Shown here in pieces: positions 1 to 58,926 of a stretch of 58,926 nucleotides of DNA (within the stretch, counting starts at the first letter, position 1; each line of letters starts with the position of its first letter). Source of the DNA: Terriglobia bacterium. GTDB taxonomy: Bacteria; Acidobacteriota; Terriglobia; Terriglobales; Acidobacteriaceae. The position numbers and the translations under genes are program-made. A model generated the notes under the pieces. It worked only from the letters and a program-made list of their open reading frames with translations, was not told the origin of the DNA and made no database searches. The stretch is from the NCBI GenBank assembly GCA_020073015.1, contig JAIQFZ010000010.1, positions 1 to 58,926 of the forward strand, given 5' to 3'.

Positions 1-2
1 CA

Positions 3-131
3 GGATTCTCAAATGTCACGAGTCTCATGGAAGAAGGATTCGCAGAAGGCGGTCACGAACCTTATGAGTCTATTGCTGCTGCCCGCGCGTTGTCCACAGG
101 AGTTGCGACCAAGCGCAGAGCGGTCCGGTGA
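3..131 (+). CDS. 3' end of a gene cut by the window start
   Basis: An open frame enters from the left edge and ends at TGA 129-131, giving 42 residues that end in TKRRAVR. The composition (charged, with MEEGFAEGGHEPYES and then an alanine-rich helix) looks protein-like, and the GC-rich third positions match the neighbours. The other two forward frames either stop early or read as implausible protein. I do not recognise the family. The real start lies outside the window. Confidence 0.35.
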   Translation, partial: GFSNVTSLMEEGFAEGGHEPYESIAAARALSTGVATKRRAVR

Positions 132-399
132 GAAGTGGCTGACACAAATGGACCGATTACTTAGCTAGTGAAATGACGGCGGGACCACATCAAGCAAACT
201 CCGCCATGATCAGATTGAGCCAGGCGAGCAGGTAGCGCTCGCCCCGGGCTCCATCCCCGGACCGGCCGCCCCCCAAGATTCCGTTCTTCGCGACCTGGAG
301 GCTTCGATAAACAGATGATTTCTGAACGTGTTGCAAAGCCTCGCTTTCACAGCCTGCCTCGCTCCCGGTACTGGCCCCATTTTCGGAATGGAGCACAAA
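132..399. other. Region without a convincing gene
   Basis: Only overlapping low-quality frames are present. On the minus strand, around 299-328, it contains AATCATCTGTTTATCGAAGC, also found at about 26937-26956 inside another decayed stretch, so this may be part of a dispersed repeat or the remnant of a mobile element. Confidence 0.4.
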
Positions 400-528
400 T
401 CACTTCAAGTAGACGCCGAGAACGTAGATGGCGCTGCCGAACACCAGTAGCACAATAAGAAGCGAGAACAAGACGCTCGCTGAGGGCCGGAGCTCTGGCT
501 TCGTTTGGAGGGGCACAGGTTCTTCCAT
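400..528 (-). CDS. Small single-pass membrane protein (42 aa)
   Basis: This very short gene has a clear ribosome-binding site, AGGAGAG, five bases before the ATG at 528. The protein has a polar N-terminus (MEEPVPLQTKPELRPS), one membrane helix (VLFSLLIVLLVFGSAIYVL), and a four-residue tail ending in LK. I do not recognise the family. Its size and shape resemble the tiny accessory subunits of membrane complexes such as terminal oxidases, but no such complex is in view. The good Shine-Dalgarno sequence and clean topology are the reasons for calling it. Confidence 0.6.
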   Translation of the reverse strand: MEEPVPLQTKPELRPSASVLFSLLIVLLVFGSAIYVLGVYLK

Positions 529-825
529 TACAACTCTCCTTCACTAAATGAGCACGAATGCCGCCGAGGCGGCGAATGAGGTGTCACTGATCTTGTAGCC
601 AGGTTCTGTTGCAGGATGGTTAAGCCCAAGTAAAAAGATTTCCAGTGACAGGACGAATGAAATAGGCCAAAGAAAACTGAGGCTCTGACGGCCTGCCTGG
701 TGGCCGTCCTGAAGTCGAGGGCTCGACGCCGTGGTGAACACTCGGTCCGAATGCGCAGGTGCCACAGACTGAGGGAACGGTCAGATTAGGCCAGACCTCG
801 GTCTACATCTACAATAGTTCGGGCC
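529..825. other. Intergenic region, possible fragment of a membrane protein
   Basis: A minus-strand frame ending at 544 contains a hydrophobic stretch (LSFLWPISFVLSLEIFLLGL), but there is no good start or ribosome-binding site. It may be a decayed gene upstream of the small membrane protein. Nothing else is apparent. Confidence 0.3.
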
Positions 826-1602
826 ATGTTCCGTAGCACCGTGAGAGACGTAGGGTGCCAGTGGATCCTCCCGCTTGCCCTGTGGTGGCCGCTGTTGCTG
901 GGTTCTGCCTGGCCGCAAACGGTGGTTGGCTTTACCGGGTTACGCTCCGCCGTCCCGCTGCTGTGCACTGAGAATCATCAGGCAGCGCGCACTCGTGTCC
1001 GAGGCACGGGTGTGATTGCCGACTCCGGCGGGACACTACTTACCGCGGCGCACGTCATTCAGGAAGCGCGATCGGACTGCACGCTGAGCGTGATGATTCC
1101 GGACGATGAGTGGAGCCGGTTCCGGCAGCTGCACGCATTCCTGATCCGAGACTGCCGCTTGCACCTGCCGCTTGATTTGGCAGTGTGCCGGATCCGTCCC
1201 GCGGAAAACAGCCGCGCGTGGGGCTATGTCCGGCCGGCCCGGATCCGAGCGCGGGTGGCGGTGCCGGGCGAAGCGGTGTGGATCACGGCGTTTACGGGAT
1301 GGGGGCTGGCGCCGCTGACTCGCAGCGGGCACATCATGGGACGGCAGATCTACCAACGCCGCGATGGGTGCTATTGCGATTTCGCCACCGACATCACGGC
1401 TGCCGAGGGAATGAGCGGGAGCCCGGTGATCTCCATGCAAGGCGAGGTGATTGGAGTTCTTACTCTGGCTGGCAGAGAAAAGTTTCGTGGCGTCTCCTTC
1501 GGCGCCAGCTTTGAGGAAGCGGCGGACTTTCTGAAGGCAGAGGGTGTTTCTACAACCCCGGATTTCCAGGGCGCAAACGTTCTGCCGCCGGGGAGACCTT
1601 AG
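826..1602 (+). CDS. Secreted trypsin-like serine protease
   Basis: A 258-residue protein with a hydrophobic signal segment (residues 12-30), then a chymotrypsin-fold protease domain. The catalytic triad is visible: His76 in TAAHV, Asp117 in LDLAVC, and Ser198 in GMSGSPV. The GTGVIADSGGTLLTAAHV block is typical of the bacterial trypsin-2/DegP-like family. There is no PDZ domain, so it is shorter than DegP/HtrA and closer to stand-alone trypsin-like peptidases. It is probably exported to the periplasm or beyond. No Shine-Dalgarno precedes the ATG, so the start could be slightly off. The substrate is unknown. Confidence 0.8.
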   Translation: MFRSTVRDVGCQWILPLALWWPLLLGSAWPQTVVGFTGLRSAVPLLCTENHQAARTRVRGTGVIADSGGTLLTAAHVIQEARSDCTLSVMIPDDEWSRFRQLHAFLIRDCRLHLPLDLAVCRIRPAENSRAWGYVRPARIRARVAVPGEAVWITAFTGWGLAPLTRSGHIMGRQIYQRRDGCYCDFATDITAAEGMSGSPVISMQGEVIGVLTLAGREKFRGVSFGASFEEAADFLKAEGVSTTPDFQGANVLPPGRP

Positions 1603-1679
1603 CCTGCCAAGGGTCGACACGGCGAGGGCAGGGGTGGAGCCACTTGAGACTTGCCGTTCTTTGATAAAATCGTGGCGCC

Positions 1680-1931
1680 ATGACTATTCACAATCCTAGA
1701 TCAAGTTCCGTTCCTGACATTTGCGCAAGGATCAAACATCTGGGTTTTGCTGCCTCGAAGCGAGTCAAGCTCTACGGCGAGGAATTCGAAATTGTTTCGG
1801 ATCCTTTTCTTGAGGATCATGGAATCGCCGTCCGGGCGAAAAGCAAGAGAGAGCCAGCCGTCCGAATTCTTCGGCTCCCGTCCACGGTCCTTCAGAGCGT
1901 TCTAGGGCGCAAAACCCCGAGCGCTGCTTAG
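1680..1931 (+). CDS. Small hypothetical protein (83 aa)
   Basis: The protein is soluble and basic, with a beta-rich core (KLYGEEFEIVSDPF...GIAVRAKSKREPAVRILRLP). No known motif, signal peptide or membrane helix is visible. It follows the protease gene by 77 bases and is followed by a strong bidirectional terminator, which supports it as the last gene of a transcription unit. No clear Shine-Dalgarno is seen. The function is unknown. Confidence 0.55.
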   Translation: MTIHNPRSSSVPDICARIKHLGFAASKRVKLYGEEFEIVSDPFLEDHGIAVRAKSKREPAVRILRLPSTVLQSVLGRKTPSAA

Positions 1932-1981
1932 ACGTCTATCTGGTATTCCGTGCACCACCGAGCAAGACTGATTAGCACCTG

Positions 1982-2016
1982 AAAAGGGGGACGCGCTCGA
2001 AGGCGCGTCCCCTTTT
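1982..2016. terminator. Bidirectional intrinsic terminator
   Basis: A ten-base-pair GC stem (GGGGACGCGC 1987-1996 with GCGCGTCCCC 2003-2012) and a six-base loop TCGAAG are flanked by AAAA on the left and TTTT on the right. It lies between the convergent genes ending at 1931 (+) and 2101 (-) and can stop transcription in both directions. Confidence 0.9.
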
Positions 2017-2100
2017 GCGTTTGAACCGGAAACAACCGGAAGATGGGTATGGTTAAACACCATCCGGTTTCGATTGCCGCCGACAGTAAGGCGCGGTCAA

Positions 2101-4857
2101 TTACTGTACGGTCAAGGTCGTGGTGCCGGAGATTTGTGTCAACGTGGAGTTCACGATGACGTTGATGGTGGCTTCGATGAGAGCGGAGGCCTGCCCAGTG
2201 CCGCCGGTCACGGTGTACGTTCCCGCTGCGGGCTGAAGCGCCGGCGGAACGAACCTGATGTCGCAGTTCTGTCCGGGCTTGCACGGTTGAAGATGCTGGC
2301 TATCCGAGGGATCGCTTTCGCTGAGGATGGTTAGAGGAGTGTCGTTCAGCAGCGAAACATCTCCGGAACTCACGGTAAGTCCGTGAAACTGGAAAACTGT
2401 TCCAATCGGCCACGGGAACACACTCGTAGTCGAGGGATTCACCATGGTCACCGTGACGAACCCCAGGGTCACCACCAGACGGGACGGATCCTGCGAAATG
2501 GTTGCGATCCCCTTCCCCGTCGAATAGGCAAGACCGCCGGGGTTCACGATGGCAACATCCGGATTCAGACTGCTCCACTGCACCAACGAGGTGACGTCCT
2601 GCTTCGAGCCATCGCTGAACAATCCCGTGACCTTGCACTGTTGCGGAAACCCGAGCGCCACCATGCCGTTCGCAGGCGTGATGGTCAACGACTGGGGCGC
2701 AGCAGCGCTCACCGACACGATCGCGCTGCCGCTGATCCCGCCGGCCGTGGCTGTTATGTTGGCGGTCCCGCCCTGAATCCCTCCGGTCAAGACTCCACGC
2801 CGTCCGACGCCGGTCGTGATCCCAGGAATACCAGGATCATTGCTGACAGTAGTAGCGCCGGGATTGGTGGAAGTCCACCGCACGGCGTCGGTCAAATCCT
2901 GGCGGCTGCCATCCGAGAACGTCCCGATTGCTACTAGGCCAAACAGGGTCTGATTCGCAAAGCTGATCGCGGGCGGGGGAGTAATGGGATCGAGGGGCGG
3001 ACAGTTCACAATCGGGTTGGCAACGGTCGAAGCGCAGATGTCAATTCGCACGAGTGCCGCAGGGTTGACAACTACTGAACCCGAACCGGCTACCGCGGTC
3101 CCCGTCACAGGGTTGAGGAAGCTGGCGCTGACACTGGTTTGGCCAGGCCCACTGGCGCTCGTAAATCCAAACGGACTCACCGTGGTGATCGCTTCATCCG
3201 AGGACCCCCATGTCGCGAGGAGACTTAGGTCTGCCCGTGTGCCGTCGGTATAATTGCCCGTTGCCAGGAACTGGCGGCCACCATCCAGGGGAACAGCCGT
3301 GCTACCGGGGACCAGGTTGATGGAGTCCAACTGGCCGCTGCTGACATTCAATGGAGCGGATCCTGCTAGCGCACCGCCTCCGGGAACCGCGAAGTTGGCG
3401 GAGAGGTTCGCCGTGCCGCTGGCCACTCCGGTGGCCAATTCTTGCAGTCCGTTCCCATAGATCACGGTCGCATTGGCGTCGCCGCTCCAAGTCGCCGCGT
3501 TGCTGACGTCCTGCTGGAACCATGTGATGTTGTCCGGCGCCAGGAAAGTAGCCATGGCAACAACATTCTGAATTCCACCCTGTGCGACCTGAGCATTGTT
3601 GGGCGCCACCACGAGCGATTGGAGCGTCGCGGTCAAAACATTCAGGGAGGTGCTACCCTGCTGACTTCCCAATGCTGCCGTGACGGTGGTCGATCCCGGG
3701 CCCGCCGTTTTCAGCAGGCCGGTCTCCGGTACGATGCTCGCCACCGCCGTGTCCGTGGAACTCCATGCGATCCCCTGAATGCCCGTGACATCAAGTGTGC
3801 TACCGTCCTTGAATGTCGCCATCGCCCGCATCTGTTGCTTTGTCCCGTCCGCCATGACTGGCACTGGAAACAGGGCTTGGGGAAACATCACCATCCCGAC
3901 TGGAATTACACTTACTCCGACCACCGAGCTTTCATCTACGGTGATGCCAGCGCTCGCGCTCATCCCGGAAGAGGGGGCGGTCGCGGTGATGGTCTCGCTT
4001 CCCAAGCCAAGACCCGTGACCATTCCTGTGGCAGAGACTCTTGCTACACGAGAATGAGCATTGACAGTTGTCCAAGTGACATCGCGGCTGAGATCTTGCC
4101 TGGTTCCGTCGTCGAACGTGCCGGTAGCGACCAGTGGCTGCGAAGTCGCCAGCGGCACAGTCGGGTTGGCGGGGCTTACCGCGAGCGATACCAGGTTCGC
4201 GTCACTGACAGTCAGGCTCGCGGATGCGCTACCGAGCGTCCCAAGGGTCGCCGTGATGCTGGCCGTTCCCTGGGCAACGCCCGATGCCAGACCCTGCGTG
4301 CCCGGCGAGGTGCTGACGGTTGCAGCGGCCGGCTGCGACGAGTTCCAGGCGACCTGGCTCGTAACGTCGGCCGTGGTGTGGTCGTTGTAGTTTCCGGTGG
4401 CCGTGAACGGTTGCGAAGTACTTTTTGCAATCTGGGCGCTCGAAGGACTGATGCTGATCGCCGTCAGCTGCGGCACCACCGTGACGATTGTGCTTGCCTG
4501 AAACACCTTCAGCGATGTGAGATCTTGAATGAGAGCGGTAACGATTGCCCGCCCCGAGTTGACCGCGGTCGCTTTGCCGTTGCTGTCCACCGTGACGACA
4601 GTCGTGTCCAGACTGCTCCAGGTAACCTGGCTGGTGATGTCCTTGGGGTTGCCAACGTTGTAGGTTCCCAGGACTGTGAATTGTTGCGTGGCAGCCGGCG
4701 ATGTCGCGAATGCAACCGTCGGGCTGGTCGGGGACAATGTGATCGCCGTCAGGACAACGCCGGTACCACCTCCTCCAATCAGCCCGTTCTTTCCTCCACA
4801 ACCACAGAGGATGGCAAGAATATTCAACATCGTCCACAACGCGACACGTCTTGGCAT
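2101..4857 (-). CDS. Lipoprotein made of bacterial Ig-like (Big_2) repeats
   Basis: The 918-residue protein begins with a lipoprotein signal whose lipobox is LCGC (Cys at about residue 20), followed by a glycine-rich spacer. The rest is about eight tandem Ig-like units of roughly 90-100 residues. They share a pattern of LxxIxxxPxxxxV at the start, the central phrase F-DGS/T-QDVT with VTWSS, and A-VS...G near the end, as in Big_2 (intimin/invasin-type) domains. It is probably a surface or periplasmic structural or adhesive protein. Secreted Ig-repeat proteins of this kind are common in Acidobacteriota. The start is the ATG before MPRRVALWTM. The ligand is unknown. Confidence 0.8.
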   Translation of the reverse strand: MPRRVALWTMLNILAILCGCGGKNGLIGGGGTGVVLTAITLSPTSPTVAFATSPAATQQFTVLGTYNVGNPKDITSQVTWSSLDTTVVTVDSNGKATAVNSGRAIVTALIQDLTSLKVFQASTIVTVVPQLTAISISPSSAQIAKSTSQPFTATGNYNDHTTADVTSQVAWNSSQPAAATVSTSPGTQGLASGVAQGTASITATLGTLGSASASLTVSDANLVSLAVSPANPTVPLATSQPLVATGTFDDGTRQDLSRDVTWTTVNAHSRVARVSATGMVTGLGLGSETITATAPSSGMSASAGITVDESSVVGVSVIPVGMVMFPQALFPVPVMADGTKQQMRAMATFKDGSTLDVTGIQGIAWSSTDTAVASIVPETGLLKTAGPGSTTVTAALGSQQGSTSLNVLTATLQSLVVAPNNAQVAQGGIQNVVAMATFLAPDNITWFQQDVSNAATWSGDANATVIYGNGLQELATGVASGTANLSANFAVPGGGALAGSAPLNVSSGQLDSINLVPGSTAVPLDGGRQFLATGNYTDGTRADLSLLATWGSSDEAITTVSPFGFTSASGPGQTSVSASFLNPVTGTAVAGSGSVVVNPAALVRIDICASTVANPIVNCPPLDPITPPPAISFANQTLFGLVAIGTFSDGSRQDLTDAVRWTSTNPGATTVSNDPGIPGITTGVGRRGVLTGGIQGGTANITATAGGISGSAIVSVSAAAPQSLTITPANGMVALGFPQQCKVTGLFSDGSKQDVTSLVQWSSLNPDVAIVNPGGLAYSTGKGIATISQDPSRLVVTLGFVTVTMVNPSTTSVFPWPIGTVFQFHGLTVSSGDVSLLNDTPLTILSESDPSDSQHLQPCKPGQNCDIRFVPPALQPAAGTYTVTGGTGQASALIEATINVIVNSTLTQISGTTTLTVQ

Positions 4858-4967
4858 TCAAAGCACCTGCATAGGAGCCAAAATTGGCCCGGTATTTTGT
4901 GTGTCTTCCTGCGTTACAGCCTGATTAGTACTCCGGCGCGATAGAAGAGTCGTTGAGTTCACCGCTA

Positions 4968-6014
4968 TCATTTCTCGGGGCGTCCCGGCTGCCCATGTGT
5001 GTCTGGCAACGGCGCCCGTGCCGAAGCGGATTGATGTTCCTTTGAGTCGGGAGTCTTGATCTGCAACTTGACCCAGTCAAAGACACGCCCACCGGACGTC
5101 TCGCTGTAAAACTCGGCCCCATTCTCAAAACGATGATGTTCAGCGCGGGGAGGAAGTGCGGCTTCGATGTGCTTTTGGGCCTCTTCCGGCGTGTCCGGGC
5201 CGTCGTCGCTCAACAGATCCAGGCGTACATGCGGAGTCTTGAGTTTCGGAAGCAGCACTACCGGATCGAAATCGGCAACTTTCTTCAAAAATTCTGCAGT
5301 GATGTAGCGCGGCCGTTCCTCTTCCGGGATCACTTCGGACTTGGCGGTCCATGTGGACCAATCCCCCCAGGGATCGAGCAGATAGACGGCCTTGATCCTG
5401 GAGTCCACCGACGCTGCCATGGCCGCAATTGTGCCGCCCGCACCCGCCCCGAACATACCGACGTTGCCCATGTCTACGTCGCCGCGCTGCGCGAGATAGT
5501 TCAGCACCATTTGCACATCATGCGCCGACTTGCCGAGCGACTCCTGCAATTCGCTCACGAACCATTCCTTCATGGGCCGGTCGTGGTAGCGCTGACCAGT
5601 GAGCGCAGGGACGAAGCCCACGGCCGCGTAGCCGCCCGCGGTCGTACGCTTGCACCATCCGTCGTCCAGGTAACGGTCGGTTTCCGACGGATGCCCGTAG
5701 AGGTAGATGACCACCGGGGGCTTCGGCACATTCCTGGGGCGAACCACGTAGAGATAGATATGGTCTCCTGGGCGCCACTCCACACGAAAGAATTCCCGGA
5801 TAAAATCCGCTTCCTCATCTCTCTCGACCAACTCCGGCGGATCCGCGCGCAGATCACTCTTGTCCAAGGAAATCGTGGAGAAATCCTCTTGCGCGGAAGC
5901 GGAAGGAAGTTTCGGGTCGGGGGACGCTGGTGACGGCACCACGGGCAACTGCGCGAAAGAAGTGGCCACAGCAAGAACAAACAAGAAGGTAACGATGCGC
6001 GTGCTGAACTTCAT
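4968..6014 (-). CDS. Secreted alpha/beta-hydrolase-like protein lacking the nucleophile serine
   Basis: 348 residues with a signal peptide (MKFSTRIVTFLFVLAVATSFAQ) and an alpha/beta-hydrolase fold of the acetyl-xylan-esterase/dienelactone-hydrolase type. VVIYLYGHPS (about 101-110) is the oxyanion-side strand, and the nucleophile elbow is NVGMFGAGAGGT. The usual GxSxG reads GAGAG (189-193), with glycine where the serine should be. The acid/histidine region (VRLDLLSDDGPDTP...EHHRFENGAEFYSE) is partly recognisable. It may be a non-catalytic or repurposed hydrolase. It shares its strand with the neighbouring secreted proteins, with gaps over 100 bases, so it is probably transcribed separately. 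Confidence 0.7.
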   Translation of the reverse strand: MKFSTRIVTFLFVLAVATSFAQLPVVPSPASPDPKLPSASAQEDFSTISLDKSDLRADPPELVERDEEADFIREFFRVEWRPGDHIYLYVVRPRNVPKPPVVIYLYGHPSETDRYLDDGWCKRTTAGGYAAVGFVPALTGQRYHDRPMKEWFVSELQESLGKSAHDVQMVLNYLAQRGDVDMGNVGMFGAGAGGTIAAMAASVDSRIKAVYLLDPWGDWSTWTAKSEVIPEEERPRYITAEFLKKVADFDPVVLLPKLKTPHVRLDLLSDDGPDTPEEAQKHIEAALPPRAEHHRFENGAEFYSETSGGRVFDWVKLQIKTPDSKEHQSASARAPLPDTHGQPGRPEK

Positions 6015-6084
6015 AGAGATTGGCTTCTGTTCGAAACTGATGCTATCGAGTCGGATGATGTTCCACTCCTACTTAAAGGTGAAC

Positions 6085-6118
6085 CGGGGCAGGCTGGCAC
6101 GTTACTCAGCCTGCCCCG
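6085..6118 (-). terminator. Strong stem-loop, likely terminator of the upstream minus-strand gene
   Basis: A perfect 12-base-pair stem (CGGGGCAGGCTG 6085-6096 with CAGCCTGCCCCG 6107-6118) encloses a ten-base loop. It lies in the gap after the stop of the minus-strand gene at 6147. No clear T-run follows on that strand, so it may act as an RNA-stabilising or Rho-assisted terminator rather than a classical intrinsic one. Confidence 0.6.
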
Positions 6119-6146
6119 ATTGTTAAGGTTGTGAATAACTTCTGCT

Positions 6147-7964
6147 TTAGTCGCGGAAGTTGACGAGTTGCAGGCCAGTATCGGTGAAGTAGTCGTGATC
6201 CGCCTGGAACGTGAACGCGGCGCCATCGACATCTCCACCCGCTTCCACAGGTTCACCCGTGTTGCCGTTGCTGGGCTTGGCTGCGATGGCAGCGATCGCG
6301 TAATGCGAACGGAACACCCGGAGCCCAGGTTCTCCCGCGCACTTCCCGGTGGTGTCCGTGCAAACGTACGGAACGAAGTCCGGCACCTTGTGGCTAACTT
6401 CGGCTTGCGCCGCCGCGACCAGAGCTTGCGTGTTGGTCAGGTTGACGCCGGTCTTGTCGGTGATGATGCGGACAATGTTCCAGATCTTGTAGGAACCGTT
6501 GCGAACGTTGGGGAATGAGGTTCCGGCCGCGGGCCCACCACCTGCTCCGTCGCCGCAAGGCGCGTTACAGATTGGAAGCTGTCCCGGAGTGTAATTCGTG
6601 CCTTGGAAGGTGTACGGGCCATAGACGGAGTTGAAGGGATCAACGCCGTCCACGGTAGCGTAGAAGATTTTGCTGGCTGCCGTGAACTTGGCCACGTTGC
6701 CATAAGAGAAGAAAGCGTAGGCAACGCTGTCGGCTGTGTTCAACACGCCGCCCACCCCGCTGACTCCGTTCGTGACCTCGCCGTTGCCAATGCCGCGCTT
6801 GCGAACCGATCCGCCCGGACCCGCCAGGCTCAGGGGATTCGTGTTAGGAAGCGACATGTCGACGCCTGCTTCCTGCGAGGCAATCTTGGGGAACTTGGTC
6901 AGCAGGATAAGGGAGCGCGGAATCGAGAACTCAAACTCCGTCATTGTGCCGGAGAGCGGCTCGCGCAGCCAGGTGGTTAGGGGCGTGGTGTTGCCAGCCA
7001 AGCCCACGTCGAGGTCGCCGGCGCGGCCGATCGTGCCGTTGACCAACGAGGCCAGCGTGAAGTGCTCGATGTTCTTGAATTGCGGATTGTTGGAGCCATC
7101 CAGCGCGCCGAGTCCGGAAGCGTTGGTGCCATTGAAGAGTACGACTTCCGGGACAGCGCCCACGTTGATCACCGTGTACGCAGGAACTGTCAGGGTCGTG
7201 TTGAACGGATCTTTGCCCTTGATGTTGTACTGCACCGGATGGGCGGCGGCGCCACCAGGAATGGCACTGAGGATCGCGCACCCGATCAGGGTCGGGAAGG
7301 TAGCGTTGGGAGTGCAATTCGCAGTGGACTGATTGTAGCCAAGGCCTGCGCCTTTCAGGGGGTCGTAGTTCAACAGTACCCGGTTGTTCTCGAACTTGGC
7401 GTCTTCGGGGCGGACGTCAGAGCCAGCAGCGGTAAAGGTGGTCTGCACGGCGCTGAGGACGGCTGCTGGGAGGGACGCGGAATCCGAAACCGGATTGCCA
7501 GCGCCATCGTCAAACAGAATCGAAGAGACCAGGTTCTGGCCGGCGGTGGTAGTTACAGACGAATCGACCTGCAGTTGGGCGCGGGGCACAGCGAAGAAAG
7601 CCCGGTTGCCAACAATCGTATCGACCGACAGGTAAGCCCAGATGGTGGCTGGGGTGGTTCCGTCATTCCACGTAATGAACAGGTTGCCGCCTTCCACAGG
7701 GATCTGGCCCGATCCGCCGCGACTGTCGAAGATCTGGGCGAAGTTGTTTCCGCTGGTCGCCTTGCCCTTAACGCTGTAGTGATGGCAGTGCGCAGCGCCT
7801 CCGGCTGGAATACAGAGGTCGTTGAATGCAGCGACAGAAAACGTCTGGAACATTGCCGACGAGCCAACACCCAGGAACTTCACGCCCTGAGCATTCGCCA
7901 TCGAAGTCATTCCGAAGATCGCGGCCAGGCAGAGCGCCGCGAGCACCAATTTTGTTCCTCTCAT
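6147..7964 (-). CDS. Secreted protein, possibly PstS-like substrate-binding fold
   Basis: About 605 residues from ATG 7964, chosen because AAGGAG sits eight bases upstream and the signal peptide MRGTKLVLAALCLAAIFGMT...ANAQG then starts properly. A longer frame opens at 7991. After cleavage the sequence opens with VKFLGVGSSAMFQTFSVAAF, and later has TTWLREPLSGTMTEFEF. Both recall the ligand-binding loops of PstS-type periplasmic binding proteins (GxGSS... and R-x-SGTxxxF), but the overall similarity is weak. The protein is rich in Gly/Asn/Thr and has a C-terminal stretch (FTFQADHDYFTDTGLQL). No transporter genes are adjacent. The assignment is inference. Confidence 0.6.
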   Translation of the reverse strand: MRGTKLVLAALCLAAIFGMTSMANAQGVKFLGVGSSAMFQTFSVAAFNDLCIPAGGAAHCHHYSVKGKATSGNNFAQIFDSRGGSGQIPVEGGNLFITWNDGTTPATIWAYLSVDTIVGNRAFFAVPRAQLQVDSSVTTTAGQNLVSSILFDDGAGNPVSDSASLPAAVLSAVQTTFTAAGSDVRPEDAKFENNRVLLNYDPLKGAGLGYNQSTANCTPNATFPTLIGCAILSAIPGGAAAHPVQYNIKGKDPFNTTLTVPAYTVINVGAVPEVVLFNGTNASGLGALDGSNNPQFKNIEHFTLASLVNGTIGRAGDLDVGLAGNTTPLTTWLREPLSGTMTEFEFSIPRSLILLTKFPKIASQEAGVDMSLPNTNPLSLAGPGGSVRKRGIGNGEVTNGVSGVGGVLNTADSVAYAFFSYGNVAKFTAASKIFYATVDGVDPFNSVYGPYTFQGTNYTPGQLPICNAPCGDGAGGGPAAGTSFPNVRNGSYKIWNIVRIITDKTGVNLTNTQALVAAAQAEVSHKVPDFVPYVCTDTTGKCAGEPGLRVFRSHYAIAAIAAKPSNGNTGEPVEAGGDVDGAAFTFQADHDYFTDTGLQLVNFRD

Positions 7965-8306
7965 CACGATGTTCTCCTTAAGAACGTTCACAGAATCTGT
8001 TTCGGTTTAGCGGGCTAGTTTTAGAATTCAGGCGCACTGGAACGCCCGATCCGTCTCGCTTTTCTAACTCCGGGTACCGCGATTTGACTGACAACCAGAA
8101 GCTACTCCCCTCGCCAAGAAACCCAGGGGAGAACGAGAGTTTCAGCGGCTGCGGGTGCCACCGAACTATCAACCAAACCTGTTAAGCGCACATCACACGA
8201 ATGTGAACCTGACATTAAATTTTGGTTCGCCCGACACGATTCAGTGCACGGAAATGCGCACAGTGTGCAAATGATTCGCCGTTCACTTCTCAGAGCTTCG
8301 TCTTCA
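7965..8306. other. Intergenic region with the upstream gene's leader
   Basis: It holds the ribosome-binding site and presumably the promoter of the secreted protein starting at 7964, plus the end region of the minus-strand gene that stops at 8307. AT-rich tracts near 8210-8225 (CATTAAATTTTGG) could be part of a promoter. No gene or convincing terminator is seen. Confidence 0.4.
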
Positions 8307-9146
8307 CTAGTTCACGACTTGAAACACGCTCTTCACAACGGTGGCGAATCCGGTGCCCTGGAACTTTGCGCTAATCTGTGTCGAACCGACCTTCAAGGAA
8401 GACAACGTGATCGACGCCGTCCCGCCAACCACCGGAACGACCCCAACGACGTTGCCCGCCGCTTTGAATGTAACGTTGCCGAGCGCAGCTGTTCCGGTGG
8501 CGGTAACGGTCGCGGTAAAGGTTACCGGCTCACCCTGGACCGACGGATTCTGCGAGGAAACCAGTGCTATCTTTGTGGGCAGGGCGGAGCCCAGGTGCAT
8601 CGTGCCGATCGCAAGGTAATCGGGAACGCCAGCGAAACTGATGGAACCGGCAGTCCCGGTTAAGGGCACCCCGACCGGGGACCAGACGCAAAGCTTGTAG
8701 GTAGGACAGCCGGAGTTGTTCGCAGTCAGCGTGATGCTGGCGAGGATATTGCCTGTGCCGTTCGGCCCCGCATACACGGTGGCCACACCGGCCTGAAGCG
8801 CGGAATAGTAGAACCACAGACCGGTTTGTATGCCGTTGGTGGGCGTTATCGTAACGTTCTTCCCGGTCTGGAAGAACATCACCGGATATCCGCCTGGATT
8901 GTGAATGAAATTCCCGGAGCCGCCCTTGCTGGCGGAAACGATGGTTTGAGCGTTGGTTGTAAACTGTAAACCGAAGTTCGGACCGGGCCCCGAGCCAAGA
9001 CTGCCGGTGCCGCCGTTGTAAAAATCATTGATGTATTCAAGATTCTTCAGACTGCCGAACGTGACGATCCCCTTGGTCTGCGCCCGGGACACCACCGAAG
9101 CCAACAACACCAAGATCACAAATCCATAAGTGCGCCGTCGCATCAT
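8307..9146 (-). CDS. Secreted protein with a jelly-roll-like region and C-terminal Ig-like domain
   Basis: The start at 9146 (or the adjacent ATG at 9143) is supported by AAGGAG seven bases upstream. A signal peptide (MMRRRTYGFVILVLLASVVSRAQ) is followed by about 180 residues with FGSLKNLEYINDFYNGGTG and a DYLAIG ending. This pattern resembles sugar-binding-like beta-sandwich domains of exported PEP-CTERM-type proteins. The last ~90 residues (TKIALVSSQNPSVQGEPVTFTATV... to VFQVV) form one Ig-like Big_3/Big_5 module. There is no PEP-CTERM anchor. It is divergent from the TonB-dependent receptor gene. The function is unknown, probably extracellular. Confidence 0.65.
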   Translation of the reverse strand: MMRRRTYGFVILVLLASVVSRAQTKGIVTFGSLKNLEYINDFYNGGTGSLGSGPGPNFGLQFTTNAQTIVSASKGGSGNFIHNPGGYPVMFFQTGKNVTITPTNGIQTGLWFYYSALQAGVATVYAGPNGTGNILASITLTANNSGCPTYKLCVWSPVGVPLTGTAGSISFAGVPDYLAIGTMHLGSALPTKIALVSSQNPSVQGEPVTFTATVTATGTAALGNVTFKAAGNVVGVVPVVGGTASITLSSLKVGSTQISAKFQGTGFATVVKSVFQVVN

Positions 9147-9287
9147 CCAGCGACTCCTTTGCAAGACGATCTTCTCAGCCTCGCAACTCTCTTCGACCGG
9201 TGTTACGCCCACGTTACGGCAATGTTAAGAGCCCGTGAATTCTGCGAATCCCGGCTAAGGTTCCCCAAGCGCGAGAATTCCGCGTCT

Positions 9288-9304
9288 CCAGCGAATATTG
9301 CGGT
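9288..9304. promoter_or_regulatory. Half-match to the 16064 palindrome upstream of the TonB-dependent receptor
   Basis: GCGAATATTGCGG shares AATATTGCGG with the perfect palindrome in front of the response regulator at 16154. Its position is about 95 bases before the receptor start. It could be a weaker binding site for the same regulator; this is inference. Confidence 0.25.
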
Positions 9305-9395
9305 CCCTGATTCATCCGAAATTAACCGCGGTGTCATATTGTCGTAACAATTCTCCGATAGTTCTTAACTCCTTTAGGTCGAGGTGTGTTGATCC

Positions 9396-12300
9396 GTGAC
9401 GAGTCTTAGGTTCTGCGCGTGCTTTGCGGCCCTCACTGTCCTTTTTTCCCCCGCTCCTCTGATCTGGGCGCAGGCTCCGGCTGGGCCCGATCTGGTTCCG
9501 CCAGCACTTCAGTTTCCCGAGCCGCCCCCTGGCGCCACGCCTCCCAGCCCGGCTGTGACTACGCAGGCCGCTCCCGTCCAACCGTCTAACCACAAGCCAG
9601 ATGAGTCCCAGGTGTACGGGGCAGTGACCGATCAGTCGAATGCGGTGCTGCCGGGCGCGACCATCACCATCACCAACGCAAGCGGCGCGAGCCAGACGGC
9701 AACCGCTGACGGTAGAGGGCAGTACTTCATCAATGTTGCCCCCGGCACTTACAGCTTGAAGATTTCAGTGAAGGGGTTCAAAGACTTCACAACCGAAGGA
9801 TTGACACTCAGCGCCAGCCAGGAAATCGAAATGGAAGCGACCCTGGAACCGGCGGCAGCCAGCCCGGAAAAAGTGGAAGTCGTTGGTGAAACCGTTGGTC
9901 ATGTAGAAACCTACAACGCCGAAATCAACGAAACCATCACCGCGAAACAAGTCGCAGCAACTCCGCTTAACGGGCGCAACTTCGTCAGCATGCTCACGTT
10001 CGCTCCTGGCGTCAGCAACCAGAGTGGACAAGACGAGGCCCTGGTGGGCGTGAAGGGAAGCGTGAAATTCAGCGTCAACGGCGGCCGTGTGGAATACAAC
10101 ACCTTCAGCGTGGACGGCGCCGATGTTCTTCACGCGGGCATTCACGGCAGCGAAAGCACATTGGTGGTTTATCCCAGTCTGGACGCGATCAATGAGCTCA
10201 AGGTGATGACCTCCAACTACGGCGCTCAGTATGGCCGCAGCGCCTCAGGCACCATCCTGGTGGACACCAAGTCAGGCGGGACGTCACTGCACGGCGGCGC
10301 CTACTACTTCGGCCGCAACGAGTTGTTTAATTCGCGAAACTATTTCGACATCACCACGCGCGCTCCGGTCTATCGCAAAAATGATTTCGGCTTCACACTG
10401 GGCGGCCCGCTGACGATCCCGAAACTCTACCCACGAAAGGACCGCACATTTTTCTTTTTTTCCGAAGAGTTCCGGCTGGAGAAGGATCCAACGGACAACA
10501 ACTTCAACCAGGCGGTGCCATCCGCGGCAGAAAGGCCAACGACGCGTACGAACGCCGACGGCCAGCAGTACGTGGGAGCCGATTTCAGCGATGTGTGCCC
10601 GGCGCTTCCGCCGAGCTCTGCGGTAGTCGTGTTCAGTCCTGCACAGTATCCCGACTGCCCTCGGTCCAGTTCGGGATCCAGTGGCCAGGTCAGCACATTC
10701 CCTTACAACATCGTTGGCTACCAGGATGCCGCTCACCCTCCGAGCCAGTACCCAGGGGTCAGTCCGATGGGCGCGGCTCTGGCCAGCAACAGCGTGGGCA
10801 TGATTCCACTGCCGAATGCGTCGGTCGGCTGCAACTCGACCATCGGCTCCTGCTATGACTTCGCGTTCGCGCAGCCGACCTATTGGCGACAGGAACTGTT
10901 CCGCATCGATCACGATCTCAAGCCCAACGGAAAGCTGCGCGCCACCTTCCGCTACATTCACGATTCCTGGGATACGACCGAAGCGCGCCCGATCTGGGGC
11001 TACGTTCGCAACAGCTTTCCGACTGTGCAAGGGCGCTTGTTTGGTCCGGGCACAAGTTCTTTGGCGCACCTGACCCAGACCATCTCCAACAGCCTGCTCA
11101 ACGAAGTGGTCGTGAGTTATACCGCATCGCACATCAGCATGACTGCTCGACCGGCGCCGGGAGTGGATGTCCAGCGTCCCTCCAATCTGAACCAGGGATA
11201 CCTGTTCAACAACGGATTTGATGACAAACTCCCGGGCATTCTGCTGACGCCCGGCAATCTGGCGTACGGTGGTGGTTTCAGGGTCGACCCGGGATATGTC
11301 TCGGTAGGCTCTGGATCTGCCCCGTGGCAGCTTGCGAATCCCACCTACAGCGTGAAGGACGACATCAGCAAGGTGATGGGCAAGCACAACGTGCAGGCGG
11401 GAATCCAGGTCATTCTCGGGCGGCGCAATGAAATCAACGCCACTAACGGCCCCAACACCGGTGACTTACAAGGCGTGCTAACCTTCAGCAACTTCAACTC
11501 GGCAACGGTGGGAAATGAATTTGCGAACCTGCTTCTTGGCGATATCCAGTCCTATCAGCAGGACAGCGCGCAACTCAAGTATTACAACCGCTATGAGATC
11601 GTTGAGCCGTACGTCCAGGACGACTGGAAAGTAAGTTCCCGCCTGCAACTGAATCTCGGAATCCGGTTTAGCATTTTTGGAAACTACCACGAGAAGAATG
11701 AGCAGGCGTGGAACTGGGATCCCACGCAGTATGTGCAGCCCGACAAATATCTGAAGTTTGCGCAGGACGGCAGGCTGCTCTACAAGAACAAGCCACTGCC
11801 GATCCCGTCGTGCTCGTCCCCATGCACATTCGATCTCACCAGTCTTTCCCCGTACCTCACAAATGGGCTGGTGCAATGTGGTACGCCTGAGTCCGGTGTG
11901 CCGGCCACTTGTATGCAGCCGCACAAATTCAATCCGGCGCCCCGCATCGGGTTCGTCTTCGACCCGCGTGGCGACGGCCGCATGTCAATTCGGGCGGGCT
12001 ATGGAGTGTTTTTCGAGCATGGTACCGGAAGCGAAGCGAACACCGGCTCGCTGGTCGGCAGCGCTCCCCTCAACCTGACCATGACTCAGATCCGTCCCTA
12101 CCCCATCGGAACCGACGGCTATCCGTGCATTGGCGGGATTGGTGGAAAAAGCCTGTGTAACTCAGGAACAGGCGCGTATCCCATCGATGTGACGTCGATC
12201 CCCCGCAAGGCGATCTGGCCCTACGTGCAGCAGTGGAGTTTCAGTGTCCAGCGCGAGGTCACCCACAATACGATCGTCAGCCTCGCATATGTAGGAAGCA

Positions 12301-13541
12301 AGGGAACGCATCTGACCGCCGTGCGACAGCCCAATGCGTTCGCGCCCGCGCCTGCCGGACAAGACAGTGGCATTTTGCTTAACGGCAACCCCTACGGCCC
12401 ACACCAGCCGATCATCAGTAACCCCAGTCTCCTGGGGGTCTCGGATTGTTCCAACCTTGGAACGATCAACCATCCGGTGTTCAGAATCAACGGCGTGAAC
12501 ATCAACCAAACGCAGCCCGCGTTCATCAATCTGCTAGCAGCGTGTGAGAACCTCAACTCGGCACAACTACTTCCGATCAACGCCTATCGGCCCTACCTCG
12601 GCATCCAGAGAATCTTCTCGCTCGAGAATATCGGCGATTCGAACTATCACGCCTTCCAGGCAACCCTGCGCCGGACGCGCGGTCCGTTGACCGTCGACAT
12701 GTCCTACTCCTTCAGCCATTCGATCGATGATTCGTCCGATCGAAACGACACGACCATCGTGAATCCGCTGGTGGTCTCCGCCAACAAGGCCAGCTCGAAT
12801 TTTGATCAGCGTCACCTGCTCAACATCAGCTACGTGTGGACGTTGCCTTCGTTCAAGTTCGATTCCAGCCGGGTGCGTGCTTGGACAATGGACGAACCGG
12901 CACCCGAAGAGCCGTCGGCTTCAACTTTCTTCGACCGCTTTGCTACGGGCGTGATCGGAGGCTGGTCGCTCTCGGGGGTGACGCAGGTTCAGAGCGGAAC
13001 GCCCTATACCGTGATCAATGCCGGATACGGTGCGCTGGGTATCTCCGTTCCCGATAACGCCGGCGTTGCCAGCGGAATCAGTTCCGTTGGTTCGTACCCC
13101 GACATCGTTGGAAACATCCACAATTCAGCCCCGCTGGGAGCGAACAATCCCAAGAGTTTTGGCCCTGCTCTGGGAAATGCCGCCGCCTTCGCGGCGCCGC
13201 GGGGTCTGACCCTCGGGGACGCTGGCCGAAACGTGCTGCGCAATCCGACCCGCTGGAACTTGGACATGACGCTGGCCAAGAGCTTCCGCGTGACCGAGGG
13301 GACGCATCTTGAATTCCGCACGGAAGTCTTCAACGTTTTCAATCACACCCAGTTCCGCGTCTACGACCCAAGTCCGAATTTCGGTAACGGTGCCACCAAC
13401 ACAATTTCCTGTTACGGACTCCAGTCTTACAGCGCGGCGGGCGACCCGCAAACCGACTGCCTGACCGGAAATGCGTTCCTGCACCCGGTGAATGCTCACC
13501 GGCCCCGCACGATGCAATTTGCTTTGAAGCTGAGCTTTTAG
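9396..13541 (+). CDS. Oar-like TonB-dependent receptor with carboxypeptidase-regulatory domain
   Basis: 1381 residues, starting at GTG 9396 with a GAGG about 11 bases upstream. The order is signal peptide (to about residue 26, IWAQAP), proline-rich linker, CarboxypepD_reg-like beta-sandwich (about 70-130, VYGAVTDQSNAVLPGATITI), plug (about 165-300, including NGRNFVSMLTFAPGVS and YGRSASGTILVDTKSGG), then a long beta-barrel ending in the terminal phenylalanine ALKLSF. This architecture is the Oar/TonB-dependent family widespread in Acidobacteriota and myxobacteria, thought to import polymers or large ligands through the outer membrane. The downstream lipoprotein gene begins 15 bases later, so the two are likely co-transcribed. 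The ligand is unknown. Confidence 0.9.
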   Translation: MTSLRFCACFAALTVLFSPAPLIWAQAPAGPDLVPPALQFPEPPPGATPPSPAVTTQAAPVQPSNHKPDESQVYGAVTDQSNAVLPGATITITNASGASQTATADGRGQYFINVAPGTYSLKISVKGFKDFTTEGLTLSASQEIEMEATLEPAAASPEKVEVVGETVGHVETYNAEINETITAKQVAATPLNGRNFVSMLTFAPGVSNQSGQDEALVGVKGSVKFSVNGGRVEYNTFSVDGADVLHAGIHGSESTLVVYPSLDAINELKVMTSNYGAQYGRSASGTILVDTKSGGTSLHGGAYYFGRNELFNSRNYFDITTRAPVYRKNDFGFTLGGPLTIPKLYPRKDRTFFFFSEEFRLEKDPTDNNFNQAVPSAAERPTTRTNADGQQYVGADFSDVCPALPPSSAVVVFSPAQYPDCPRSSSGSSGQVSTFPYNIVGYQDAAHPPSQYPGVSPMGAALASNSVGMIPLPNASVGCNSTIGSCYDFAFAQPTYWRQELFRIDHDLKPNGKLRATFRYIHDSWDTTEARPIWGYVRNSFPTVQGRLFGPGTSSLAHLTQTISNSLLNEVVVSYTASHISMTARPAPGVDVQRPSNLNQGYLFNNGFDDKLPGILLTPGNLAYGGGFRVDPGYVSVGSGSAPWQLANPTYSVKDDISKVMGKHNVQAGIQVILGRRNEINATNGPNTGDLQGVLTFSNFNSATVGNEFANLLLGDIQSYQQDSAQLKYYNRYEIVEPYVQDDWKVSSRLQLNLGIRFSIFGNYHEKNEQAWNWDPTQYVQPDKYLKFAQDGRLLYKNKPLPIPSCSSPCTFDLTSLSPYLTNGLVQCGTPESGVPATCMQPHKFNPAPRIGFVFDPRGDGRMSIRAGYGVFFEHGTGSEANTGSLVGSAPLNLTMTQIRPYPIGTDGYPCIGGIGGKSLCNSGTGAYPIDVTSIPRKAIWPYVQQWSFSVQREVTHNTIVSLAYVGSKGTHLTAVRQPNAFAPAPAGQDSGILLNGNPYGPHQPIISNPSLLGVSDCSNLGTINHPVFRINGVNINQTQPAFINLLAACENLNSAQLLPINAYRPYLGIQRIFSLENIGDSNYHAFQATLRRTRGPLTVDMSYSFSHSIDDSSDRNDTTIVNPLVVSANKASSNFDQRHLLNISYVWTLPSFKFDSSRVRAWTMDEPAPEEPSASTFFDRFATGVIGGWSLSGVTQVQSGTPYTVINAGYGALGISVPDNAGVASGISSVGSYPDIVGNIHNSAPLGANNPKSFGPALGNAAAFAAPRGLTLGDAGRNVLRNPTRWNLDMTLAKSFRVTEGTHLEFRTEVFNVFNHTQFRVYDPSPNFGNGATNTISCYGLQSYSAAGDPQTDCLTGNAFLHPVNAHRPRTMQFALKLSF

Positions 13542-13556
13542 CAGGGAGAGCGATTC

Positions 13557-16049
13557 TTGAAATATCTGGGTTTTACACTGGTCCTAATCGTGATGTTTGC
13601 CGCTGGCTGCGGCGGCGGCAGCAGCAAAGGCAGCGGCTGTTGCCAGGTTCCGGGTATCAATGTACAGGTTACATCTCCGGCAGGACCTGCGGGCGTGGAC
13701 GGAAATCAGACGCTGCAGATCACCGTGGAAGTCACGAATGATTCTGCCAACGCCGGCGTGACGTGGTCGGTCACGCCCGCGGTTGCAGGTGGCCCTACGG
13801 GCAGTTTGTCTTCGCAGCAAGCCTTATCGGTTACCTACCTTCCACCCACCCTAGTCACTTCGGCCTTGCAAGTGACGGTTACAGCGACTTCCGTGACGGA
13901 CAACACAAGATCGGCATCCATCCCAATTGCCGTGTATCCTCCGCTTTCAGTAGCCACACAGTCCTCCGATCTCGCCGCAGCATTTGTGCACACGGACTAC
14001 ACCTGTATCCAAATGCCTGGAACGAACAGCGGTGTGTCCGGAATCACCCAAGTTCCGTGCCAATTGAATGCTGCTGGAGGACTTGGTCCGTACACCTGGT
14101 CCCTCGGCACTAGTCAACTGCCCATCGGCCTGAGCCTCGCACCAGGTCCGCAGAACTCGACCGTGATCATCGGACAACCCACCGCAACCGGCATCTATCC
14201 GTTCACCGTTACTGTTACAGACAGCGTCGGCAGTGCTTCCAGTGCAGCATTGAACATCAATGTCGCACCCAGTCAGCTGAAGGTCGTGACGCCGACTTTG
14301 TTAAGCACCTCGTTGAACCAGCCGTACGTGCCTGTGCCTCTTCAAGCCATCGGCGGCGTGCCTCCGTACACTTGGTCGCTAGTCCCCGGCAGCGATCCAT
14401 TGCCCCCAGGTATTGTGCTCAGCCCGAACGGGGTCATCTACGGAACGCCGACTGACAGCACGACCTCCAACTTCGCGCTTCAAGTCCAGGACAGCCAAGC
14501 TCCCGTTCCAGCGCAAGCTGTTTTCCCCGCGCCCGTGGTCGCCAATCCTAAAATCCTTCACTTGGGTCCCAGCGGGAACGATCCCACGTGTTTGGCAAGT
14601 GGAAATCAGGTTGTAACGGGAGCCCCCTACGCCTTTGTCTTCGCCGGATTCGATGCGGACGGTCCCGTGACGCTCTCGGGCAGCCTCATCTCCGATAGCC
14701 ACGGGAACCTGACCAGTGGCATCGAGGACATTGTTCGCAAGAGTGGAACGCAATTGGCTCAACCGTTGGCCGCGGGTGGATCCCTCACTTTCGACAATAC
14801 CGGGCGCGGGTGCTTGACGTTGAACACCGCAACCACCAGCGCCCAGTTCCGGCTCGTAACCGCCACGCAGGATCAGACTACAGGTTCTGTGCTAAACGCC
14901 AGCATCATCGAATTTGACGACTCCGACGGCCAGGGCACGCGCGGCTCGGGCTCTATCCGCATCCAGGACAGCACGGCGTTTGCGAACCCACTTGCCGGCC
15001 CTTATGCGTTTCGACTTTCAGGATGGGATGCCAGCGGCGGCCACTTCGCCATGGCTGGAGTGGCAGCGGCGGGCACGGGCGTGTTCACTGCCCTTTCTGC
15101 CGATGTCAACGACTCCGGCGTCGCGGCGGGTCCTCTCAGCGGGGGGAACGGCACCTTTAGCAGTGCGGATGCCAACGGGAGGGGCACGGCTACCATCGGG
15201 GTCGGGGCGGGCACCTACAACCTCATTTATTATCTGATCGATGCCGGCCACTTCGTGCTCAATTCAGAAGCACCAGCTTCGCCCGGCCACCCTTTGATTT
15301 CCGGCGAAGCGACGGCCAGTACGGGTCCATTCTCGCAGTCCTCTCTGAGGAACAGCCAGATCTATCGCCTGGGAGGATCGATCGTTGGTACCGCCGATCT
15401 CAACATCGGGGTGTTGCATTTTGACGGTGTAGGAGCCGTCAGCGGTACGGCGTTCACACGCACAGGCGGCACATCGGCTTCGACCACGCTTTCCGGGCAG
15501 TATGCCGTCGACCCCAACACCGGCCGCTTCTCATTCTCTGGAACCGCCTTTCCCGCGATCGGGTACCTGGCCTCGGACTCAAGTGGGCTCACTGCCTATC
15601 TGCTCGGCACCGGAACCTCAGCAGCCTCCGGGGTAGTCGAGTTTCAGACCAGCAGCTATCCGCCCGGGTACCAGTTCAGCCCGATCAACGGACCGTATGG
15701 ACTGGCCACGAGCGAGATGCTCGATCCGCAAACCCTGGTGTCTGCCGGAACCGGCTTTGCGGATCTCAGCGGCAATCTGGGCGGGGGCTCTTACCTCGAC
15801 CTCAGCACTCCAACCGCGCTGATGCCAGTGCTGTCCTACGAACTGTTCCGCTATACGTGGAATGCGGACGGAACCGGTACATTCGGCGGAAACACTTACA
15901 TGGTCAGCAATGGAAACAAGATCTATTCCATTGATATCTCGCCGCTGAATGCGCATCCCGTGGTCGTGCTCGGGTCGAGATGGAATCAGATCGCAGGCAC
16001 CCAAGCGAAGCGTCAGAACCGACCGGGCGTGGCGGGCCAACGAAATTAA
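13557..16049 (+). CDS. Lipoprotein with putative-Ig domains, co-transcribed with the receptor
   Basis: 830 residues from a TTG start at 13557, supported by GGGAGAG immediately upstream. The leader MKYLGFTLVLIVMFAAGCGG has a lipobox (AAGC, Cys18). Next come an Ig-like region (about 30-120) and two He_PIG/putative-Ig modules, each with PYTWSL, an LPxGLSL-type phrase and GxPTxxxxxxFTVxVTD (about 170-235 and 255-320). The C-terminal ~480 residues contain repeated SDSHGNLTSG-like and NGRGTATI-like beta motifs. It is likely a surface lipoprotein partnering the upstream Oar-like receptor, for example in ligand capture. This pairing is inferred from the 15-base gap. Confidence 0.75.
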   Translation: MKYLGFTLVLIVMFAAGCGGGSSKGSGCCQVPGINVQVTSPAGPAGVDGNQTLQITVEVTNDSANAGVTWSVTPAVAGGPTGSLSSQQALSVTYLPPTLVTSALQVTVTATSVTDNTRSASIPIAVYPPLSVATQSSDLAAAFVHTDYTCIQMPGTNSGVSGITQVPCQLNAAGGLGPYTWSLGTSQLPIGLSLAPGPQNSTVIIGQPTATGIYPFTVTVTDSVGSASSAALNINVAPSQLKVVTPTLLSTSLNQPYVPVPLQAIGGVPPYTWSLVPGSDPLPPGIVLSPNGVIYGTPTDSTTSNFALQVQDSQAPVPAQAVFPAPVVANPKILHLGPSGNDPTCLASGNQVVTGAPYAFVFAGFDADGPVTLSGSLISDSHGNLTSGIEDIVRKSGTQLAQPLAAGGSLTFDNTGRGCLTLNTATTSAQFRLVTATQDQTTGSVLNASIIEFDDSDGQGTRGSGSIRIQDSTAFANPLAGPYAFRLSGWDASGGHFAMAGVAAAGTGVFTALSADVNDSGVAAGPLSGGNGTFSSADANGRGTATIGVGAGTYNLIYYLIDAGHFVLNSEAPASPGHPLISGEATASTGPFSQSSLRNSQIYRLGGSIVGTADLNIGVLHFDGVGAVSGTAFTRTGGTSASTTLSGQYAVDPNTGRFSFSGTAFPAIGYLASDSSGLTAYLLGTGTSAASGVVEFQTSSYPPGYQFSPINGPYGLATSEMLDPQTLVSAGTGFADLSGNLGGGSYLDLSTPTALMPVLSYELFRYTWNADGTGTFGGNTYMVSNGNKIYSIDISPLNAHPVVVLGSRWNQIAGTQAKRQNRPGVAGQRN

Positions 16050-16063
16050 TTGCGTTCTAACAA

Positions 16064-16081
16064 TTCCGCAATATTGCGGAA
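16064..16081. promoter_or_regulatory. 18-base perfect palindrome upstream of the response regulator
   Basis: TTCCGCAATATTGCGGAA is self-complementary over its whole length. It lies between the lipoprotein stop and the regulator start at 16154. It may be an operator, possibly for autoregulation, since OmpR-type proteins usually prefer direct repeats and another factor is also possible. Confidence 0.45.
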
Positions 16082-16153
16082 ACACGGCCCACCCAGTGTC
16101 GTGGACTTCACTTAACGCAGCGTCCGGAAGCGAGTAGAAGCTGTTTTCCCCAC

Positions 16154-16879
16154 ATGGATTCTTTGGAGGCCACAGACAATTCGCGCTCCCAGAACCTGAT
16201 CTTCGTGGTGGAAGATGATCCGGATGTCTCCCGTCTGATCGAACACAATCTGCGCACCGCCGGCTACGACGTTTCCACTTTTTTCTCCGGTACGCCGGTC
16301 GTTTCTTCCGCGGCGTTGCGGCCACCCTCCCTGTTCCTGCTCGACATCATGCTTCCGGGAATGAGCGGGTTCGACCTGTGCCGCCAGATTCGACAACATG
16401 AACAGCTATCGCGGACCCCGATCATTTTTCTTTCCGCCCGGACCCAGGAACCGGATCGGGTCCAGGCTTTCGACGTCGGCGGCGATGGCTACATTACCAA
16501 GCCGTTCAGCCCCAGAGAATTGATTGCCCGCGTGCGCAATGCTCTCCGCGGTCCGGCTGGTGCTTTCAATCATGAGGTCGTACAAGTGGGGGATTTGGAG
16601 ATTGACGTGGCGTCCATGGCCGTGCGAGTCGAGGGCCGTACCGTGCTCACCACCGTCCGGGAATTCCGGCTGCTGGAATACCTGGCCCGGCATCGCGGGC
16701 GGGTCTTTACCCGTGATCAACTTCTCGACGCGGTGTGGAAAGAAGGTTCCTTCGTCACGCCGCGCTCGATTGACGTGTACGTACGTCGTCTGCGGGAAAA
16801 GATCGAGCCCGACCCGAGGCATCCGCGCTATCTGAAGACCCTGCGTGGCGTCGGCTACCGGTTCGAAGCATCCCGCTGA
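16154..16879 (+). CDS. OmpR/PhoB-family response regulator (orphan)
   Basis: 241 residues: receiver domain (about 15-130) with the acidic pair EDD, phosphoacceptor Asp in LFLLDIMLPGMSGFDL, conserved Thr/Ser (IFLSA) and Lys (YITKPFSPREL), then a winged-helix output domain (about 145-238, ending YVRRLREKIEPDPRHPRYLKTLRGVGYRFE). No histidine kinase gene is next to it, so it is an orphan in this window. It may control the receptor/lipoprotein pair upstream, but nothing beyond position supports that. No strong Shine-Dalgarno is seen before the ATG. Confidence 0.9.
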   Translation: MDSLEATDNSRSQNLIFVVEDDPDVSRLIEHNLRTAGYDVSTFFSGTPVVSSAALRPPSLFLLDIMLPGMSGFDLCRQIRQHEQLSRTPIIFLSARTQEPDRVQAFDVGGDGYITKPFSPRELIARVRNALRGPAGAFNHEVVQVGDLEIDVASMAVRVEGRTVLTTVREFRLLEYLARHRGRVFTRDQLLDAVWKEGSFVTPRSIDVYVRRLREKIEPDPRHPRYLKTLRGVGYRFEASR

Positions 16880-17462
16880 TTGAGCCCCTGAGGCGGTGGT
16901 CAGGAGGCCAGATTGCTAAACCCTTGGCGACTTGCGCGGACTGATGCACAGGGAATCACTTGGAGTGCTTGACTCTCTCTCTCCCGACGATGTGGTTGCG
17001 CCACACCGAGCGGCGCACTTCCAAAAAGGCCATCGATTGATCGATTTTGGCACACGGCGACCCATCGGCCCGTGTTGTGGCGAGTTCCTTGCAGACCTTT
17101 TATCCGCCGATGGCGGACGCACTTGGAGCAAGACGAGATAGAGAACCTAGCCTGTTGATTGGGGCAAGATTCAAGCCTCCTCCGGAGGTTTTGCCTCCGC
17201 GGATGTGGTTCCTTGCGCGTTGGCGGCAGTAATGCCATGTTGGGTGGACCGCAATTTCGAACGCTAGGGCCTCAACAAGTGGTCTGTCCGACAAGACCTT
17301 CATCCTCTTCGAGGCGTTGGGATAGCCAATGCAGATCTTGAAAACACTGAAACTAGGTACTAGCTGCGCAGAAATTGTAGTCTTCCGTCTGACGCTTGCA
17401 GGGGCTGTTTCTGATCGCCAGTTACGGCCGTGCTGTGAGATAGAAAGCGTTGCTGCCCGACC
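16880..17462. other. Long region without intact genes
   Basis: Reading frames in all phases are short and biased in composition. It probably contains decayed sequence, given the outer-membrane-like remnant that follows on the minus strand. No RNA gene or repeat was recognised. Confidence 0.45.
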
Positions 17463-17744
17463 TTAGGTCGTTAATAGGACGGGCTGCGCCAACGCTAACC
17501 GGGTAAAAACGTTTCGGTACTGGCGGTGGGAGATTTCGGCGCCCATCGACCAGTCCCAACGGCTGCTGTTGAAAGAAGAAATCCCCCCGCTCACTACCTG
17601 GGTTTGAAGGTTCAGAGCGCCCAATATGGGCCCTGGTCCTTGAAACGACGGAACGATGACCCAGTTTTCGTTGCGCAGGTCGACGCCGAGTTGAAAGCGG
17701 TATTTCGGATTGTGTTCCAGCGGGCTGGAGTAGAGCGCGGATTG
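17463..17744 (-). pseudogene. Remnant of an outer-membrane beta-barrel-like protein
   Basis: A minus-strand frame of 93 codons without a start codon, opening after TAA at 17745-17747 and ending at TAA 17463-17465. It reads as good beta-barrel-like protein: alternating strands such as KYRFQLGVDLRNENWVIVPS, then LGALNLQTQVVSGGISSF and SRWDWSMGAEISHRQYRNVF. A different frame continues with sensible sequence toward 17422, suggesting a frameshift as well as loss of the 5' part. It lies directly behind the kinase gene on the same strand, so an outer-membrane protein may once have ended this operon. Confidence 0.5.
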
Positions 17745-17764
17745 TTAGCACTAACCTCCACTGA

Positions 17765-18718
17765 CTAGCGCCGTGCGAAGTAGATCAGCAAGCCGAAAAT
17801 CACAGCGGGAACAAGGGCACTAGCAACGAAGAAGAGGACACTTCTCCACCGTGGCACGCCGCGTCTTTTCCATTCTCGCAGTTCGGTGCGCTCGGCGATT
17901 CCGACTTGATCGAGATGGTTGAGCTCGTGCGCGAACTCGTGGGCATTCGAATAGCGGCTCCTGGGATTACGTTCGAGAGCACGATAGATTACCTCCTGCA
18001 ACTGAGGCGGGATTGCAGGATCGATTTCGCGCGGCGGAATGGCGTGCTTCAGAAGCCGGTCGTAAGGACTGGTTCCTCGAAATGGCGTCTTCTCCGTCAA
18101 CATCTCGTACAGGATCGTTCCTAGAGCGTAGATGTCGCTGCGGGCGTCGCCGCGCTTTCCGTTCAACTCCTCGGGAGAGATGTATTCCGAAACGCCCACG
18201 ATTTGAGCGAGGCTGGTGAACGTAATTCGCCGCGCTCCGGTCTGGGCAGCGATTGCGAAGTTGATTAGTTTAATGTGGTCCTGGGCGTCGACCAGGATGT
18301 TTTCCGGTCTGAGGTCACGGTGCACAACGCCGTGGTTCTGCAAGTAAGCGAGTGCATCGCAGATGTTCAGTGCGATCCGCACAGCGCGCTCCGGAGACAA
18401 TTTGCCCTCGGCAAGCACTTGGCGCAGCGGTTTGCCCTCGAACCACTCGGTGACGATGTACCTCTGGCTGCGGTCGTCGTCGGCAAGAACCTTCATGATG
18501 CCGGGGTGATCCAGGGACTTGCCGATTTCCTCCTCGCGCTGGAAACGTTCGAAGAAAACCGGATCGCTCTCCATTTCGGGGTCGGGGATCTTAATGGCCA
18601 CGGGGCGATTCGTCCGGAGATCCGTTCCGCGGAAGATGGAAGCCGCGCCGCCGCGCGCAGCCAAGCCTTCGATCTGGTAGTGATCGATCTGGTCGCCGGT
18701 ATTGACGGGAATTCTCAT
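17765..18718 (-). CDS. Hanks-type Ser/Thr protein kinase with altered DFG (NFA), membrane-anchored
   Basis: 317 residues with a PknB-like kinase domain (about 13-270) and a C-terminal membrane helix (VLFFVASALVPAVIFGLLIYF). Visible motifs are AIK with Lys43, HRDLRPEN (133-140, catalytic Asp135), and SPEE (181-184) followed by DIYALGTILYEML. The glycine loop is poor (LAARGGAASIFRG), and the DFG that binds magnesium reads NFA (153-155), with Asn in place of the invariant Asp. Activity may therefore be weak, atypical or absent. It starts four bases after the stop of the antiporter gene, so it probably belongs to the same transcript and may regulate that transporter. Confidence 0.85.
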   Translation of the reverse strand: MRIPVNTGDQIDHYQIEGLAARGGAASIFRGTDLRTNRPVAIKIPDPEMESDPVFFERFQREEEIGKSLDHPGIMKVLADDDRSQRYIVTEWFEGKPLRQVLAEGKLSPERAVRIALNICDALAYLQNHGVVHRDLRPENILVDAQDHIKLINFAIAAQTGARRITFTSLAQIVGVSEYISPEELNGKRGDARSDIYALGTILYEMLTEKTPFRGTSPYDRLLKHAIPPREIDPAIPPQLQEVIYRALERNPRSRYSNAHEFAHELNHLDQVGIAERTELREWKRRGVPRWRSVLFFVASALVPAVIFGLLIYFARR

Positions 18719-18722
18719 CGGT

Positions 18723-20111
18723 TCACGTTAGCGTCATCCTGCGGCGGAGCGGATCGGTGAGCGTTTCCTCTACGCCCTTCGGCCGCGCATGCTGAAGTTC
18801 GGGAACTGCAGACAGAGCCAGTTGAGGCAGGTCCAGGCTTTCTTCGGCGTCCTGAGGGGACTTTAGACCATACGCGCCGCGGAGAACCAAGGGTGTCAGA
18901 AGGGTGGTCAAGAGCACGACCGCAACCATCACCGCCACCTCGGACTTGGCGAAGATTCCCGTGCTAGCGCCCATGGCCGTGACGATCAGCCCCACTTCTC
19001 CCCGGGAGATCATCCCGCAGCCGACTCGCAGGCTCCGCACCCAGTCCATGCCGGAAGCCAGTGCCGCGAAGCCGCACCCTACGAGCTTTCCGATGATAGC
19101 GACCACCAGCACGACCAGCATCAGGGTCCAATGACCCTCCAATGCACGATAGTCGCTGGACAGGCCGATAGAGACGAAGAACAGCGGGATGAGCAGGCCG
19201 TGGCCAATCGCATAGAAGCTGCGTTCCACGTCCGCCTTGAACTCAGATCCCGCAAACACGTATCCCAACAGATAAGCGCCCGTAATTCCCGCCACGCTGC
19301 CGAGCCATTCGGCGCAAATCGCATAGACCAAGACCAACGCCAGAATGCAGCTCGGAACAGCCTCGTTGGCAGAGAGCTTGCGCAGTTGACGCATCAAGGG
19401 GTCCAGGCAGCGTCGCGCCGTCCCGTATCCCACGAAAAAGAAGGCCGCCACACAGAGGCTGATCACCAGCATCTGGATGACGAGCGGGTGGTTGGCAGCA
19501 AACGCGATTCGGTGTTGCAGCCAGCTGGTGGTGGCCGCTGCGACGCCGAAGGATTCTCCGTGGGCTGAGGTGCTGGAAGCTGCGAGGAAGGCCAGCACGA
19601 ATAGCCCCATCACGTCGTCAATCACCGCCGCTCCCAGAATGACGGTCGCTTCCGGCGAAGACATTTGTCCGGCATCCATCAAGGTGCGGGCAGAGATGGA
19701 GACGCTGGTCGCGGTGAGAGCTCCACCCAGGAAACAAGCGGTGGTCCAGGAGAGTCCGAACAGATGGCCGACTCCGGCGCCGAGAAGAAATGGCCACACG
19801 ACGCCGGAGAGCGCAACCACGAAGGCCGTAACGCTTGCTTCGCGCATGCGGTCGATGTCGGTCTCGATGCCCGCCATGAACATCAGGACCATGGCGCCGA
19901 CTTGCGCCAGCAGCATCAGGGCTCCGGTCGCCTGTCCACTCTCGAACAAATGCAGGTGAAGAAGGTTGACAGCTCCGGGACCGAGCAACACGCCGACCAG
20001 CAATTCGCCGAGAATAGCGGGGATTCCGAAGCGCGAACAGAGCGAGGCCCCGATCTTGCCGGCCGGAAGCAAAATGGCCAGCAGCAGCGCGAGCTGAAGG
20101 GCTGGCTGCAT
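18723..20111 (-). CDS. CPA2-family monovalent cation:proton antiporter (Kef-type)
   Basis: 462 residues, about 12 membrane helices. Family features include GIPAILGELLVGVLLGPGAVNLLHL at the first helices, AGIETDIDRMR (the glutamate-containing helix 3 region of Kef proteins), and the discontinuous helix GAAVIDDVMGLFVLA, where the Asp pair is the presumed ion-binding site. The short C-terminal tail lacks a TrkA-N domain. It probably exchanges K+ or Na+ for protons at the inner membrane. It lies in a tight operon: two bases after the TPR-like gene and four bases before the kinase gene. Confidence 0.9.
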   Translation of the reverse strand: MQPALQLALLLAILLPAGKIGASLCSRFGIPAILGELLVGVLLGPGAVNLLHLHLFESGQATGALMLLAQVGAMVLMFMAGIETDIDRMREASVTAFVVALSGVVWPFLLGAGVGHLFGLSWTTACFLGGALTATSVSISARTLMDAGQMSSPEATVILGAAVIDDVMGLFVLAFLAASSTSAHGESFGVAAATTSWLQHRIAFAANHPLVIQMLVISLCVAAFFFVGYGTARRCLDPLMRQLRKLSANEAVPSCILALVLVYAICAEWLGSVAGITGAYLLGYVFAGSEFKADVERSFYAIGHGLLIPLFFVSIGLSSDYRALEGHWTLMLVVLVVAIIGKLVGCGFAALASGMDWVRSLRVGCGMISRGEVGLIVTAMGASTGIFAKSEVAVMVAVVLLTTLLTPLVLRGAYGLKSPQDAEESLDLPQLALSAVPELQHARPKGVEETLTDPLRRRMTLT

Positions 20112-20113
20112 GG

Positions 20114-20701
20114 TTAGCGGATGTCCAAAGCGACCGCTGCTTCGCTACGAGGGCGTGACCAGAGCCGCCGAAACACCTGCGTGAGCGTCCCAAAGGGGCT
20201 TTTGTAGCCGCCCCGTTCAATCCCCTCGCGCTGCATCGTGCGGAGAGCGGCGGCTTGCCGACGCGCCAGCTCCGACTGCGCCAGGCTCTGCGAGAGCAGG
20301 GCCGCAAGCCGGGTGTGTTGCTCCGCCTTGTCGACCACCCGGAGGCGCATCCAGAGCTCGCCGAGCTTGAGTTGGGCGATGAAGCTATGGGGAGCCAGGC
20401 GTACGGATTCCCGAAGTTCCTCGATCGCGGCCTGGGCATCCAAGTTGACGCACAGCGCCATGCCCAGGAGCACGCGCAGCTCCGAAACCTCAGGGTACTG
20501 CGTCACGCATTCCCGCAACTGCTCCACCAGATGCGCTTTCTCATCTTTATCGAGCAGGTAGGGGTCAGCGAACATTCTCAACAGAAGAGTTTGCGTGGTT
20601 GGCGAAATCGAAGCGAGCGCCAGCGAAGATACACGTGCGCTCAGAGCGACCTTGGTTGTTCTGTCGTCGAGTACGATGTCGGTGTTTGTCATCTCATCCA
20701 T
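20114..20701 (-). CDS. TPR-like helical protein at the head of the antiporter operon
   Basis: About 195 residues from ATG 20701; ATG 20692, which has a weak GGATGAG, is an alternative, and the frame opens farther upstream at 20767. The central part shows tetratricopeptide-like spacing: YPEVSELRVLLGMALCVNLD, AAIEELRESVRLAPHSFIAQ, LKLGELWMRLRVVDKAEQHT. No signal peptide or membrane helix is seen, so it is cytosolic. It is followed immediately by the antiporter and kinase genes, suggesting an adaptor or regulatory role for that transporter, though this is inference from position. Confidence 0.65.
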   Translation of the reverse strand: MDEMTNTDIVLDDRTTKVALSARVSSLALASISPTTQTLLLRMFADPYLLDKDEKAHLVEQLRECVTQYPEVSELRVLLGMALCVNLDAQAAIEELRESVRLAPHSFIAQLKLGELWMRLRVVDKAEQHTRLAALLSQSLAQSELARRQAAALRTMQREGIERGGYKSPFGTLTQVFRRLWSRPRSEAAVALDIR

Positions 20702-20811
20702 ATAGGTTATTGGGTGATGCCACTTGCAAAACGACACGTTTGCTACGGGAAGACTGGCAAGGCGCAACTCTCAACAAGTGCGCCTTGCCAATCCGATTCG
20801 ACGCCGGCCAT

Positions 20812-22506
20812 CTACGCGACGGCAAACTCGCGTGGTGTGCGTGCGAATATGTCGGGCTCCTGGTTGAAGACAAACTCGGGGTATCCGAGTTGCCCCATTT
20901 CCGGAAGATCGAGACCTGCCACCTCAGTTTCTGCCGAAACTCGATGACCCAAGAAAAACTCGAGGCCGAGGTTCAGCGCGAAACTACAAGTGAATACGAA
21001 GCCGAGCAAGGTGGAGATACCCACCAACTGTGCGGCCAGCTGGCTCGCATCACCGTAGAACAGTCCCGTGACCGAGCCCGTGACACCATTCCAGCTGCCG
21101 CCGTAGTTGCTGGTACCGTCAGCAAACAAGCCCACCGAAAGAACGCCCCACAGGCCGTTTGTGCCGTGTACGGAGATGGCCCCGACGGGATCGTCCACCT
21201 TCATTACATTTTCGACAAAGGCAACGCTCAGACACACGAGCACGCCGGCAATCAGGCCAATGATCGCGGAACTTGGCGCGCTGACGAAGCCGCTGGGCGC
21301 GGTAATTGCGACCAACCCCGCCAGCAGCCCGTTGCCGCTCATCGAGGCGTCCGGCTTGCCCTTGAAGATCCACATGTAGAGCATCGCGCCAAACGTCCCG
21401 GTGCAGCCGGCTAGCATCGTGTTCACCGCGATGGACCCGATGCGCAGGTTGCCGTTCGCGGAGGCCCCGAGCGTGCTGCCCGGATTGAATCCGAACCAGC
21501 CAAAGGCCAGGATGAAGCAGCCGATCAGCACCGCGGAAATATCGTGCCCGATGATCGCGTTGCTCGATCCGTCGCGGTTGAACTTGCCGATGCGCGGGCC
21601 GACGATGAGTGCTACAGCGAGCGCTGTCAACCCTCCCACCGCGTGCACGACACCAGACCCGGCAAAGTCACAGTATCCTTTGCCCAGGCCAAGGTTGGCT
21701 CCCAGCTGAGACAGCCAGCCCGCGCCCCACGCCCAGTTAGCAAACAGCGGATAGGTGAAGGCACCCATCAGCACCGAGGACACGCAGAAAGTTAGAAACT
21801 TCCAACGCTCGGCGCATGCGCCGGTCACGATCGTCAGTGCCGTGTCCATGAACACCATCTGGAACAGGAAGATGACCATCACGCCGACGTCGTAGGCGTG
21901 GCCCGATAGAAACATCCCGCTTTGGCCGAAAATCCCCCACGTCTTTCCGAAGAGAGAAATCGGGTGTTCGAGGGACAGCGGTTGCAAGCCACCCAGGTTG
22001 CCGTTTCCCGCGGCACCACCCATCTGAATCGCGAAGCCGATCAGCCAATAAGCGAGCAGGCCGCAACCGTACACAGCGAAATTCATCATGTAGGTGTGGT
22101 TGGCATTCTTGACCCGGCACAAGCCTGCTTCCACCATGGCGAAACCGGCTTGCATGAACATGACGAGGAAGCCGGTGATCAGCGTCCAGGTGAAGTTGAT
22201 GGCGACCTTGTTTTGTCCCACCTGATTGGCGACATCCGGAAGCGTTATGCCGGCCTTCGAGTCGGAGGCAGGAACATCACTAATAGTTCCAGTGAGCGTG
22301 CCGCCGGGATCGCCCTTCTGCAGATCGGCAGTGGCGGGCGCCTTGGCCGCAGCGTCTTTCAACTCTGCGGCGGATGCGGATGGCGGGGCCGCAGCCGGAG
22401 TGGAAGCCGGCGCCGGAGCTGATGACTGAGCGTGGGCTAACCCACCGGTCATCAAACCCAGCGCCAGGAGACAAGCGCAAAGACATCTGGTTCGCATTCG
22501 CATCAT
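20812..22506 (-). CDS. amtB: Ammonium transporter with signal peptide
   Basis: Start taken at ATG 22506, where GGAG lies nine bases upstream; the frame is open to 22707. A cleavable signal peptide (MMRMRTRCLCACLLALGLMT...AHAQ) and an Ala/Pro-rich spacer of about 60 residues precede the Amt core, which has eleven helices. Core signatures include FVMFMQAGFAMVEAGLCRVKN-type sequence, DFAGSGVVHAVGGLTALAVA (first pore histidine region), and SVHGTNGLWGVLSVGLFADG (second pore histidine). It carries ammonium across the inner membrane. No GlnK gene is adjacent. It is the last gene of an operon whose leader contains paired hairpins suited to the neighbouring ANTAR protein. Confidence 0.93.
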   Translation of the reverse strand: MMRMRTRCLCACLLALGLMTGGLAHAQSSAPAPASTPAAAPPSASAAELKDAAAKAPATADLQKGDPGGTLTGTISDVPASDSKAGITLPDVANQVGQNKVAINFTWTLITGFLVMFMQAGFAMVEAGLCRVKNANHTYMMNFAVYGCGLLAYWLIGFAIQMGGAAGNGNLGGLQPLSLEHPISLFGKTWGIFGQSGMFLSGHAYDVGVMVIFLFQMVFMDTALTIVTGACAERWKFLTFCVSSVLMGAFTYPLFANWAWGAGWLSQLGANLGLGKGYCDFAGSGVVHAVGGLTALAVALIVGPRIGKFNRDGSSNAIIGHDISAVLIGCFILAFGWFGFNPGSTLGASANGNLRIGSIAVNTMLAGCTGTFGAMLYMWIFKGKPDASMSGNGLLAGLVAITAPSGFVSAPSSAIIGLIAGVLVCLSVAFVENVMKVDDPVGAISVHGTNGLWGVLSVGLFADGTSNYGGSWNGVTGSVTGLFYGDASQLAAQLVGISTLLGFVFTCSFALNLGLEFFLGHRVSAETEVAGLDLPEMGQLGYPEFVFNQEPDIFARTPREFAVA

Positions 22507-22559
22507 TGTTGTTCGCTCCATAGTTTTTTCTTTTGCCGCCGCTCGCGAAGCCGGCGCGT

Positions 22560-22949
22560 CTAGACCTTCCAAATCGCGTTTTTGTTGAAAGCGGCCGGCA
22601 GAACGTACACAATCCCGACCAAACTCACCCCGATACCGAGCAGGCCGAGAACAATCCGGCCTCCCGTCCCGGTCACCACGTGCAATCCGAACAAGATCAG
22701 GATCCATCCGAAGCAGGCGATGAAGGCGCCCAGCAACTTCATGGTTCCGGCTCCCCGGTTTTGCGCGGGCTTCCCTTCCAGCGGCTTGAGCTTCCTAAAT
22801 CCTGCAAGACTTGCCAGCAGGACTCCTGCCCCCAGCAGCGTCAGCAACTTGCCTGATCCGCTGGAGAAATATGCAATCCCAGCACACGTCACCGTCAATC
22901 CCACAAGAAAGGTTGTGAGCGAACGGCCTTGCCCTGCACTTGCTGCCAT
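22560..22949 (-). CDS. Four-helix small membrane protein upstream of amtB
   Basis: 129 residues with a strong ribosome-binding site (GAGGAGGAAG three bases before ATG). Four hydrophobic helices are evident: LTTFLVGLTVTCAGIAYFS, LLTLLGAGVLLASLAGF, LLGAFIACFGWILILFGLHVV and IVLGLLGIGVSLVGIVYVLP. I do not recognise a named family. It precedes amtB by 53 bases on the same strand and lies about 30 bases after the hypothetical gene, so it is probably part of the ammonium operon. Confidence 0.75.
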   Translation of the reverse strand: MAASAGQGRSLTTFLVGLTVTCAGIAYFSSGSGKLLTLLGAGVLLASLAGFRKLKPLEGKPAQNRGAGTMKLLGAFIACFGWILILFGLHVVTGTGGRIVLGLLGIGVSLVGIVYVLPAAFNKNAIWKV

Positions 22950-22981
22950 GAACTTCCTCCTCGACCCGGAAGGGTCACTTC

Positions 22982-23452
22982 CTACGTTGCAAATCCAAAA
23001 CTGCGATCCTTGGGCGGGAGTGCTTTCAGAACCCCGTCCTCAAGAGAGAAGTGGAATCCACACAACTTTGCCCGCATTGCGACCGAACTTACTCTCGGCG
23101 GGGGTTGGTCTTCTCTTGCTACCGTTCCTGTGATGATGAGTTCCGCCGCCTCGGCTGCCGACTGACGGTAGACGCGAAACTTGGCGCTGCGAATCTCGGA
23201 AAGCATTTCGAACATGATGTCGCGTATCTTCATCGCGTCTCGCAGGGCCTGCAATGTCTGGTTTCGCTCGGCTACACCGGGGGGCAAGTCCGCGTCCCAT
23301 GGATCCGGCGGCCGGGCGATCCATTCGCATTCCGCCACATCGCCGCGCAATTCCAGCCGCAGCAGACGCAGGGGCGCACGCGACAACTCTCCATACAGCA
23401 GTCGCCGACGCACTCGCCGAATGAAGTCGGCTGCTTCCCAGAGCGGAGTCAT
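22982..23452 (-). CDS. Conserved-looking hypothetical protein (156 aa)
   Basis: Start at ATG 23452, which overlaps the stop of the preceding gene as ATGA, implying translational coupling. The sequence begins MTPLWEAADFIRRVRRRLLYGELSRAPLRLLRLE and continues with a helical middle (TLQALRDAMKIRDIMFEMLSEI) and a basic C-terminus ending in DRSFGFAT. No membrane helix or known motif is visible. Although the function is unknown, the operon context (membrane protein upstream, membrane protein and amtB downstream) points to a role with the ammonium transporter. Confidence 0.6.
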   Translation of the reverse strand: MTPLWEAADFIRRVRRRLLYGELSRAPLRLLRLELRGDVAECEWIARPPDPWDADLPPGVAERNQTLQALRDAMKIRDIMFEMLSEIRSAKFRVYRQSAAEAAELIITGTVAREDQPPPRVSSVAMRAKLCGFHFSLEDGVLKALPPKDRSFGFAT

Positions 23453-23757
23453 CGCCGCCGCACTCCACTGCGGGTGTCCGTTCCAACCGGCAGGGCGAGA
23501 AATACCAGGAACTGCAGCCCGACCATTACCTCGAGGACGAGCGGCAGCGGCTGTTGCAGCCGAATCACCAACATCAGCGCCACCATCGAGAACCACTGCC
23601 ATCGCGTCCGCCGCAACCGTTCCAGCCGATCAGAAAGCCGGAAGAACTCGCCGAACGTCATCCTGTGGTCAGCGGCGAACGGCGCATGTGCGCGGATACA
23701 GGCGACCGCAAAGAAGCCTGCCATCAATAACTCGAATAAGATCGTCCTACCGTCCAT
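23449..23757 (-). CDS. Small membrane protein opening the ammonium operon
   Basis: 102 residues from ATG 23757, with GGAG seven bases upstream. One N-terminal hydrophobic segment (ILFELLMAGFFAVACIRAHA), a basic middle (RLSDRLERLRRTRWQW), then two more hydrophobic stretches (FSMVALMLVIRLQQPLPLVL and VMVGLQFLVFLALPV). The stop overlaps the next start by four bases. The family is not recognised. It is the first gene downstream of the paired hairpins at 23883-23931, so it would be the first gene controlled by them. Confidence 0.6.
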   Translation of the reverse strand: MDGRTILFELLMAGFFAVACIRAHAPFAADHRMTFGEFFRLSDRLERLRRTRWQWFSMVALMLVIRLQQPLPLVLEVMVGLQFLVFLALPVGTDTRSGVRRR

Positions 23758-24077
23758 CGCTTGGCTCCGCTCCGCGAGCGCATCAGGGGCGCTCGAACAA
23801 TCGAATGGCGTAACAGCCGCGGGCAATCCAGCTCGACGGCTCGCGCACAAGCCATTACGCACTCACAATATTTCGTTGAATCGGCACAGCATCGTGCCAA
23901 AGAATCGCCTCTTCTCAGCATCGAAAAGAGGGAGCAACTTCCGTTACCTACAGTCCCACTTACCCGGGAATTTTGCTTGCTGTTACCTGCAAAGTCAAAT
24001 TCAAACTTTTTATTGGCGTCATCATCCGGGACCGATCACTCCGGCAACCACATGAGACGCGTTTCGCGCACCCTCGA
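23758..24077 (-). other. Leader region of the ammonium operon
   Basis: This 320-base stretch holds the paired hairpins, an additional perfect 7-bp hairpin (CGAGCGC with GCGCTCG, loop CCCTGAT) just before the ribosome-binding site of the first gene, and inverted AATGGC/GCCATT elements. No gene and no obvious T-run terminator is present, so control of downstream transcription or translation could work through these structures. Confidence 0.55.
23883..23931 (-). ncRNA. Dual hexaloop hairpins, candidate ANTAR RNA target
   Basis: Read on the minus strand, the first hairpin (23931-23908) has a nine-pair stem CCUCUUUUC/GAGAAGAGG with one U-G pair. After a nine-base linker, the second (23898-23883) has a five-pair stem GGCAC/GUGCC. 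Both close a six-base loop with the same sequence, GAUGCU. ANTAR proteins are known to bind two consecutive hairpins with six-base loops, usually with A at loop position 1 and G at position 4; here position 4 is G but position 1 is G. The pair sits 147 bases after the ANTAR gene stop and about 126 bases before the first gene of the ammonium operon. Confidence 0.6.
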
Positions 24078-24833
24078 TTAGCCCTGTTTTACCGCGTAGC
24101 TCAGAACGACTGCCTGCGCGATGTCCTTCATGGACATTCGCCGATGTTGGCTCTGGCGCTGGAGCATGAGGTAGGCTTCCTGCTCGCTGATCTTCAGATC
24201 GTGCTGCAAGATGCCCTTGGCGCGCTCCACCAGCTTTCGCACTTCCAGCCGATCCGCCAGTTGCGACTTCTCTTTCTCCAGACGGGCCATTTCGATCTCG
24301 GCACCCACCAGGAAACCGACCGTCGAAATCAAGGTGATTTCGCGTTCGCTGTAACTGTGCCGGGCGACATTCTGCAGATTGATCACTCCCACGACGCGTC
24401 CCCGGCTGAGCAGAGGAACCGACAAGAACGCTTCAAAGCGATCCTCGGGCAACTCGTTGAAGAACTGAAACCGGGGGTCGCGGGAAGCATTCTGGGATAC
24501 CGCGACCGGCTGGCGATGTTCGGCAACCCAGCCGGTGATACCTTGCCCCAGCTTCAGTTTGAGCCGGTCCACGGCTTCCGGGTGCGGATTCTTGGAAGCC
24601 CGCAGGACCAACTCGTCCCCTTCCAGAATGTAGACAAAGCACGAGTCACACTTCACCACGGAGGTGACAAATTCGACGACCTGTGCCAGAACATCGTGAA
24701 AAGGGACTGAGGCAGCCATTCGGCTGGCGATGCCATGAAGAACGGCGTGTTGCCGCGCGAATGGATCGGGCTGCTCAACGCAAACCGGCAGCAGCGGCCG
24801 ACTGCTCGGGTGCCATCCCCCAGAAGTACTCAT
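24078..24833 (-). CDS. GAF-ANTAR transcription antiterminator
   Basis: 251 residues: a GAF sensor domain (about 30-180, with LGQGITGWVAEHRQPVAVS and SVPLLSRGRVVGVINLQN), a coiled-coil linker (ARLEKEKSQLADRLEVRKLV) and an ANTAR RNA-binding domain (about 190-245, KLVERAKGILQHDLKISEQE followed by an AYLMLQRQS helix). ANTAR proteins such as NasR, AmiR and EutV bind paired hairpins in leader RNAs and prevent termination, often in nitrogen metabolism. Immediately downstream on the same strand is the leader with paired hairpins and the amtB operon, so this is very likely its target. No Shine-Dalgarno precedes ATG 24833; the start may be internal. Confidence 0.9.
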   Translation of the reverse strand: MSTSGGWHPSSRPLLPVCVEQPDPFARQHAVLHGIASRMAASVPFHDVLAQVVEFVTSVVKCDSCFVYILEGDELVLRASKNPHPEAVDRLKLKLGQGITGWVAEHRQPVAVSQNASRDPRFQFFNELPEDRFEAFLSVPLLSRGRVVGVINLQNVARHSYSEREITLISTVGFLVGAEIEMARLEKEKSQLADRLEVRKLVERAKGILQHDLKISEQEAYLMLQRQSQHRRMSMKDIAQAVVLSYAVKQG

Positions 24834-24893
24834 GCAGCCACGCTAGACAGTTGGGTGGTGTAAGACAATCATCCTTTGGTATGGGTAGCCATG

Positions 24894-24917
24894 AAAAAAA
24901 CCGATCCAGGAAATCGG
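24894..24917 (-). terminator. Intrinsic terminator after the FixJ-type regulator
   Basis: On the minus strand, stem CCGAT/ATCGG (24917-24913 with 24905-24901), loop TTCCTGG, then seven T residues (24900-24894). It starts six bases after the regulator's stop codon and separates the two-component operon from the ANTAR gene. Confidence 0.85.
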
Positions 24918-24922
24918 AATCG

Positions 24923-25546
24923 CTATCTGCGGGGGCGCGGTTTGAGTTTGTCCGACATCCTGACCAAGTCGGCCAGGGATGCAGCTTCCATTTTCTGCAT
25001 CACACGACTGCGATGAATCTTCACTGTGACTTCACTTAAACCGAGTTGGGCGCCGATCTGCTTGTTGATGAGGCCGGTTACGACGAGGTCCATCACCTCG
25101 CGTTCTCGCGACGTGAGCTGCTCCACTCGCGATTGCAGAATCGAAACCTCAGCTTGCTCTTCGCGGCGGATGCGGTCCCGATCAAGACCGTGATGCACCG
25201 CTGCCAGAAGGTCTTCCTTCTGGAAAGGTTTCATCAGGAACTCGATGGCTCCTGCTTTCATGGCCCGCGAGGTCATGGGGACATCGCCGTGCGCGGTAAT
25301 AAAGATGATGGGAATGGACAGGTTTGCTTTCGCGAGCTGCTCCTGGAACTCAAGGCCGCTCACTCCCGGAAGCCTCACGTCGAGCACCAGGCAGCTGGGC
25401 CCGTTGGGGCGCGGCGCCTTCCAGAACTCTTCGGTAGAAGCAAACAGCTTGGCACGCAGACCAACCGCTTCGAGCAGGTTGCTGATGGCATCGCGAACGG
25501 AGGCGTCGTCATCAACAACGAAGATGGTGGGCCGGGCGTCAGCCAT
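24923..25546 (-). CDS. FixJ/NarL-type response regulator
   Basis: 207 residues starting at ATG 25546, which overlaps the kinase stop by eight bases (ATGGCTGA), so translation is coupled. Receiver domain (about 1-120) with the DDD acidic cluster, phosphoacceptor Asp in CLVLDVRLPGVSGLEF, ITAHGD and the Lys in FLMKPFQKEDLL. A LuxR-type helix-turn-helix follows (about 140-200: LTSREREVMDLVVTGLINKQ, then GLSEVTVKIHRSRVMQKM). It matches the FixJ/TtrR subfamily and is partner of the kinase upstream. Targets are unknown; nitrogen-oxide genes and amtB are nearby. Confidence 0.92.
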   Translation of the reverse strand: MADARPTIFVVDDDASVRDAISNLLEAVGLRAKLFASTEEFWKAPRPNGPSCLVLDVRLPGVSGLEFQEQLAKANLSIPIIFITAHGDVPMTSRAMKAGAIEFLMKPFQKEDLLAAVHHGLDRDRIRREEQAEVSILQSRVEQLTSREREVMDLVVTGLINKQIGAQLGLSEVTVKIHRSRVMQKMEAASLADLVRMSDKLKPRPRR

Positions 25547-26678
25547 CGGAATCCCGCGGACGAACTGGAAGTGTAAATTCAAAGATAGCGCCGCCGGAAG
25601 AGCGCGGTGTCGCCCAGAGCCGGCCCTCATGTGCCTCAACAATCGAGCGACTGATCGACAACCCCATGCCGATGCCATGGGGCTTCGTCGTGAAAAATGG
25701 TTGGAAGACCTTCTCCGCAGTCTCCGCGTTCAGGCCGACTCCGGTGTCTTCGACGCGCACCATCACGTCGGCCTCGTTCGCGCGCGCGCTGATGAGCAGT
25801 TCTTTCGGGAAGTTGGTCGTCTCCGCCATCGCATCCATGCCATTCATCATGAGGTTAAGCAGGACCTGCTGCAACTGAACCCGGTCCGCTTTGACTTTGG
25901 GCAGCCCGGGGACAAGGTCGGTTCGGATCGCGATGCCGCGCCGCACGGCTTCATCGCGCAGAAATGTGGTCAATTCGTGAATTACTTCGTTGACATCAAG
26001 CCAGGTCTTCGCCGGTGCCTCCTTCTTGACGAGCGCGCGAATGCGGCTAAGGACGGCACCTGCCCGCGTGCCGTCCTGGATGATCCGCTCAACCGTCTGG
26101 CGCGTCTTCTCAAGGTTCGGAGGACTTGCCGAAAGCCACTCGATACAGGCATGTCCGTGTGTCACCACAGCCGTAAGCGGCTGGTTGATTTCATGGGCAA
26201 TTGAAGACGTGAGCTCACCCATGCTCAGAACCTGCGAAAGATGAGCGAGTTCTGTTTGCGTCTTCATCAGCTCGGCCGTTCGTTCGGACACCCGGACCTC
26301 CAGCTGGTCGAGCGCTTCCTTGAGCGCTACCTCGCTCTTTTTCTTCGCAGAACTTACCCAACTAGCCGCCAAGGCGCACGCCACGAATGCAGCAAAGTAA
26401 GCCTCCGCGGTCGTACTGATGGAAAACGAATAGAACGGAGGCACAAAGAAATACTCAACAAGAACTGTTGAAAGTAGTACCGCGAAAAGCCCCGCGGCCG
26501 TCCCTCCGAACCAGGCGCTCGCCATTACCGCGCCGAAGAATAGGAACAAGAAGGGATACGGGAAGAGACGCTGGAGCAACAAAGTCGGAACAAAAGCCGC
26601 CATCACAAAAAGCAAAGTGAACCCGCAGTGCCGGATCAGTGAGCGAATTGGCCCTTCAGGGAGTACGTCGGTTTGCAT
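25539..26678 (-). CDS. Membrane sensor histidine kinase with DUF4118 input domain
   Basis: 379 residues from ATG 26678 (AAGGA just upstream; the frame is open farther out to 26903). Three or four membrane helices near the N-terminus (GFTLLFVMAAFVPTLLLQ, then FLFLFFGAVMASAWFGG, AAGLFAVLLSTVLVEYFF) form a KdpD-like DUF4118 unit. After a coiled coil (LDQLEVRVSERTAELMKTQT), the HisKA box is MGELTSSIAHEINQPLTAVV and the ATPase domain shows DRVQLQQVLLNLMMNGMDAM, DTGVGL and GIGMGLSISRSIVEAH. This is the FixL-like subfamily. It phosphorylates the coupled FixJ-type regulator. The signal is unknown. Confidence 0.92.
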   Translation of the reverse strand: MQTDVLPEGPIRSLIRHCGFTLLFVMAAFVPTLLLQRLFPYPFLFLFFGAVMASAWFGGTAAGLFAVLLSTVLVEYFFVPPFYSFSISTTAEAYFAAFVACALAASWVSSAKKKSEVALKEALDQLEVRVSERTAELMKTQTELAHLSQVLSMGELTSSIAHEINQPLTAVVTHGHACIEWLSASPPNLEKTRQTVERIIQDGTRAGAVLSRIRALVKKEAPAKTWLDVNEVIHELTTFLRDEAVRRGIAIRTDLVPGLPKVKADRVQLQQVLLNLMMNGMDAMAETTNFPKELLISARANEADVMVRVEDTGVGLNAETAEKVFQPFFTTKPHGIGMGLSISRSIVEAHEGRLWATPRSSGGAIFEFTLPVRPRDSDG

Positions 26679-26689
26679 AGATTCCTTGC

Positions 26690-27145
26690 TCACGCCACAG
26701 TGCAAATAGCCAGACGGTAGCGTGAGCTGAAACTGCAGCTCCCGCGCGTCCCGTCGAAATGAAAAGTTTGGCCAAGAATACCTCCTGCCTCCTGACTGTT
26801 CAAACCGGCAAAGCCGTCTACCAGTCCAGGCAGAATATAAGTGCCCGTATAATCGAGCGTCTTTGCGTATTTGGGGATCTTGACGAGGGCGGCGGGCTGC
26901 CACGCCTTCAATGCGGCTGCGCCTCGGCGTTCAAGAATCATCTGTTTATCGAAGCCTTTGATGGCCCGATCCGCAATCGCAGGATCAACAACGTGCGGAC
27001 CGCACCGCAGACGGGTTTGTTGAACGCAGCCGGGCAGGATCATGTGCAGCGCGTACCGACTGTCAGTTGGGATGAGATTTCCACAGAGTGTACGGAAGGC
27101 GTACACGCCATAAAATCGCGATCGTGCATCATTCCGCATCGGCAC
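26690..27145 (-). pseudogene. Decayed amidohydrolase-like fragment
   Basis: Within this frame the phrase KTLDYTGTYILPGLVDGFAG followed by LNSQ matches the N-terminal part of amidohydrolases (the G-x-x-LPGLIDxH/F segment after the first beta-sandwich). Everything before it is unlike a normal N-terminus, and after it the frame loses resemblance and stops at 26690, without the metal-binding HxH or the barrel. It is therefore a remnant, abutting the histidine kinase gene upstream. Its 5' portion also carries the short sequence shared with the start of the window. Confidence 0.45.
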
Positions 27146-27277
27146 ATGCGTGCGCTTTGACCCCTCGCTCTGTTGCCCAGTGGCTCCGAAGAAACTAGAA
27201 CCTGGCGTCGACCCGTCGGAAACTCAGAATCGTACGCCGCCGACATCCGCGCGGGCCGACACCGCCGCCGTCGCCGG

Positions 27278-27459
27278 TTACCGGAGCATTTCATCAATCT
27301 TCTTCATGATCTGCGTAGCCCACTGGATTGATGCCGCAATCAGTTTGTCCGTTCGTGGGCTTCCCTGCGGCGTCCCAAACAGATCGTTCGCTGTCTGCAT
27401 GTGCGGCTGGCCAGGATCGCGGCCATGATCCCGATAACGCGCTTTCGACCTTCGTCCAC
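27278..27459 (-). pseudogene. Small frameshifted hypothetical gene
   Basis: From GTG 27459 one frame reads VDEGRKRVIGIMAAILASR, and from ATG 27400 another frame reads MQTANDLFGTPQGSPRTDKL, then a helical tail ending KKIDEMLR and TAA at 27278. Adding one C before ACATG would join them as one protein of about 60 residues with an ...ASRHMQTAND... junction. Both halves have good codon composition. Either a real one-base loss or a sequence error separates them. The family is not recognised beyond the impression of a small helical protein. Confidence 0.45.
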
Positions 27460-27567
27460 CCCGGTGGCGTACCTTGTTCGCGTGTTGTTCGCCACACGGT
27501 TGACAGGTCACTGGTACCACTCCTGCAGCCGGGTTTCCCGGTATACATCTCCCGTTTCTATATAGTT

Positions 27568-28908
27568 TCACGACGTGTGGGTCGCGGCAGATGGTGAGCG
27601 CCGCGCAAATGTGACAAATAGATTTGCTGCGAAACCTGTCACAGCGGTCATCTCGGTTACTGCGGAAACCGGAAGCCATGACCAGGCGGACCGCACGAGA
27701 CCCTGATAGGCGAGAATTTCCGAGCTAACGCGCATAGCACATCCCGCAGTGAGAAGCAGCATCGCAACAAACATCAGTCTGGTACTGAACAGCAGGCGCA
27801 TCCCCGAGAAGGCTGGCAGTACCCGCTGCCCGATTGCAAAGACCATCGTGGCCACGAAGCCTACGGTCAGAGCGTGGCGGGAGGCCCCCCAAATCCCGTC
27901 CGCATTCTCGACCGAGGCCGCCCAGACTCCGAGGCTGGCTGCAATCAGCGCCCAGACATAAGCCAGACGAACAAAGGCGGGAAAGCTCGCGTGCACTCCT
28001 TTTACCTTGGCGGGTCGCTGTGAGCGTTCGAATAGCCGAAGCGCGCACGCGGCCATGACGATTCCGGTTAGCAGCAGAGCAACCGCAGTTCTCGTCCACG
28101 CGGCAAATGCTGTCAGAACACCAGCAGAGTTCAGTGCTATGGCCAGTAATAGAACTCTGCCGCGCAGGGGCTGCAGCCCGAGAAAAACTGGCAGCCACTT
28201 GGCACTGAATCCCCAGACGAACGGAACCAGAAAACCCCAGGTCTGGAGAACCAGGAATCGTTTGTCGAAACCTGCTGGCACCTCGGGTGACGCGCCCCGC
28301 AGAGCCAGAAATAAGGAAACTCCCAGGTTAGTGAGAAGGGTAAGGAGCAGACCCACTGCCCCTGCGATAACCACGAACACCCATTCTTCCAACTTGTCCT
28401 TCCCGGAGTCCTGCGGTCGGTGACCCGAAACAACGCGAAAGAAGATCACAAAGGCGGCAACTTCGAGTGAGGCAGAGAGCGGAAGAAGCACACGCCACTG
28501 CCACTGGTAGACGCTGGCCAGCCAGTGCAGCGTGACCCCAGAGGTCCATAAGCCCCAGGAGGCCCATACAACTGACAGGGCAAATGTGGGCATGCGGCGC
28601 AACTTTGGGATGGAATAGAAACCGATCCCCAAAATGAAGGTTCCGACCCACCCGAAAATCTGCGCGTGCCCGTGTGCCTGAATCCATGCAGGTGACACGG
28701 AATCCGCCGCGTGACGACTGCTGATCGCCAGCAGGTTCCAAACCCCGAGGAAGGTCCCCGGAAGCAGCATGAACACTAGTCCGGAGCCGATGTAAACCAT
28801 CAACAGGCGCGACAGGGCGGTCTCACGCGCCGCGGTGATGTCAAAGATCTCCAGGTGGGTGAGCGGCCGGCCAGCCTGTGTCTCGACGCGCGTTGGCAGG
28901 ACGGACAT
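27568..28908 (-). CDS. nnrS: NnrS family membrane protein
   Basis: 446 residues, about 12 membrane helices, starting at ATG 28908 with ACGGAG nine bases upstream. Family hallmarks: HGHAQIFGWVGTFILGIGFY (histidines in helix 3 region) and SRHALTVGFVATMVFAIGQR near the C-terminus, another histidine-containing helix. NnrS proteins are heme/copper membrane proteins that protect against nitric oxide and nitrosative stress, and are typically controlled by NO regulators. It lies downstream of a hemerythrin gene and the copper nitrite reductase on the same strand, consistent with coping with NO made by NirK. Confidence 0.88.
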   Translation of the reverse strand: MSVLPTRVETQAGRPLTHLEIFDITAARETALSRLLMVYIGSGLVFMLLPGTFLGVWNLLAISSRHAADSVSPAWIQAHGHAQIFGWVGTFILGIGFYSIPKLRRMPTFALSVVWASWGLWTSGVTLHWLASVYQWQWRVLLPLSASLEVAAFVIFFRVVSGHRPQDSGKDKLEEWVFVVIAGAVGLLLTLLTNLGVSLFLALRGASPEVPAGFDKRFLVLQTWGFLVPFVWGFSAKWLPVFLGLQPLRGRVLLLAIALNSAGVLTAFAAWTRTAVALLLTGIVMAACALRLFERSQRPAKVKGVHASFPAFVRLAYVWALIAASLGVWAASVENADGIWGASRHALTVGFVATMVFAIGQRVLPAFSGMRLLFSTRLMFVAMLLLTAGCAMRVSSEILAYQGLVRSAWSWLPVSAVTEMTAVTGFAANLFVTFARRSPSAATHTS

Positions 28909-29347
28909 AATTTCGAACTCCGTTAGCGTGCTTGTTCCATCGCAATGCTGCGGCGAAATCGGATGTTATTTTCGAGATGAATGTGTTGGTGCAAAGCATC
29001 TTCACATTCACGAGAGCGATCTCCTCGCGCATGTATTTGTGATGAAGATTGCGCTACCAGGAACATTGCTCCTCCTCGCGGTCGTATCCATACCTCGCGG
29101 CCGGGGGTCTGATAGTCCCAACGTAGCCGAGCAGCGGAGGCACGCCGATGACTTTTGTCACGACCGTTACATGTCGGCGCTGATCCATTCGCCCTTCAGA
29201 TGTGGTGTGCCAGCCGGGCGATTACAGACTGCGCCACTCCCACAACGTAGACCGAAAGATGCCGCCTCCATCTCTTCCAACCGGCGCAGATTCCGCCACG
29301 CCTCATCGCCCACGGTGCCGATAGACACATGCAGTGAGGTCCATCGA
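28909..29347 (-). other. nnrS upstream region (439 bases)
   Basis: No convincing gene. It contains a candidate CRP/FNR-type site at 29149-29160 and an inverted repeat GAATGTG/CACATTC (28979-28985, 29013-29019). The length suggests nnrS has its own promoter rather than relying on read-through from the hemerythrin gene. Confidence 0.45.
29149..29160. promoter_or_regulatory. Candidate CRP/FNR-type site upstream of nnrS
   Basis: TGACTTTTGTCA is palindromic with the TGAN-N4-NTCA geometry used by FNR/DNR/NnrR proteins (TTGAT-N4-ATCAA), but with GAC half-sites. The same core (GTGACAAAAGTCAT) occurs again at 36855-36866. No CRP/FNR-type gene is in the window. Confidence 0.4.
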
Positions 29348-29932
29348 TCAAGCTGCCAGGCAGGTGCTGCTTTCTTCACAGATGATCTCTAAGATTCGGC
29401 CCGCCAACTGCTCGAATCCGTGATGGACGTCAATGCCGATCTCAGACTCGTGCTGCTCAAATCGCGCCGATAATTCCTCCTGCTCCGTGTCGCTCAGTAT
29501 TTTGTCGGCCATCGGGAAGAGCAAGTAGTCCTCCTTCCAGATGTGGGAGGGATACAGCTCAATGAGCCTTCGGAGGGTGCCGATCAATGCCTCCCTGCCT
29601 GCGCCGGGAGTGCGGATGTAGGTTTCGGATGTGAGTTTCAAGTCAGCCAGCAGGTTCCGACCCTTTTCATGTTCGTGAAGAAGAACTGCCAGAGGGCACC
29701 CGCTCACTGGCACGCCCTTCTTTTCCAGAAGTTTGAACAGGTAGATCTCTTCTTTCCCATGGTGGCACTTGTCCCCAAAGGTCCGCATGAACTCGAACAG
29801 ATCTGTCAGCACAGCTGCATCGATCTCTTTGCCCGATTCCAATTTCTCTACGAGCACTGCCATCCCGCCAACGACTTGCTGAATGATGCGGTGTTCGTGT
29901 TCCAGCTCTTCTGTTGGTTTTCTGCTAGTCAT
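29348..29932 (-). CDS. Hemerythrin-like HHE domain protein
   Basis: 194 residues with a strong ribosome-binding site (AAGGAG seven bases before ATG). A four-helix bundle with the metal-ligand pattern of hemerythrin-type proteins: EHEH near residues 11-14, CHHGKEE (about 56-62), LLHEHEKG (about 84-91) and IWKEDYLLFP (about 130-139). It probably binds a di-iron centre and senses or handles O2 or NO. In this context, between nirK and nnrS, NO detoxification or repair of iron-sulfur centres (YtfE-like) is a reasonable guess. Confidence 0.82.
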   Translation of the reverse strand: MTSRKPTEELEHEHRIIQQVVGGMAVLVEKLESGKEIDAAVLTDLFEFMRTFGDKCHHGKEEIYLFKLLEKKGVPVSGCPLAVLLHEHEKGRNLLADLKLTSETYIRTPGAGREALIGTLRRLIELYPSHIWKEDYLLFPMADKILSDTEQEELSARFEQHESEIGIDVHHGFEQLAGRILEIICEESSTCLAA

Positions 29933-30074
29933 CTCAATACTCCTTTCGTGCCTTCAACGCCGCCATTGGCGGTTCATACTGGTGAAGCGAACTTCTGTTA
30001 CCGCGAGCAAAATTGGTGAAGATTCCGCAAATTGCCAGTAATCCGACCGTGCGCGATCCGCATTGCTGCCGGAG

Positions 30075-32006
30075 CTACTTGCCCGACGCCAGCATTGGCA
30101 ACGCTCTGACGATCACGACTCCCTTCATACCGTTCCCTTCATGGAGCGTGCAGACGTATCGGTACACGCCAGGAACTGTAAAGACATGGGTGAAGGCCTG
30201 GTTGGGCTGCAGCAAACCAGAGTCGAACGGCCTGCTTCCGGAAGGGAGTTTAACGTCTATCCTGTACAAGGCCTTGCCCGCGTCGTCGACCACATTGTGA
30301 ATGACCTGCGAAGTATTCCTCCAAGTCACCTGGTCGCCGACGTTAACAGTTACCGTTGTCGGTATGAATCCCATGTCGCTCATGCCCACCGTTCCTTTGG
30401 CAGCCACCGTAGGCTTCACCAAGGCTTTTCGGATAGCCGCAGCAGACATTCTCACAGAGCAGTTGGGGGCGAGTTCATCCACCGTATCCACTACGAAACT
30501 GGGAATGCGCGGATCTTCCACCGCCACGACACTACCGAAGTACCCATTCACGTGGACAAGACGGTTGGCATTTTCTGAAAACAACAAAGGCCGTGCTTCC
30601 AAGCGATAGACCTTCGTTGACTGGAAGAGCCTAAGCATCGCTTTGCCATCACTCGACAAGGTGAGGCATCCATTGAGCCCCCTCGGGACGGTGCCTGCGG
30701 ATTCAAACGGGGCCACTGGATGCATCAGATTTGGACCACGCGTGGGTGCCACCTTCACTGCGGTCCCTGGTGCCTCTTGCATGTGCATCATGGGAGTTGA
30801 AGCTGCATTGCCTTCGTCTCCGGGGACGGTTGGATTGGGGACGGCGTCCGCGACTGCAGCGAGACCTGTCTCATCCCCTCCGGAACCCGCCGCCGTGTCG
30901 GCCTGGCTCATGCCACTCACCCAAGTGGATTCCTGTGAATCGGAAATTGGCCCGGCGTGTATCAAGGCCGCATTCTGCGTGCCGCTGATCTCAAACACTG
31001 CCATGAGGCCCTTGGCCATCCGCGCCATGGCATGATCCATCATGGTGAACTGTCCCGGCGCCCTCGCCGCGAACTCCAGAATTGCTGCGGCACCCGGCGG
31101 CACGCTGGCGGTTTGAATTCCGGTCAGCGGTGGCGAAGTCAGCGAACCCAGCGCGTAGTCACGCGTGAAAATTTCGCCGACCACGTGAAGCGAGGATGTG
31201 TCGTTCGGACCTGCATCACCAAAAAAGACCCGCACAGTCTCACCAGCTGTGGCGTGCATAGGGTGTTCCTTGGTGAGTGCGTCGACCGCCCCGTTAAACA
31301 CGAAATATTCGGGATTTTCTGCGAGGAGCTTTGCATCGCTGAACTGCTGCACGCCCACCTTGCCCTTGGGCGCAGTGGTATAGATTTCACCCTGCATGAC
31401 GTAGTACTCGTGATCCACATGAGGCAGACCACCCTCCGGCTCGACAAGGATCAGGCCGTACATGCCGTTAGCAATGTGTTCTGCGATCATTGGCGTGCCG
31501 CAGTGGTAGACAAACAACCCTGGTGTCGTAGCCTGAAATGTGAAGGTCTTTGACTGTCCCGGAATCACCTGCGAGAATGCGGCACCGCCGCCTGGGCCGA
31601 GTGCAGCATGGAAATCAACGGAGTGAACCATATGGCTGCTGCCTTCATTGCGAAGAGTGACCTCCACCATGTCACCCTGCCTCACCCGAATCATTGGGCC
31701 AGGCACCTTCCCGTTGAAGGTCCAGTAGCGGTACGTGGTGCCAACGGATGGATCCAGTTGACCGAGTACTTCCTCAGCTGAAAGTGTCACGCGGACCACA
31801 GCGGGCGGGCGGTTCGCAATTGGCGGCGGAACGTCGGTCGGATCACGGACGATATCGACAGTATTCGCTGTGGGCTTCGCCCCTGACCGGTGGTTTGCTG
31901 CAGATTGTGCCGGTAAAGGTTCTGCTCCAGTTATCATGAACAGAAAAAACAGGACACTCAGGATCGCTTTCATGTATGGAATTTCGTAATGAGTTCTTGC
32001 TCCCAT
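30075..32006 (-). CDS. nirK: Copper nitrite reductase fused to a C-terminal cupredoxin
   Basis: 643 residues with a signal peptide (ATG 31973 is an alternative start). Residues 60-340 form the two-cupredoxin NirK core: type 1 copper ligands His128, Cys169, His177, Met182; type 2 ligands His133, His168, His325; catalytic Asp131 and His274. It would reduce nitrite to NO in the periplasm. After a linker and an unassigned beta-rich domain (about 430-520), a third cupredoxin (540-635) has a complete blue-copper set His570, Cys619, His622, Met627, and may deliver electrons. The intergenic region with the divergent PAS-LuxR gene contains a palindrome shared with marR. The hemerythrin and nnrS genes follow on the same strand. 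Confidence 0.93.
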   Translation of the reverse strand: MGARTHYEIPYMKAILSVLFFLFMITGAEPLPAQSAANHRSGAKPTANTVDIVRDPTDVPPPIANRPPAVVRVTLSAEEVLGQLDPSVGTTYRYWTFNGKVPGPMIRVRQGDMVEVTLRNEGSSHMVHSVDFHAALGPGGGAAFSQVIPGQSKTFTFQATTPGLFVYHCGTPMIAEHIANGMYGLILVEPEGGLPHVDHEYYVMQGEIYTTAPKGKVGVQQFSDAKLLAENPEYFVFNGAVDALTKEHPMHATAGETVRVFFGDAGPNDTSSLHVVGEIFTRDYALGSLTSPPLTGIQTASVPPGAAAILEFAARAPGQFTMMDHAMARMAKGLMAVFEISGTQNAALIHAGPISDSQESTWVSGMSQADTAAGSGGDETGLAAVADAVPNPTVPGDEGNAASTPMMHMQEAPGTAVKVAPTRGPNLMHPVAPFESAGTVPRGLNGCLTLSSDGKAMLRLFQSTKVYRLEARPLLFSENANRLVHVNGYFGSVVAVEDPRIPSFVVDTVDELAPNCSVRMSAAAIRKALVKPTVAAKGTVGMSDMGFIPTTVTVNVGDQVTWRNTSQVIHNVVDDAGKALYRIDVKLPSGSRPFDSGLLQPNQAFTHVFTVPGVYRYVCTLHEGNGMKGVVIVRALPMLASGK

Positions 32007-32074
32007 AGTTCATCTCTTCCCGCCGGCCTCCGCTTGCTGGTTCGAGTCTGGGTTCGCCGGCTGACATATACTTG

Positions 32075-32089
32075 TATCGTGAGGCGATA
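32075..32089. promoter_or_regulatory. Palindromic operator between nirK and the PAS-LuxR gene
   Basis: TATCGTGAGGCGATA: arms TATCG and CGATA around a five-base centre. It matches the operators at 33334 and 35917. It lies in the 139-base divergent region; on the nirK strand it falls between TTGAGA and a TACAAG/TATATG region, where a bound repressor would block transcription. Confidence 0.6.
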
Positions 32090-32145
32090 GATCTCAATGG
32101 AGCATTCGTACTACTCGGATAGGCAGTTGTCACAGGGACGGGCAA

Positions 32146-32802
32146 ATGCTTGAAAGTGAATTGTTTACCCTGCTCCAGCACACTTCGGACGCGGCGTTCT
32201 CGGTTACCGAAGAAGGCGAAATCTTGTCCTGGAACAAAGGCGCCGAGAGGATTTTCGGCTATTCGGCCGCCGAGGCGGTCCACAAGACCTGCTACGAGAT
32301 ACTGGAGGGCATGGGGCCATTGGGCACGCGCGTCTGCCACCAGCATTGCAGTGTGGCCGAATGTGCTGCTGGCAACACCACTGAAATCCCCAACTTTGAT
32401 ATGAGTGTAAAGACCCGTTCCGGGCAGCGGCTCTGGATCAATATGTCCACGCTTGTGTTTGATAACCAGCGAACCGGGCGCCGACTTTTAATCCACCTTG
32501 CCCATGACATCACCGAACAGAAGAAGAGCGAAGAATTGACGCACAAGATGCTCGATCTGTCGAAGCAGCTCAGTTCGGTCGGTGAAAGCTCGGTACGTGC
32601 AGAGCCGATTGCTCCACTGTCGGAACAAGAAAAACACGTCCTCCGTTTGTTCGCGGAAGGTAAGGACAGTGACGAAGTCGCCCGCACTTTGGAAATCAGC
32701 CCCCAAACGCTCCGCAACCACCTCCACCACATCAACCAGAAGTTGCGAACTCATAATCGCCTGGAAGCGGTCATGAATGCCATCCAGCGGAAACTGATCT
32801 GA
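32146..32802 (+). CDS. PAS-LuxR transcription regulator divergent from nirK
   Basis: 218 residues: PAS domain (about 5-125, LFTLLQHTSDAAFSVTEEGE, then WNKGAERIFGYSAAEAV), a short coiled coil (EQKKSEELTHKMLDLSKQL) and a LuxR-type helix-turn-helix (about 155-215, LSEQEKHVLRLFAEGKDSDE, LRNHLHHINQKLRTHNRLEA). The PAS domain contains a cysteine/histidine cluster CHQHCSVAEC (Cys64, Cys68, Cys73) plus Cys49, which could bind a metal, heme or iron-sulfur centre and sense redox or NO. It shares a divergent promoter region with nirK and probably regulates it. It has no receiver domain. Confidence 0.85.
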   Translation: MLESELFTLLQHTSDAAFSVTEEGEILSWNKGAERIFGYSAAEAVHKTCYEILEGMGPLGTRVCHQHCSVAECAAGNTTEIPNFDMSVKTRSGQRLWINMSTLVFDNQRTGRRLLIHLAHDITEQKKSEELTHKMLDLSKQLSSVGESSVRAEPIAPLSEQEKHVLRLFAEGKDSDEVARTLEISPQTLRNHLHHINQKLRTHNRLEAVMNAIQRKLI

Positions 32803-32948
32803 GACTCACTCCCTCACCGGCCGATTTGGGGACATGCCGCACGATCACACATACGTCATGTGCACAGTACACCTGTCCCATTGCAGACGCGGTTCAGCAA
32901 GAGCCAAATAGGGCCTGAGTGGTTCCTCTGCTCACAGGAGTTGCCCTT

Positions 32949-33254
32949 ATGATCTCTCACTGCGCCAATCCGGACTGCACGCAGCCGTTTCATTACCTGA
33001 GGGGTGGTCGCCTCTACCGCTTCGACATCACATCCCCGACTACCCCTTGTGCCGACGTCCCTAATGCCATATGCAATTTGAAACCGTCACACGCCACTGT
33101 ATTTTTCTGGTTATGCGGCCAGTGCTCTTCAAAGTACTCTCTCGGATTCAATTTTCACGATGGCATCAGAATCGTACCGTCGACCGACCGGACAGCGAAG
33201 CTCGGCACCGCACCCGTGATTGCTGTCGATAATTCTGCGTCTCACCTTCATTAG
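32949..33254 (+). CDS. Small zinc-ribbon-like protein
   Basis: 101 residues from ATG 32949, with AGGAG eight bases upstream (the frame opens earlier at 32919). Two cysteine pairs are spaced like a treble-clef/zinc-ribbon: CANPDCTQPFHYLRGGRLYR near the start and WLCGQCSSKYSLGFNF near residue 70. The HATVFFWLCGQC phrase resembles small acidobacterial proteins of unknown role. The pairs probably bind zinc. It sits between the PAS-LuxR and marR genes on the same strand. Confidence 0.65.
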   Translation: MISHCANPDCTQPFHYLRGGRLYRFDITSPTTPCADVPNAICNLKPSHATVFFWLCGQCSSKYSLGFNFHDGIRIVPSTDRTAKLGTAPVIAVDNSASHLH

Positions 33255-33320
33255 GTGTCGGGCCCGCCATCGGTTCGCCAAAATCATAGCCTCGGTTCTC
33301 ACCCGCCCGCCAGCGTGCCG

Positions 33321-33358
33321 TTGTAGCCAACTATATCGTGATACGATAGACTGATATT
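33321..33358 (+). promoter_or_regulatory. marR promoter with overlapping operator, possibly leaderless
   Basis: TTGTAG (33321-33326) and TACGAT (33343-33348) are spaced 16 bases. The perfect palindrome TATCGTGATACGATA (33334-33348) covers the -10 region. The GTG start at 33359 lies about where transcription would begin and has no Shine-Dalgarno, so the mRNA may be leaderless. This arrangement is typical of an autorepressed regulator gene. Confidence 0.65.
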
Positions 33359-33838
33359 GTGCCGATCAAGATTGTAACTGCGGACTACCGCGCCTTGGCC
33401 GCGCTGCGCTATCAGATACGCCTTTTTCTGCGCGAAGGAGACGCCGCGGCGCGCCGCGCGGGGCTCGAGCCGCAGCAGTTCTTGCTGTTGCTTGCTCTTC
33501 GAGGGCTCCCGGAAGGCGTGGAAGCGACCATCCAGACACTGGCGGAGAGGCTGGCACTGAAGCACAACAGCACAGTGGAACTGATCGACCGACTGGAGAA
33601 ACGCGGATATGTGCGGCGAAGCCGAAGCCGGGATGACCGCCGATGCGTCCTGGTATCAGTGCTTCCGCGTGGAGAAAAAGTGCTTGAACAGGTAGTCCGC
33701 CAACGGATTACGGAGTTGCGTGCAGGAGGGGCGGCCCTGGTGAATGCGATTGACGCGCTTCTGGAACCAAAACTGAAATCACGAAAAAAGGACAAGGGCG
33801 CGCAGCGTAGCCACACCAAGGGGCATAAGAAACCGTGA
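33359..33838 (+). CDS. MarR-family repressor
   Basis: 159 residues from a GTG start. Winged-helix core: LALRGLPEGVEATIQTLAER (helix-turn), LKHNSTVELIDRLEKRGYVR (recognition helix) and SRSRDDRRCVLVSVLPRGEK (wing with the conserved DxR). A basic tail (KSRKKDKGAQRSHTKGHKK) follows. It overlaps the ClC gene by four bases (GTGA), so the two are co-translated. Three palindromes with the same consensus, one on its own promoter, are the probable binding sites. The inducer is unknown; the ClC channel suggests chloride, acid or a related anion stress, while nirK suggests nitrosative stress. Confidence 0.9.
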   Translation: MPIKIVTADYRALAALRYQIRLFLREGDAAARRAGLEPQQFLLLLALRGLPEGVEATIQTLAERLALKHNSTVELIDRLEKRGYVRRSRSRDDRRCVLVSVLPRGEKVLEQVVRQRITELRAGGAALVNAIDALLEPKLKSRKKDKGAQRSHTKGHKKP

Positions 33839-35700
33839 ACGAGGATCGCGAAACGAGATTGCGGAACAACGCGGCGGGCATCGACAAAAAGGACCGCAAT
33901 GATGAGTTGGGAGACTTCACGACGTCGCGGCGAGTCGTTCCGATCTCCCTGCTAGCCGCGGTGATTGGTCTGGTCTGCGCATTCGTCGCGCTGGCGCTGC
34001 TCCGTTTAATTGGGTTGTTTACCAATCTGTTCTATTTTGGCCGGTGGAACATGACGATGGTCTCGCCGGTCGGCAACCATCTTGGTGTATACGGCGTTTT
34101 CGTCCCCATCGCTGGCGCGCTGATCATCGGTGTCATGGCGAGGTACGGTTCCGAGCGCATTCGAGGTCACGGCATACCCGAGGCGATCGAAGCCATTTTG
34201 CTGAACGGCAGCAGAATTGAACCGAAAGTCGCGATTCTTAAACCACTCTCTTCGGCAATCTCGATCGGCTCCGGCGGCCCGTTCGGCGCGGAGGGCCCCA
34301 TCATCATGACCGGCGGCGCGGTCGGGTCGATGATCGCGCAACTATTTCATCTGACGAGCGCGGAGCGCAAAACCCTCCTCGTGGCGGGCGCGGCCGGCGG
34401 CATGTCCGCAACCTTTGCTTCGCCGGTGGCTGCGGTGCTCCTGGCAGTCGAACTGCTTCTTTTTGAATGGAAGCCGCGCAGCGTGGTTCCGGTGGCCTTG
34501 GCGAGTGCGGTCGCTGCGGTGGTACGAAGGTATCTTCTGGGATTTGGGCCGCTGTTTCCCGTGCCGATTCACCCGTTGTTCATTGGACCAGAGGGGCTAC
34601 TGGGATGCGCTCTTGTTGGTCTTCTAGCTGGGGCCCTCTCGGCCCTGCTGACCCTATCGGTGTACGCAGCCGAGGATTCTTTTCAGCGGCTGAAGATCCA
34701 CTGGATGTGGTGGCCCGCGATTGGCGGGCTGGCCATCGGTTTGGGAGGACTGATTTTCCCGCAAGCCCTGGGCGTCGGTTACGACACCATCGCCGCGTTG
34801 TTGCAGGGGAACGTGGCAAGAGGGGTGATTCTCGGAGTCCTGCTAGTTAAATGGTTCATCTGGGCGGTATCGCTGGGTTCGGGCACATCGGGTGGCGTTC
34901 TCGCGCCGCTGCTGATGATGGGCGGTGCGCTCGGCGGCCTCGAAGCCATGTTCCTTCCCAACGAAGGCGCCGGTTTCTGGCCCCTGATCAGCATGGGCGC
35001 CATTCTTGGCGGCACGATGCGTTCTCCGTTCACCAGTATTATCTTTGCCTTTGAGTTGACTCACGACGCCAACGTCTTATTGCCATTGCTGATCAGCAGC
35101 ATCATGGCTCACGGTTTCACCGTCCTGACGTTGCGGCGGTCCATCTTGACCGAAAAGGTTGCACGACGCGGCTACCACCTCAGCCGCGAGTACGCCGTGG
35201 ACCCGCTGGAAATTCTTTTTGTGCGCGAGGTCATGCGAACCAAGGTGGCGGTGCTACCGTCCGCGAGTACGCTCGGCGGAATATGGCATGCGTTGCGGCT
35301 GGATCACCGCCAGGAGCAGCGGTTGCTGCCGGTCGTGAGCGCCGAAGGACAGCTTGTCGGTGTGCTGACGCGCGGGGATATAAGCCAGCGGATGGAGCAG
35401 GATGGGGATGCAGTCCGAGGCTTGCCGATCGGTGATCTGGCACGAGCGAGTGCGGCTGAAGCCTATCCCGACGAACCGCTGCGGGTGGTGGTCTATCGCA
35501 TGGCTGAAACGGGCTGCACGCGAATGCCAGTTCTGGAACGCACCACGAGGAAGTTTCTGGGGTTGCTATCGCTCAATGATTTGCTGAAGGCGCGCTCACG
35601 GCACCTGGAGGAAGAGCGCCGCCGCGAACGAACTCTCAAATTCAGATTGTTTTCTCCGAAAGAACGGAATCCCGAGGAAACGCAATCCCAGGGCGCATAG
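33835..35700 (+). CDS. ClC-family chloride channel/transporter with CBS domains
   Basis: 621 residues from GTG 33835, overlapping marR by four bases. About 10-12 membrane helices in the first 430 residues with ClC signatures: GHGIPE (111-116, where the usual serine of GSGIP is His), GPFGAEGP with gating Glu153, and GSGTSGGVLAPLLMMGGALG. The C-terminal part (about 455-585) holds two CBS domains (VREVMRTKVAVLP and VVVYRMAETGCTRMPVLERT). It moves chloride or a similar anion, perhaps in exchange for protons. Co-expression with MarR suggests anion- or acid-responsive control. Confidence 0.92.
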   Translation: MNEDRETRLRNNAAGIDKKDRNDELGDFTTSRRVVPISLLAAVIGLVCAFVALALLRLIGLFTNLFYFGRWNMTMVSPVGNHLGVYGVFVPIAGALIIGVMARYGSERIRGHGIPEAIEAILLNGSRIEPKVAILKPLSSAISIGSGGPFGAEGPIIMTGGAVGSMIAQLFHLTSAERKTLLVAGAAGGMSATFASPVAAVLLAVELLLFEWKPRSVVPVALASAVAAVVRRYLLGFGPLFPVPIHPLFIGPEGLLGCALVGLLAGALSALLTLSVYAAEDSFQRLKIHWMWWPAIGGLAIGLGGLIFPQALGVGYDTIAALLQGNVARGVILGVLLVKWFIWAVSLGSGTSGGVLAPLLMMGGALGGLEAMFLPNEGAGFWPLISMGAILGGTMRSPFTSIIFAFELTHDANVLLPLLISSIMAHGFTVLTLRRSILTEKVARRGYHLSREYAVDPLEILFVREVMRTKVAVLPSASTLGGIWHALRLDHRQEQRLLPVVSAEGQLVGVLTRGDISQRMEQDGDAVRGLPIGDLARASAAEAYPDEPLRVVVYRMAETGCTRMPVLERTTRKFLGLLSLNDLLKARSRHLEEERRRERTLKFRLFSPKERNPEETQSQGA

Positions 35701-36029
35701 GTAACGCTTCCGTTCCCGTCTGAGCCAAGCACAACCGCGCACGGAGGCTGAGAGGTGCTTTGTCCAAGTGCCCCAATCCAACACTAGCGATCCTCGCCCG
35801 CTCGGCACGGCGCGAGCCCACTTCTTCCTGCTTTTTTGCAGGCTGATACAAATGCTGCGCCGCATAGATCCTTCAACAAAAGAGATCAGGGCTCAGCGAG
35901 CTGGGATTGACATTTATATCGTGACACGATACTCTTGTTTGTCGACAGCGCTGCCTCCCGACCGGTTCTGTTGTGCCGTTCAAGCGCGCTTATCCATAAA
36001 ATCGGCAGTTCGAGGTTAGGAGGACCACC
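35701..36029 (+). other. Intergenic region with a regulated promoter
   Basis: After the ClC stop there is about 200 bases without a gene, then a promoter with embedded operator (35907-35935) and a leader of about 90 bases. AGGAGG lies eight bases before the ATG of the secreted protein at 36030. Confidence 0.6.
35907..35935 (+). promoter_or_regulatory. Promoter with palindromic operator between -35 and -10
   Basis: A perfect -35 hexamer TTGACA (35907-35912) is followed by TATCGTGACACGATA (35917-35931), a palindrome with one central base, and a -10 region (GATACT 35928-35933 or TACTCT 35930-35935). The palindrome matches that on the marR promoter, so the downstream secreted protein is a likely MarR target. 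Confidence 0.7.
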
Positions 36030-36575
36030 ATGAAAAGGTTAGGAGCTTTGACGATTTCAATCGTGATCGGGAGTTTGGTTCTAAGTGTGTGCTCGCTGTC
36101 GGCTTGGGGCCAAGGCGGGAACCCGCCAGCCTTCACCAAGGAGAGCGGGCAGACTTCGGGCCACGGCTACACCGGTGTGGAACAGACCTTTCAGGAAAAT
36201 GTCGAGCAGCAGATCAAGACCCTACATGACCAAGGCCAGCAGGCGGCATTAAAGGGTGATGCCAGCTTTTTTGAGGCGCACTTGGCCGCTAGCTACTTCG
36301 GGATTGGCGGCGATGGACGGTTGAGGACCAAGGCGGAGTCGATTCAGGATCTCAAGTCGGGCGGCATCAAGTACGAATCCATCGACGAACGCGACGTGAA
36401 GGTAAACACCTACGGGAACACAGCCGTCGTGAACTCCACGGCCTCAGTCAAACTGACGAGCAATGGCAAGTCGATCGGTGGCGATTATCGCGCGACTTTC
36501 GTGTATGTGAAACAGGGAGGCAACTGGAAAGAAGTCGCGTTCCAGGCAACGCCAGTGGTACAAGAGGGCCGGTGA
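36030..36575 (+). CDS. Secreted NTF2-like (SnoaL/DUF4440) protein
   Basis: 181 residues with a strong Shine-Dalgarno (AGGAGG) and a signal peptide (MKRLGALTISIVIGSLVLSV...WGQ). The mature part has the NTF2-like cone-fold pattern of DUF4440: helix LHDQGQQAALKGDASFFEAH, then SYFGIGGDGRLRTKAESIQD, and paired strands NTAVVNSTASVKLTS / YRATFVYVKQGGNWKEVAFQ. It probably works in the periplasm, binding or converting a small molecule. Its promoter contains the MarR-type palindrome, linking it to the marR-ClC operon upstream. Confidence 0.75.
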   Translation: MKRLGALTISIVIGSLVLSVCSLSAWGQGGNPPAFTKESGQTSGHGYTGVEQTFQENVEQQIKTLHDQGQQAALKGDASFFEAHLAASYFGIGGDGRLRTKAESIQDLKSGGIKYESIDERDVKVNTYGNTAVVNSTASVKLTSNGKSIGGDYRATFVYVKQGGNWKEVAFQATPVVQEGR

Positions 36576-37061
36576 ACCACCAACACGCAGCAGCGATCAG
36601 CGCCGATGTAATTCGGTACTGATCTTGAATCGGGACGGCCCTGAAGGAGTCTTCGTGCTAACTGGTTTTTCGCCTCGTTTGGGCTTGATCGCTTCCCACT
36701 TTCACCCAGGGCTTGCGCCCCGGGCACAAGTTGTTGATTCGAGGTTGATGTTGAGAAGCTTCGTGCAGCGGAGATCGCATTTTTCTGCAATTCCCACCGT
36801 TGACTTCTAACTCATCGCAAACAGCTGATGCGAGGTGGCGGTCGGCAGGGTGTGTGACAAAAGTCATTGCACAAGGATCTATCGTTGCATTAAGAATGGG
36901 CAGTTGTAGGTAGGGAGCCGGGCATGTTCGCCCATCCGAGAATATCATCCGGCTTGGGTCGCCCCTACGTCACTTGCTGATCCAAGGGAACACCAGTCCC
37001 GCCGTGCGCTCCTGTGGGCGCTGCTGCGGCAACAGTCACACCTTAGCGGAGGAAAATTCCC
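36576..37061. other. Intergenic region (486 bases)
   Basis: No convincing gene. It carries the second copy of the TGACAAAAGTCA element (36855-36866) about 200 bases before the ABM-domain gene. Other frames here lack start signals. Confidence 0.45.
36855..36866. promoter_or_regulatory. Candidate CRP/FNR-type site upstream of the ABM-domain gene
   Basis: TGACAAAAGTCA, identical (as reverse complement) to the site upstream of nnrS and extended to a shared 14-base core GTGACAAAAGTCAT. Whether it acts on the gene at 37062 is inference. Confidence 0.35.
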
Positions 37062-37373
37062 ATGTTCACACGTATGATGACTTGCACACTGAAGCTGGAC
37101 AAGAAAGAAGAATTCTTGGAAGCTGCACGCCAACTGCCAAGCGCTTACAAGAACCAGACCGGCTTTGTGGATCTGCTCACCTTCATCTCGGACGATCGTC
37201 CTGACCACGCGCTCGTTCTTGCTGTCTGGAGGACGAAGTCGGATTCCCAAGAGTTCTACAAGAACCGTGCTCCGCTGCTGGATTTGAAGCCTTTCCTGGA
37301 GGAGGAACAGATCGAGCATTACCACCTCGAGACTTCGAGTATGTTCAACATTACCAGCGGCAAGGCCGCCTAA
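37062..37373 (+). CDS. ABM-fold (antibiotic biosynthesis monooxygenase-like) protein
   Basis: 103 residues with GGAGG before ATG. The pattern of a ferredoxin-like dimeric alpha/beta barrel is seen: MFTRMMTCTLKLDKKEEFLE, then the strand GFVDLLTFISDD, ALVLAVWRTKSDSQEFYKN (W-x-[ST] and helix), and a C-terminal YHLETSSMFNI strand. ABM proteins include heme-degrading enzymes and quinone oxidases, but many have no known reaction. It is cytosolic, monocistronic, and lies near the end of the accessory region. Confidence 0.7.
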   Translation: MFTRMMTCTLKLDKKEEFLEAARQLPSAYKNQTGFVDLLTFISDDRPDHALVLAVWRTKSDSQEFYKNRAPLLDLKPFLEEEQIEHYHLETSSMFNITSGKAA

Positions 37374-37451
37374 TCGTGATTGCGGTGTGATCTCCGATCC
37401 CATATTGCCGGTTTGCCGGCGGTAGAGTCACCACGGGCCGCACAGAGAAAA

Positions 37452-37868
37452 TCAGGAATCAGGAATCTGCACAAAGTACGCAAGGGCGGTCGTATACGCG
37501 GCCAGGGTCTTCGGCTTCTTCGTGAGCTTGGTTTCGTCAAGGAACTCCGCGACGGCTGCTGCTATCGACCTTTGGCCGTTCTGCCCGTCACGAACGACAG
37601 CGACGCCATTGTTCACCGCGTTCAGCTCGGCTTCTTTGCGCTGGCGTCGCGCACTGGCGTCGGCTGGGTCTTTGCCGACCGACAGGCGCACACGCTTTGC
37701 GCCTTCCCGCCACTCCAGGTAATACGCGCCTTCCTTGTGGATTTCCTGCTTGCCGTTGACGACCACAATGTCAGGCTTGACGCGGCCATTAGCGGACAGG
37801 ACTACCGTGCAGTACCGCCATCCATGCGGTGTTTGGACTCTCTTGGTGAGATTGACTTCGCGATTCAT
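37452..37868 (-). pseudogene. Truncated tyrosine-integrase N-terminus
   Basis: 138 residues starting at ATG 37868, 72 bases from the 3' end of tRNA-Ser. The N-terminal part (VQTPHGWRYCTVVLSANGRV, AYYLEWREGAKRVRLSVGKD) resembles the arm-binding domain of integrases, and SIAAAVAEFLDETKLTKKPK plus TLAAYTTALAYF is the start of the SAM-like core-binding domain. The frame then stops, and the catalytic domain (R...HxxR...Y) is missing. It is the typical relic of an element that inserted at the tRNA. Confidence 0.65.
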
Positions 37869-37940
37869 CGGTGACCACCGTGACTGATTCTGGTATCAGT
37901 GTAGGTATCACCGGCCTGCAAGTACTAGATAACAAAAGTC

Positions 37941-38034
<94 letters not shown>

Positions 38035-38244
38035 GGCGGTTGGTTTTCAACAGTTTAACACGCTGCCCTGTATTTCAATTGCTGGGCGCTGCTTCTTGAT
38101 CGGTTCTAGCATGGTCGACGTTCGCCCCATGGCGTCTCGCGCAGCCAGATTCGTGCGCATTGGGAGCGCTCCTTCGTTGTGGGGAGACTTTCGTGGCGCA
38201 GCACGCGACTGTAAAACGCCTGGGTCCTCGCCCCGAAAAAATTG

Positions 38245-41200
38245 CTAATGCTGTTCACTGCGCAGCGATCGTAACCGGACTTGTGCCAGGTAATAGGACG
38301 AGTCGGGAAATTCGATTGCCCTTTTCGGTTTTGTCACCCGCGCATAGTTGGCAAGCGCTGCATCGCGCTCGCCTAATTGCTCTGCAATACGACCGAAGGC
38401 GTACCAGTAGTCGGGATTCGGCTCGTCGAGGCGCAGCAAGTCCATGCTCTGAACAAGCACTTCACGCGCGTCTTTGGTCTTTCCAACCTCAGCGTAAACG
38501 CTACCCAAAGTGTGTAACATGGCTGTGTTGTTCTTGCTCAGTTGCGTGGCCTTGAGAGCGTTTTCGATATCAGCGGGTTCGACTTTGCCGACAAACAGCG
38601 AGACCCAGGCGATGCCGTTCAGATCGGAGGGTTCGGCTTTGCCTTCGTCGATAATGTTCTGCCCAAGAGCATGTGCCTTAACGTAGTCTCCGCGGGCGGT
38701 TGCGCTCCAGACCAAAGCGCGCATCGCATCCACATCCCCGGAAATACGGTTCAGTCGGTCTGCAGCAAGTCGATCTGCTTCCTCGAATCGACCCAAGGCT
38801 CGCAACTCAAACGATTGACCAAGGAAGACCCGTTGTGACTCGGGGTATAGTTTGGCCAGCTCCGCGGAAACAGCCAGGGCTTTGTCATCCTCTTCCAGAT
38901 TGCTATAGCCGCTGATCAAGGCGAGTGAGATGTTCAGCCGGTCGGCGTCGTTGCGAACGGAGTCCCTGGCTGCCTCCAGAATAGTCAGACCCTGCCGGGC
39001 CGTCTGTTTGTAACCCGTCAGAATCGAGGCAGCCGCCATCTTCATCGTGGCGACATCCGCGTCTCTTCCCTTCGTCCAAAACCGAGGAAAGGAGGCGCCC
39101 GAAAGAGGGTCATCACCGCCCGCGAGATGCCAATCCTCCCGCAACCAGTCTAGGAGTACGCGAGCCCCGGCTAGATCGTTGGTGGCTATCCGGTCCAGAA
39201 CCTCCATGCCAATGGCGGCAGGAAACTGGGAAGTGGCAAGTACTTTGCAGTGGCCGTCTTCTTTGACGACGTACGTGGCACTTTTGTAGCTCGCGGAGGC
39301 CCAAAGGGTGACCTTGTAGCCGGTCGCATCACTCCCCTGAACTTTCGGTTGCGCCCTGGCGAGGGAGATGTCGAGCCCAACGTCGGCAAAGTGGCCCTCG
39401 CGTGCCTTGCTGCTTATTGTGCCTCTTTCTTCCTTTACGATCTGCTCCAGCACCTCCGGAGTGATGAACGCGCTCTTGCCGTTGCGGCTGCTCATTGAGC
39501 GCAGCTGATCAAGGGTCACATCGGGATCGTCTGTCAGCAATTCGAAGCGCATAGCGACGCCAGCAGCATCTTCGGGAAAGAGAAGCTGCTCGTGGGGCTG
39601 GGTCTTGCGATACAAAGAAGCGTAAGCCGCCGTGTCGGATGCGTTGGCTCCCGATGCGCCCGCTTCTTCGAGATCAGCGGCAAGAGAATACTTGCGGAGA
39701 TTCACCAGCATTTCGCCAGCCGTTTCCGCCACCTGTTTGAATTGTTCTTCCCCAGCCGTACGCTTCCTGGCCTCCGCCAAGGCGCTCTGCGAACCGTTGA
39801 GGGCAGCCTCGCAAGCGACGATCAAAGCCGTCGGCTGGGGGTTCAGGGTCTGAGCGTTTTTCCGGGCCTCGGAGAATTGGCCGTCGTAGAACATCGCGAA
39901 GGCAATGTTGCTTGGTTGCCCTAGTTCCGCCAACTTCTCCGGTGTGAGCTTGTGGTACTCGAGGAGGGCATCCTTCAGTCTGGCGCCGGGCCCATACCGC
40001 AATCCCCAGCGGTTGTGTTCGAGGAGAATGGCGAGGTTGACCACGGTCGCTTTGTCATCGGGATCGAGCTTTTCGACGGCCCGAAACGCGGCTTCAGCTC
40101 CAGCATAGTCGCTCCCAGGCCGAAACTTGCGTCCAATCAAATCGTATTCGAGAATGTCGGCAAGCGTCTTTTCGGCCAACGCGGAAGTTGGTTCCAGTTT
40201 GACCGCGGCCTGAGCCTCGGCGCGCGCGGCCTCTCCCAGCCCTGCGGCGAGCAGGGTCTCCGCAATCTGCAGATGGTGAACCGCCTCTTTGGGGTGCAGC
40301 GCGACCAACTCACGATAGGACTGCAGTGCCTCCCGAACCTTGCCCTGGCTGACCAGCGTCTCTCCGATGGGCTCAAAATAGATGAGAATGGGTTCCCCTT
40401 CTATGAGTTGAGCAACTCTGTTGCGTAGCTCAGTGGCTTCGGAGACGGTTAAGCGGCGTTTCACGGTGTCGAATCGCAGGGTGGCGTGAACCACGCCATT
40501 CTTATCAGCCGCAAACTCCTCGGTGAGAGTTCCAGGGCCGAGGGAGAGCTGCGCATTCGCCGGAAGCGGCTTCGGCCTGAATCCTGCCGGGGGCACGATG
40601 GTGTAGAGCCACTCGGTCACAAACGCTGCGGGCAGCTGGTAGTCCGAGGTGCGTTTCTTCTTGGGCTTCTGCCCGCTATCCTTATCAATCTTGCTATCGT
40701 CTTCCTTTTCGCGTTGCCGAAGGTCGTAGGGAAGACGGCTGAACAAACCTTCAAAACGGATGGCGGCTGCAGCCACGTTGAGATCGGTGGCGCCACGCCG
40801 GACGCGATCGCTCTCCAGAACCAGCTCAAACTGTTTCGAGAGGTCATTGGGATCGGAACGGTCCATCCGATCGAGCTTCTCCGCCAAGTATTGCGACTTA
40901 ACGTAGTTGGTCAGTTCGTCCTTGACAGCTTTGCTTTGCTTGTCGGCGTAGGCCCGCCGGTAAGAAGACTCACTGCTTCCGTGAGGCTGCGACCTCTCGA
41001 TAATTCGCGCCGGACCGTTTTCCGCGAGGTAGATTTCTCGCTTCTCGGTCAGCGCATTGTCTGTGGAGGAAGTGATTGGAGTGCGCAACAATTCATTGCT
41101 GCCGGAGCGCGCGATGAGAGCGAGGCGCCCCTGATCGGCGATGGGAATTTCACCCAACCTGGCATATTCATCCGTGGCATCGATCCAGAAGTCAGGGGAG

Positions 41201-42381
41201 CCAGGAACATAAACGATGGCGTGATCGAACATGCCCATGCCGGGAAGGTCGGGAGCAACATCTTCCCGACTTCCGGCGTTGAGAAGAGCCACCTCGGCCG
41301 GGATATTCGCGGCGCGCAACAGCGCCACCAGCAAGGTGGCTTTGTCCTTGCAGTCTCCATACTTCCGGGTGAGGGTCTCGTTGGGGGAGCGGGGGATAAC
41401 CGTAGCATCGCCAAACTCAACCCCGGTGTAGCGGACTTCCCGGTCCAGATATTGAAGGATCAAGGCTGCTTTGCCCTCGCGCGAATCCCGTCCTGCGACC
41501 AGCTTGCCCACCAGCGACTTGAAATCAGCGGTGGCCAGCTGCTTGTCGATGATCTTCCTGTATTCTTCCGCTACCTGCTGCCACGAGTTTCCGGTGGAAA
41601 AAGTAACGCTCGGATAAACGGGCTCATCGCTCGGCAACCCAGGTTCCGGCTCGCTGAGCGGGTCTATCGGTCCGTGGTCGAAACTGAGCCGCAGCCTTCC
41701 CTCAGCCTCACTACGCTCGGGCTTCAAGTCTGGGAGTAGCCGGGAACTGTAGCGAAGTGGAAATGTTGCGGGCACATCAAGCACCAAACGCGTGTGCTGG
41801 ACCGGTACGGAAGCTCCGAAGTAAAAGCGTTCCACCGTACCTGCACCGAAAAATGGTGTGCTCTCCTTGGAACTTGTCTCTTCCTCGACGAGTGATCCTG
41901 GCGCAATGGCAGGCAACGGTGCTCTCATCACGCGTCGATTGCTGAAGACACGATTATCCGTCTCTTTGGCTGGGGCATCGGTGATCGTGCTGGCGTCGAG
42001 AGGGTGCACCGCGTTGTCGGGAGTGATAACCCGGGCTCGGAGGGTGGGGCGTTCCTGGTGCCAGGGTTCCCAACTCAAAGCGATGTCGGCCCATCCTTCT
42101 GCTCCTTTCTGGGTTAGAACCTTGTAAACCACGTACCGGGAATGGACGACCCTTCCTTCGGTATCGAAAACAAAAGTCTCTTCGTACCCGAGAATGATGG
42201 CATCGGCGTCCGCTGGAGCAGCAACTTGCGAGGCGCTCTGGTACAAGGCCGCCGCATCTGCTGAAAAATGAGCTGCCTCCAGAGGGTTACCACTGGCGGC
42301 AAACGCAGTACCGAACACGGTGAGAATAACCGCTGATAGGATGGCAAAATCCAGAGTTAGTCGGACCCGTAGCAAGACCAA
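38245..42381 (-). CDS. DUF3857/transglutaminase-like protein with TPR repeats
   Basis: About 1378 residues if translation begins at TTG 42381 (GAGG seven bases upstream), giving the signal peptide MVLLRVRLTLDFAILSAVIL; the frame itself opens at 42540. The DUF3857 beta-sandwich (first ~250 residues) is followed by a transglutaminase domain with YGDCKDKATLLVALLRA (catalytic Cys), FDHAIVYV (His) and WIDATDEYA (Asp), then a beta domain and a long series of TPR-like helices to the C-terminus. It is exported. Such proteins are common in Bacteroidetes and Acidobacteria, with unknown substrates. It is the last gene of the minus-strand cluster starting with the MBL-fold protein. Confidence 0.78.
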   Translation of the reverse strand: MVLLRVRLTLDFAILSAVILTVFGTAFAASGNPLEAAHFSADAAALYQSASQVAAPADADAIILGYEETFVFDTEGRVVHSRYVVYKVLTQKGAEGWADIALSWEPWHQERPTLRARVITPDNAVHPLDASTITDAPAKETDNRVFSNRRVMRAPLPAIAPGSLVEEETSSKESTPFFGAGTVERFYFGASVPVQHTRLVLDVPATFPLRYSSRLLPDLKPERSEAEGRLRLSFDHGPIDPLSEPEPGLPSDEPVYPSVTFSTGNSWQQVAEEYRKIIDKQLATADFKSLVGKLVAGRDSREGKAALILQYLDREVRYTGVEFGDATVIPRSPNETLTRKYGDCKDKATLLVALLRAANIPAEVALLNAGSREDVAPDLPGMGMFDHAIVYVPGSPDFWIDATDEYARLGEIPIADQGRLALIARSGSNELLRTPITSSTDNALTEKREIYLAENGPARIIERSQPHGSSESSYRRAYADKQSKAVKDELTNYVKSQYLAEKLDRMDRSDPNDLSKQFELVLESDRVRRGATDLNVAAAAIRFEGLFSRLPYDLRQREKEDDSKIDKDSGQKPKKKRTSDYQLPAAFVTEWLYTIVPPAGFRPKPLPANAQLSLGPGTLTEEFAADKNGVVHATLRFDTVKRRLTVSEATELRNRVAQLIEGEPILIYFEPIGETLVSQGKVREALQSYRELVALHPKEAVHHLQIAETLLAAGLGEAARAEAQAAVKLEPTSALAEKTLADILEYDLIGRKFRPGSDYAGAEAAFRAVEKLDPDDKATVVNLAILLEHNRWGLRYGPGARLKDALLEYHKLTPEKLAELGQPSNIAFAMFYDGQFSEARKNAQTLNPQPTALIVACEAALNGSQSALAEARKRTAGEEQFKQVAETAGEMLVNLRKYSLAADLEEAGASGANASDTAAYASLYRKTQPHEQLLFPEDAAGVAMRFELLTDDPDVTLDQLRSMSSRNGKSAFITPEVLEQIVKEERGTISSKAREGHFADVGLDISLARAQPKVQGSDATGYKVTLWASASYKSATYVVKEDGHCKVLATSQFPAAIGMEVLDRIATNDLAGARVLLDWLREDWHLAGGDDPLSGASFPRFWTKGRDADVATMKMAAASILTGYKQTARQGLTILEAARDSVRNDADRLNISLALISGYSNLEEDDKALAVSAELAKLYPESQRVFLGQSFELRALGRFEEADRLAADRLNRISGDVDAMRALVWSATARGDYVKAHALGQNIIDEGKAEPSDLNGIAWVSLFVGKVEPADIENALKATQLSKNNTAMLHTLGSVYAEVGKTKDAREVLVQSMDLLRLDEPNPDYWYAFGRIAEQLGERDAALANYARVTKPKRAIEFPDSSYYLAQVRLRSLRSEQH

Positions 42382-42544
42382 AGGAAAACCTCGCAGTTGA
42401 ATGACATCAATTACGCCAAGAGTACCCCGGAAGGTTGCGGTCAGCAACGTCCGCCGTGCCTGAACTTTCTTGCCCGTGAGGGCATTTTGTTCAAATAAGT
42501 CGCCTTGATCGCAACCTTTGTCACTTCGTACAATGCACATTGCT

Positions 42545-43852
42545 TCATGCGTCGCCGCGCCCGAACTTCACGGTCAACGCCAGCGCTCCACTCACCGCTA
42601 ATGCCCCCGCGACCATTAGCAGCCCGCCTTGGAACTGCCCCGTCGAAGTTCGCACCACTCCGATAATGTACGGCCCGAAGAATCCTCCAAGATTCCCCAC
42701 GGAATTAATCAATGCAATACCGGCGGCTGCCGCAGTGCCGGACAGGAGCGCCGTCGGCATCGACCAGAATGGTCCCATCATTGAAAACACGCCCAGGACC
42801 GCGACGCTGATCAGGACAATCGCCGGGCCAACCGAGATCGTGTGGGCGGCGAATCCCAAAGCGATCGCCCCCGCAAACGCCGGTGCTGCCGTGTGCCACC
42901 GTCGCTCTCCGGAGCGATCGGAATGCAACCCCACCACCACCATCGCCACTGCTGCCGCCACGTATGGAATCGCCGACAGTACCCCGATCGCGAGATTGCT
43001 CACCCGCGACAAACTCTTGATCAGATTTGGGAGCCACATACTCATGCCATACGACACCGTATTCAGCCCGAAGTACACGAGCGCGAGGATCCAGATCCGC
43101 CCAATTCGAAACGCCGCTAACGCGCCCGCTCCGGAGCTTGCCGCCGTCTCTGACCTTTCCTCTTGCAGAGTCTGCTGCAACCAGTCTCGCTGTTCCCCAC
43201 TCAGCCAGCCCGCGAGTTCCGGACGGTCCACCAGGGTTGCCCACACGACGGCCCCCAGCACGATCGCAGGAATTCCTTCCAGTAGGAACATCCACCTCCA
43301 CCCTGCCAGCCCCGCCCTTTGATGCAACCCGAGCAGAGCCCCCGACAGCGGTCCCCCCACTACTCCCGAAAGCGGCGCCGCGGTCATAAATCTCGCCACC
43401 GTACGCGCACGCGCCTGGGCCGGGAACCAGTTCTTCAAATAGAGGATCACGCCCGGGAAAAAACCGGCCTCCGCTGCCCCCAGCAGAAACCGCAAGGTAT
43501 AAAAACTCCGCGCTCCACCGACCAGGGACATCGACGCGGAGATGATCCCCCACGTCACCATGAGGACTGCAATCCACCGGCGCGCCCCTACCCGCTCCAG
43601 CACCAGGTTGCTCGGCACCTGAAAGAAAAAATATCCCGCAAAGAAAACCCCGGCGCCAAATCCATAAACCGCGTCGGTGAAGGCCAGTTGCTGTTGCATC
43701 TGCAACGCGGCGAATCCCAGGTTGATGCGGTCCAGATACGCCACGATGTAGAGCAGAAACAGGAACGGCACGAGCCGCCAGGTGAGTGTGCGCACCACGA
43801 CCGCTTCCAGTGCGGGCTGCGCGTCGCATCTCGCTGAGTCTATCGGGAGCAC
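42545..43852 (-). CDS. MFS transporter, anion:cation symporter (ACS) family
   Basis: 435 residues from a GTG start (AGGA nine bases upstream), 11 bases after the gluconokinase gene. Twelve helices with ACS signatures: YIVAYLDRINLGFAALQMQQ, then GAGVFFAGYFFFQVPSNLVL and GAAEAGFFPGVILYLKNWFP. The ACS family includes galactonate, glucarate and gluconate carriers. Adjacency to gluconokinase suggests import of a sugar acid such as gluconate, which the kinase then phosphorylates; this substrate is inferred from position. Confidence 0.88.
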   Translation of the reverse strand: MLPIDSARCDAQPALEAVVVRTLTWRLVPFLFLLYIVAYLDRINLGFAALQMQQQLAFTDAVYGFGAGVFFAGYFFFQVPSNLVLERVGARRWIAVLMVTWGIISASMSLVGGARSFYTLRFLLGAAEAGFFPGVILYLKNWFPAQARARTVARFMTAAPLSGVVGGPLSGALLGLHQRAGLAGWRWMFLLEGIPAIVLGAVVWATLVDRPELAGWLSGEQRDWLQQTLQEERSETAASSGAGALAAFRIGRIWILALVYFGLNTVSYGMSMWLPNLIKSLSRVSNLAIGVLSAIPYVAAAVAMVVVGLHSDRSGERRWHTAAPAFAGAIALGFAAHTISVGPAIVLISVAVLGVFSMMGPFWSMPTALLSGTAAAAGIALINSVGNLGGFFGPYIIGVVRTSTGQFQGGLLMVAGALAVSGALALTVKFGRGDA

Positions 43853-43863
43853 AATCGTTCGTC

Positions 43864-44364
43864 CTACTCCAACCCCAAGTGTCTCCGAATTTCTTGCGCG
43901 ATCTCTTCCGGCCTTCGGCTTGCATCCACGCTGACGGCATCCTCCGGCTGTTCGAGTGTCGCCAGCTGACTTTCCAACATTTCTTTCTTCATGTAGTGGC
44001 CGCGCCGTTCCAGCAGTCGCTGGGCCAACAACTCAGAACTCGCTTTCAGATACACCACCCGCACCTGCTGATCCACCCGCAATTTCTCTCGATAGGCTTG
44101 CTTCAGCGCCGAGCAGGCCAGCACCGCACTCGTTCCCCGGTTGATCCAGTCAGCAAGCAAGGAGCGCAGCGCATCCAGCCACGGCGCCCGATCCGCATCC
44201 GTCAACGGAATTCCGTTCCGCATCTTCTCCACATTCGCGGCTGGATGATAGTCATCCGCGTCGGTGAATATCCATCCCAACTGCTGCGCCAGAATCGAGC
44301 CGATCGTGGTCTTCCCTGAGCCCGACACTCCCATCAACACGATGACCACGCCCGTTCCCTTCAC
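43864..44364 (-). CDS. gntK: Gluconokinase
   Basis: 166 residues, the usual length for GntK. P-loop GVSGSGKTTIGSILAQQLGW at the start, DADDYHPAANVEKMRNGIPL (substrate-binding region), VLACSALKQAYREKLR, and LLAQRLLERRGHYMKKEMLE (lid with conserved Arg/His). It phosphorylates D-gluconate to 6-phosphogluconate for the pentose phosphate or Entner-Doudoroff pathway. Its start overlaps the stop of the MBL-fold gene (ATGA) and it is followed by an ACS-family transporter, forming a sugar-acid utilisation cluster. Confidence 0.93.
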   Translation of the reverse strand: MKGTGVVIVLMGVSGSGKTTIGSILAQQLGWIFTDADDYHPAANVEKMRNGIPLTDADRAPWLDALRSLLADWINRGTSAVLACSALKQAYREKLRVDQQVRVVYLKASSELLAQRLLERRGHYMKKEMLESQLATLEQPEDAVSVDASRRPEEIAQEIRRHLGLE

Positions 44365-45362
44365 TTCTTGTAGGTCTTGGTGAACCCAGTCCGCGCATTC
44401 GTCACGGTGATCGTTCCATCTGCCTCAGCCGCGACCTTGAGCGACTTCCCTTCACACTTCTCATCCGGATTGGCAATGAAGTCGGCCGCGACATTGTGCT
44501 CTTTGCTGCCCTCCACCGCGTAGTGCAGTTGCCACAGGTCCGCCAACCCTGGTGAATCGTGCACGGTTTGCCAGGCATCCGGACTTCCACCCTTGTGCGC
44601 GCCGTTATCCATGATCGCAACCCGTGGATGCACCGCGTGGACCAGCGCCCGCGCATTCGATTGCGTGAACCCGTGATGGGTTACCACGAACAGGTCCACC
44701 GTCCCGATCAGATTCCTGGGACACGCCAACTGGAGTTCCTTCTTCTTCGTCAGGTCACCTAAATCCAGTACGCGCAGCTTTCCGTAGCGAATCACGACTC
44801 CCACCGACCGCGCATTTTCAGACGCATCTTCCGCCGGTTCGGGTTCCTGCGCGCACAACCTGTTCGTCTGCCCCGCTCCTGCGAGCGATTCTGCGATGGC
44901 TGCTCCGTCTGCGCTCACCACCTCAACCTCGAGCCCTTCCACCGGAATCCGATCTCCCGGCTTCACCACCCGCCGCTTCGCACCGTGCAGCACCTTTTCA
45001 TACGCTGCATAGTTTGCTCGCGTATCGTCGGAATCCTCACGATTCGGCCCATGATCGACGAACGTCTCGATCTTCATCCGCTCCGCCAGTTGCGGCACGC
45101 CCCCGACGTGGTCATCGTGATAGTGCGTCACGAGCACATAATCGAGCTTCGAGATTCCCGCCTCTTTCGCTGCCCCAGCGATTCGCGCAGCGTCCCGGCC
45201 CGCAAAGCCTGGCCATCCCGTATCGATCAGCATCGACTTTCCCGAGGGCGCGACCAGCAGAGTAGCCTGCCCGCCTTCCACGTCGATGAAATACAGTCGC
45301 AGCGGCGCTGCGAACGAAGCGGTCGCCGCCATCACAAACAGCGAAAGACAAACCTTGCACAC
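44361..45362 (-). CDS. Secreted ComEC-like metallo-beta-lactamase-fold hydrolase
   Basis: About 333 residues. The frame opens at 45416, but AAGGAGG around 45375-45381 suggests a later start, GTG 45362 (or TTG 45371), giving the signal peptide beginning MCKVCLSLFVMAAT. MBL-fold motif THYHDDHVGG, DTGWPG before it, GDLTKKKELQ later, and VTHHG (second metal His). It belongs to the ComEC/Rec2 C-terminal MBL-like group that acts on DNA or phosphodiesters, but here it is a stand-alone exported protein. Its role with gluconokinase is unclear. Confidence 0.75.
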   Translation of the reverse strand: MCKVCLSLFVMAATASFAAPLRLYFIDVEGGQATLLVAPSGKSMLIDTGWPGFAGRDAARIAGAAKEAGISKLDYVLVTHYHDDHVGGVPQLAERMKIETFVDHGPNREDSDDTRANYAAYEKVLHGAKRRVVKPGDRIPVEGLEVEVVSADGAAIAESLAGAGQTNRLCAQEPEPAEDASENARSVGVVIRYGKLRVLDLGDLTKKKELQLACPRNLIGTVDLFVVTHHGFTQSNARALVHAVHPRVAIMDNGAHKGGSPDAWQTVHDSPGLADLWQLHYAVEGSKEHNVAADFIANPDEKCEGKSLKVAAEADGTITVTNARTGFTKTYKK

Positions 45363-45525
45363 AATTCTCAAGGTCCTCCTTACAGGTCTGCCAAAACGAA
45401 GAGATTCAGAGCACAACTAAGTCGAGCATGCTACCAGAATCCTGGCAATCGCCATCTTTCCGCTCAGCGTCCTCTCCGATTTTTTCCATCTTGACCTGTG
45501 CAGCGCAATCTAATCGAAAAGCGGG

Positions 45526-45585
45526 CCTTATGACTTGAGTCTTTGAATATAGTCCAGTAACATACTAGGGTTTATGGCATTCACA
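45526..45585 (+). promoter_or_regulatory. Putative cysK promoter region with dyad
   Basis: TTGAAT is followed 17 bases later by TAGGGT, and an imperfect dyad CCAGTA-ACA-TACTAGG lies between, an arrangement that would suit Rrf2/CymR-like control of cysteine synthesis. The match is weak. Confidence 0.3.
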
Positions 45586-45642
45586 GTGCACTCAGACTGA
45601 CTGCCTTGACCACCCAAGTTCGGCCGGAGACAGAACACTTCT

Positions 45643-46614
45643 ATGAAAATCGCAAAAGACGTGACGGAACTGATCGGCAACACGCCGCTGGTGCGGCTGA
45701 ATCGAGTCACCCAGGGTTGCGCCGCCGAGGTCGTCGCTAAACTGGAAAGTCAGAATCCGCTGGCCAGCGTGAAAGACCGGATCGGCGTGAGCATGATCGC
45801 CGAGGCTGAGCGTGCCGGCAAGATTCAGCCCGGCAAGACGGTGCTCATCGAGCCCACCAGCGGCAACACGGGAATCGGCCTGGCATTCGTGGCCGCCGTC
45901 AAAGGTTACAAGCTCATCCTGACCATGCCGGAGACGATGAGTCTGGAGCGCCGCGTCCTCCTCCTTGCTTTGGGCGCCGAGCTCGTGCTCACGCCGGGTC
46001 CCAAGGGAATGAAAGGCGCGATCGCGAAAGCCGAGGAGCTGCTTGCGAGCACTCCCAACAGCTACATGCTCCAGCAGTTCGACAATCCCGCCAATCCCAA
46101 GATTCACTTCGAGACCACCGGGCCGGAGATTTGGAACGACACCGACGGGCGCGTTGACTTCATGGTTTCGGGGATTGGCACCGGCGGAACGCTGACGGGC
46201 ATATGCCAGTACATCAAGCCGAAGAAGCCGTCGTTCAAGGCGGTCGCCGTTGAGCCAACGGACAGCGCCGTGCTTTCCGGCGGCAAGCCGGGTCCGCACA
46301 AGATTCAGGGAATTGGCGGCGGGTTTATTCCGAAGATTCTGCGCACCGACTACATCGACGAGGTCATTACCGTCAGCAATGACGAAGCGATCAATATGGC
46401 GCGGCGTCTCCCGCTCGAAGAAGGTCTGCTGGTCGGCATCTCTTCGGGAGCGGCGGTCACGGCCGCGCTTAAAGTGGCCTCGCGTCCCGAAAACGCCGGC
46501 AAGCTGATCGTGGCCATTCTGCCTTCGTTCGGGGAACGCTACTTGAGTAGTATTCTCTTCGAGGGGCTTCGGAACCAGGCGTTGCAGATTCCGACAGCGC
46601 AGCTTCCAGGCTGA
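45643..46614 (+). CDS. cysK: Cysteine synthase A (O-acetylserine sulfhydrylase)
   Basis: 323 residues of a PLP-dependent beta-family enzyme. [14 protein letters not shown] at the N-terminus, the PLP lysine in [11 protein letters not shown], the phosphate-binding loop [10 protein letters not shown], the asparagine loop [11 protein letters not shown], and [15 protein letters not shown] near the end. It makes cysteine from O-acetylserine and sulfide. It is three bases upstream of cysE, whose product it consumes and with which it can form the cysteine synthase complex. Confidence 0.95.
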
Positions 46615-46617
46615 TTC

Positions 46618-47325
46618 ATGCCGCATCTTCTGTCCCACATCCGCGAGGACGTCGCCACGGTGATGGAGCGCGATCCCGCGGCCAAGTCGAGGCTGGAAAT
46701 CTATCTGTGCTACTCCGGCTTGCATGCCTTGTGGTTCTATCGCGTCAATCACTGGCTATGGAACCACAACCTCCTCTTGCTGGGGCGCTGGCTGTCGCAG
46801 GTGGCGCGGCTGTTCACGGGCATCGAAATTCATCCCGGCGCACAGATCGGCCGGCGCGTGTTTATCGATCACGGCATGGGAGTCGTGATCGGCGAAACGG
46901 CGATCGTCGGCGACGACGTCACGCTCTATCAGGGCGTGACCTTGGGCGGGACCGGCAAGGAACACGGGAAACGTCACCCCACCATCCTTGACAGTGTGGT
47001 AATCGGCGGCGGGGCCAAGGTTCTGGGCAACATCACGATTGGACGAAATTGCCGGATCGGTGCAGGCTCGGTTGTGCTCCGCAATGTGCCCGATGACTCG
47101 ACGGTCGTGGGCGTACCCGGCCACATCATCTTCCGCGAAGGCAAGCGAGTGGTCATCACCGATCCCAAGCAGATCAACGACCCGCTCTCGGAGGCGTTGG
47201 CCGCAGTCGTGACCGAGGTAAGCAAGCTGCGGGAACGGGTGCACCAACTGGAGGGCGCATCGGCGCACGAACCGTTGTCGTCATCTCTGCAGCGCATCAT
47301 GGAAGACATCGACTACCAGATCTAG
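46618..47325 (+). CDS. cysE: Serine O-acetyltransferase
   Basis: 235 residues: an N-terminal helical region ([20 protein letters not shown]), then left-handed beta-helix hexapeptide repeats ([58 protein letters not shown]) with the catalytic His/Asp pair in FIDHG, and the cap [18 protein letters not shown]. It acetylates serine. The C-terminus ends in DYQI; a terminal isoleucine is what CysE-type enzymes insert into the CysK active site to form the complex, so this tail probably binds the product of the upstream cysK. It is co-transcribed with cysK. Confidence 0.95.
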
Positions 47326-47353
47326 TCAACGGTCTGAAACATTTCCTCGTTTG

Positions 47354-47385
47354 TCATCCCGAGCGAAGCGAGCGATGACAATCAC
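47354..47385. repeat. Dispersed hairpin repeat after cysE
   Basis: GTCATC...GATGAC arms enclose CCGAGCGAAGCGAGC, the type of short repeat scattered in many Acidobacteria and soil-bacterial genomes. It may also act as a weak terminator of cysKE. Confidence 0.5.
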
Positions 47386-47502
47386 GGGTGGTGCTGCTCG
47401 CGCGGCCAAGCTCCCCTTAATTTTCACTCCCGTCACCGAAAGTTGCGGTCGGTACGTTATGCTGTGAGTTCTCTCGATCACACCGGAGACCATTTTTCAT
47501 TC

Positions 47503-48663
47503 ATGTCGAGCGCTCAAACCCAGTTCTCTACCGAGTCTGCCAACCGCAAGCTGGTGCTTGCCGGGCAACTCGCCTTTCTTCCGACCGGCGTCCTCACGAC
47601 GCTGCTCGGTCCGATGCTTCCGATCGTGATTGCCCGCTGGGCGTTGACTGACACGCAAGCCGGAAATCTGTTTCTGGTGCAGTTTCTGGCGCAACTGGCG
47701 GGCGTGCAACTGGCCAGCGCCATGTTGGCAAGGGTGGGATTTCGGCCAGCCTTCTTATCCGGGTTGGTGCTGATGGCCTGCGGCGTCAGCACCTTTTACG
47801 CCGGAGGATCATGGCTGGGATTCGCTTCTGTTGCCATGTACGGCCTGGGTTTGGGACTCATTATTCCCACCGACAACCTCCTGATTGCCGAGGTCAGTCC
47901 CAATTCCAGAGCCTCATCGGTGAGCCTGCTGAATTTCTTCTGGGGAGTGGGCGCCGTGCTTTGCTCGTTGCTGGTGGCGTGGAGCCACGCCCACGGTCTT
48001 CTACCCATCTTTCTCGGCTTGGTCGCCCTTTCCCTGTTGCTGCTGTTAGTGGCCGTGCGAGACTATCCGTTTCCCGGGGCGGTGAAATCCGAGCACACGC
48101 CGGTGGCGTGGCGGGAGATCTGGACCAGTCCTGCAACCTGGTTGTTCGCAGCCGTGTTTTTCCTTTATCCGGGAGCCGAAACCGCAGTCGGCGGATGGAT
48201 CGGCTCCTATGTTTCGCGGATGGGAACGCACGGAGCATCCATGGCCTCGACCATGCCCGCCTTCTTTTGGGTGGCATTGATGTTGGGACGCGGACCGGGG
48301 AGTCTGCTTCTGCCTCATCTGCCGGAGCGTCGCGTTCTGCAGGTGGGCTACGCTCTGGGGTCGGCCGGCATCGGGCTGCTGCTGTGGTCCTCGACCTTGC
48401 CGGGAGTAATCGCCAGCGCGTTGCTCACCGGCTTGAGTTTTGCCGCGCTGTACCCGATTGCCGTTGCGCGGCTGTCGCATCACTACGGAATCGCGGCCCG
48501 CAGCATTGGCTCGGTGATGTTTTCACTGGCGGCCGTGGGTCCGGCCATGATTCCGTGGCTGGTTGGGGTGATCTCGCACGCAACCGGAAATCTGCGCGCG
48601 GGGTTACTGGTGCCTCTGGTAGCGACAGTATCGCTGTTTTTCATTCACCTTGCGGATTGGTAA
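47503..48663 (+). CDS. MFS transporter (FHS-like sugar/unknown family)
   Basis: 386 residues from ATG 47503 (frame opens earlier at 47443). Twelve helices; LTDTQAGNLFLVQFLAQLAG and YGLGLGLIIPTDNLLIAEVS recall the fucose-galactose-glucose:H+ symporter group, with AVGGWIGSYVSRMG at mid-protein. It probably imports a sugar or related compound; the substrate cannot be told. It is followed nine bases later by an AT-richer gene, perhaps unrelated. Confidence 0.8.
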   Translation: MSSAQTQFSTESANRKLVLAGQLAFLPTGVLTTLLGPMLPIVIARWALTDTQAGNLFLVQFLAQLAGVQLASAMLARVGFRPAFLSGLVLMACGVSTFYAGGSWLGFASVAMYGLGLGLIIPTDNLLIAEVSPNSRASSVSLLNFFWGVGAVLCSLLVAWSHAHGLLPIFLGLVALSLLLLLVAVRDYPFPGAVKSEHTPVAWREIWTSPATWLFAAVFFLYPGAETAVGGWIGSYVSRMGTHGASMASTMPAFFWVALMLGRGPGSLLLPHLPERRVLQVGYALGSAGIGLLLWSSTLPGVIASALLTGLSFAALYPIAVARLSHHYGIAARSIGSVMFSLAAVGPAMIPWLVGVISHATGNLRAGLLVPLVATVSLFFIHLADW

Positions 48664-48672
48664 GAGCTTTGT

Positions 48673-49230
48673 ATGGGACGAGTTGAAGTACGCTGGCGGC
48701 GATGGTTAATAGGGTGGATTATAACGATGTTGTGGTGTGGACTGTTGCCGGTCGTCGTTTCAACAACGTACTATGCTTTGAAAAAGACCCCTGACTTTGA
48801 TTCCGCATTGAACTCTCACTCGCGTGCCGACAAATCGTCAGCAAGCAATCTCCTTTGGGCAGTTCGTGTTGGTAGTACATCAGAGTACAAGTCCGGAATA
48901 GCTGTTCACGCTACGCGTTTTGGAATCAACGCTGAAGACAGAAATTCTGAACAACGGGCGCATCGCTTATGGAATGGCGAGTTAATCGCTACTTACGGAG
49001 CCACGTATATCGCGCGCTTTCGCGGCACACCGCTGCCCACGGTGGTCTGTGTCTTCCGGGATGTCGCGCCCGACGGGACGAACTTATACGAAGTCCAGTC
49101 TCATGGAAGCGGACCCATTGGTATCTACATGCTGTACATCGCTATATTCTCTGCGGGCGCTCTAGTGTTTCTCAAGATTGTCGCAGTAGTCAGGGAAAGG
49201 AATACACGAGTTAATAGCCCGCAGCAATAG
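48673..49230 (+). CDS. Two-helix membrane protein of unusual composition
   Basis: 185 residues starting MGRVEVRWRRWLIGWIITML, with one N-terminal helix and one C-terminal helix (GIYMLYIAIFSAGALVFLKI) around a periplasmic-type domain containing FRGTPLPTVVCVFRDVAPDG. Codon use is noticeably AT-richer than the adjacent genes, suggesting horizontal acquisition. No family is recognised. Confidence 0.6.
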   Translation: MGRVEVRWRRWLIGWIITMLWCGLLPVVVSTTYYALKKTPDFDSALNSHSRADKSSASNLLWAVRVGSTSEYKSGIAVHATRFGINAEDRNSEQRAHRLWNGELIATYGATYIARFRGTPLPTVVCVFRDVAPDGTNLYEVQSHGSGPIGIYMLYIAIFSAGALVFLKIVAVVRERNTRVNSPQQ

Positions 49231-49468
49231 GGCTACGCCTAGGACGGGGCTAGAGCGCTCACAGCCCTCTCGACAACCTTTGGGGCCACCCCGAGGTCGA
49301 TCATGCGCCTACGGACTTCCTAGCGCGATTACTTGGCATTCTACGCGATGGCTGGACTGGCGATCGCAGGCCCGGAGGCCTCATCGTCAATCCATTTAGT
49401 ATATCTCAATGATATAAATTCGTAAGTTGTTGATTATGGGCAGGCGGCAACCGGGCGGATCATCCCAC
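49231..49468. other. AT-rich convergent intergenic region with a palindrome
   Basis: Contains the inverted repeat TATATC-TCAAT-GATATA (49400-49416) in a local AT-rich patch beside the end of the diguanylate cyclase gene. It could be a regulatory or termination element; no gene is seen. Confidence 0.4.
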
Positions 49469-50749
49469 TCAGAGGCGGACGGCTCCTGATCGCTTACTCT
49501 TGGGCGGTCGGGTAGGAGTGGTGGACGCCAGCTCGACGCGGTTTCGTCCGTTACTCTTGGCCAGATAGAGAGCCTGGTCCGCAGCGTTGATGACCTGCTC
49601 GGGCTGGCGATTGCGCGTGCTCGGCTCGGCGACACCGATGCTCACCGTCACGGATAGACCAGTAGCAGGTGGGGCCACGGCGGCTCGACTGCCTTTTTTT
49701 CGGAGGGGCTTTCGGCGATCGGACTCTCCGGCGCGCCCCCCGCTTCTTCTTTCAACGCCGCGAACGCGAAAGGTCGAGTTCTGAATGGTCTGGCGCAACG
49801 CGTCGAGGTGCTCGAAGGCTTCTTTCGCCGAGGTATTGCGGAACAGGATGGCGAACTCTTCCCCTCCACAGCGGAATGCCTGGCCCCCGCCCTTGACCTC
49901 GGAAAGTCGGGAAGCAACCAGGCACAGCACCTGATCGCCGGTATCGTGCCCGTAGGTGTCGTTAAACTTCTTGAAGTGATCGATATCGACGATGGCGATG
50001 GCATATTGCTGGTCGAGCGAGAGCAGGGCATCGTTAAATGCACGCCGCCCGCGAATGCCGGTCAGTTCGTCATGGTAGGCGAGCATGTAGGAAGTCTCGA
50101 TCAAAGAAGCAGTCAGGATCAGGCCGGCGGTCGCGACATAAGCATCCGCCGTCTTGCCGACCGGGCCAAATTCCAGCCAAGGAAACACGGCGGCGAGGCA
50201 CCAGACGAAGCCAGGCTCCATCGGCTTGCGGGTCTGAACGAAGCGCCAGATGAACACGCCCGCGGCGCCGATAAAGCCGACAAAAACCCAGAGCGGGAGG
50301 GTCGCTCCCGGGGCATGCGCAACCGAGCGGCTGTTCTCGGGCCGGCACAACACAGCAACCACTACGGCTTCGAGAAACAGGAGTCCGAAGCGGGGCCCGA
50401 TTCCGGCAATGATCAAGCCGCGCTCCCGCAGGAAAGCGAACGCGATGTAGTTCAGAGGAATCAGAATGGCGGCGAGCGCCACCACCATCCGTCCGGGTCC
50501 GGAGCGAATCTGCCCGGCCGAAAAGAATTCGACCGCGCGGTGCGCCAGCAGCAGAACCAGTAGCGAAAATAGAATGCGGCTTGAGTTGAAGCGCCAGGAG
50601 AGCAGCAGTCCGGCGGCAAACACCGCGACGTAATAGAAGCCGACCGAGGGTGCGAGCAGGGTGAAAACAGAACTGCTGACCATGACGACTGACACGGCCA
50701 GCAGCAGGCCGCCGGGGAACAGCCACGCTTTCCACATCCTTCCAGCCAC
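49469..50749 (-). CDS. Membrane diguanylate cyclase (GGEEF)
   Basis: 426 residues: about seven or eight membrane helices (to about residue 225, ending SLIETSYMLAYHDELTGIRG), then a GGDEF domain with RAFNDALLS, VDIDHFKKFNDTYGHDTGD and the active-site GGEEF in FRCGGEEFAILF. The allosteric RxxD I-site upstream of it is not evident (KGGGQAF). A Lys/Arg/Gly-rich insertion of about 35 residues (RGVERRSGGRAGESDRRKPL) sits in the domain before SVTVSIGVAEPS. It would make cyclic di-GMP. The missing I-site suggests no product inhibition. Confidence 0.9.
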   Translation of the reverse strand: MAGRMWKAWLFPGGLLLAVSVVMVSSSVFTLLAPSVGFYYVAVFAAGLLLSWRFNSSRILFSLLVLLLAHRAVEFFSAGQIRSGPGRMVVALAAILIPLNYIAFAFLRERGLIIAGIGPRFGLLFLEAVVVAVLCRPENSRSVAHAPGATLPLWVFVGFIGAAGVFIWRFVQTRKPMEPGFVWCLAAVFPWLEFGPVGKTADAYVATAGLILTASLIETSYMLAYHDELTGIRGRRAFNDALLSLDQQYAIAIVDIDHFKKFNDTYGHDTGDQVLCLVASRLSEVKGGGQAFRCGGEEFAILFRNTSAKEAFEHLDALRQTIQNSTFRVRGVERRSGGRAGESDRRKPLRKKGSRAAVAPPATGLSVTVSIGVAEPSTRNRQPEQVINAADQALYLAKSNGRNRVELASTTPTRPPKSKRSGAVRL

Positions 50750-50858
50750 TCGGACCTCAATCGCAGAATCGCTCCTTCAGGATAAGACACCCGGGGGTGA
50801 AGGCAGGTAATGTTTGGGGCACCGGGCGCTGCCGTCGACCTCGCAAACGATGCCAGCG

Positions 50859-50880
50859 GAGACGCCGCAAGCCGCGTCTC
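50859..50880. repeat. REP-like palindrome upstream of hyuA
   Basis: A 22-base inverted repeat (GAGACGCCGC-AA-GCCGCGTCTC), differing by one base from the copy at 53013-53034 downstream of hyuA. Confidence 0.7.
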
Positions 50881-50927
50881 TATTCATGTTTACAGGAACT
50901 GCAACTTTGCTCTAGTCTTCCCTCTTC

Positions 50928-52979
50928 ATGGCCACGGCCTCGCATTCCGCGCTGCGCATCGCGATTGATACCGGAGGCACCTTCACGGACTGCGTGTGGA
51001 TGGAGGGCGGCGTACTGCACACCTTGAAGGTCTTTTCGACTCCGGATGACCCGTCTCGAGCCATCAGCAAGGCGCTGCGGACGATCGGGGCTGGAACGAG
51101 CGTCACGCTTCTCCATGGGACGACGGTCGGCACCAATGCCCTTCTGCAGCGAACCGGAGCGCGCGTCGCGCTGGTTACGACCGCGGGGTTCGAGGATGTC
51201 ATCGAGATCGGGAGACAAGCACGTCCTCGTCTGTACGATTTTTTCTTTGACCGAATCGAGCCACTGGTCACGCGAGAACTGCGTTTCGGCGTGCGCGAGA
51301 GAGTTGACTCTGCGGGAAAGATATTGGAGCCGCCCGCGGCGGATGAACTGGCGCACCTGCGGGAAGCAGTGCGAGCTGCTAAGCCGGACGCGATTGCCAT
51401 CGTTCTGCTGTTTTCGTTCGCCAATCCCGCCAATGAAGCGGCTATTGTGTCGGCACTCGCTGAACTGGGAAAGCCGTTGTCGGTGTCGCATCGCATTCTG
51501 CCGGAGTTTCGTGAATATGAGCGCACCAGTACGGTCGTGGTGAACGCCTATCTGCAGCCGCTGATGCAGGGCTATCTGGAGAAGCTTGCGCAGCGAGTGA
51601 ACGAACTGAGCAGCCATTCATCTTCGGTGCCCACGTCGAAGCAGAGTGCGCGGAATATCTTTGTGATGCAGTCGAGCGGCGGCATCACGGCGCTGGCGTC
51701 GGCGGCGCGAGAACCGGTACGCACGGTGCTGTCGGGTCCGGCGGGTGGGCTGGTGGGCGCAGCGGCAATGGCGGGGCGCAGCGGATTTGAGAGAATTCTG
51801 TCGTTCGACATGGGAGGGACGTCCACGGACGTGGCCCTGGTCGAGGGCGGCGCGCGACCGGGTGGGCAGTCGGAGGTAGCCGGATTCCCGGTTGGTGTTC
51901 CCATGCTCGACATCCACACGGTGGGCGCGGGCGGCGGATCGCTGGCGCGCTTCGATGCGGGCGGCGCCTTGCTGGTCGGGCCGGAATCGGCGGGCGCCGA
52001 TCCGGGGCCCATCTGCTACGGCCGGGGCACGCAGCCAACCGTGACCGATGCCAACCTCCTCCTGGGACGATTGCGGCCCAACCGTTTTCTGGGCGGCGAA
52101 TTCACGCTCGACCTCGAACGGGCACGGCGGATCACGACAGACTGGCTGCGCGACCAGCATTCGAAACTGACGCTCGAGCAGTTTGCCGCCGGAGTCGTGC
52201 GCGTGGTGAATGCGAACATGGAGCGGGCGTTGCGCGTGGTGTCGATCGAGAGAGGCCATGATCCCCGTGAGTTTGCTCTGGTGGCGTTTGGCGGCGCGGG
52301 CGGCCTGCACGCCTGCGAACTGGCCGATGCTCTGGGCATTCCGACGGTGATCATTCCGGCACGCCCGGGCACGTTGTCGGCCTTCGGGATTCTGGTCAGC
52401 GATGTGGTCAAAGACTATTCGCGGACCGTGCTCTGGCGCTTGGCCAAACAGTTGCCGCAGCGCGCCTTGCAGAGCGAGTTTCGCAAGCTGGCGCAAGCGG
52501 CGCAAAAGGAATTCCGGGACGAACGGTGGCGCGGTGCCTTGCACCATGAACGCAGTCTCGATCTGCGCTATCGCGGGCAAGGCTACGAATTGAACATCCC
52601 GGCGGGAAGCGATGTAAGCGAGCGCTTCCATGCGGAGCACCAACGACGGTATGGCTACCACCACGCGGGACGCGAGGTCGAGCTGGTCACGTTGCGGTTG
52701 CGCGTCCGAATGAAGGCTCCGCACCCTCCGCTGAAGCCAGCCGCGCGGAAAGACGCTCGCCGGTTATCGCAAGCCGCATCTGCGGTTGAGCGCGGCACCG
52801 TAGTCTTTCAGAGCAGAACGCTGATCACTCCGGTATACGAGCGCAGCGAGCTTCGTTCCGGACAAATCCTGAAAGGACCAGCCGTCATTGCGGAATACAG
52901 CGCGACCACGGTGATCCCGCCGGGGAAGAAATTCTGGGTAGATCGAATGGAGAATCTGCTGATCGAGACTGAAGGGTAG
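50928..52979 (+). CDS. hyuA: Hydantoinase/oxoprolinase subunit A-type enzyme
   Basis: 683 residues, full family length. Opening ALRIAIDTGGTFTDCVWMEG (ATP phosphate-binding loop of the actin-like/HyuA fold), LHGTTVGTNALLQRTGARVA, SFDMGGTSTDVALVEG (second nucleotide loop), and AFGGAGGLHACELADALG. The family hydrolyses hydantoins, oxoproline or related amides using ATP, usually as two subunits or one fused A+B protein. No HyuB is in the window, so the partner must be elsewhere or this is a stand-alone member. The gene is flanked on both sides by REP-like palindromes. Confidence 0.88.
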   Translation: MATASHSALRIAIDTGGTFTDCVWMEGGVLHTLKVFSTPDDPSRAISKALRTIGAGTSVTLLHGTTVGTNALLQRTGARVALVTTAGFEDVIEIGRQARPRLYDFFFDRIEPLVTRELRFGVRERVDSAGKILEPPAADELAHLREAVRAAKPDAIAIVLLFSFANPANEAAIVSALAELGKPLSVSHRILPEFREYERTSTVVVNAYLQPLMQGYLEKLAQRVNELSSHSSSVPTSKQSARNIFVMQSSGGITALASAAREPVRTVLSGPAGGLVGAAAMAGRSGFERILSFDMGGTSTDVALVEGGARPGGQSEVAGFPVGVPMLDIHTVGAGGGSLARFDAGGALLVGPESAGADPGPICYGRGTQPTVTDANLLLGRLRPNRFLGGEFTLDLERARRITTDWLRDQHSKLTLEQFAAGVVRVVNANMERALRVVSIERGHDPREFALVAFGGAGGLHACELADALGIPTVIIPARPGTLSAFGILVSDVVKDYSRTVLWRLAKQLPQRALQSEFRKLAQAAQKEFRDERWRGALHHERSLDLRYRGQGYELNIPAGSDVSERFHAEHQRRYGYHHAGREVELVTLRLRVRMKAPHPPLKPAARKDARRLSQAASAVERGTVVFQSRTLITPVYERSELRSGQILKGPAVIAEYSATTVIPPGKKFWVDRMENLLIETEG

Positions 52980-53034
52980 AGACGCGGCTTGCCGCGTCTT
53001 CGCGGCGTTGGTGAGACGCGGCAAGCCGCGTCTC
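52980..53034. repeat. Pair of REP-like palindromes after hyuA
   Basis: Two inverted repeats (AGACGCG...CGCGTCT at 52980-52999 and GAGACGCGGC-AA-GCCGCGTCTC at 53013-53034) in inverted relation. They separate the convergent hyuA and small zinc-binding genes and can also pair with each other. Confidence 0.75.
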
Positions 53035-53043
53035 TACGAGAGT

Positions 53044-53238
53044 TCATTCCTCGTCGGGACGTTTCATCTCTTCAATCGCCATGTCTCTGAATTCGCTGGA
53101 CTCGAAGACGTCGCCACACTCCTGGCACTCGACGTACTCCGAGTCTTCGTCGCGGGAAACAATCTGCACGCGCGGGTGCTTGCACAGATCACGGCTTACC
53201 TTCTTCTGAGGGGGCTGCAACGGCTGGCTAGGCGTCAT
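53044..53238 (-). CDS. Small zinc-binding protein (64 aa)
   Basis: 64 residues with one knuckle CKHPRVQIV and another YVECQECGDVF (C-x2-C), likely one zinc site with a fourth ligand from CKH. The acidic tail is FRDMAIEEMKRPDEE. This type of short protein is common near the ends of Acidobacteria transcription units; the function is unknown. It is convergent with hyuA and divergent from the isc operon. Confidence 0.7.
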   Translation of the reverse strand: MTPSQPLQPPQKKVSRDLCKHPRVQIVSRDEDSEYVECQECGDVFESSEFRDMAIEEMKRPDEE

Positions 53239-53480
53239 AAACTCCGCGGACGTTCATCATGCAACAGGGCTGTGTCGCGTTCGTGTTGGAAATTGGCGGT
53301 ATTTTGCGGCGAGTCATTTCGGATGTCAAGTCCCCACAGGGAGTATGCACCCCAAATCGTGGGCAACGGGCGCTCTCTGTCTATATCAAACTCTGGATGG
53401 GTCGTGGAATCCGCTGCTAACCGGTTCAGCCCACGGCAGTTACCACTCAACCACAGAATTCTGCCAATCGCTGCTGCGGC
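53239..53480. other. Intergenic region before the isc operon
   Basis: No gene; it leads into the isc promoter at 53481. The sequence is moderately AT-rich between 53270 and 53420. Confidence 0.4.
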
Positions 53481-53509
53481 TTGCCTGAATACTCGTCCGG
53501 CGTTAGAAT
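53481..53509 (+). promoter_or_regulatory. isc operon promoter
   Basis: TTGCCT (53481-53486), 17-base spacer and TAGAAT (53504-53509): a good sigma-70 type promoter. Transcription would begin about 53516, so the regulator must start downstream, at ATG 53568, not at an upstream frame opening. Confidence 0.7.
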
Positions 53510-53540
53510 CAATATGCGACCTAAACAGTCGGCGTTTTAT

Positions 53541-53557
53541 CCGACCGAATGGGTCGG
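53541..53557 (+). promoter_or_regulatory. Inverted repeat in the isc leader, candidate IscR-like operator
   Basis: CCGACC-GAATG-GGTCGG, a perfect six-base inverted repeat between the transcription start and the first start codon. It could be an Rrf2 operator giving autorepression, or an RNA hairpin near the start codon. Confidence 0.55.
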
Positions 53558-53567
53558 GATTTGCCCA

Positions 53568-54020
53568 ATGCTGAAGCTAACCAAGAAAGCTGACTACGGC
53601 CTGATGGCGATGAAACATCTGGCGGAGCATGCCGACCGAGGTGCGTGCAGCGCGAAGGATGTGGCCGAGGCTTACGGGATCCCGCAGGAAGCGTTGGCGA
53701 AGATTCTGCAGCGGCTGGCGAAGGCACGTTTGTTGACGTCGCAGCATGGCATCAATGGCGGTTACACGCTGGCGCGCGACGCCAAGACGATTTCGGCGTT
53801 CGAGGTCATTCAGGCGATTGATGGCCCGCTTTTCATTACGTCGTGCGTGACGGTGCGCGGCGAATGCGGCCAGAGCAATCGCTGCACGGTGCGCGAACCG
53901 CTGCGCAAGGTGAATGAAAGCATCGAGCAGGTGTTGAAGAACATCAAGATTTCCCAGATGAAGGAAGAACTGGAAGTGATCGAAGTTAAGAAGCCGGCGG
54001 ATCTGATCACGATCTCGTAG
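53568..54020 (+). CDS. iscR: IscR-type Rrf2 family iron-sulfur regulator
   Basis: 150 residues from ATG 53568 (promoter upstream rules out the longer frame). Rrf2 fold: KKADYGLMAMKHLAEH, SAKDVAEAYGIPQEALAKIL, QRLAKARLLTSQHGINGGYT. The three-cysteine cluster (Cys93, Cys100, Cys106, spacing x6 and x5) matches IscR-type proteins that bind an Fe-S cluster. It senses cluster supply and likely represses the isc operon it heads, perhaps via the inverted repeat in its leader. Confidence 0.9.
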   Translation: MLKLTKKADYGLMAMKHLAEHADRGACSAKDVAEAYGIPQEALAKILQRLAKARLLTSQHGINGGYTLARDAKTISAFEVIQAIDGPLFITSCVTVRGECGQSNRCTVREPLRKVNESIEQVLKNIKISQMKEELEVIEVKKPADLITIS

Positions 54021-54069
54021 CGCAACCAGGTAGACGCAACGGTAAGGATCTTAAGGAGAAAACGCAGTC

Positions 54070-55359
54070 ATGAGCACGAATGGCAACACGGCGACCCCAA
54101 CCAGTCAGGAAACCGGACAGCGCGCTATCCCGAGCGGGATCAAGCTGCCGATTTACATGGACAATCATGCGACCACCCCAATGGACCCGCGGGTTCTGGA
54201 AGAAATGCTGCCTTACTTCATGGAGAAGTTCGGCAACGCGGCCAGCCGGAATCATCCGTTTGGATGGGCGGCGGAGGAAGCGGTGGAAATGTCGCGCGAG
54301 CGCATCGCGAAGCTGATTGGCGCCACGGCGAAGGAGATCGTGTTTACTTCCGGCGCGACCGAGAGTGACAACCTCGCGATCAAAGGCGTGGCCGAGATGT
54401 ACAAGGAGAAGGGCAACCACATCATCACCGCGGTGACCGAGCACAAGGCGGTGCTCGATACTTGCAAGCATCTGGAAAAATTGGGCTTCCGCGTGACCTA
54501 CCTGCCGGTGCAGAAGGATGGACTGATCGATCTCGACGACCTGAAGCGCGCCATGGATGACAAGACCATTCTGGTCACGATCATGGCGGCGAACAACGAG
54601 ATTGGCGTTCTGCAACCGGTGGCGGAAATCGGCAAGCTGTGTCGGGAGCGTGGCGTCATCTTCCATTCCGACGCGGTGCAGGCAATTGGCAAGGTTCCGA
54701 TCGACGTGAACAAGATGAACCTTGATCTCGTGTCGATCACCGGGCACAAGCTGTACGGGCCGAAGGGCGCGGGTGCGCTGTATGTGCGCCGCAAGAACCC
54801 GCGCGTGCAGTTGGTACCGATCATCGACGGCGGCGGCCACGAGCGCGGGATGCGGTCCGGCACGCTGAACGTTCCGGGCATTGTCGGACTGGGTAAGGCG
54901 TGCGCGATCGCGCAGGAAGAGATGCCGCAAGAATCCTGCAAGATTGCCGGCCTGCGCAACCGGCTGAAAGACAGCATCATGAGCCGATTGGACGAGGTGT
55001 ACATCAACGGATCGACGGAGCACCGGCTGCCGGGCAACCTGAATATCAGTTTCGCGTACGTGGAAGGCGAGTCGCTGCTGATGGGCATCAACGATATCGC
55101 GGTTTCGAGCGGATCGGCATGCACCTCGGCGACGCTGGAGCCATCGTATGTACTGAAGGCGCTGGGCACGGGGGATGACCTCGCGCATAGCTCGATCCGG
55201 TTCGGCATCGGGCGGTTCAATACCGAAGCCGAAGTCGATTATGTGGCGGATCGAGTAGTCGAGACGGTGCAGCGTCTGCGCGAACTGTCGCCGTTGTACG
55301 AGATGGCCAAAGAAGGTGTGGACCTGAAGAGCGTGAAGTGGGCTGCGGAAGCGCACTGA
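54070..55359 (+). CDS. iscS: Cysteine desulfurase
   Basis: 429 residues with AAGGAG eleven bases before ATG and an N-terminal extension of about 25 polar residues. IscS features: [29 protein letters not shown], the PLP lysine in [12 protein letters not shown], and the catalytic cysteine loop [15 protein letters not shown]. It takes sulfur from cysteine as a persulfide and hands it to IscU. It follows iscR by 49 bases and iscU follows by about 40 bases. Confidence 0.95.
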
Positions 55360-55400
55360 GTAAGGCCCGTAAACAAGTTTGAGGTGAGGAGAAGCAAGCA

Positions 55401-55814
55401 ATGGCATATAGCGAGAAAGTAATCGATCACTACAACCATCCACGGAACGTGGGCTCCATGGACAAGGCCAGCGCCGATGTGGGAACTGGCCTGGTGGGAG
55501 CTCCCGAGTGTGGCGACGTGATGAAGCTGCAAATCAAGGTCAATCCGCAGACGAACGTGATTGAAGACGCGAAGTTCAAGACGTTCGGGTGCGGGTCGGC
55601 GATTGCGTCGTCTTCGCTTGCGACCGAATGGGTGAAGGGCAAAACGGTGGACGAAGCCCTGGAGATCAAGAACACCGAGATCGTGAAGGAACTGGCGTTG
55701 CCGCCGGTGAAGATTCACTGCTCGGTGCTGGCCGAAGACGCGATTCGCGCCGCGATTGGCGATTGGAAGAAGAAGCAGAACGTGGCGAAGCCGGCAGAAA
55801 TGCAGGCGCAGTAA
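55401..55814 (+). CDS. iscU: Iron-sulfur cluster scaffold IscU
   Basis: 137 residues; cluster ligands Cys37 (APECGDVMKL), Cys64 (FKTFGCGSAIAS) and Cys107 (IHCSVLAEDA), with Asp39. Residues 100-104 are LPPVK, the motif HscA recognises for cluster release, which fits the hscB and hscA genes downstream. A GAGGTGAGGAG stretch precedes the ATG. Fe-S clusters are built here from IscS sulfur. Confidence 0.95.
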   Translation: MAYSEKVIDHYNHPRNVGSMDKASADVGTGLVGAPECGDVMKLQIKVNPQTNVIEDAKFKTFGCGSAIASSSLATEWVKGKTVDEALEIKNTEIVKELALPPVKIHCSVLAEDAIRAAIGDWKKKQNVAKPAEMQAQ

Positions 55815-55817
55815 AAC

Positions 55818-55910
55818 AGCTACTAGCTTCTAGCTGCTGGCTTCTAGCAAGCCCGTGGCTCGGCGCTCTGAGTTTGGTGGCTAGGAGCCAGAAGCTAGCA
55901 GCTAGAAGCT
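55818..55910. repeat. Inverted repeat between iscU and iscA
   Basis: Left arm 55818-55848 (AGCTACTAGCTTCTAGCTGC...) and right arm 55880-55910 are imperfect inverse copies about 31 bases long, able to form a long hairpin in the transcript between the two genes. Confidence 0.8.
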
Positions 55911-55916
55911 GACTTT

Positions 55917-56294
55917 ATGGAAGACGTACTCAAAACTCTCGCTCCGCCCACGGCTCCGACCAAGGGAATCCAGGTCACCGAGAAGGCGATCGGCAAGATT
56001 CGCTCGGCCATGGAGAAGGAAGGCATTTCTCCGGAGCAGGGCGGGCTTCGCATTGGTGTGCAGGGCGGCGGATGCTCGGGCTTGAGCTATAACATCCGCT
56101 TCGACACGCAGCCGCGCGAACGCGACCGCGTGTTTCAGTTCGGCGATGTGCGGGTGTTTGTCGATCCGAAATCGTTCATCTACCTGCACGGAATGATTCT
56201 CGATTATCAGGAAACCTTGATGCAGCAGGGTTTCGTATTCGTGAATCCGAATTCGACGAAGTCCTGCGGCTGCGGGAGTTCGTTCTCGGCATAG
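55917..56294 (+). CDS. iscA: IscA-type A-type carrier
   Basis: 125 residues, about 15 longer at the N-terminus than E. coli IscA. The A-type signature is present: GLRIGVQGGGCSGLSY with the first Cys, and NSTKSCGCGSSF with the second and third Cys near the end. It carries Fe-S clusters or iron to targets. It lies immediately after the inverted repeat following iscU. Confidence 0.93.
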   Translation: MEDVLKTLAPPTAPTKGIQVTEKAIGKIRSAMEKEGISPEQGGLRIGVQGGGCSGLSYNIRFDTQPRERDRVFQFGDVRVFVDPKSFIYLHGMILDYQETLMQQGFVFVNPNSTKSCGCGSSFSA

Positions 56295-56299
56295 CATAA

Positions 56300-56366
56300 A
56301 TGGAGTGACGGGCGCCCTCGCCCGTCCCACGGTTGAGTCTCAAGGGGCGGGCGACACGTCCGCCCC
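56300..56366. repeat. GC-rich repeat between iscA and hscB
   Basis: A GGCGCCC...CGCCCG-type element with GGGCGGGCG and CGTCCGCCCC inverted parts occupies the gap. It resembles scattered repeats of soil Acidobacteria. Confidence 0.55.
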
Positions 56367-56388
56367 GAATTTTGTACGGCGAACCAGT

Positions 56389-57126
56389 ATGGCGAACGCA
56401 GAATCCAAATCGTCGTTGATCATGCCGGGCGAAGCGACTTCGAGTTGCTGGTCGTGCGGCACCATGCGGACCAGGCATTTCTGCAGCGCCTGCGGCAAAG
56501 TGCAACCGGCAGTACCGGTGGATTACTTCACGTTTTTCGGATTTCCCCGGAAGCTGGATCTCGACACGTCCGTGCTGGAGAAAGAGTTCTATGCCCTGAG
56601 CCGCCGGCTTCATCCCGATGTGTTTGCCCAGGCGGAGACCCAGGAACGTGCCTGGAGTCTGGAACAAAGCTCGATGCTGAACGACGCCTACCGGACACTG
56701 AAAGATCCCATCAAGCGGACTGAATACCTGTTGCGCCTGGAGGGCGTGGAACTGGAAGAGCAGTCGAAACAGGCGACGGAGAAGGCGCGCGCGACGGGGG
56801 AATTGAAGAAGCAGGCTGTCCCGCCGGACCTCCTGGAGGAAGTTTTCGAGCTCAACCTGCACCTGGAAGAACTGCGCATGCAGAAGAAGGCGGGTGAGGA
56901 CGATCCGGCGATGCTGGAGGAAATCGGAAAGGCAAAGCTCTCGCTCGAAGAAAAGTACGACGCATTGTTCAGCGAACTCAAGTCCGAGTGGAAGAAATGG
57001 GACAAGGCCGTGGATAGCGGCACAGAAGAAGATCGCCGGAAGATCCGCGACACGATGGTGGATGTGTTGAATCGCCGGAACTACATCCGGAATTTAGTCA
57101 GAGACGTGAATGAGGCGATGGAGTGA
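56389..57126 (+). CDS. hscB: HscB co-chaperone with N-terminal tetracysteine module
   Basis: 245 residues from ATG 56389 (ATG 56422 is an alternative). N-terminal Cys20-x2-Cys23...Cys32-x2-Cys35, in SCWSCGTMRTRHFCSACGK, precedes a J domain (about 44-115) with the HPD motif at 75-77, then the C-terminal three-helix HscB domain that contacts IscU. Bacterial HscB from E. coli lacks the cysteine pairs, which are typical of the eukaryotic/mitochondrial HSC20. They probably bind zinc. It stimulates HscA to deliver Fe-S clusters from IscU. Confidence 0.9.
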   Translation: MANAESKSSLIMPGEATSSCWSCGTMRTRHFCSACGKVQPAVPVDYFTFFGFPRKLDLDTSVLEKEFYALSRRLHPDVFAQAETQERAWSLEQSSMLNDAYRTLKDPIKRTEYLLRLEGVELEEQSKQATEKARATGELKKQAVPPDLLEEVFELNLHLEELRMQKKAGEDDPAMLEEIGKAKLSLEEKYDALFSELKSEWKKWDKAVDSGTEEDRRKIRDTMVDVLNRRNYIRNLVRDVNEAME

Positions 57127-57200
57127 TTTGTGATTTGTAATTTGTGATTTCAACCCAGCTGCAACACCAATTACAAATTACAGATCAGAAATTACAAATG
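57123..57200. repeat. AT-rich repeat at the hscB-hscA junction
   Basis: Copies of TTTGTAATTTGTGATTT, then AATTACAAATTAC and AAATTACAAATGG, in direct and inverted order. The last copy runs into the ATG of hscA (57198). It differs from the repeats in the two earlier gaps of the operon. Confidence 0.75.
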
Positions 57201-58926
57201 GCTACTGATCACATTGTCGGCATTGATCTGGGCACCACGAATTCTCTGGTGGCGTTCATGCAGGGAGAGGCCCCGGCGGTGATCCCGGGAGAGGACGGGC
57301 TGAACCTTGTTCCGTCGGTGGTGGCGCTGGATGAGAACAACCAGGTGGTGGTTGGAAATGGCGCTCGCCGGTATCTGATCGAGACGCCGGAGCGCGCTGT
57401 GTACTCCGTGAAGCGCCTGATGGGGCGCGACGTTGAGGATATCCGGGAAGAGCTGAAGCTGTTTCCATTCCGGCTGGCGGACGACATTCAGGCCGGCGAG
57501 GTACTACGGATCAAGATTGGCGAGCGGACCTACACGCCACCGGAGATCTCCGCGCTCGTGCTTCGGCAGTTGAAGCGGAACGCGGAACGATTTTTCAGCG
57601 GTCCAGTCACGAAGGCCGTGATCACGGTGCCGGCGTATTTCAACGATGCGCAGCGGCAGGCGACAAAAGATGCCGGACGAATCGCTGGACTCGACGTGCT
57701 GCGCCTGGTGAATGAACCCACGGCCGCTTCGCTGGCTTACGGACTCGACAAGAAAAAGAACGGCGTCGTTGCCGTCTACGATCTGGGCGGCGGCACGTTC
57801 GATATTTCGATTCTTAAGCTGCATGACGGAATTTTCGAAGTCGTGGCCACCAACGGCGACACGCATCTGGGCGGAGATGACATTGACAACCTGCTGATCA
57901 CGATCGCGCTCGAGGACATTCGCGGCGATCTCGGACTGGATGTCCGGCGCAGCGGCGAGGCAGTACAGCGGATCCGCCAGGCAGTCATCGAGGCGAAGAT
58001 CGCGCTTTCGTCGCAGCCTTCGGTGAAGCTGGATGTCGAGTTGCCCGGCGGCAAGCGTTATCAGCGCGAGATCACGCGGGAAGCGTTCGAGCAGTTGCTT
58101 CAGCCCATCATTGACCGCACCGTGGGGCCGTGCCAGCAGGCGCTGAAAGATGCTGGCCTGAAGCCGGCGCAGATTGACGAAGTCGTGCTGGTCGGCGGTT
58201 CGACGCGCATTCCGAAAGTGCGGCAGTTGGTGCAGGAGCTGTTTCAACGCGTTCCGCACACCGATCTGAATCCCGATGAAGTCGTGGCGCTGGGCGCGGC
58301 GGTGCAGGCAAATATTCTCGGCGGCGGCTCCGCGATCACAAAGGAAATGCTGTTGCTCGATGTGACGCCTCTCTCCCTGGGAATTGAGGTCGCGGGCGGC
58401 GTCACCGACAAAATCATACTGCGAAATTCGACCATTCCTGCGTCGGCCACGCAGTACTACACCACGCAGGTGGATGGTCAGACGAACGTAGCGATTCATG
58501 TTCTGCAAGGCGAGCGCGAACTGGCGCGCGATTGCCGGTCGCTGGCGCGCTTCGACCTGAAGGGTGTCCCGCCGATGCCGGCGGGCATGCCGCGTATTGA
58601 AGTGAAGTTCCTGATTGACGCAAACGGCATCATGCAAGTCTCCGCGCGCGAGCAGCGCAGCGGGAAAGAGGCTGAGATCGAAGTCCAGCCCAGCTACGGA
58701 TTGACGGACGAGCAGGTCGAGAACATGCTGCTGGCGTCGTTCGATTACGCCGAGGAAGATTTCCGGCAGCGGCAGGTGATCGAAGCGCGGCGCGAAGCGG
58801 AGACGATTCTCACGGCGCTGGCCAAGGGAAAGAAGAACGACGCGTGGCAGGAACTCGCGACCAACGAGCGGCACGAGATCGAAACTTTGGAAAAAGCGCT
58901 CGTCGCAGTGAAGGACGGAGACGATT
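57198..58926 (+). CDS. hscA: HscA Hsp70 chaperone (3' end beyond the window)
   Basis: 576 codons are visible with no stop before the window ends; the family is about 615-620 residues, so little is missing. [20 protein letters not shown] (ATP-binding phosphate 1), [34 protein letters not shown] (phosphate 2), and [20 protein letters not shown], then a substrate-binding domain with [16 protein letters not shown] and a C-terminal helical lid ([17 protein letters not shown]). It uses ATP to release Fe-S clusters from IscU (LPPVK motif), helped by HscB. No ferredoxin gene is yet visible; it may lie downstream. Confidence 0.93.

Follow-up and report, generated by a model that had tools for sequence, protein, structure and literature searches.

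The target RNAs of the EutV/eut, NasR/nas and AmiR/ami systems are composed of tandem small hairpins with six-base loops in which the fourth base is G (G4), mostly closed by a C-G pair, with an ANTAR gene nearby and nitrogen-related genes as targets. According to PMC8934654, G4 is flipped onto Tyr164 of EutV, which is the only base-specific contact, the A at loop position 1 (A1) is not contacted by the protein, and the M172A substitution of the Met172 plug abolishes binding. In eut, A1 is needed for full EutV induction and the eutP linker tolerates neither 3 nor 14 nt. In PMC8164766, many of the ANTAR RNAs of actinobacteria are described as lacking terminators, and repression of translation is reported for mycobacteria. 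Ammonium transporters and P-II genes are included among the predicted ANTAR targets in PMC3369931, so that the theme of ANTAR control at ammonium transporters is already known. The string "acidobact" was absent from the main texts of PMC3369931 and PMC8164766, and "acidobacteria" from that of PMC8934654, a text-word negative for the main texts, as Table S2 of PMC3369931 may hold Acidobacterial entries; no paper on ANTAR RNAs in Acidobacteria was found in the open-licence literature.

Here, a stretch of 58,926 nucleotides from a Terriglobia bacterium of soil (the window) was analysed, in which a leader with hexaloop hairpins is placed between a GAF-ANTAR gene and an operon carrying amtB. Its hairpins, G4, promoter and gene association are established by sequence comparison within a set of 28 Acidobacteriota leaders, and the identity of the leader as an ANTAR target is supported by comparative genomics. 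The leader probably works in cis as an RNA switch that binds the product of the ANTAR gene directly upstream and controls the amtB operon. The leaders share with the EutV, NasR and AmiR targets the tandem small hairpins, the six-base loops with G4, the mostly C-G closing pair, the nearby ANTAR gene and the nitrogen-related targets, and differ from them in that A1 is nearly absent, three hairpins are often present with variable spacing, no terminator was found over the second hairpin, and the adjacent protein is a GAF-ANTAR or DUF4118-ANTAR with Q or R, not Met, at the plug position. The relaxed loop sequence and the frequent absence of terminators are also found in the actinobacterial and mycobacterial ANTAR RNAs of PMC8164766. 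In that paper, however, A1 occurs in over half of the actinobacterial RNAs, whereas it is rare here, and about 37% of them overlap the ribosome site or start codon, whereas the Acidobacteriota hairpins are placed further upstream, mostly behind a conserved promoter.

The window locus

The features of the locus are collected in Table 1. The first-pass annotation had described two hairpins of nine and five pairs, nine bases apart and with identical GAUGCU loops, and these were confirmed on the minus strand (23931-23883). The leader thereby presents two tandem six-base-loop hairpins of at least three pairs each, the dual-hexaloop arrangement of ANTAR targets, and two weak outer pairs can be added to the five of P2. 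To that description, a sigma70-like promoter belonging to the leader itself was added. Pfam verified that the gene just upstream encodes a GAF-ANTAR protein (GAF, 7.7e-18; ANTAR, 1.1e-17), with PF03861 (ANTAR) scoring 64 bits against a curated cut-off of 27.3. On the other hand, amtB had been taken for the last gene of the operon and turned out to be the fourth gene downstream, followed on the same strand by two ORFs, one of 217 aa that matches nothing in Pfam and one judged by eye to be antiporter-like. The three small genes preceding amtB (22560-23757) have no Pfam match, yet they recur with the operon in relatives.

Table 1. Positions of leader elements and genes of the locus within the window
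Feature	Position	Strand	Remarks
DUF4118 histidine kinase	25539..26903	-	sensor resembles that of a DUF4118-ANTAR fusion
REC-LuxR response regulator	24923..25678	-	upstream of ANTAR gene
GAF-ANTAR gene, proposed leader binder	24078..24833	-	directly upstream of leader
-35 box of leader promoter	23993..23998	-	TTGACT; A/T-rich stretch AATAAAAAGTTTGAAT 5' of box
-10 box of leader promoter	23970..23975	-	CAAAAT; 17 nt from -35 box
P1 hexaloop hairpin	23908..23931	-	CCUCUUUUC[GAUGCU]GAGAAGAGG; 9 pairs, one U-G among them; loop G4
P1-P2 linker	23899..23907	-	9 nt
P2 hexaloop hairpin	23883..23898	-	GGCAC[GAUGCU]GUGCC; 5 pairs; most conserved part of the element
Hairpin in the place of relatives' P3	23838..23853	-	GGCUU[GUGCGC]GAGCC; loop position 4 is C
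orf137, first operon gene	23449..23757	-	ATG at 23757, start by eye; no Pfam match; kept in several orthologous loci
orf206	22982..23512	-	no Pfam match; between leader and amtB in many loci; start by eye
orf129	22560..22949	-	no Pfam match; small membrane protein by eye
amtB, ammonium transporter	20812..22521	-	PF00909, 2.9e-104; start codon by eye

The minimum free energy of the 76-nt leader segment was -24.4 kcal/mol (z = -2.4), and 3 of 200 shuffled sequences were equally stable. The energy model pairs G1 with U6 in the window loops and draws a tetraloop; the hexaloop is favoured because the loops of other members (CGAGCC, TGAGTT, CCCGTC) cannot form this pair. In 113 partly overlapping records, which total 892,390 bases, both strands were searched for twin hairpins no more than 30 nt apart, each having at least five pairs and a six-base loop with G4. 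The 244 twins obtained indicate that the arrangement by itself is common; identical loops among these were found at the window site only, in three overlapping records. The hairpin pair by itself is thus a weak case, and it is conservation that carries the argument. The Rfam models detected no relevant family in the window at gathering and permissive thresholds, nor in the loci of seven relatives, where one microRNA match fell far below its threshold.

Occurrence and gene context of the leaders

The comparison set comprised ten seeds found beside ANTAR genes and 18 leaders found by means of an RNA model. For the seeds, a protein scan with the window GAF-ANTAR provided the best 80 loci, eight of which presented a leader and a partly kept neighbourhood (L033, L034, L037, L044, L088, L097, L100 and L110); two leader copies were found in L034, one before amtB-glnK and the other before orf137-orf206-orf129-amtB. 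The MAFFT alignment of the orthologous leaders revealed a conserved promoter, a mostly kept P1 and a nearly invariant P2. A ninth locus, L060, carried an RNA-model match beside a DUF4118-ANTAR gene, and the other 71 of the best 80 GAF-ANTAR loci had no RNA-model match better than E 0.0088.

The first covariance model, composed of P2 and the downstream hairpin P3 from 10 sequences, was searched in 399 genomes of the class, and an enlarged model of 26 sequences was searched in 89 genomes of the family of G085, 396 of the phylum and 150 of the window's own family. The class search gave 31 rows, comprising six seed loci, 16 kept and nine dropped after inspection (E 1.5e-4 to 0.009). Among the 26 rows from the family of G085, 20 were known and six weak ones were dropped, G309 and G105 without inspection. 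The own-family search gave 23 rows, with four known, two kept, L178 borderline and 16 dropped (L179 and L180 inspected, the remainder by score), and the phylum search gave 14, of which the window alone was kept, L180 and L182-L186 were inspected and the other seven were dropped by score. Two candidates from the phylum search were rejected: G690 (E 1.5e-5), which has no P2-type hairpin, and G574, whose P2-type hairpin sits inside an ORF. The 18 model-found leaders remaining after inspection came from the class (16) and own-family (2) searches, and one of them, L158b, is also the leader of L060, a locus retrieved through ANTAR. The borderline match (L178:290-375, E 2.6e-5) presented G4 loops and was placed before an operon of 4Fe-4S/DmsC-like and molybdopterin oxidoreductase genes.

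In agreement with the first-pass proposal of a new ANTAR target, the element recurred in relatives before amtB and permease operons, mostly beside ANTAR genes. An ANTAR gene was found directly upstream in 13 of the 18 model-found leaders, that before L155 appearing interrupted, while the remaining five (L158a and L160-L163) had none adjacent, with ANTAR genes elsewhere in their genomes. Downstream, amtB was found in 10/18, as assigned with the L146 AmtB query and Pfam, with the P-II gene glnK next in six of those ten; a gene of about 280 aa without known function followed by an amino-acid permease (PF13520) was found in 5/18; L152 carried the same gene alone, the contig ending there; and neither arrangement was present in two (L159, L161). 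Four genomes (G085, G274, G329 and G389) held three leaders each, as would be expected of a small regulon. Promoters of the T(T/G)GAC-17/18 type preceded 23 of the 28 leaders, against a background of 0.01 per 190 nt, and the five leaders without it were the same five without an adjacent ANTAR gene (L158a, L160-L163), whose promoters possibly represent a different class. By eye, TTTGC takes the place of the TTGAC-type -35 box in L158a, L160, L161, L162 and L163.

ANTAR genes were present in 222 of the 399 class genomes, and most genomes carrying them lacked the element. All 13 class genomes with matches of model R1 at E<=1e-5 carried an ANTAR gene, a proportion that includes six genomes holding ANTAR-found seeds. 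When model R2 was searched in 15 genomes (13 others of the window's genus, G029 of its family and its own), the window alone was found and 14 genomes lacked the element, which is therefore patchy and rare even among near genomes. Two further amtB-like loci of the window's genome had no RNA-model match in this search. A control of 16 amtB loci besides that of the window was weak, its 1.5 kb flanks being too short to reach the window's own leader. One of the 16, L203 of the window's genome, presented two G4 hexaloop hairpins 17 nt apart and far upstream, which are not a model match.

Leader anatomy and the adjacent ANTAR proteins

Hexaloop hairpins were picked by energy in the 28 leaders, ignoring loop content, and position 4 was G in 28/28 P2, 24/28 P1 and 22/28 P3 picks; P2 and P3 belong to the search model, so that their G4 is partly selected, whereas P1 lies outside it. 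Energies above 0 mark the P1 picks of L034b, L153, L161 and L163 as weak, the pick of L148 may not be a true P1, and those without G4 were from L034a, L152, L154 and L176. Position 1 was A in only 2/28 P2, 1/28 P1 and 4/28 P3 picks, and G in both window loops. Only the G4 half of the published A1/G4 rule is therefore kept, A1 being nearly absent, and the first-pass remark that position 1 departs from A while G4 stays extends to the set of 28 leaders.

The two-hairpin layout holds for the window, but many relatives carry three hexaloop hairpins. A third hairpin, P3, with a GCUC/GAGC-type stem was present in 20/28 leaders, with G4 in all 20 and a distance of 15-19 nt from P2 in all but one. In the group formed by the window, L033, L044 and L181, P1 and P2 are 7-9 nt apart and no G4 P3 of this type is present; the window hairpin found in its place is probably a degenerate or lost third site. 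L034 and L176 combine a close but degenerate P1 with a P3. Elsewhere P1 is mostly 25-50 nt from P2, and the gap ranges overall from 7 to 50 nt. Set against the linkers of 5-12 nt in eut and the 2-25 nt used for actinobacteria, the P1-P2 gap of the window group fits; in the other leaders this gap is mostly longer, with P3, where it has the standard form, nearly always 15-19 nt from P2. Two G4 hexaloops at short distance were found in 24/28 leaders, not always the same two (in L163, at 10 nt), the exceptions being L150, L151, L157 and L159, where P1 is far away and P3 not clear. An extra 5' hairpin before P1, by eye a hexaloop with G4, was seen in both L151 and L159.

In the P2+P3 alignment of 26 sequences, which is fitted to the model, 94.6% of the cells pair, 12 cells are changed on both sides and none of 500 shuffles reached as high. 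Pairs 4 to 8 of P1 presented U-A, C-G and A-U alternatives in a set of 20 hairpins selected for their pairing. The stems of P1, P2 and P3 share no sequence, having in common only loop length and G4. The conservation of stems and loops on which the first-pass annotation had staked its proposal was therefore observed, as compensatory stem changes with G4 kept.

The window ANTAR was compared with EutV (6wsh; residue numbering is that of the chain offset by two). Of the RNA-contact residues, R142, K143, K149, E160, Y164 and R175 are kept, including the G4 contacts R142, K149, E160 and Y164, and the changes are K147R, R168Q, M172Q, N173H and R177S. At the Met172 position, the leader-adjacent ANTARs carry Q in 20/22 and R in 2/22 (L150 and L157, in which the P2 loop is CGAGCC). 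R was present in 64/64 compared relatives, namely 63 different domains encoded at those of the best 80 loci that lack a leader, plus the window's own paralogue on C45; outside these, two more distant ANTARs have Met (L020, L021) and others R. The association of Q172 with the leader is backed by few independent events, since the label needs three changes on the ANTAR tree, built from 71 columns and with many unresolved forks. Both Q and R at this position also occur in actinobacterial ANTARs.

The upstream ANTAR is joined with DUF4118 in L145, L146, L148, L152-L156 and L158b, as checked by Pfam in L146 and by similarity and translation in the other loci. The sensor of the window histidine kinase (25539-26903) shares 71% identity over 115 aa with that of the L146 DUF4118-ANTAR (L146:5187-5885), an exchange of sensor between kinase and RNA-binding output. 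This membrane sensor with a coiled coil is carried by the histidine kinase in the window and directly by the ANTAR in relatives. As to other ANTAR architectures and loci, the second GAF-ANTAR of the window's genome (L174, contig C45) is 66% identical, with R at the plug position; in L174, L052 and L077 the GAF-ANTAR lies near a gene resembling inositol-phosphate synthase by eye, and model search revealed no leader of P2/P3 type at these three loci. In L107 and L112, ORFs of 555 and 569 aa join a uroporphyrinogen-III synthase-like N-terminal part (by eye) to GAF-ANTAR.

Output step and alternative readings

In the proposed mechanism, a sigma70-type promoter would produce a leader carrying two or more G4 hexaloop hairpins, and the nitrogen state would be signalled by the sensor half of the ANTAR protein (GAF, or DUF4118 in some relatives) or by the neighbouring kinase/regulator pair. 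An ANTAR dimer would then capture the flipped G4 of successive hairpins, changing how strongly the ammonium-transporter operon is expressed; most likely, transcription would thereby be allowed to continue across the ~125 nt that separate P2 from the first start codon. We infer the protein binding and dimer mode from the EutV/NasR family; the signal, the direction of control and the output step (termination, either Rho-dependent or of an unrecognised kind, or else translation/mRNA stability), which we also infer, are the weakest parts. Against the ANTAR-switch reading stand the near absence of the A1 needed for full EutV induction, the replacement by Q or R of a Met172 essential in EutV, the five model-found leaders without an adjacent ANTAR gene in a patchy element, the P1-P2 gaps of 7 to 50 nt in view of the narrow eutP tolerance, and the output step itself, for which no general terminator or alternative pairing was found.

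Regarding the latter, the terminator scan of the window leader gave no candidate, as anticipated by the first-pass statement that no T-run terminator is obvious after the second hairpin. Across the 28 leaders, seven candidates were found in six (0.25 per leader, versus 0.11 per mononucleotide-shuffled leader), and none overlapped P2. Three of them correspond to P1 or 5' hairpins (L034b, L144, L147), and four are downstream of P2 with short T tails, in L144 and in the homologous L158a, L160 and L162 (tail GTTTC), where a terminator after P3 is possible. Pairing of the hairpin arms with downstream sequence was not general in the 28 leaders (mean z -0.27 to 0.60). Consequently, the classical model of a terminator over P2 is unsupported. 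Leads for downstream pairing were the 3' arm of P3 in L145, L146 and L151, and the 5' arm region in the window (z -3.0) and L156 (z -2.4); in L145 and L146 the P3 arm pairs unusually well (z -2.6 and -3.1), by eye shortly before the start codon.

The main rival, which appears possible but rather unlikely, is that the ANTAR protein binds the leader and acts on translation or mRNA stability, as in mycobacteria. It would account for the 22/28 leaders without terminator candidate, the window among them, would have precedents in the terminator-less actinobacterial RNAs and mycobacterial repression of PMC8164766, and could use the P3 pairing of L145 and L146. However, the leaders as a whole do not show this pairing (mean z -0.27 across the 28), and the first ORFs of the inspected leaders start 55 to 177 nt past the model match, which leaves the ribosome site uncovered and makes its direct cover by the hairpins unlikely.

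Two further explanations are improbable, and to a similar extent. In one, the inverted repeats would be DNA operators, for example for the REC-LuxR regulator, working as roadblock or repressor sites and not as RNA. P2 is indeed a near-perfect dyad (GGACAC-N6-GTGTCC in many relatives) just past a conserved promoter, and a gene for a LuxR-type regulator is close by, both in the window and in eight leader-bearing loci among the 80; but no stem sequence is common to the three hairpins, the loop base that is conserved breaks the symmetry, the P2 and P3 stems contain G-U pairs, and the leader is kept at loci with DUF4118-ANTAR in place of GAF-ANTAR. In the other, the hairpins would be the site of another factor or a passive stabilising 5' structure with the ANTAR gene merely as neighbour, in line with the five model-found leaders lacking that gene and the extra 5' hairpin of some leaders; the adjacency in 13/18, with two sensor architectures, is nevertheless far above chance for genomes with one to three ANTAR genes, and hexaloop length and G4 agree with the known ANTAR code. 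Finally, chance inverted repeats, suggested by the frequency of twin G4 hexaloop hairpins, are contradicted by conservation and compensatory change across the 28 leaders and retain practically no probability.

Within the reading of the leader as an ANTAR-bound RNA switch, a tentative proposal, somewhat short of an even chance, is that Acidobacteriota use a separate ANTAR code, in which a G4-only hexaloop would be read by Gln-plug ANTARs and a two-out-of-three array would have been rewired by lineages (P1-P2 close, or P2-P3 with P1 far). This code would be partly driven by DUF4118-ANTAR fusions anchored in the membrane, which would signal from there to the growing transcripts of ammonium transporters and permeases and would need neither a kinase nor an intrinsic terminator.

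If the ANTAR-switch reading is true, ANTAR RNA control would be extended to Acidobacteriota, abundant soil bacteria, and to their ammonium uptake. Moreover, the natural pairs of loops and ANTAR domains offer a way to test what loop position 1 and the plug residue contribute, in a system whose ANTAR RNAs apparently function with no terminator in sight.
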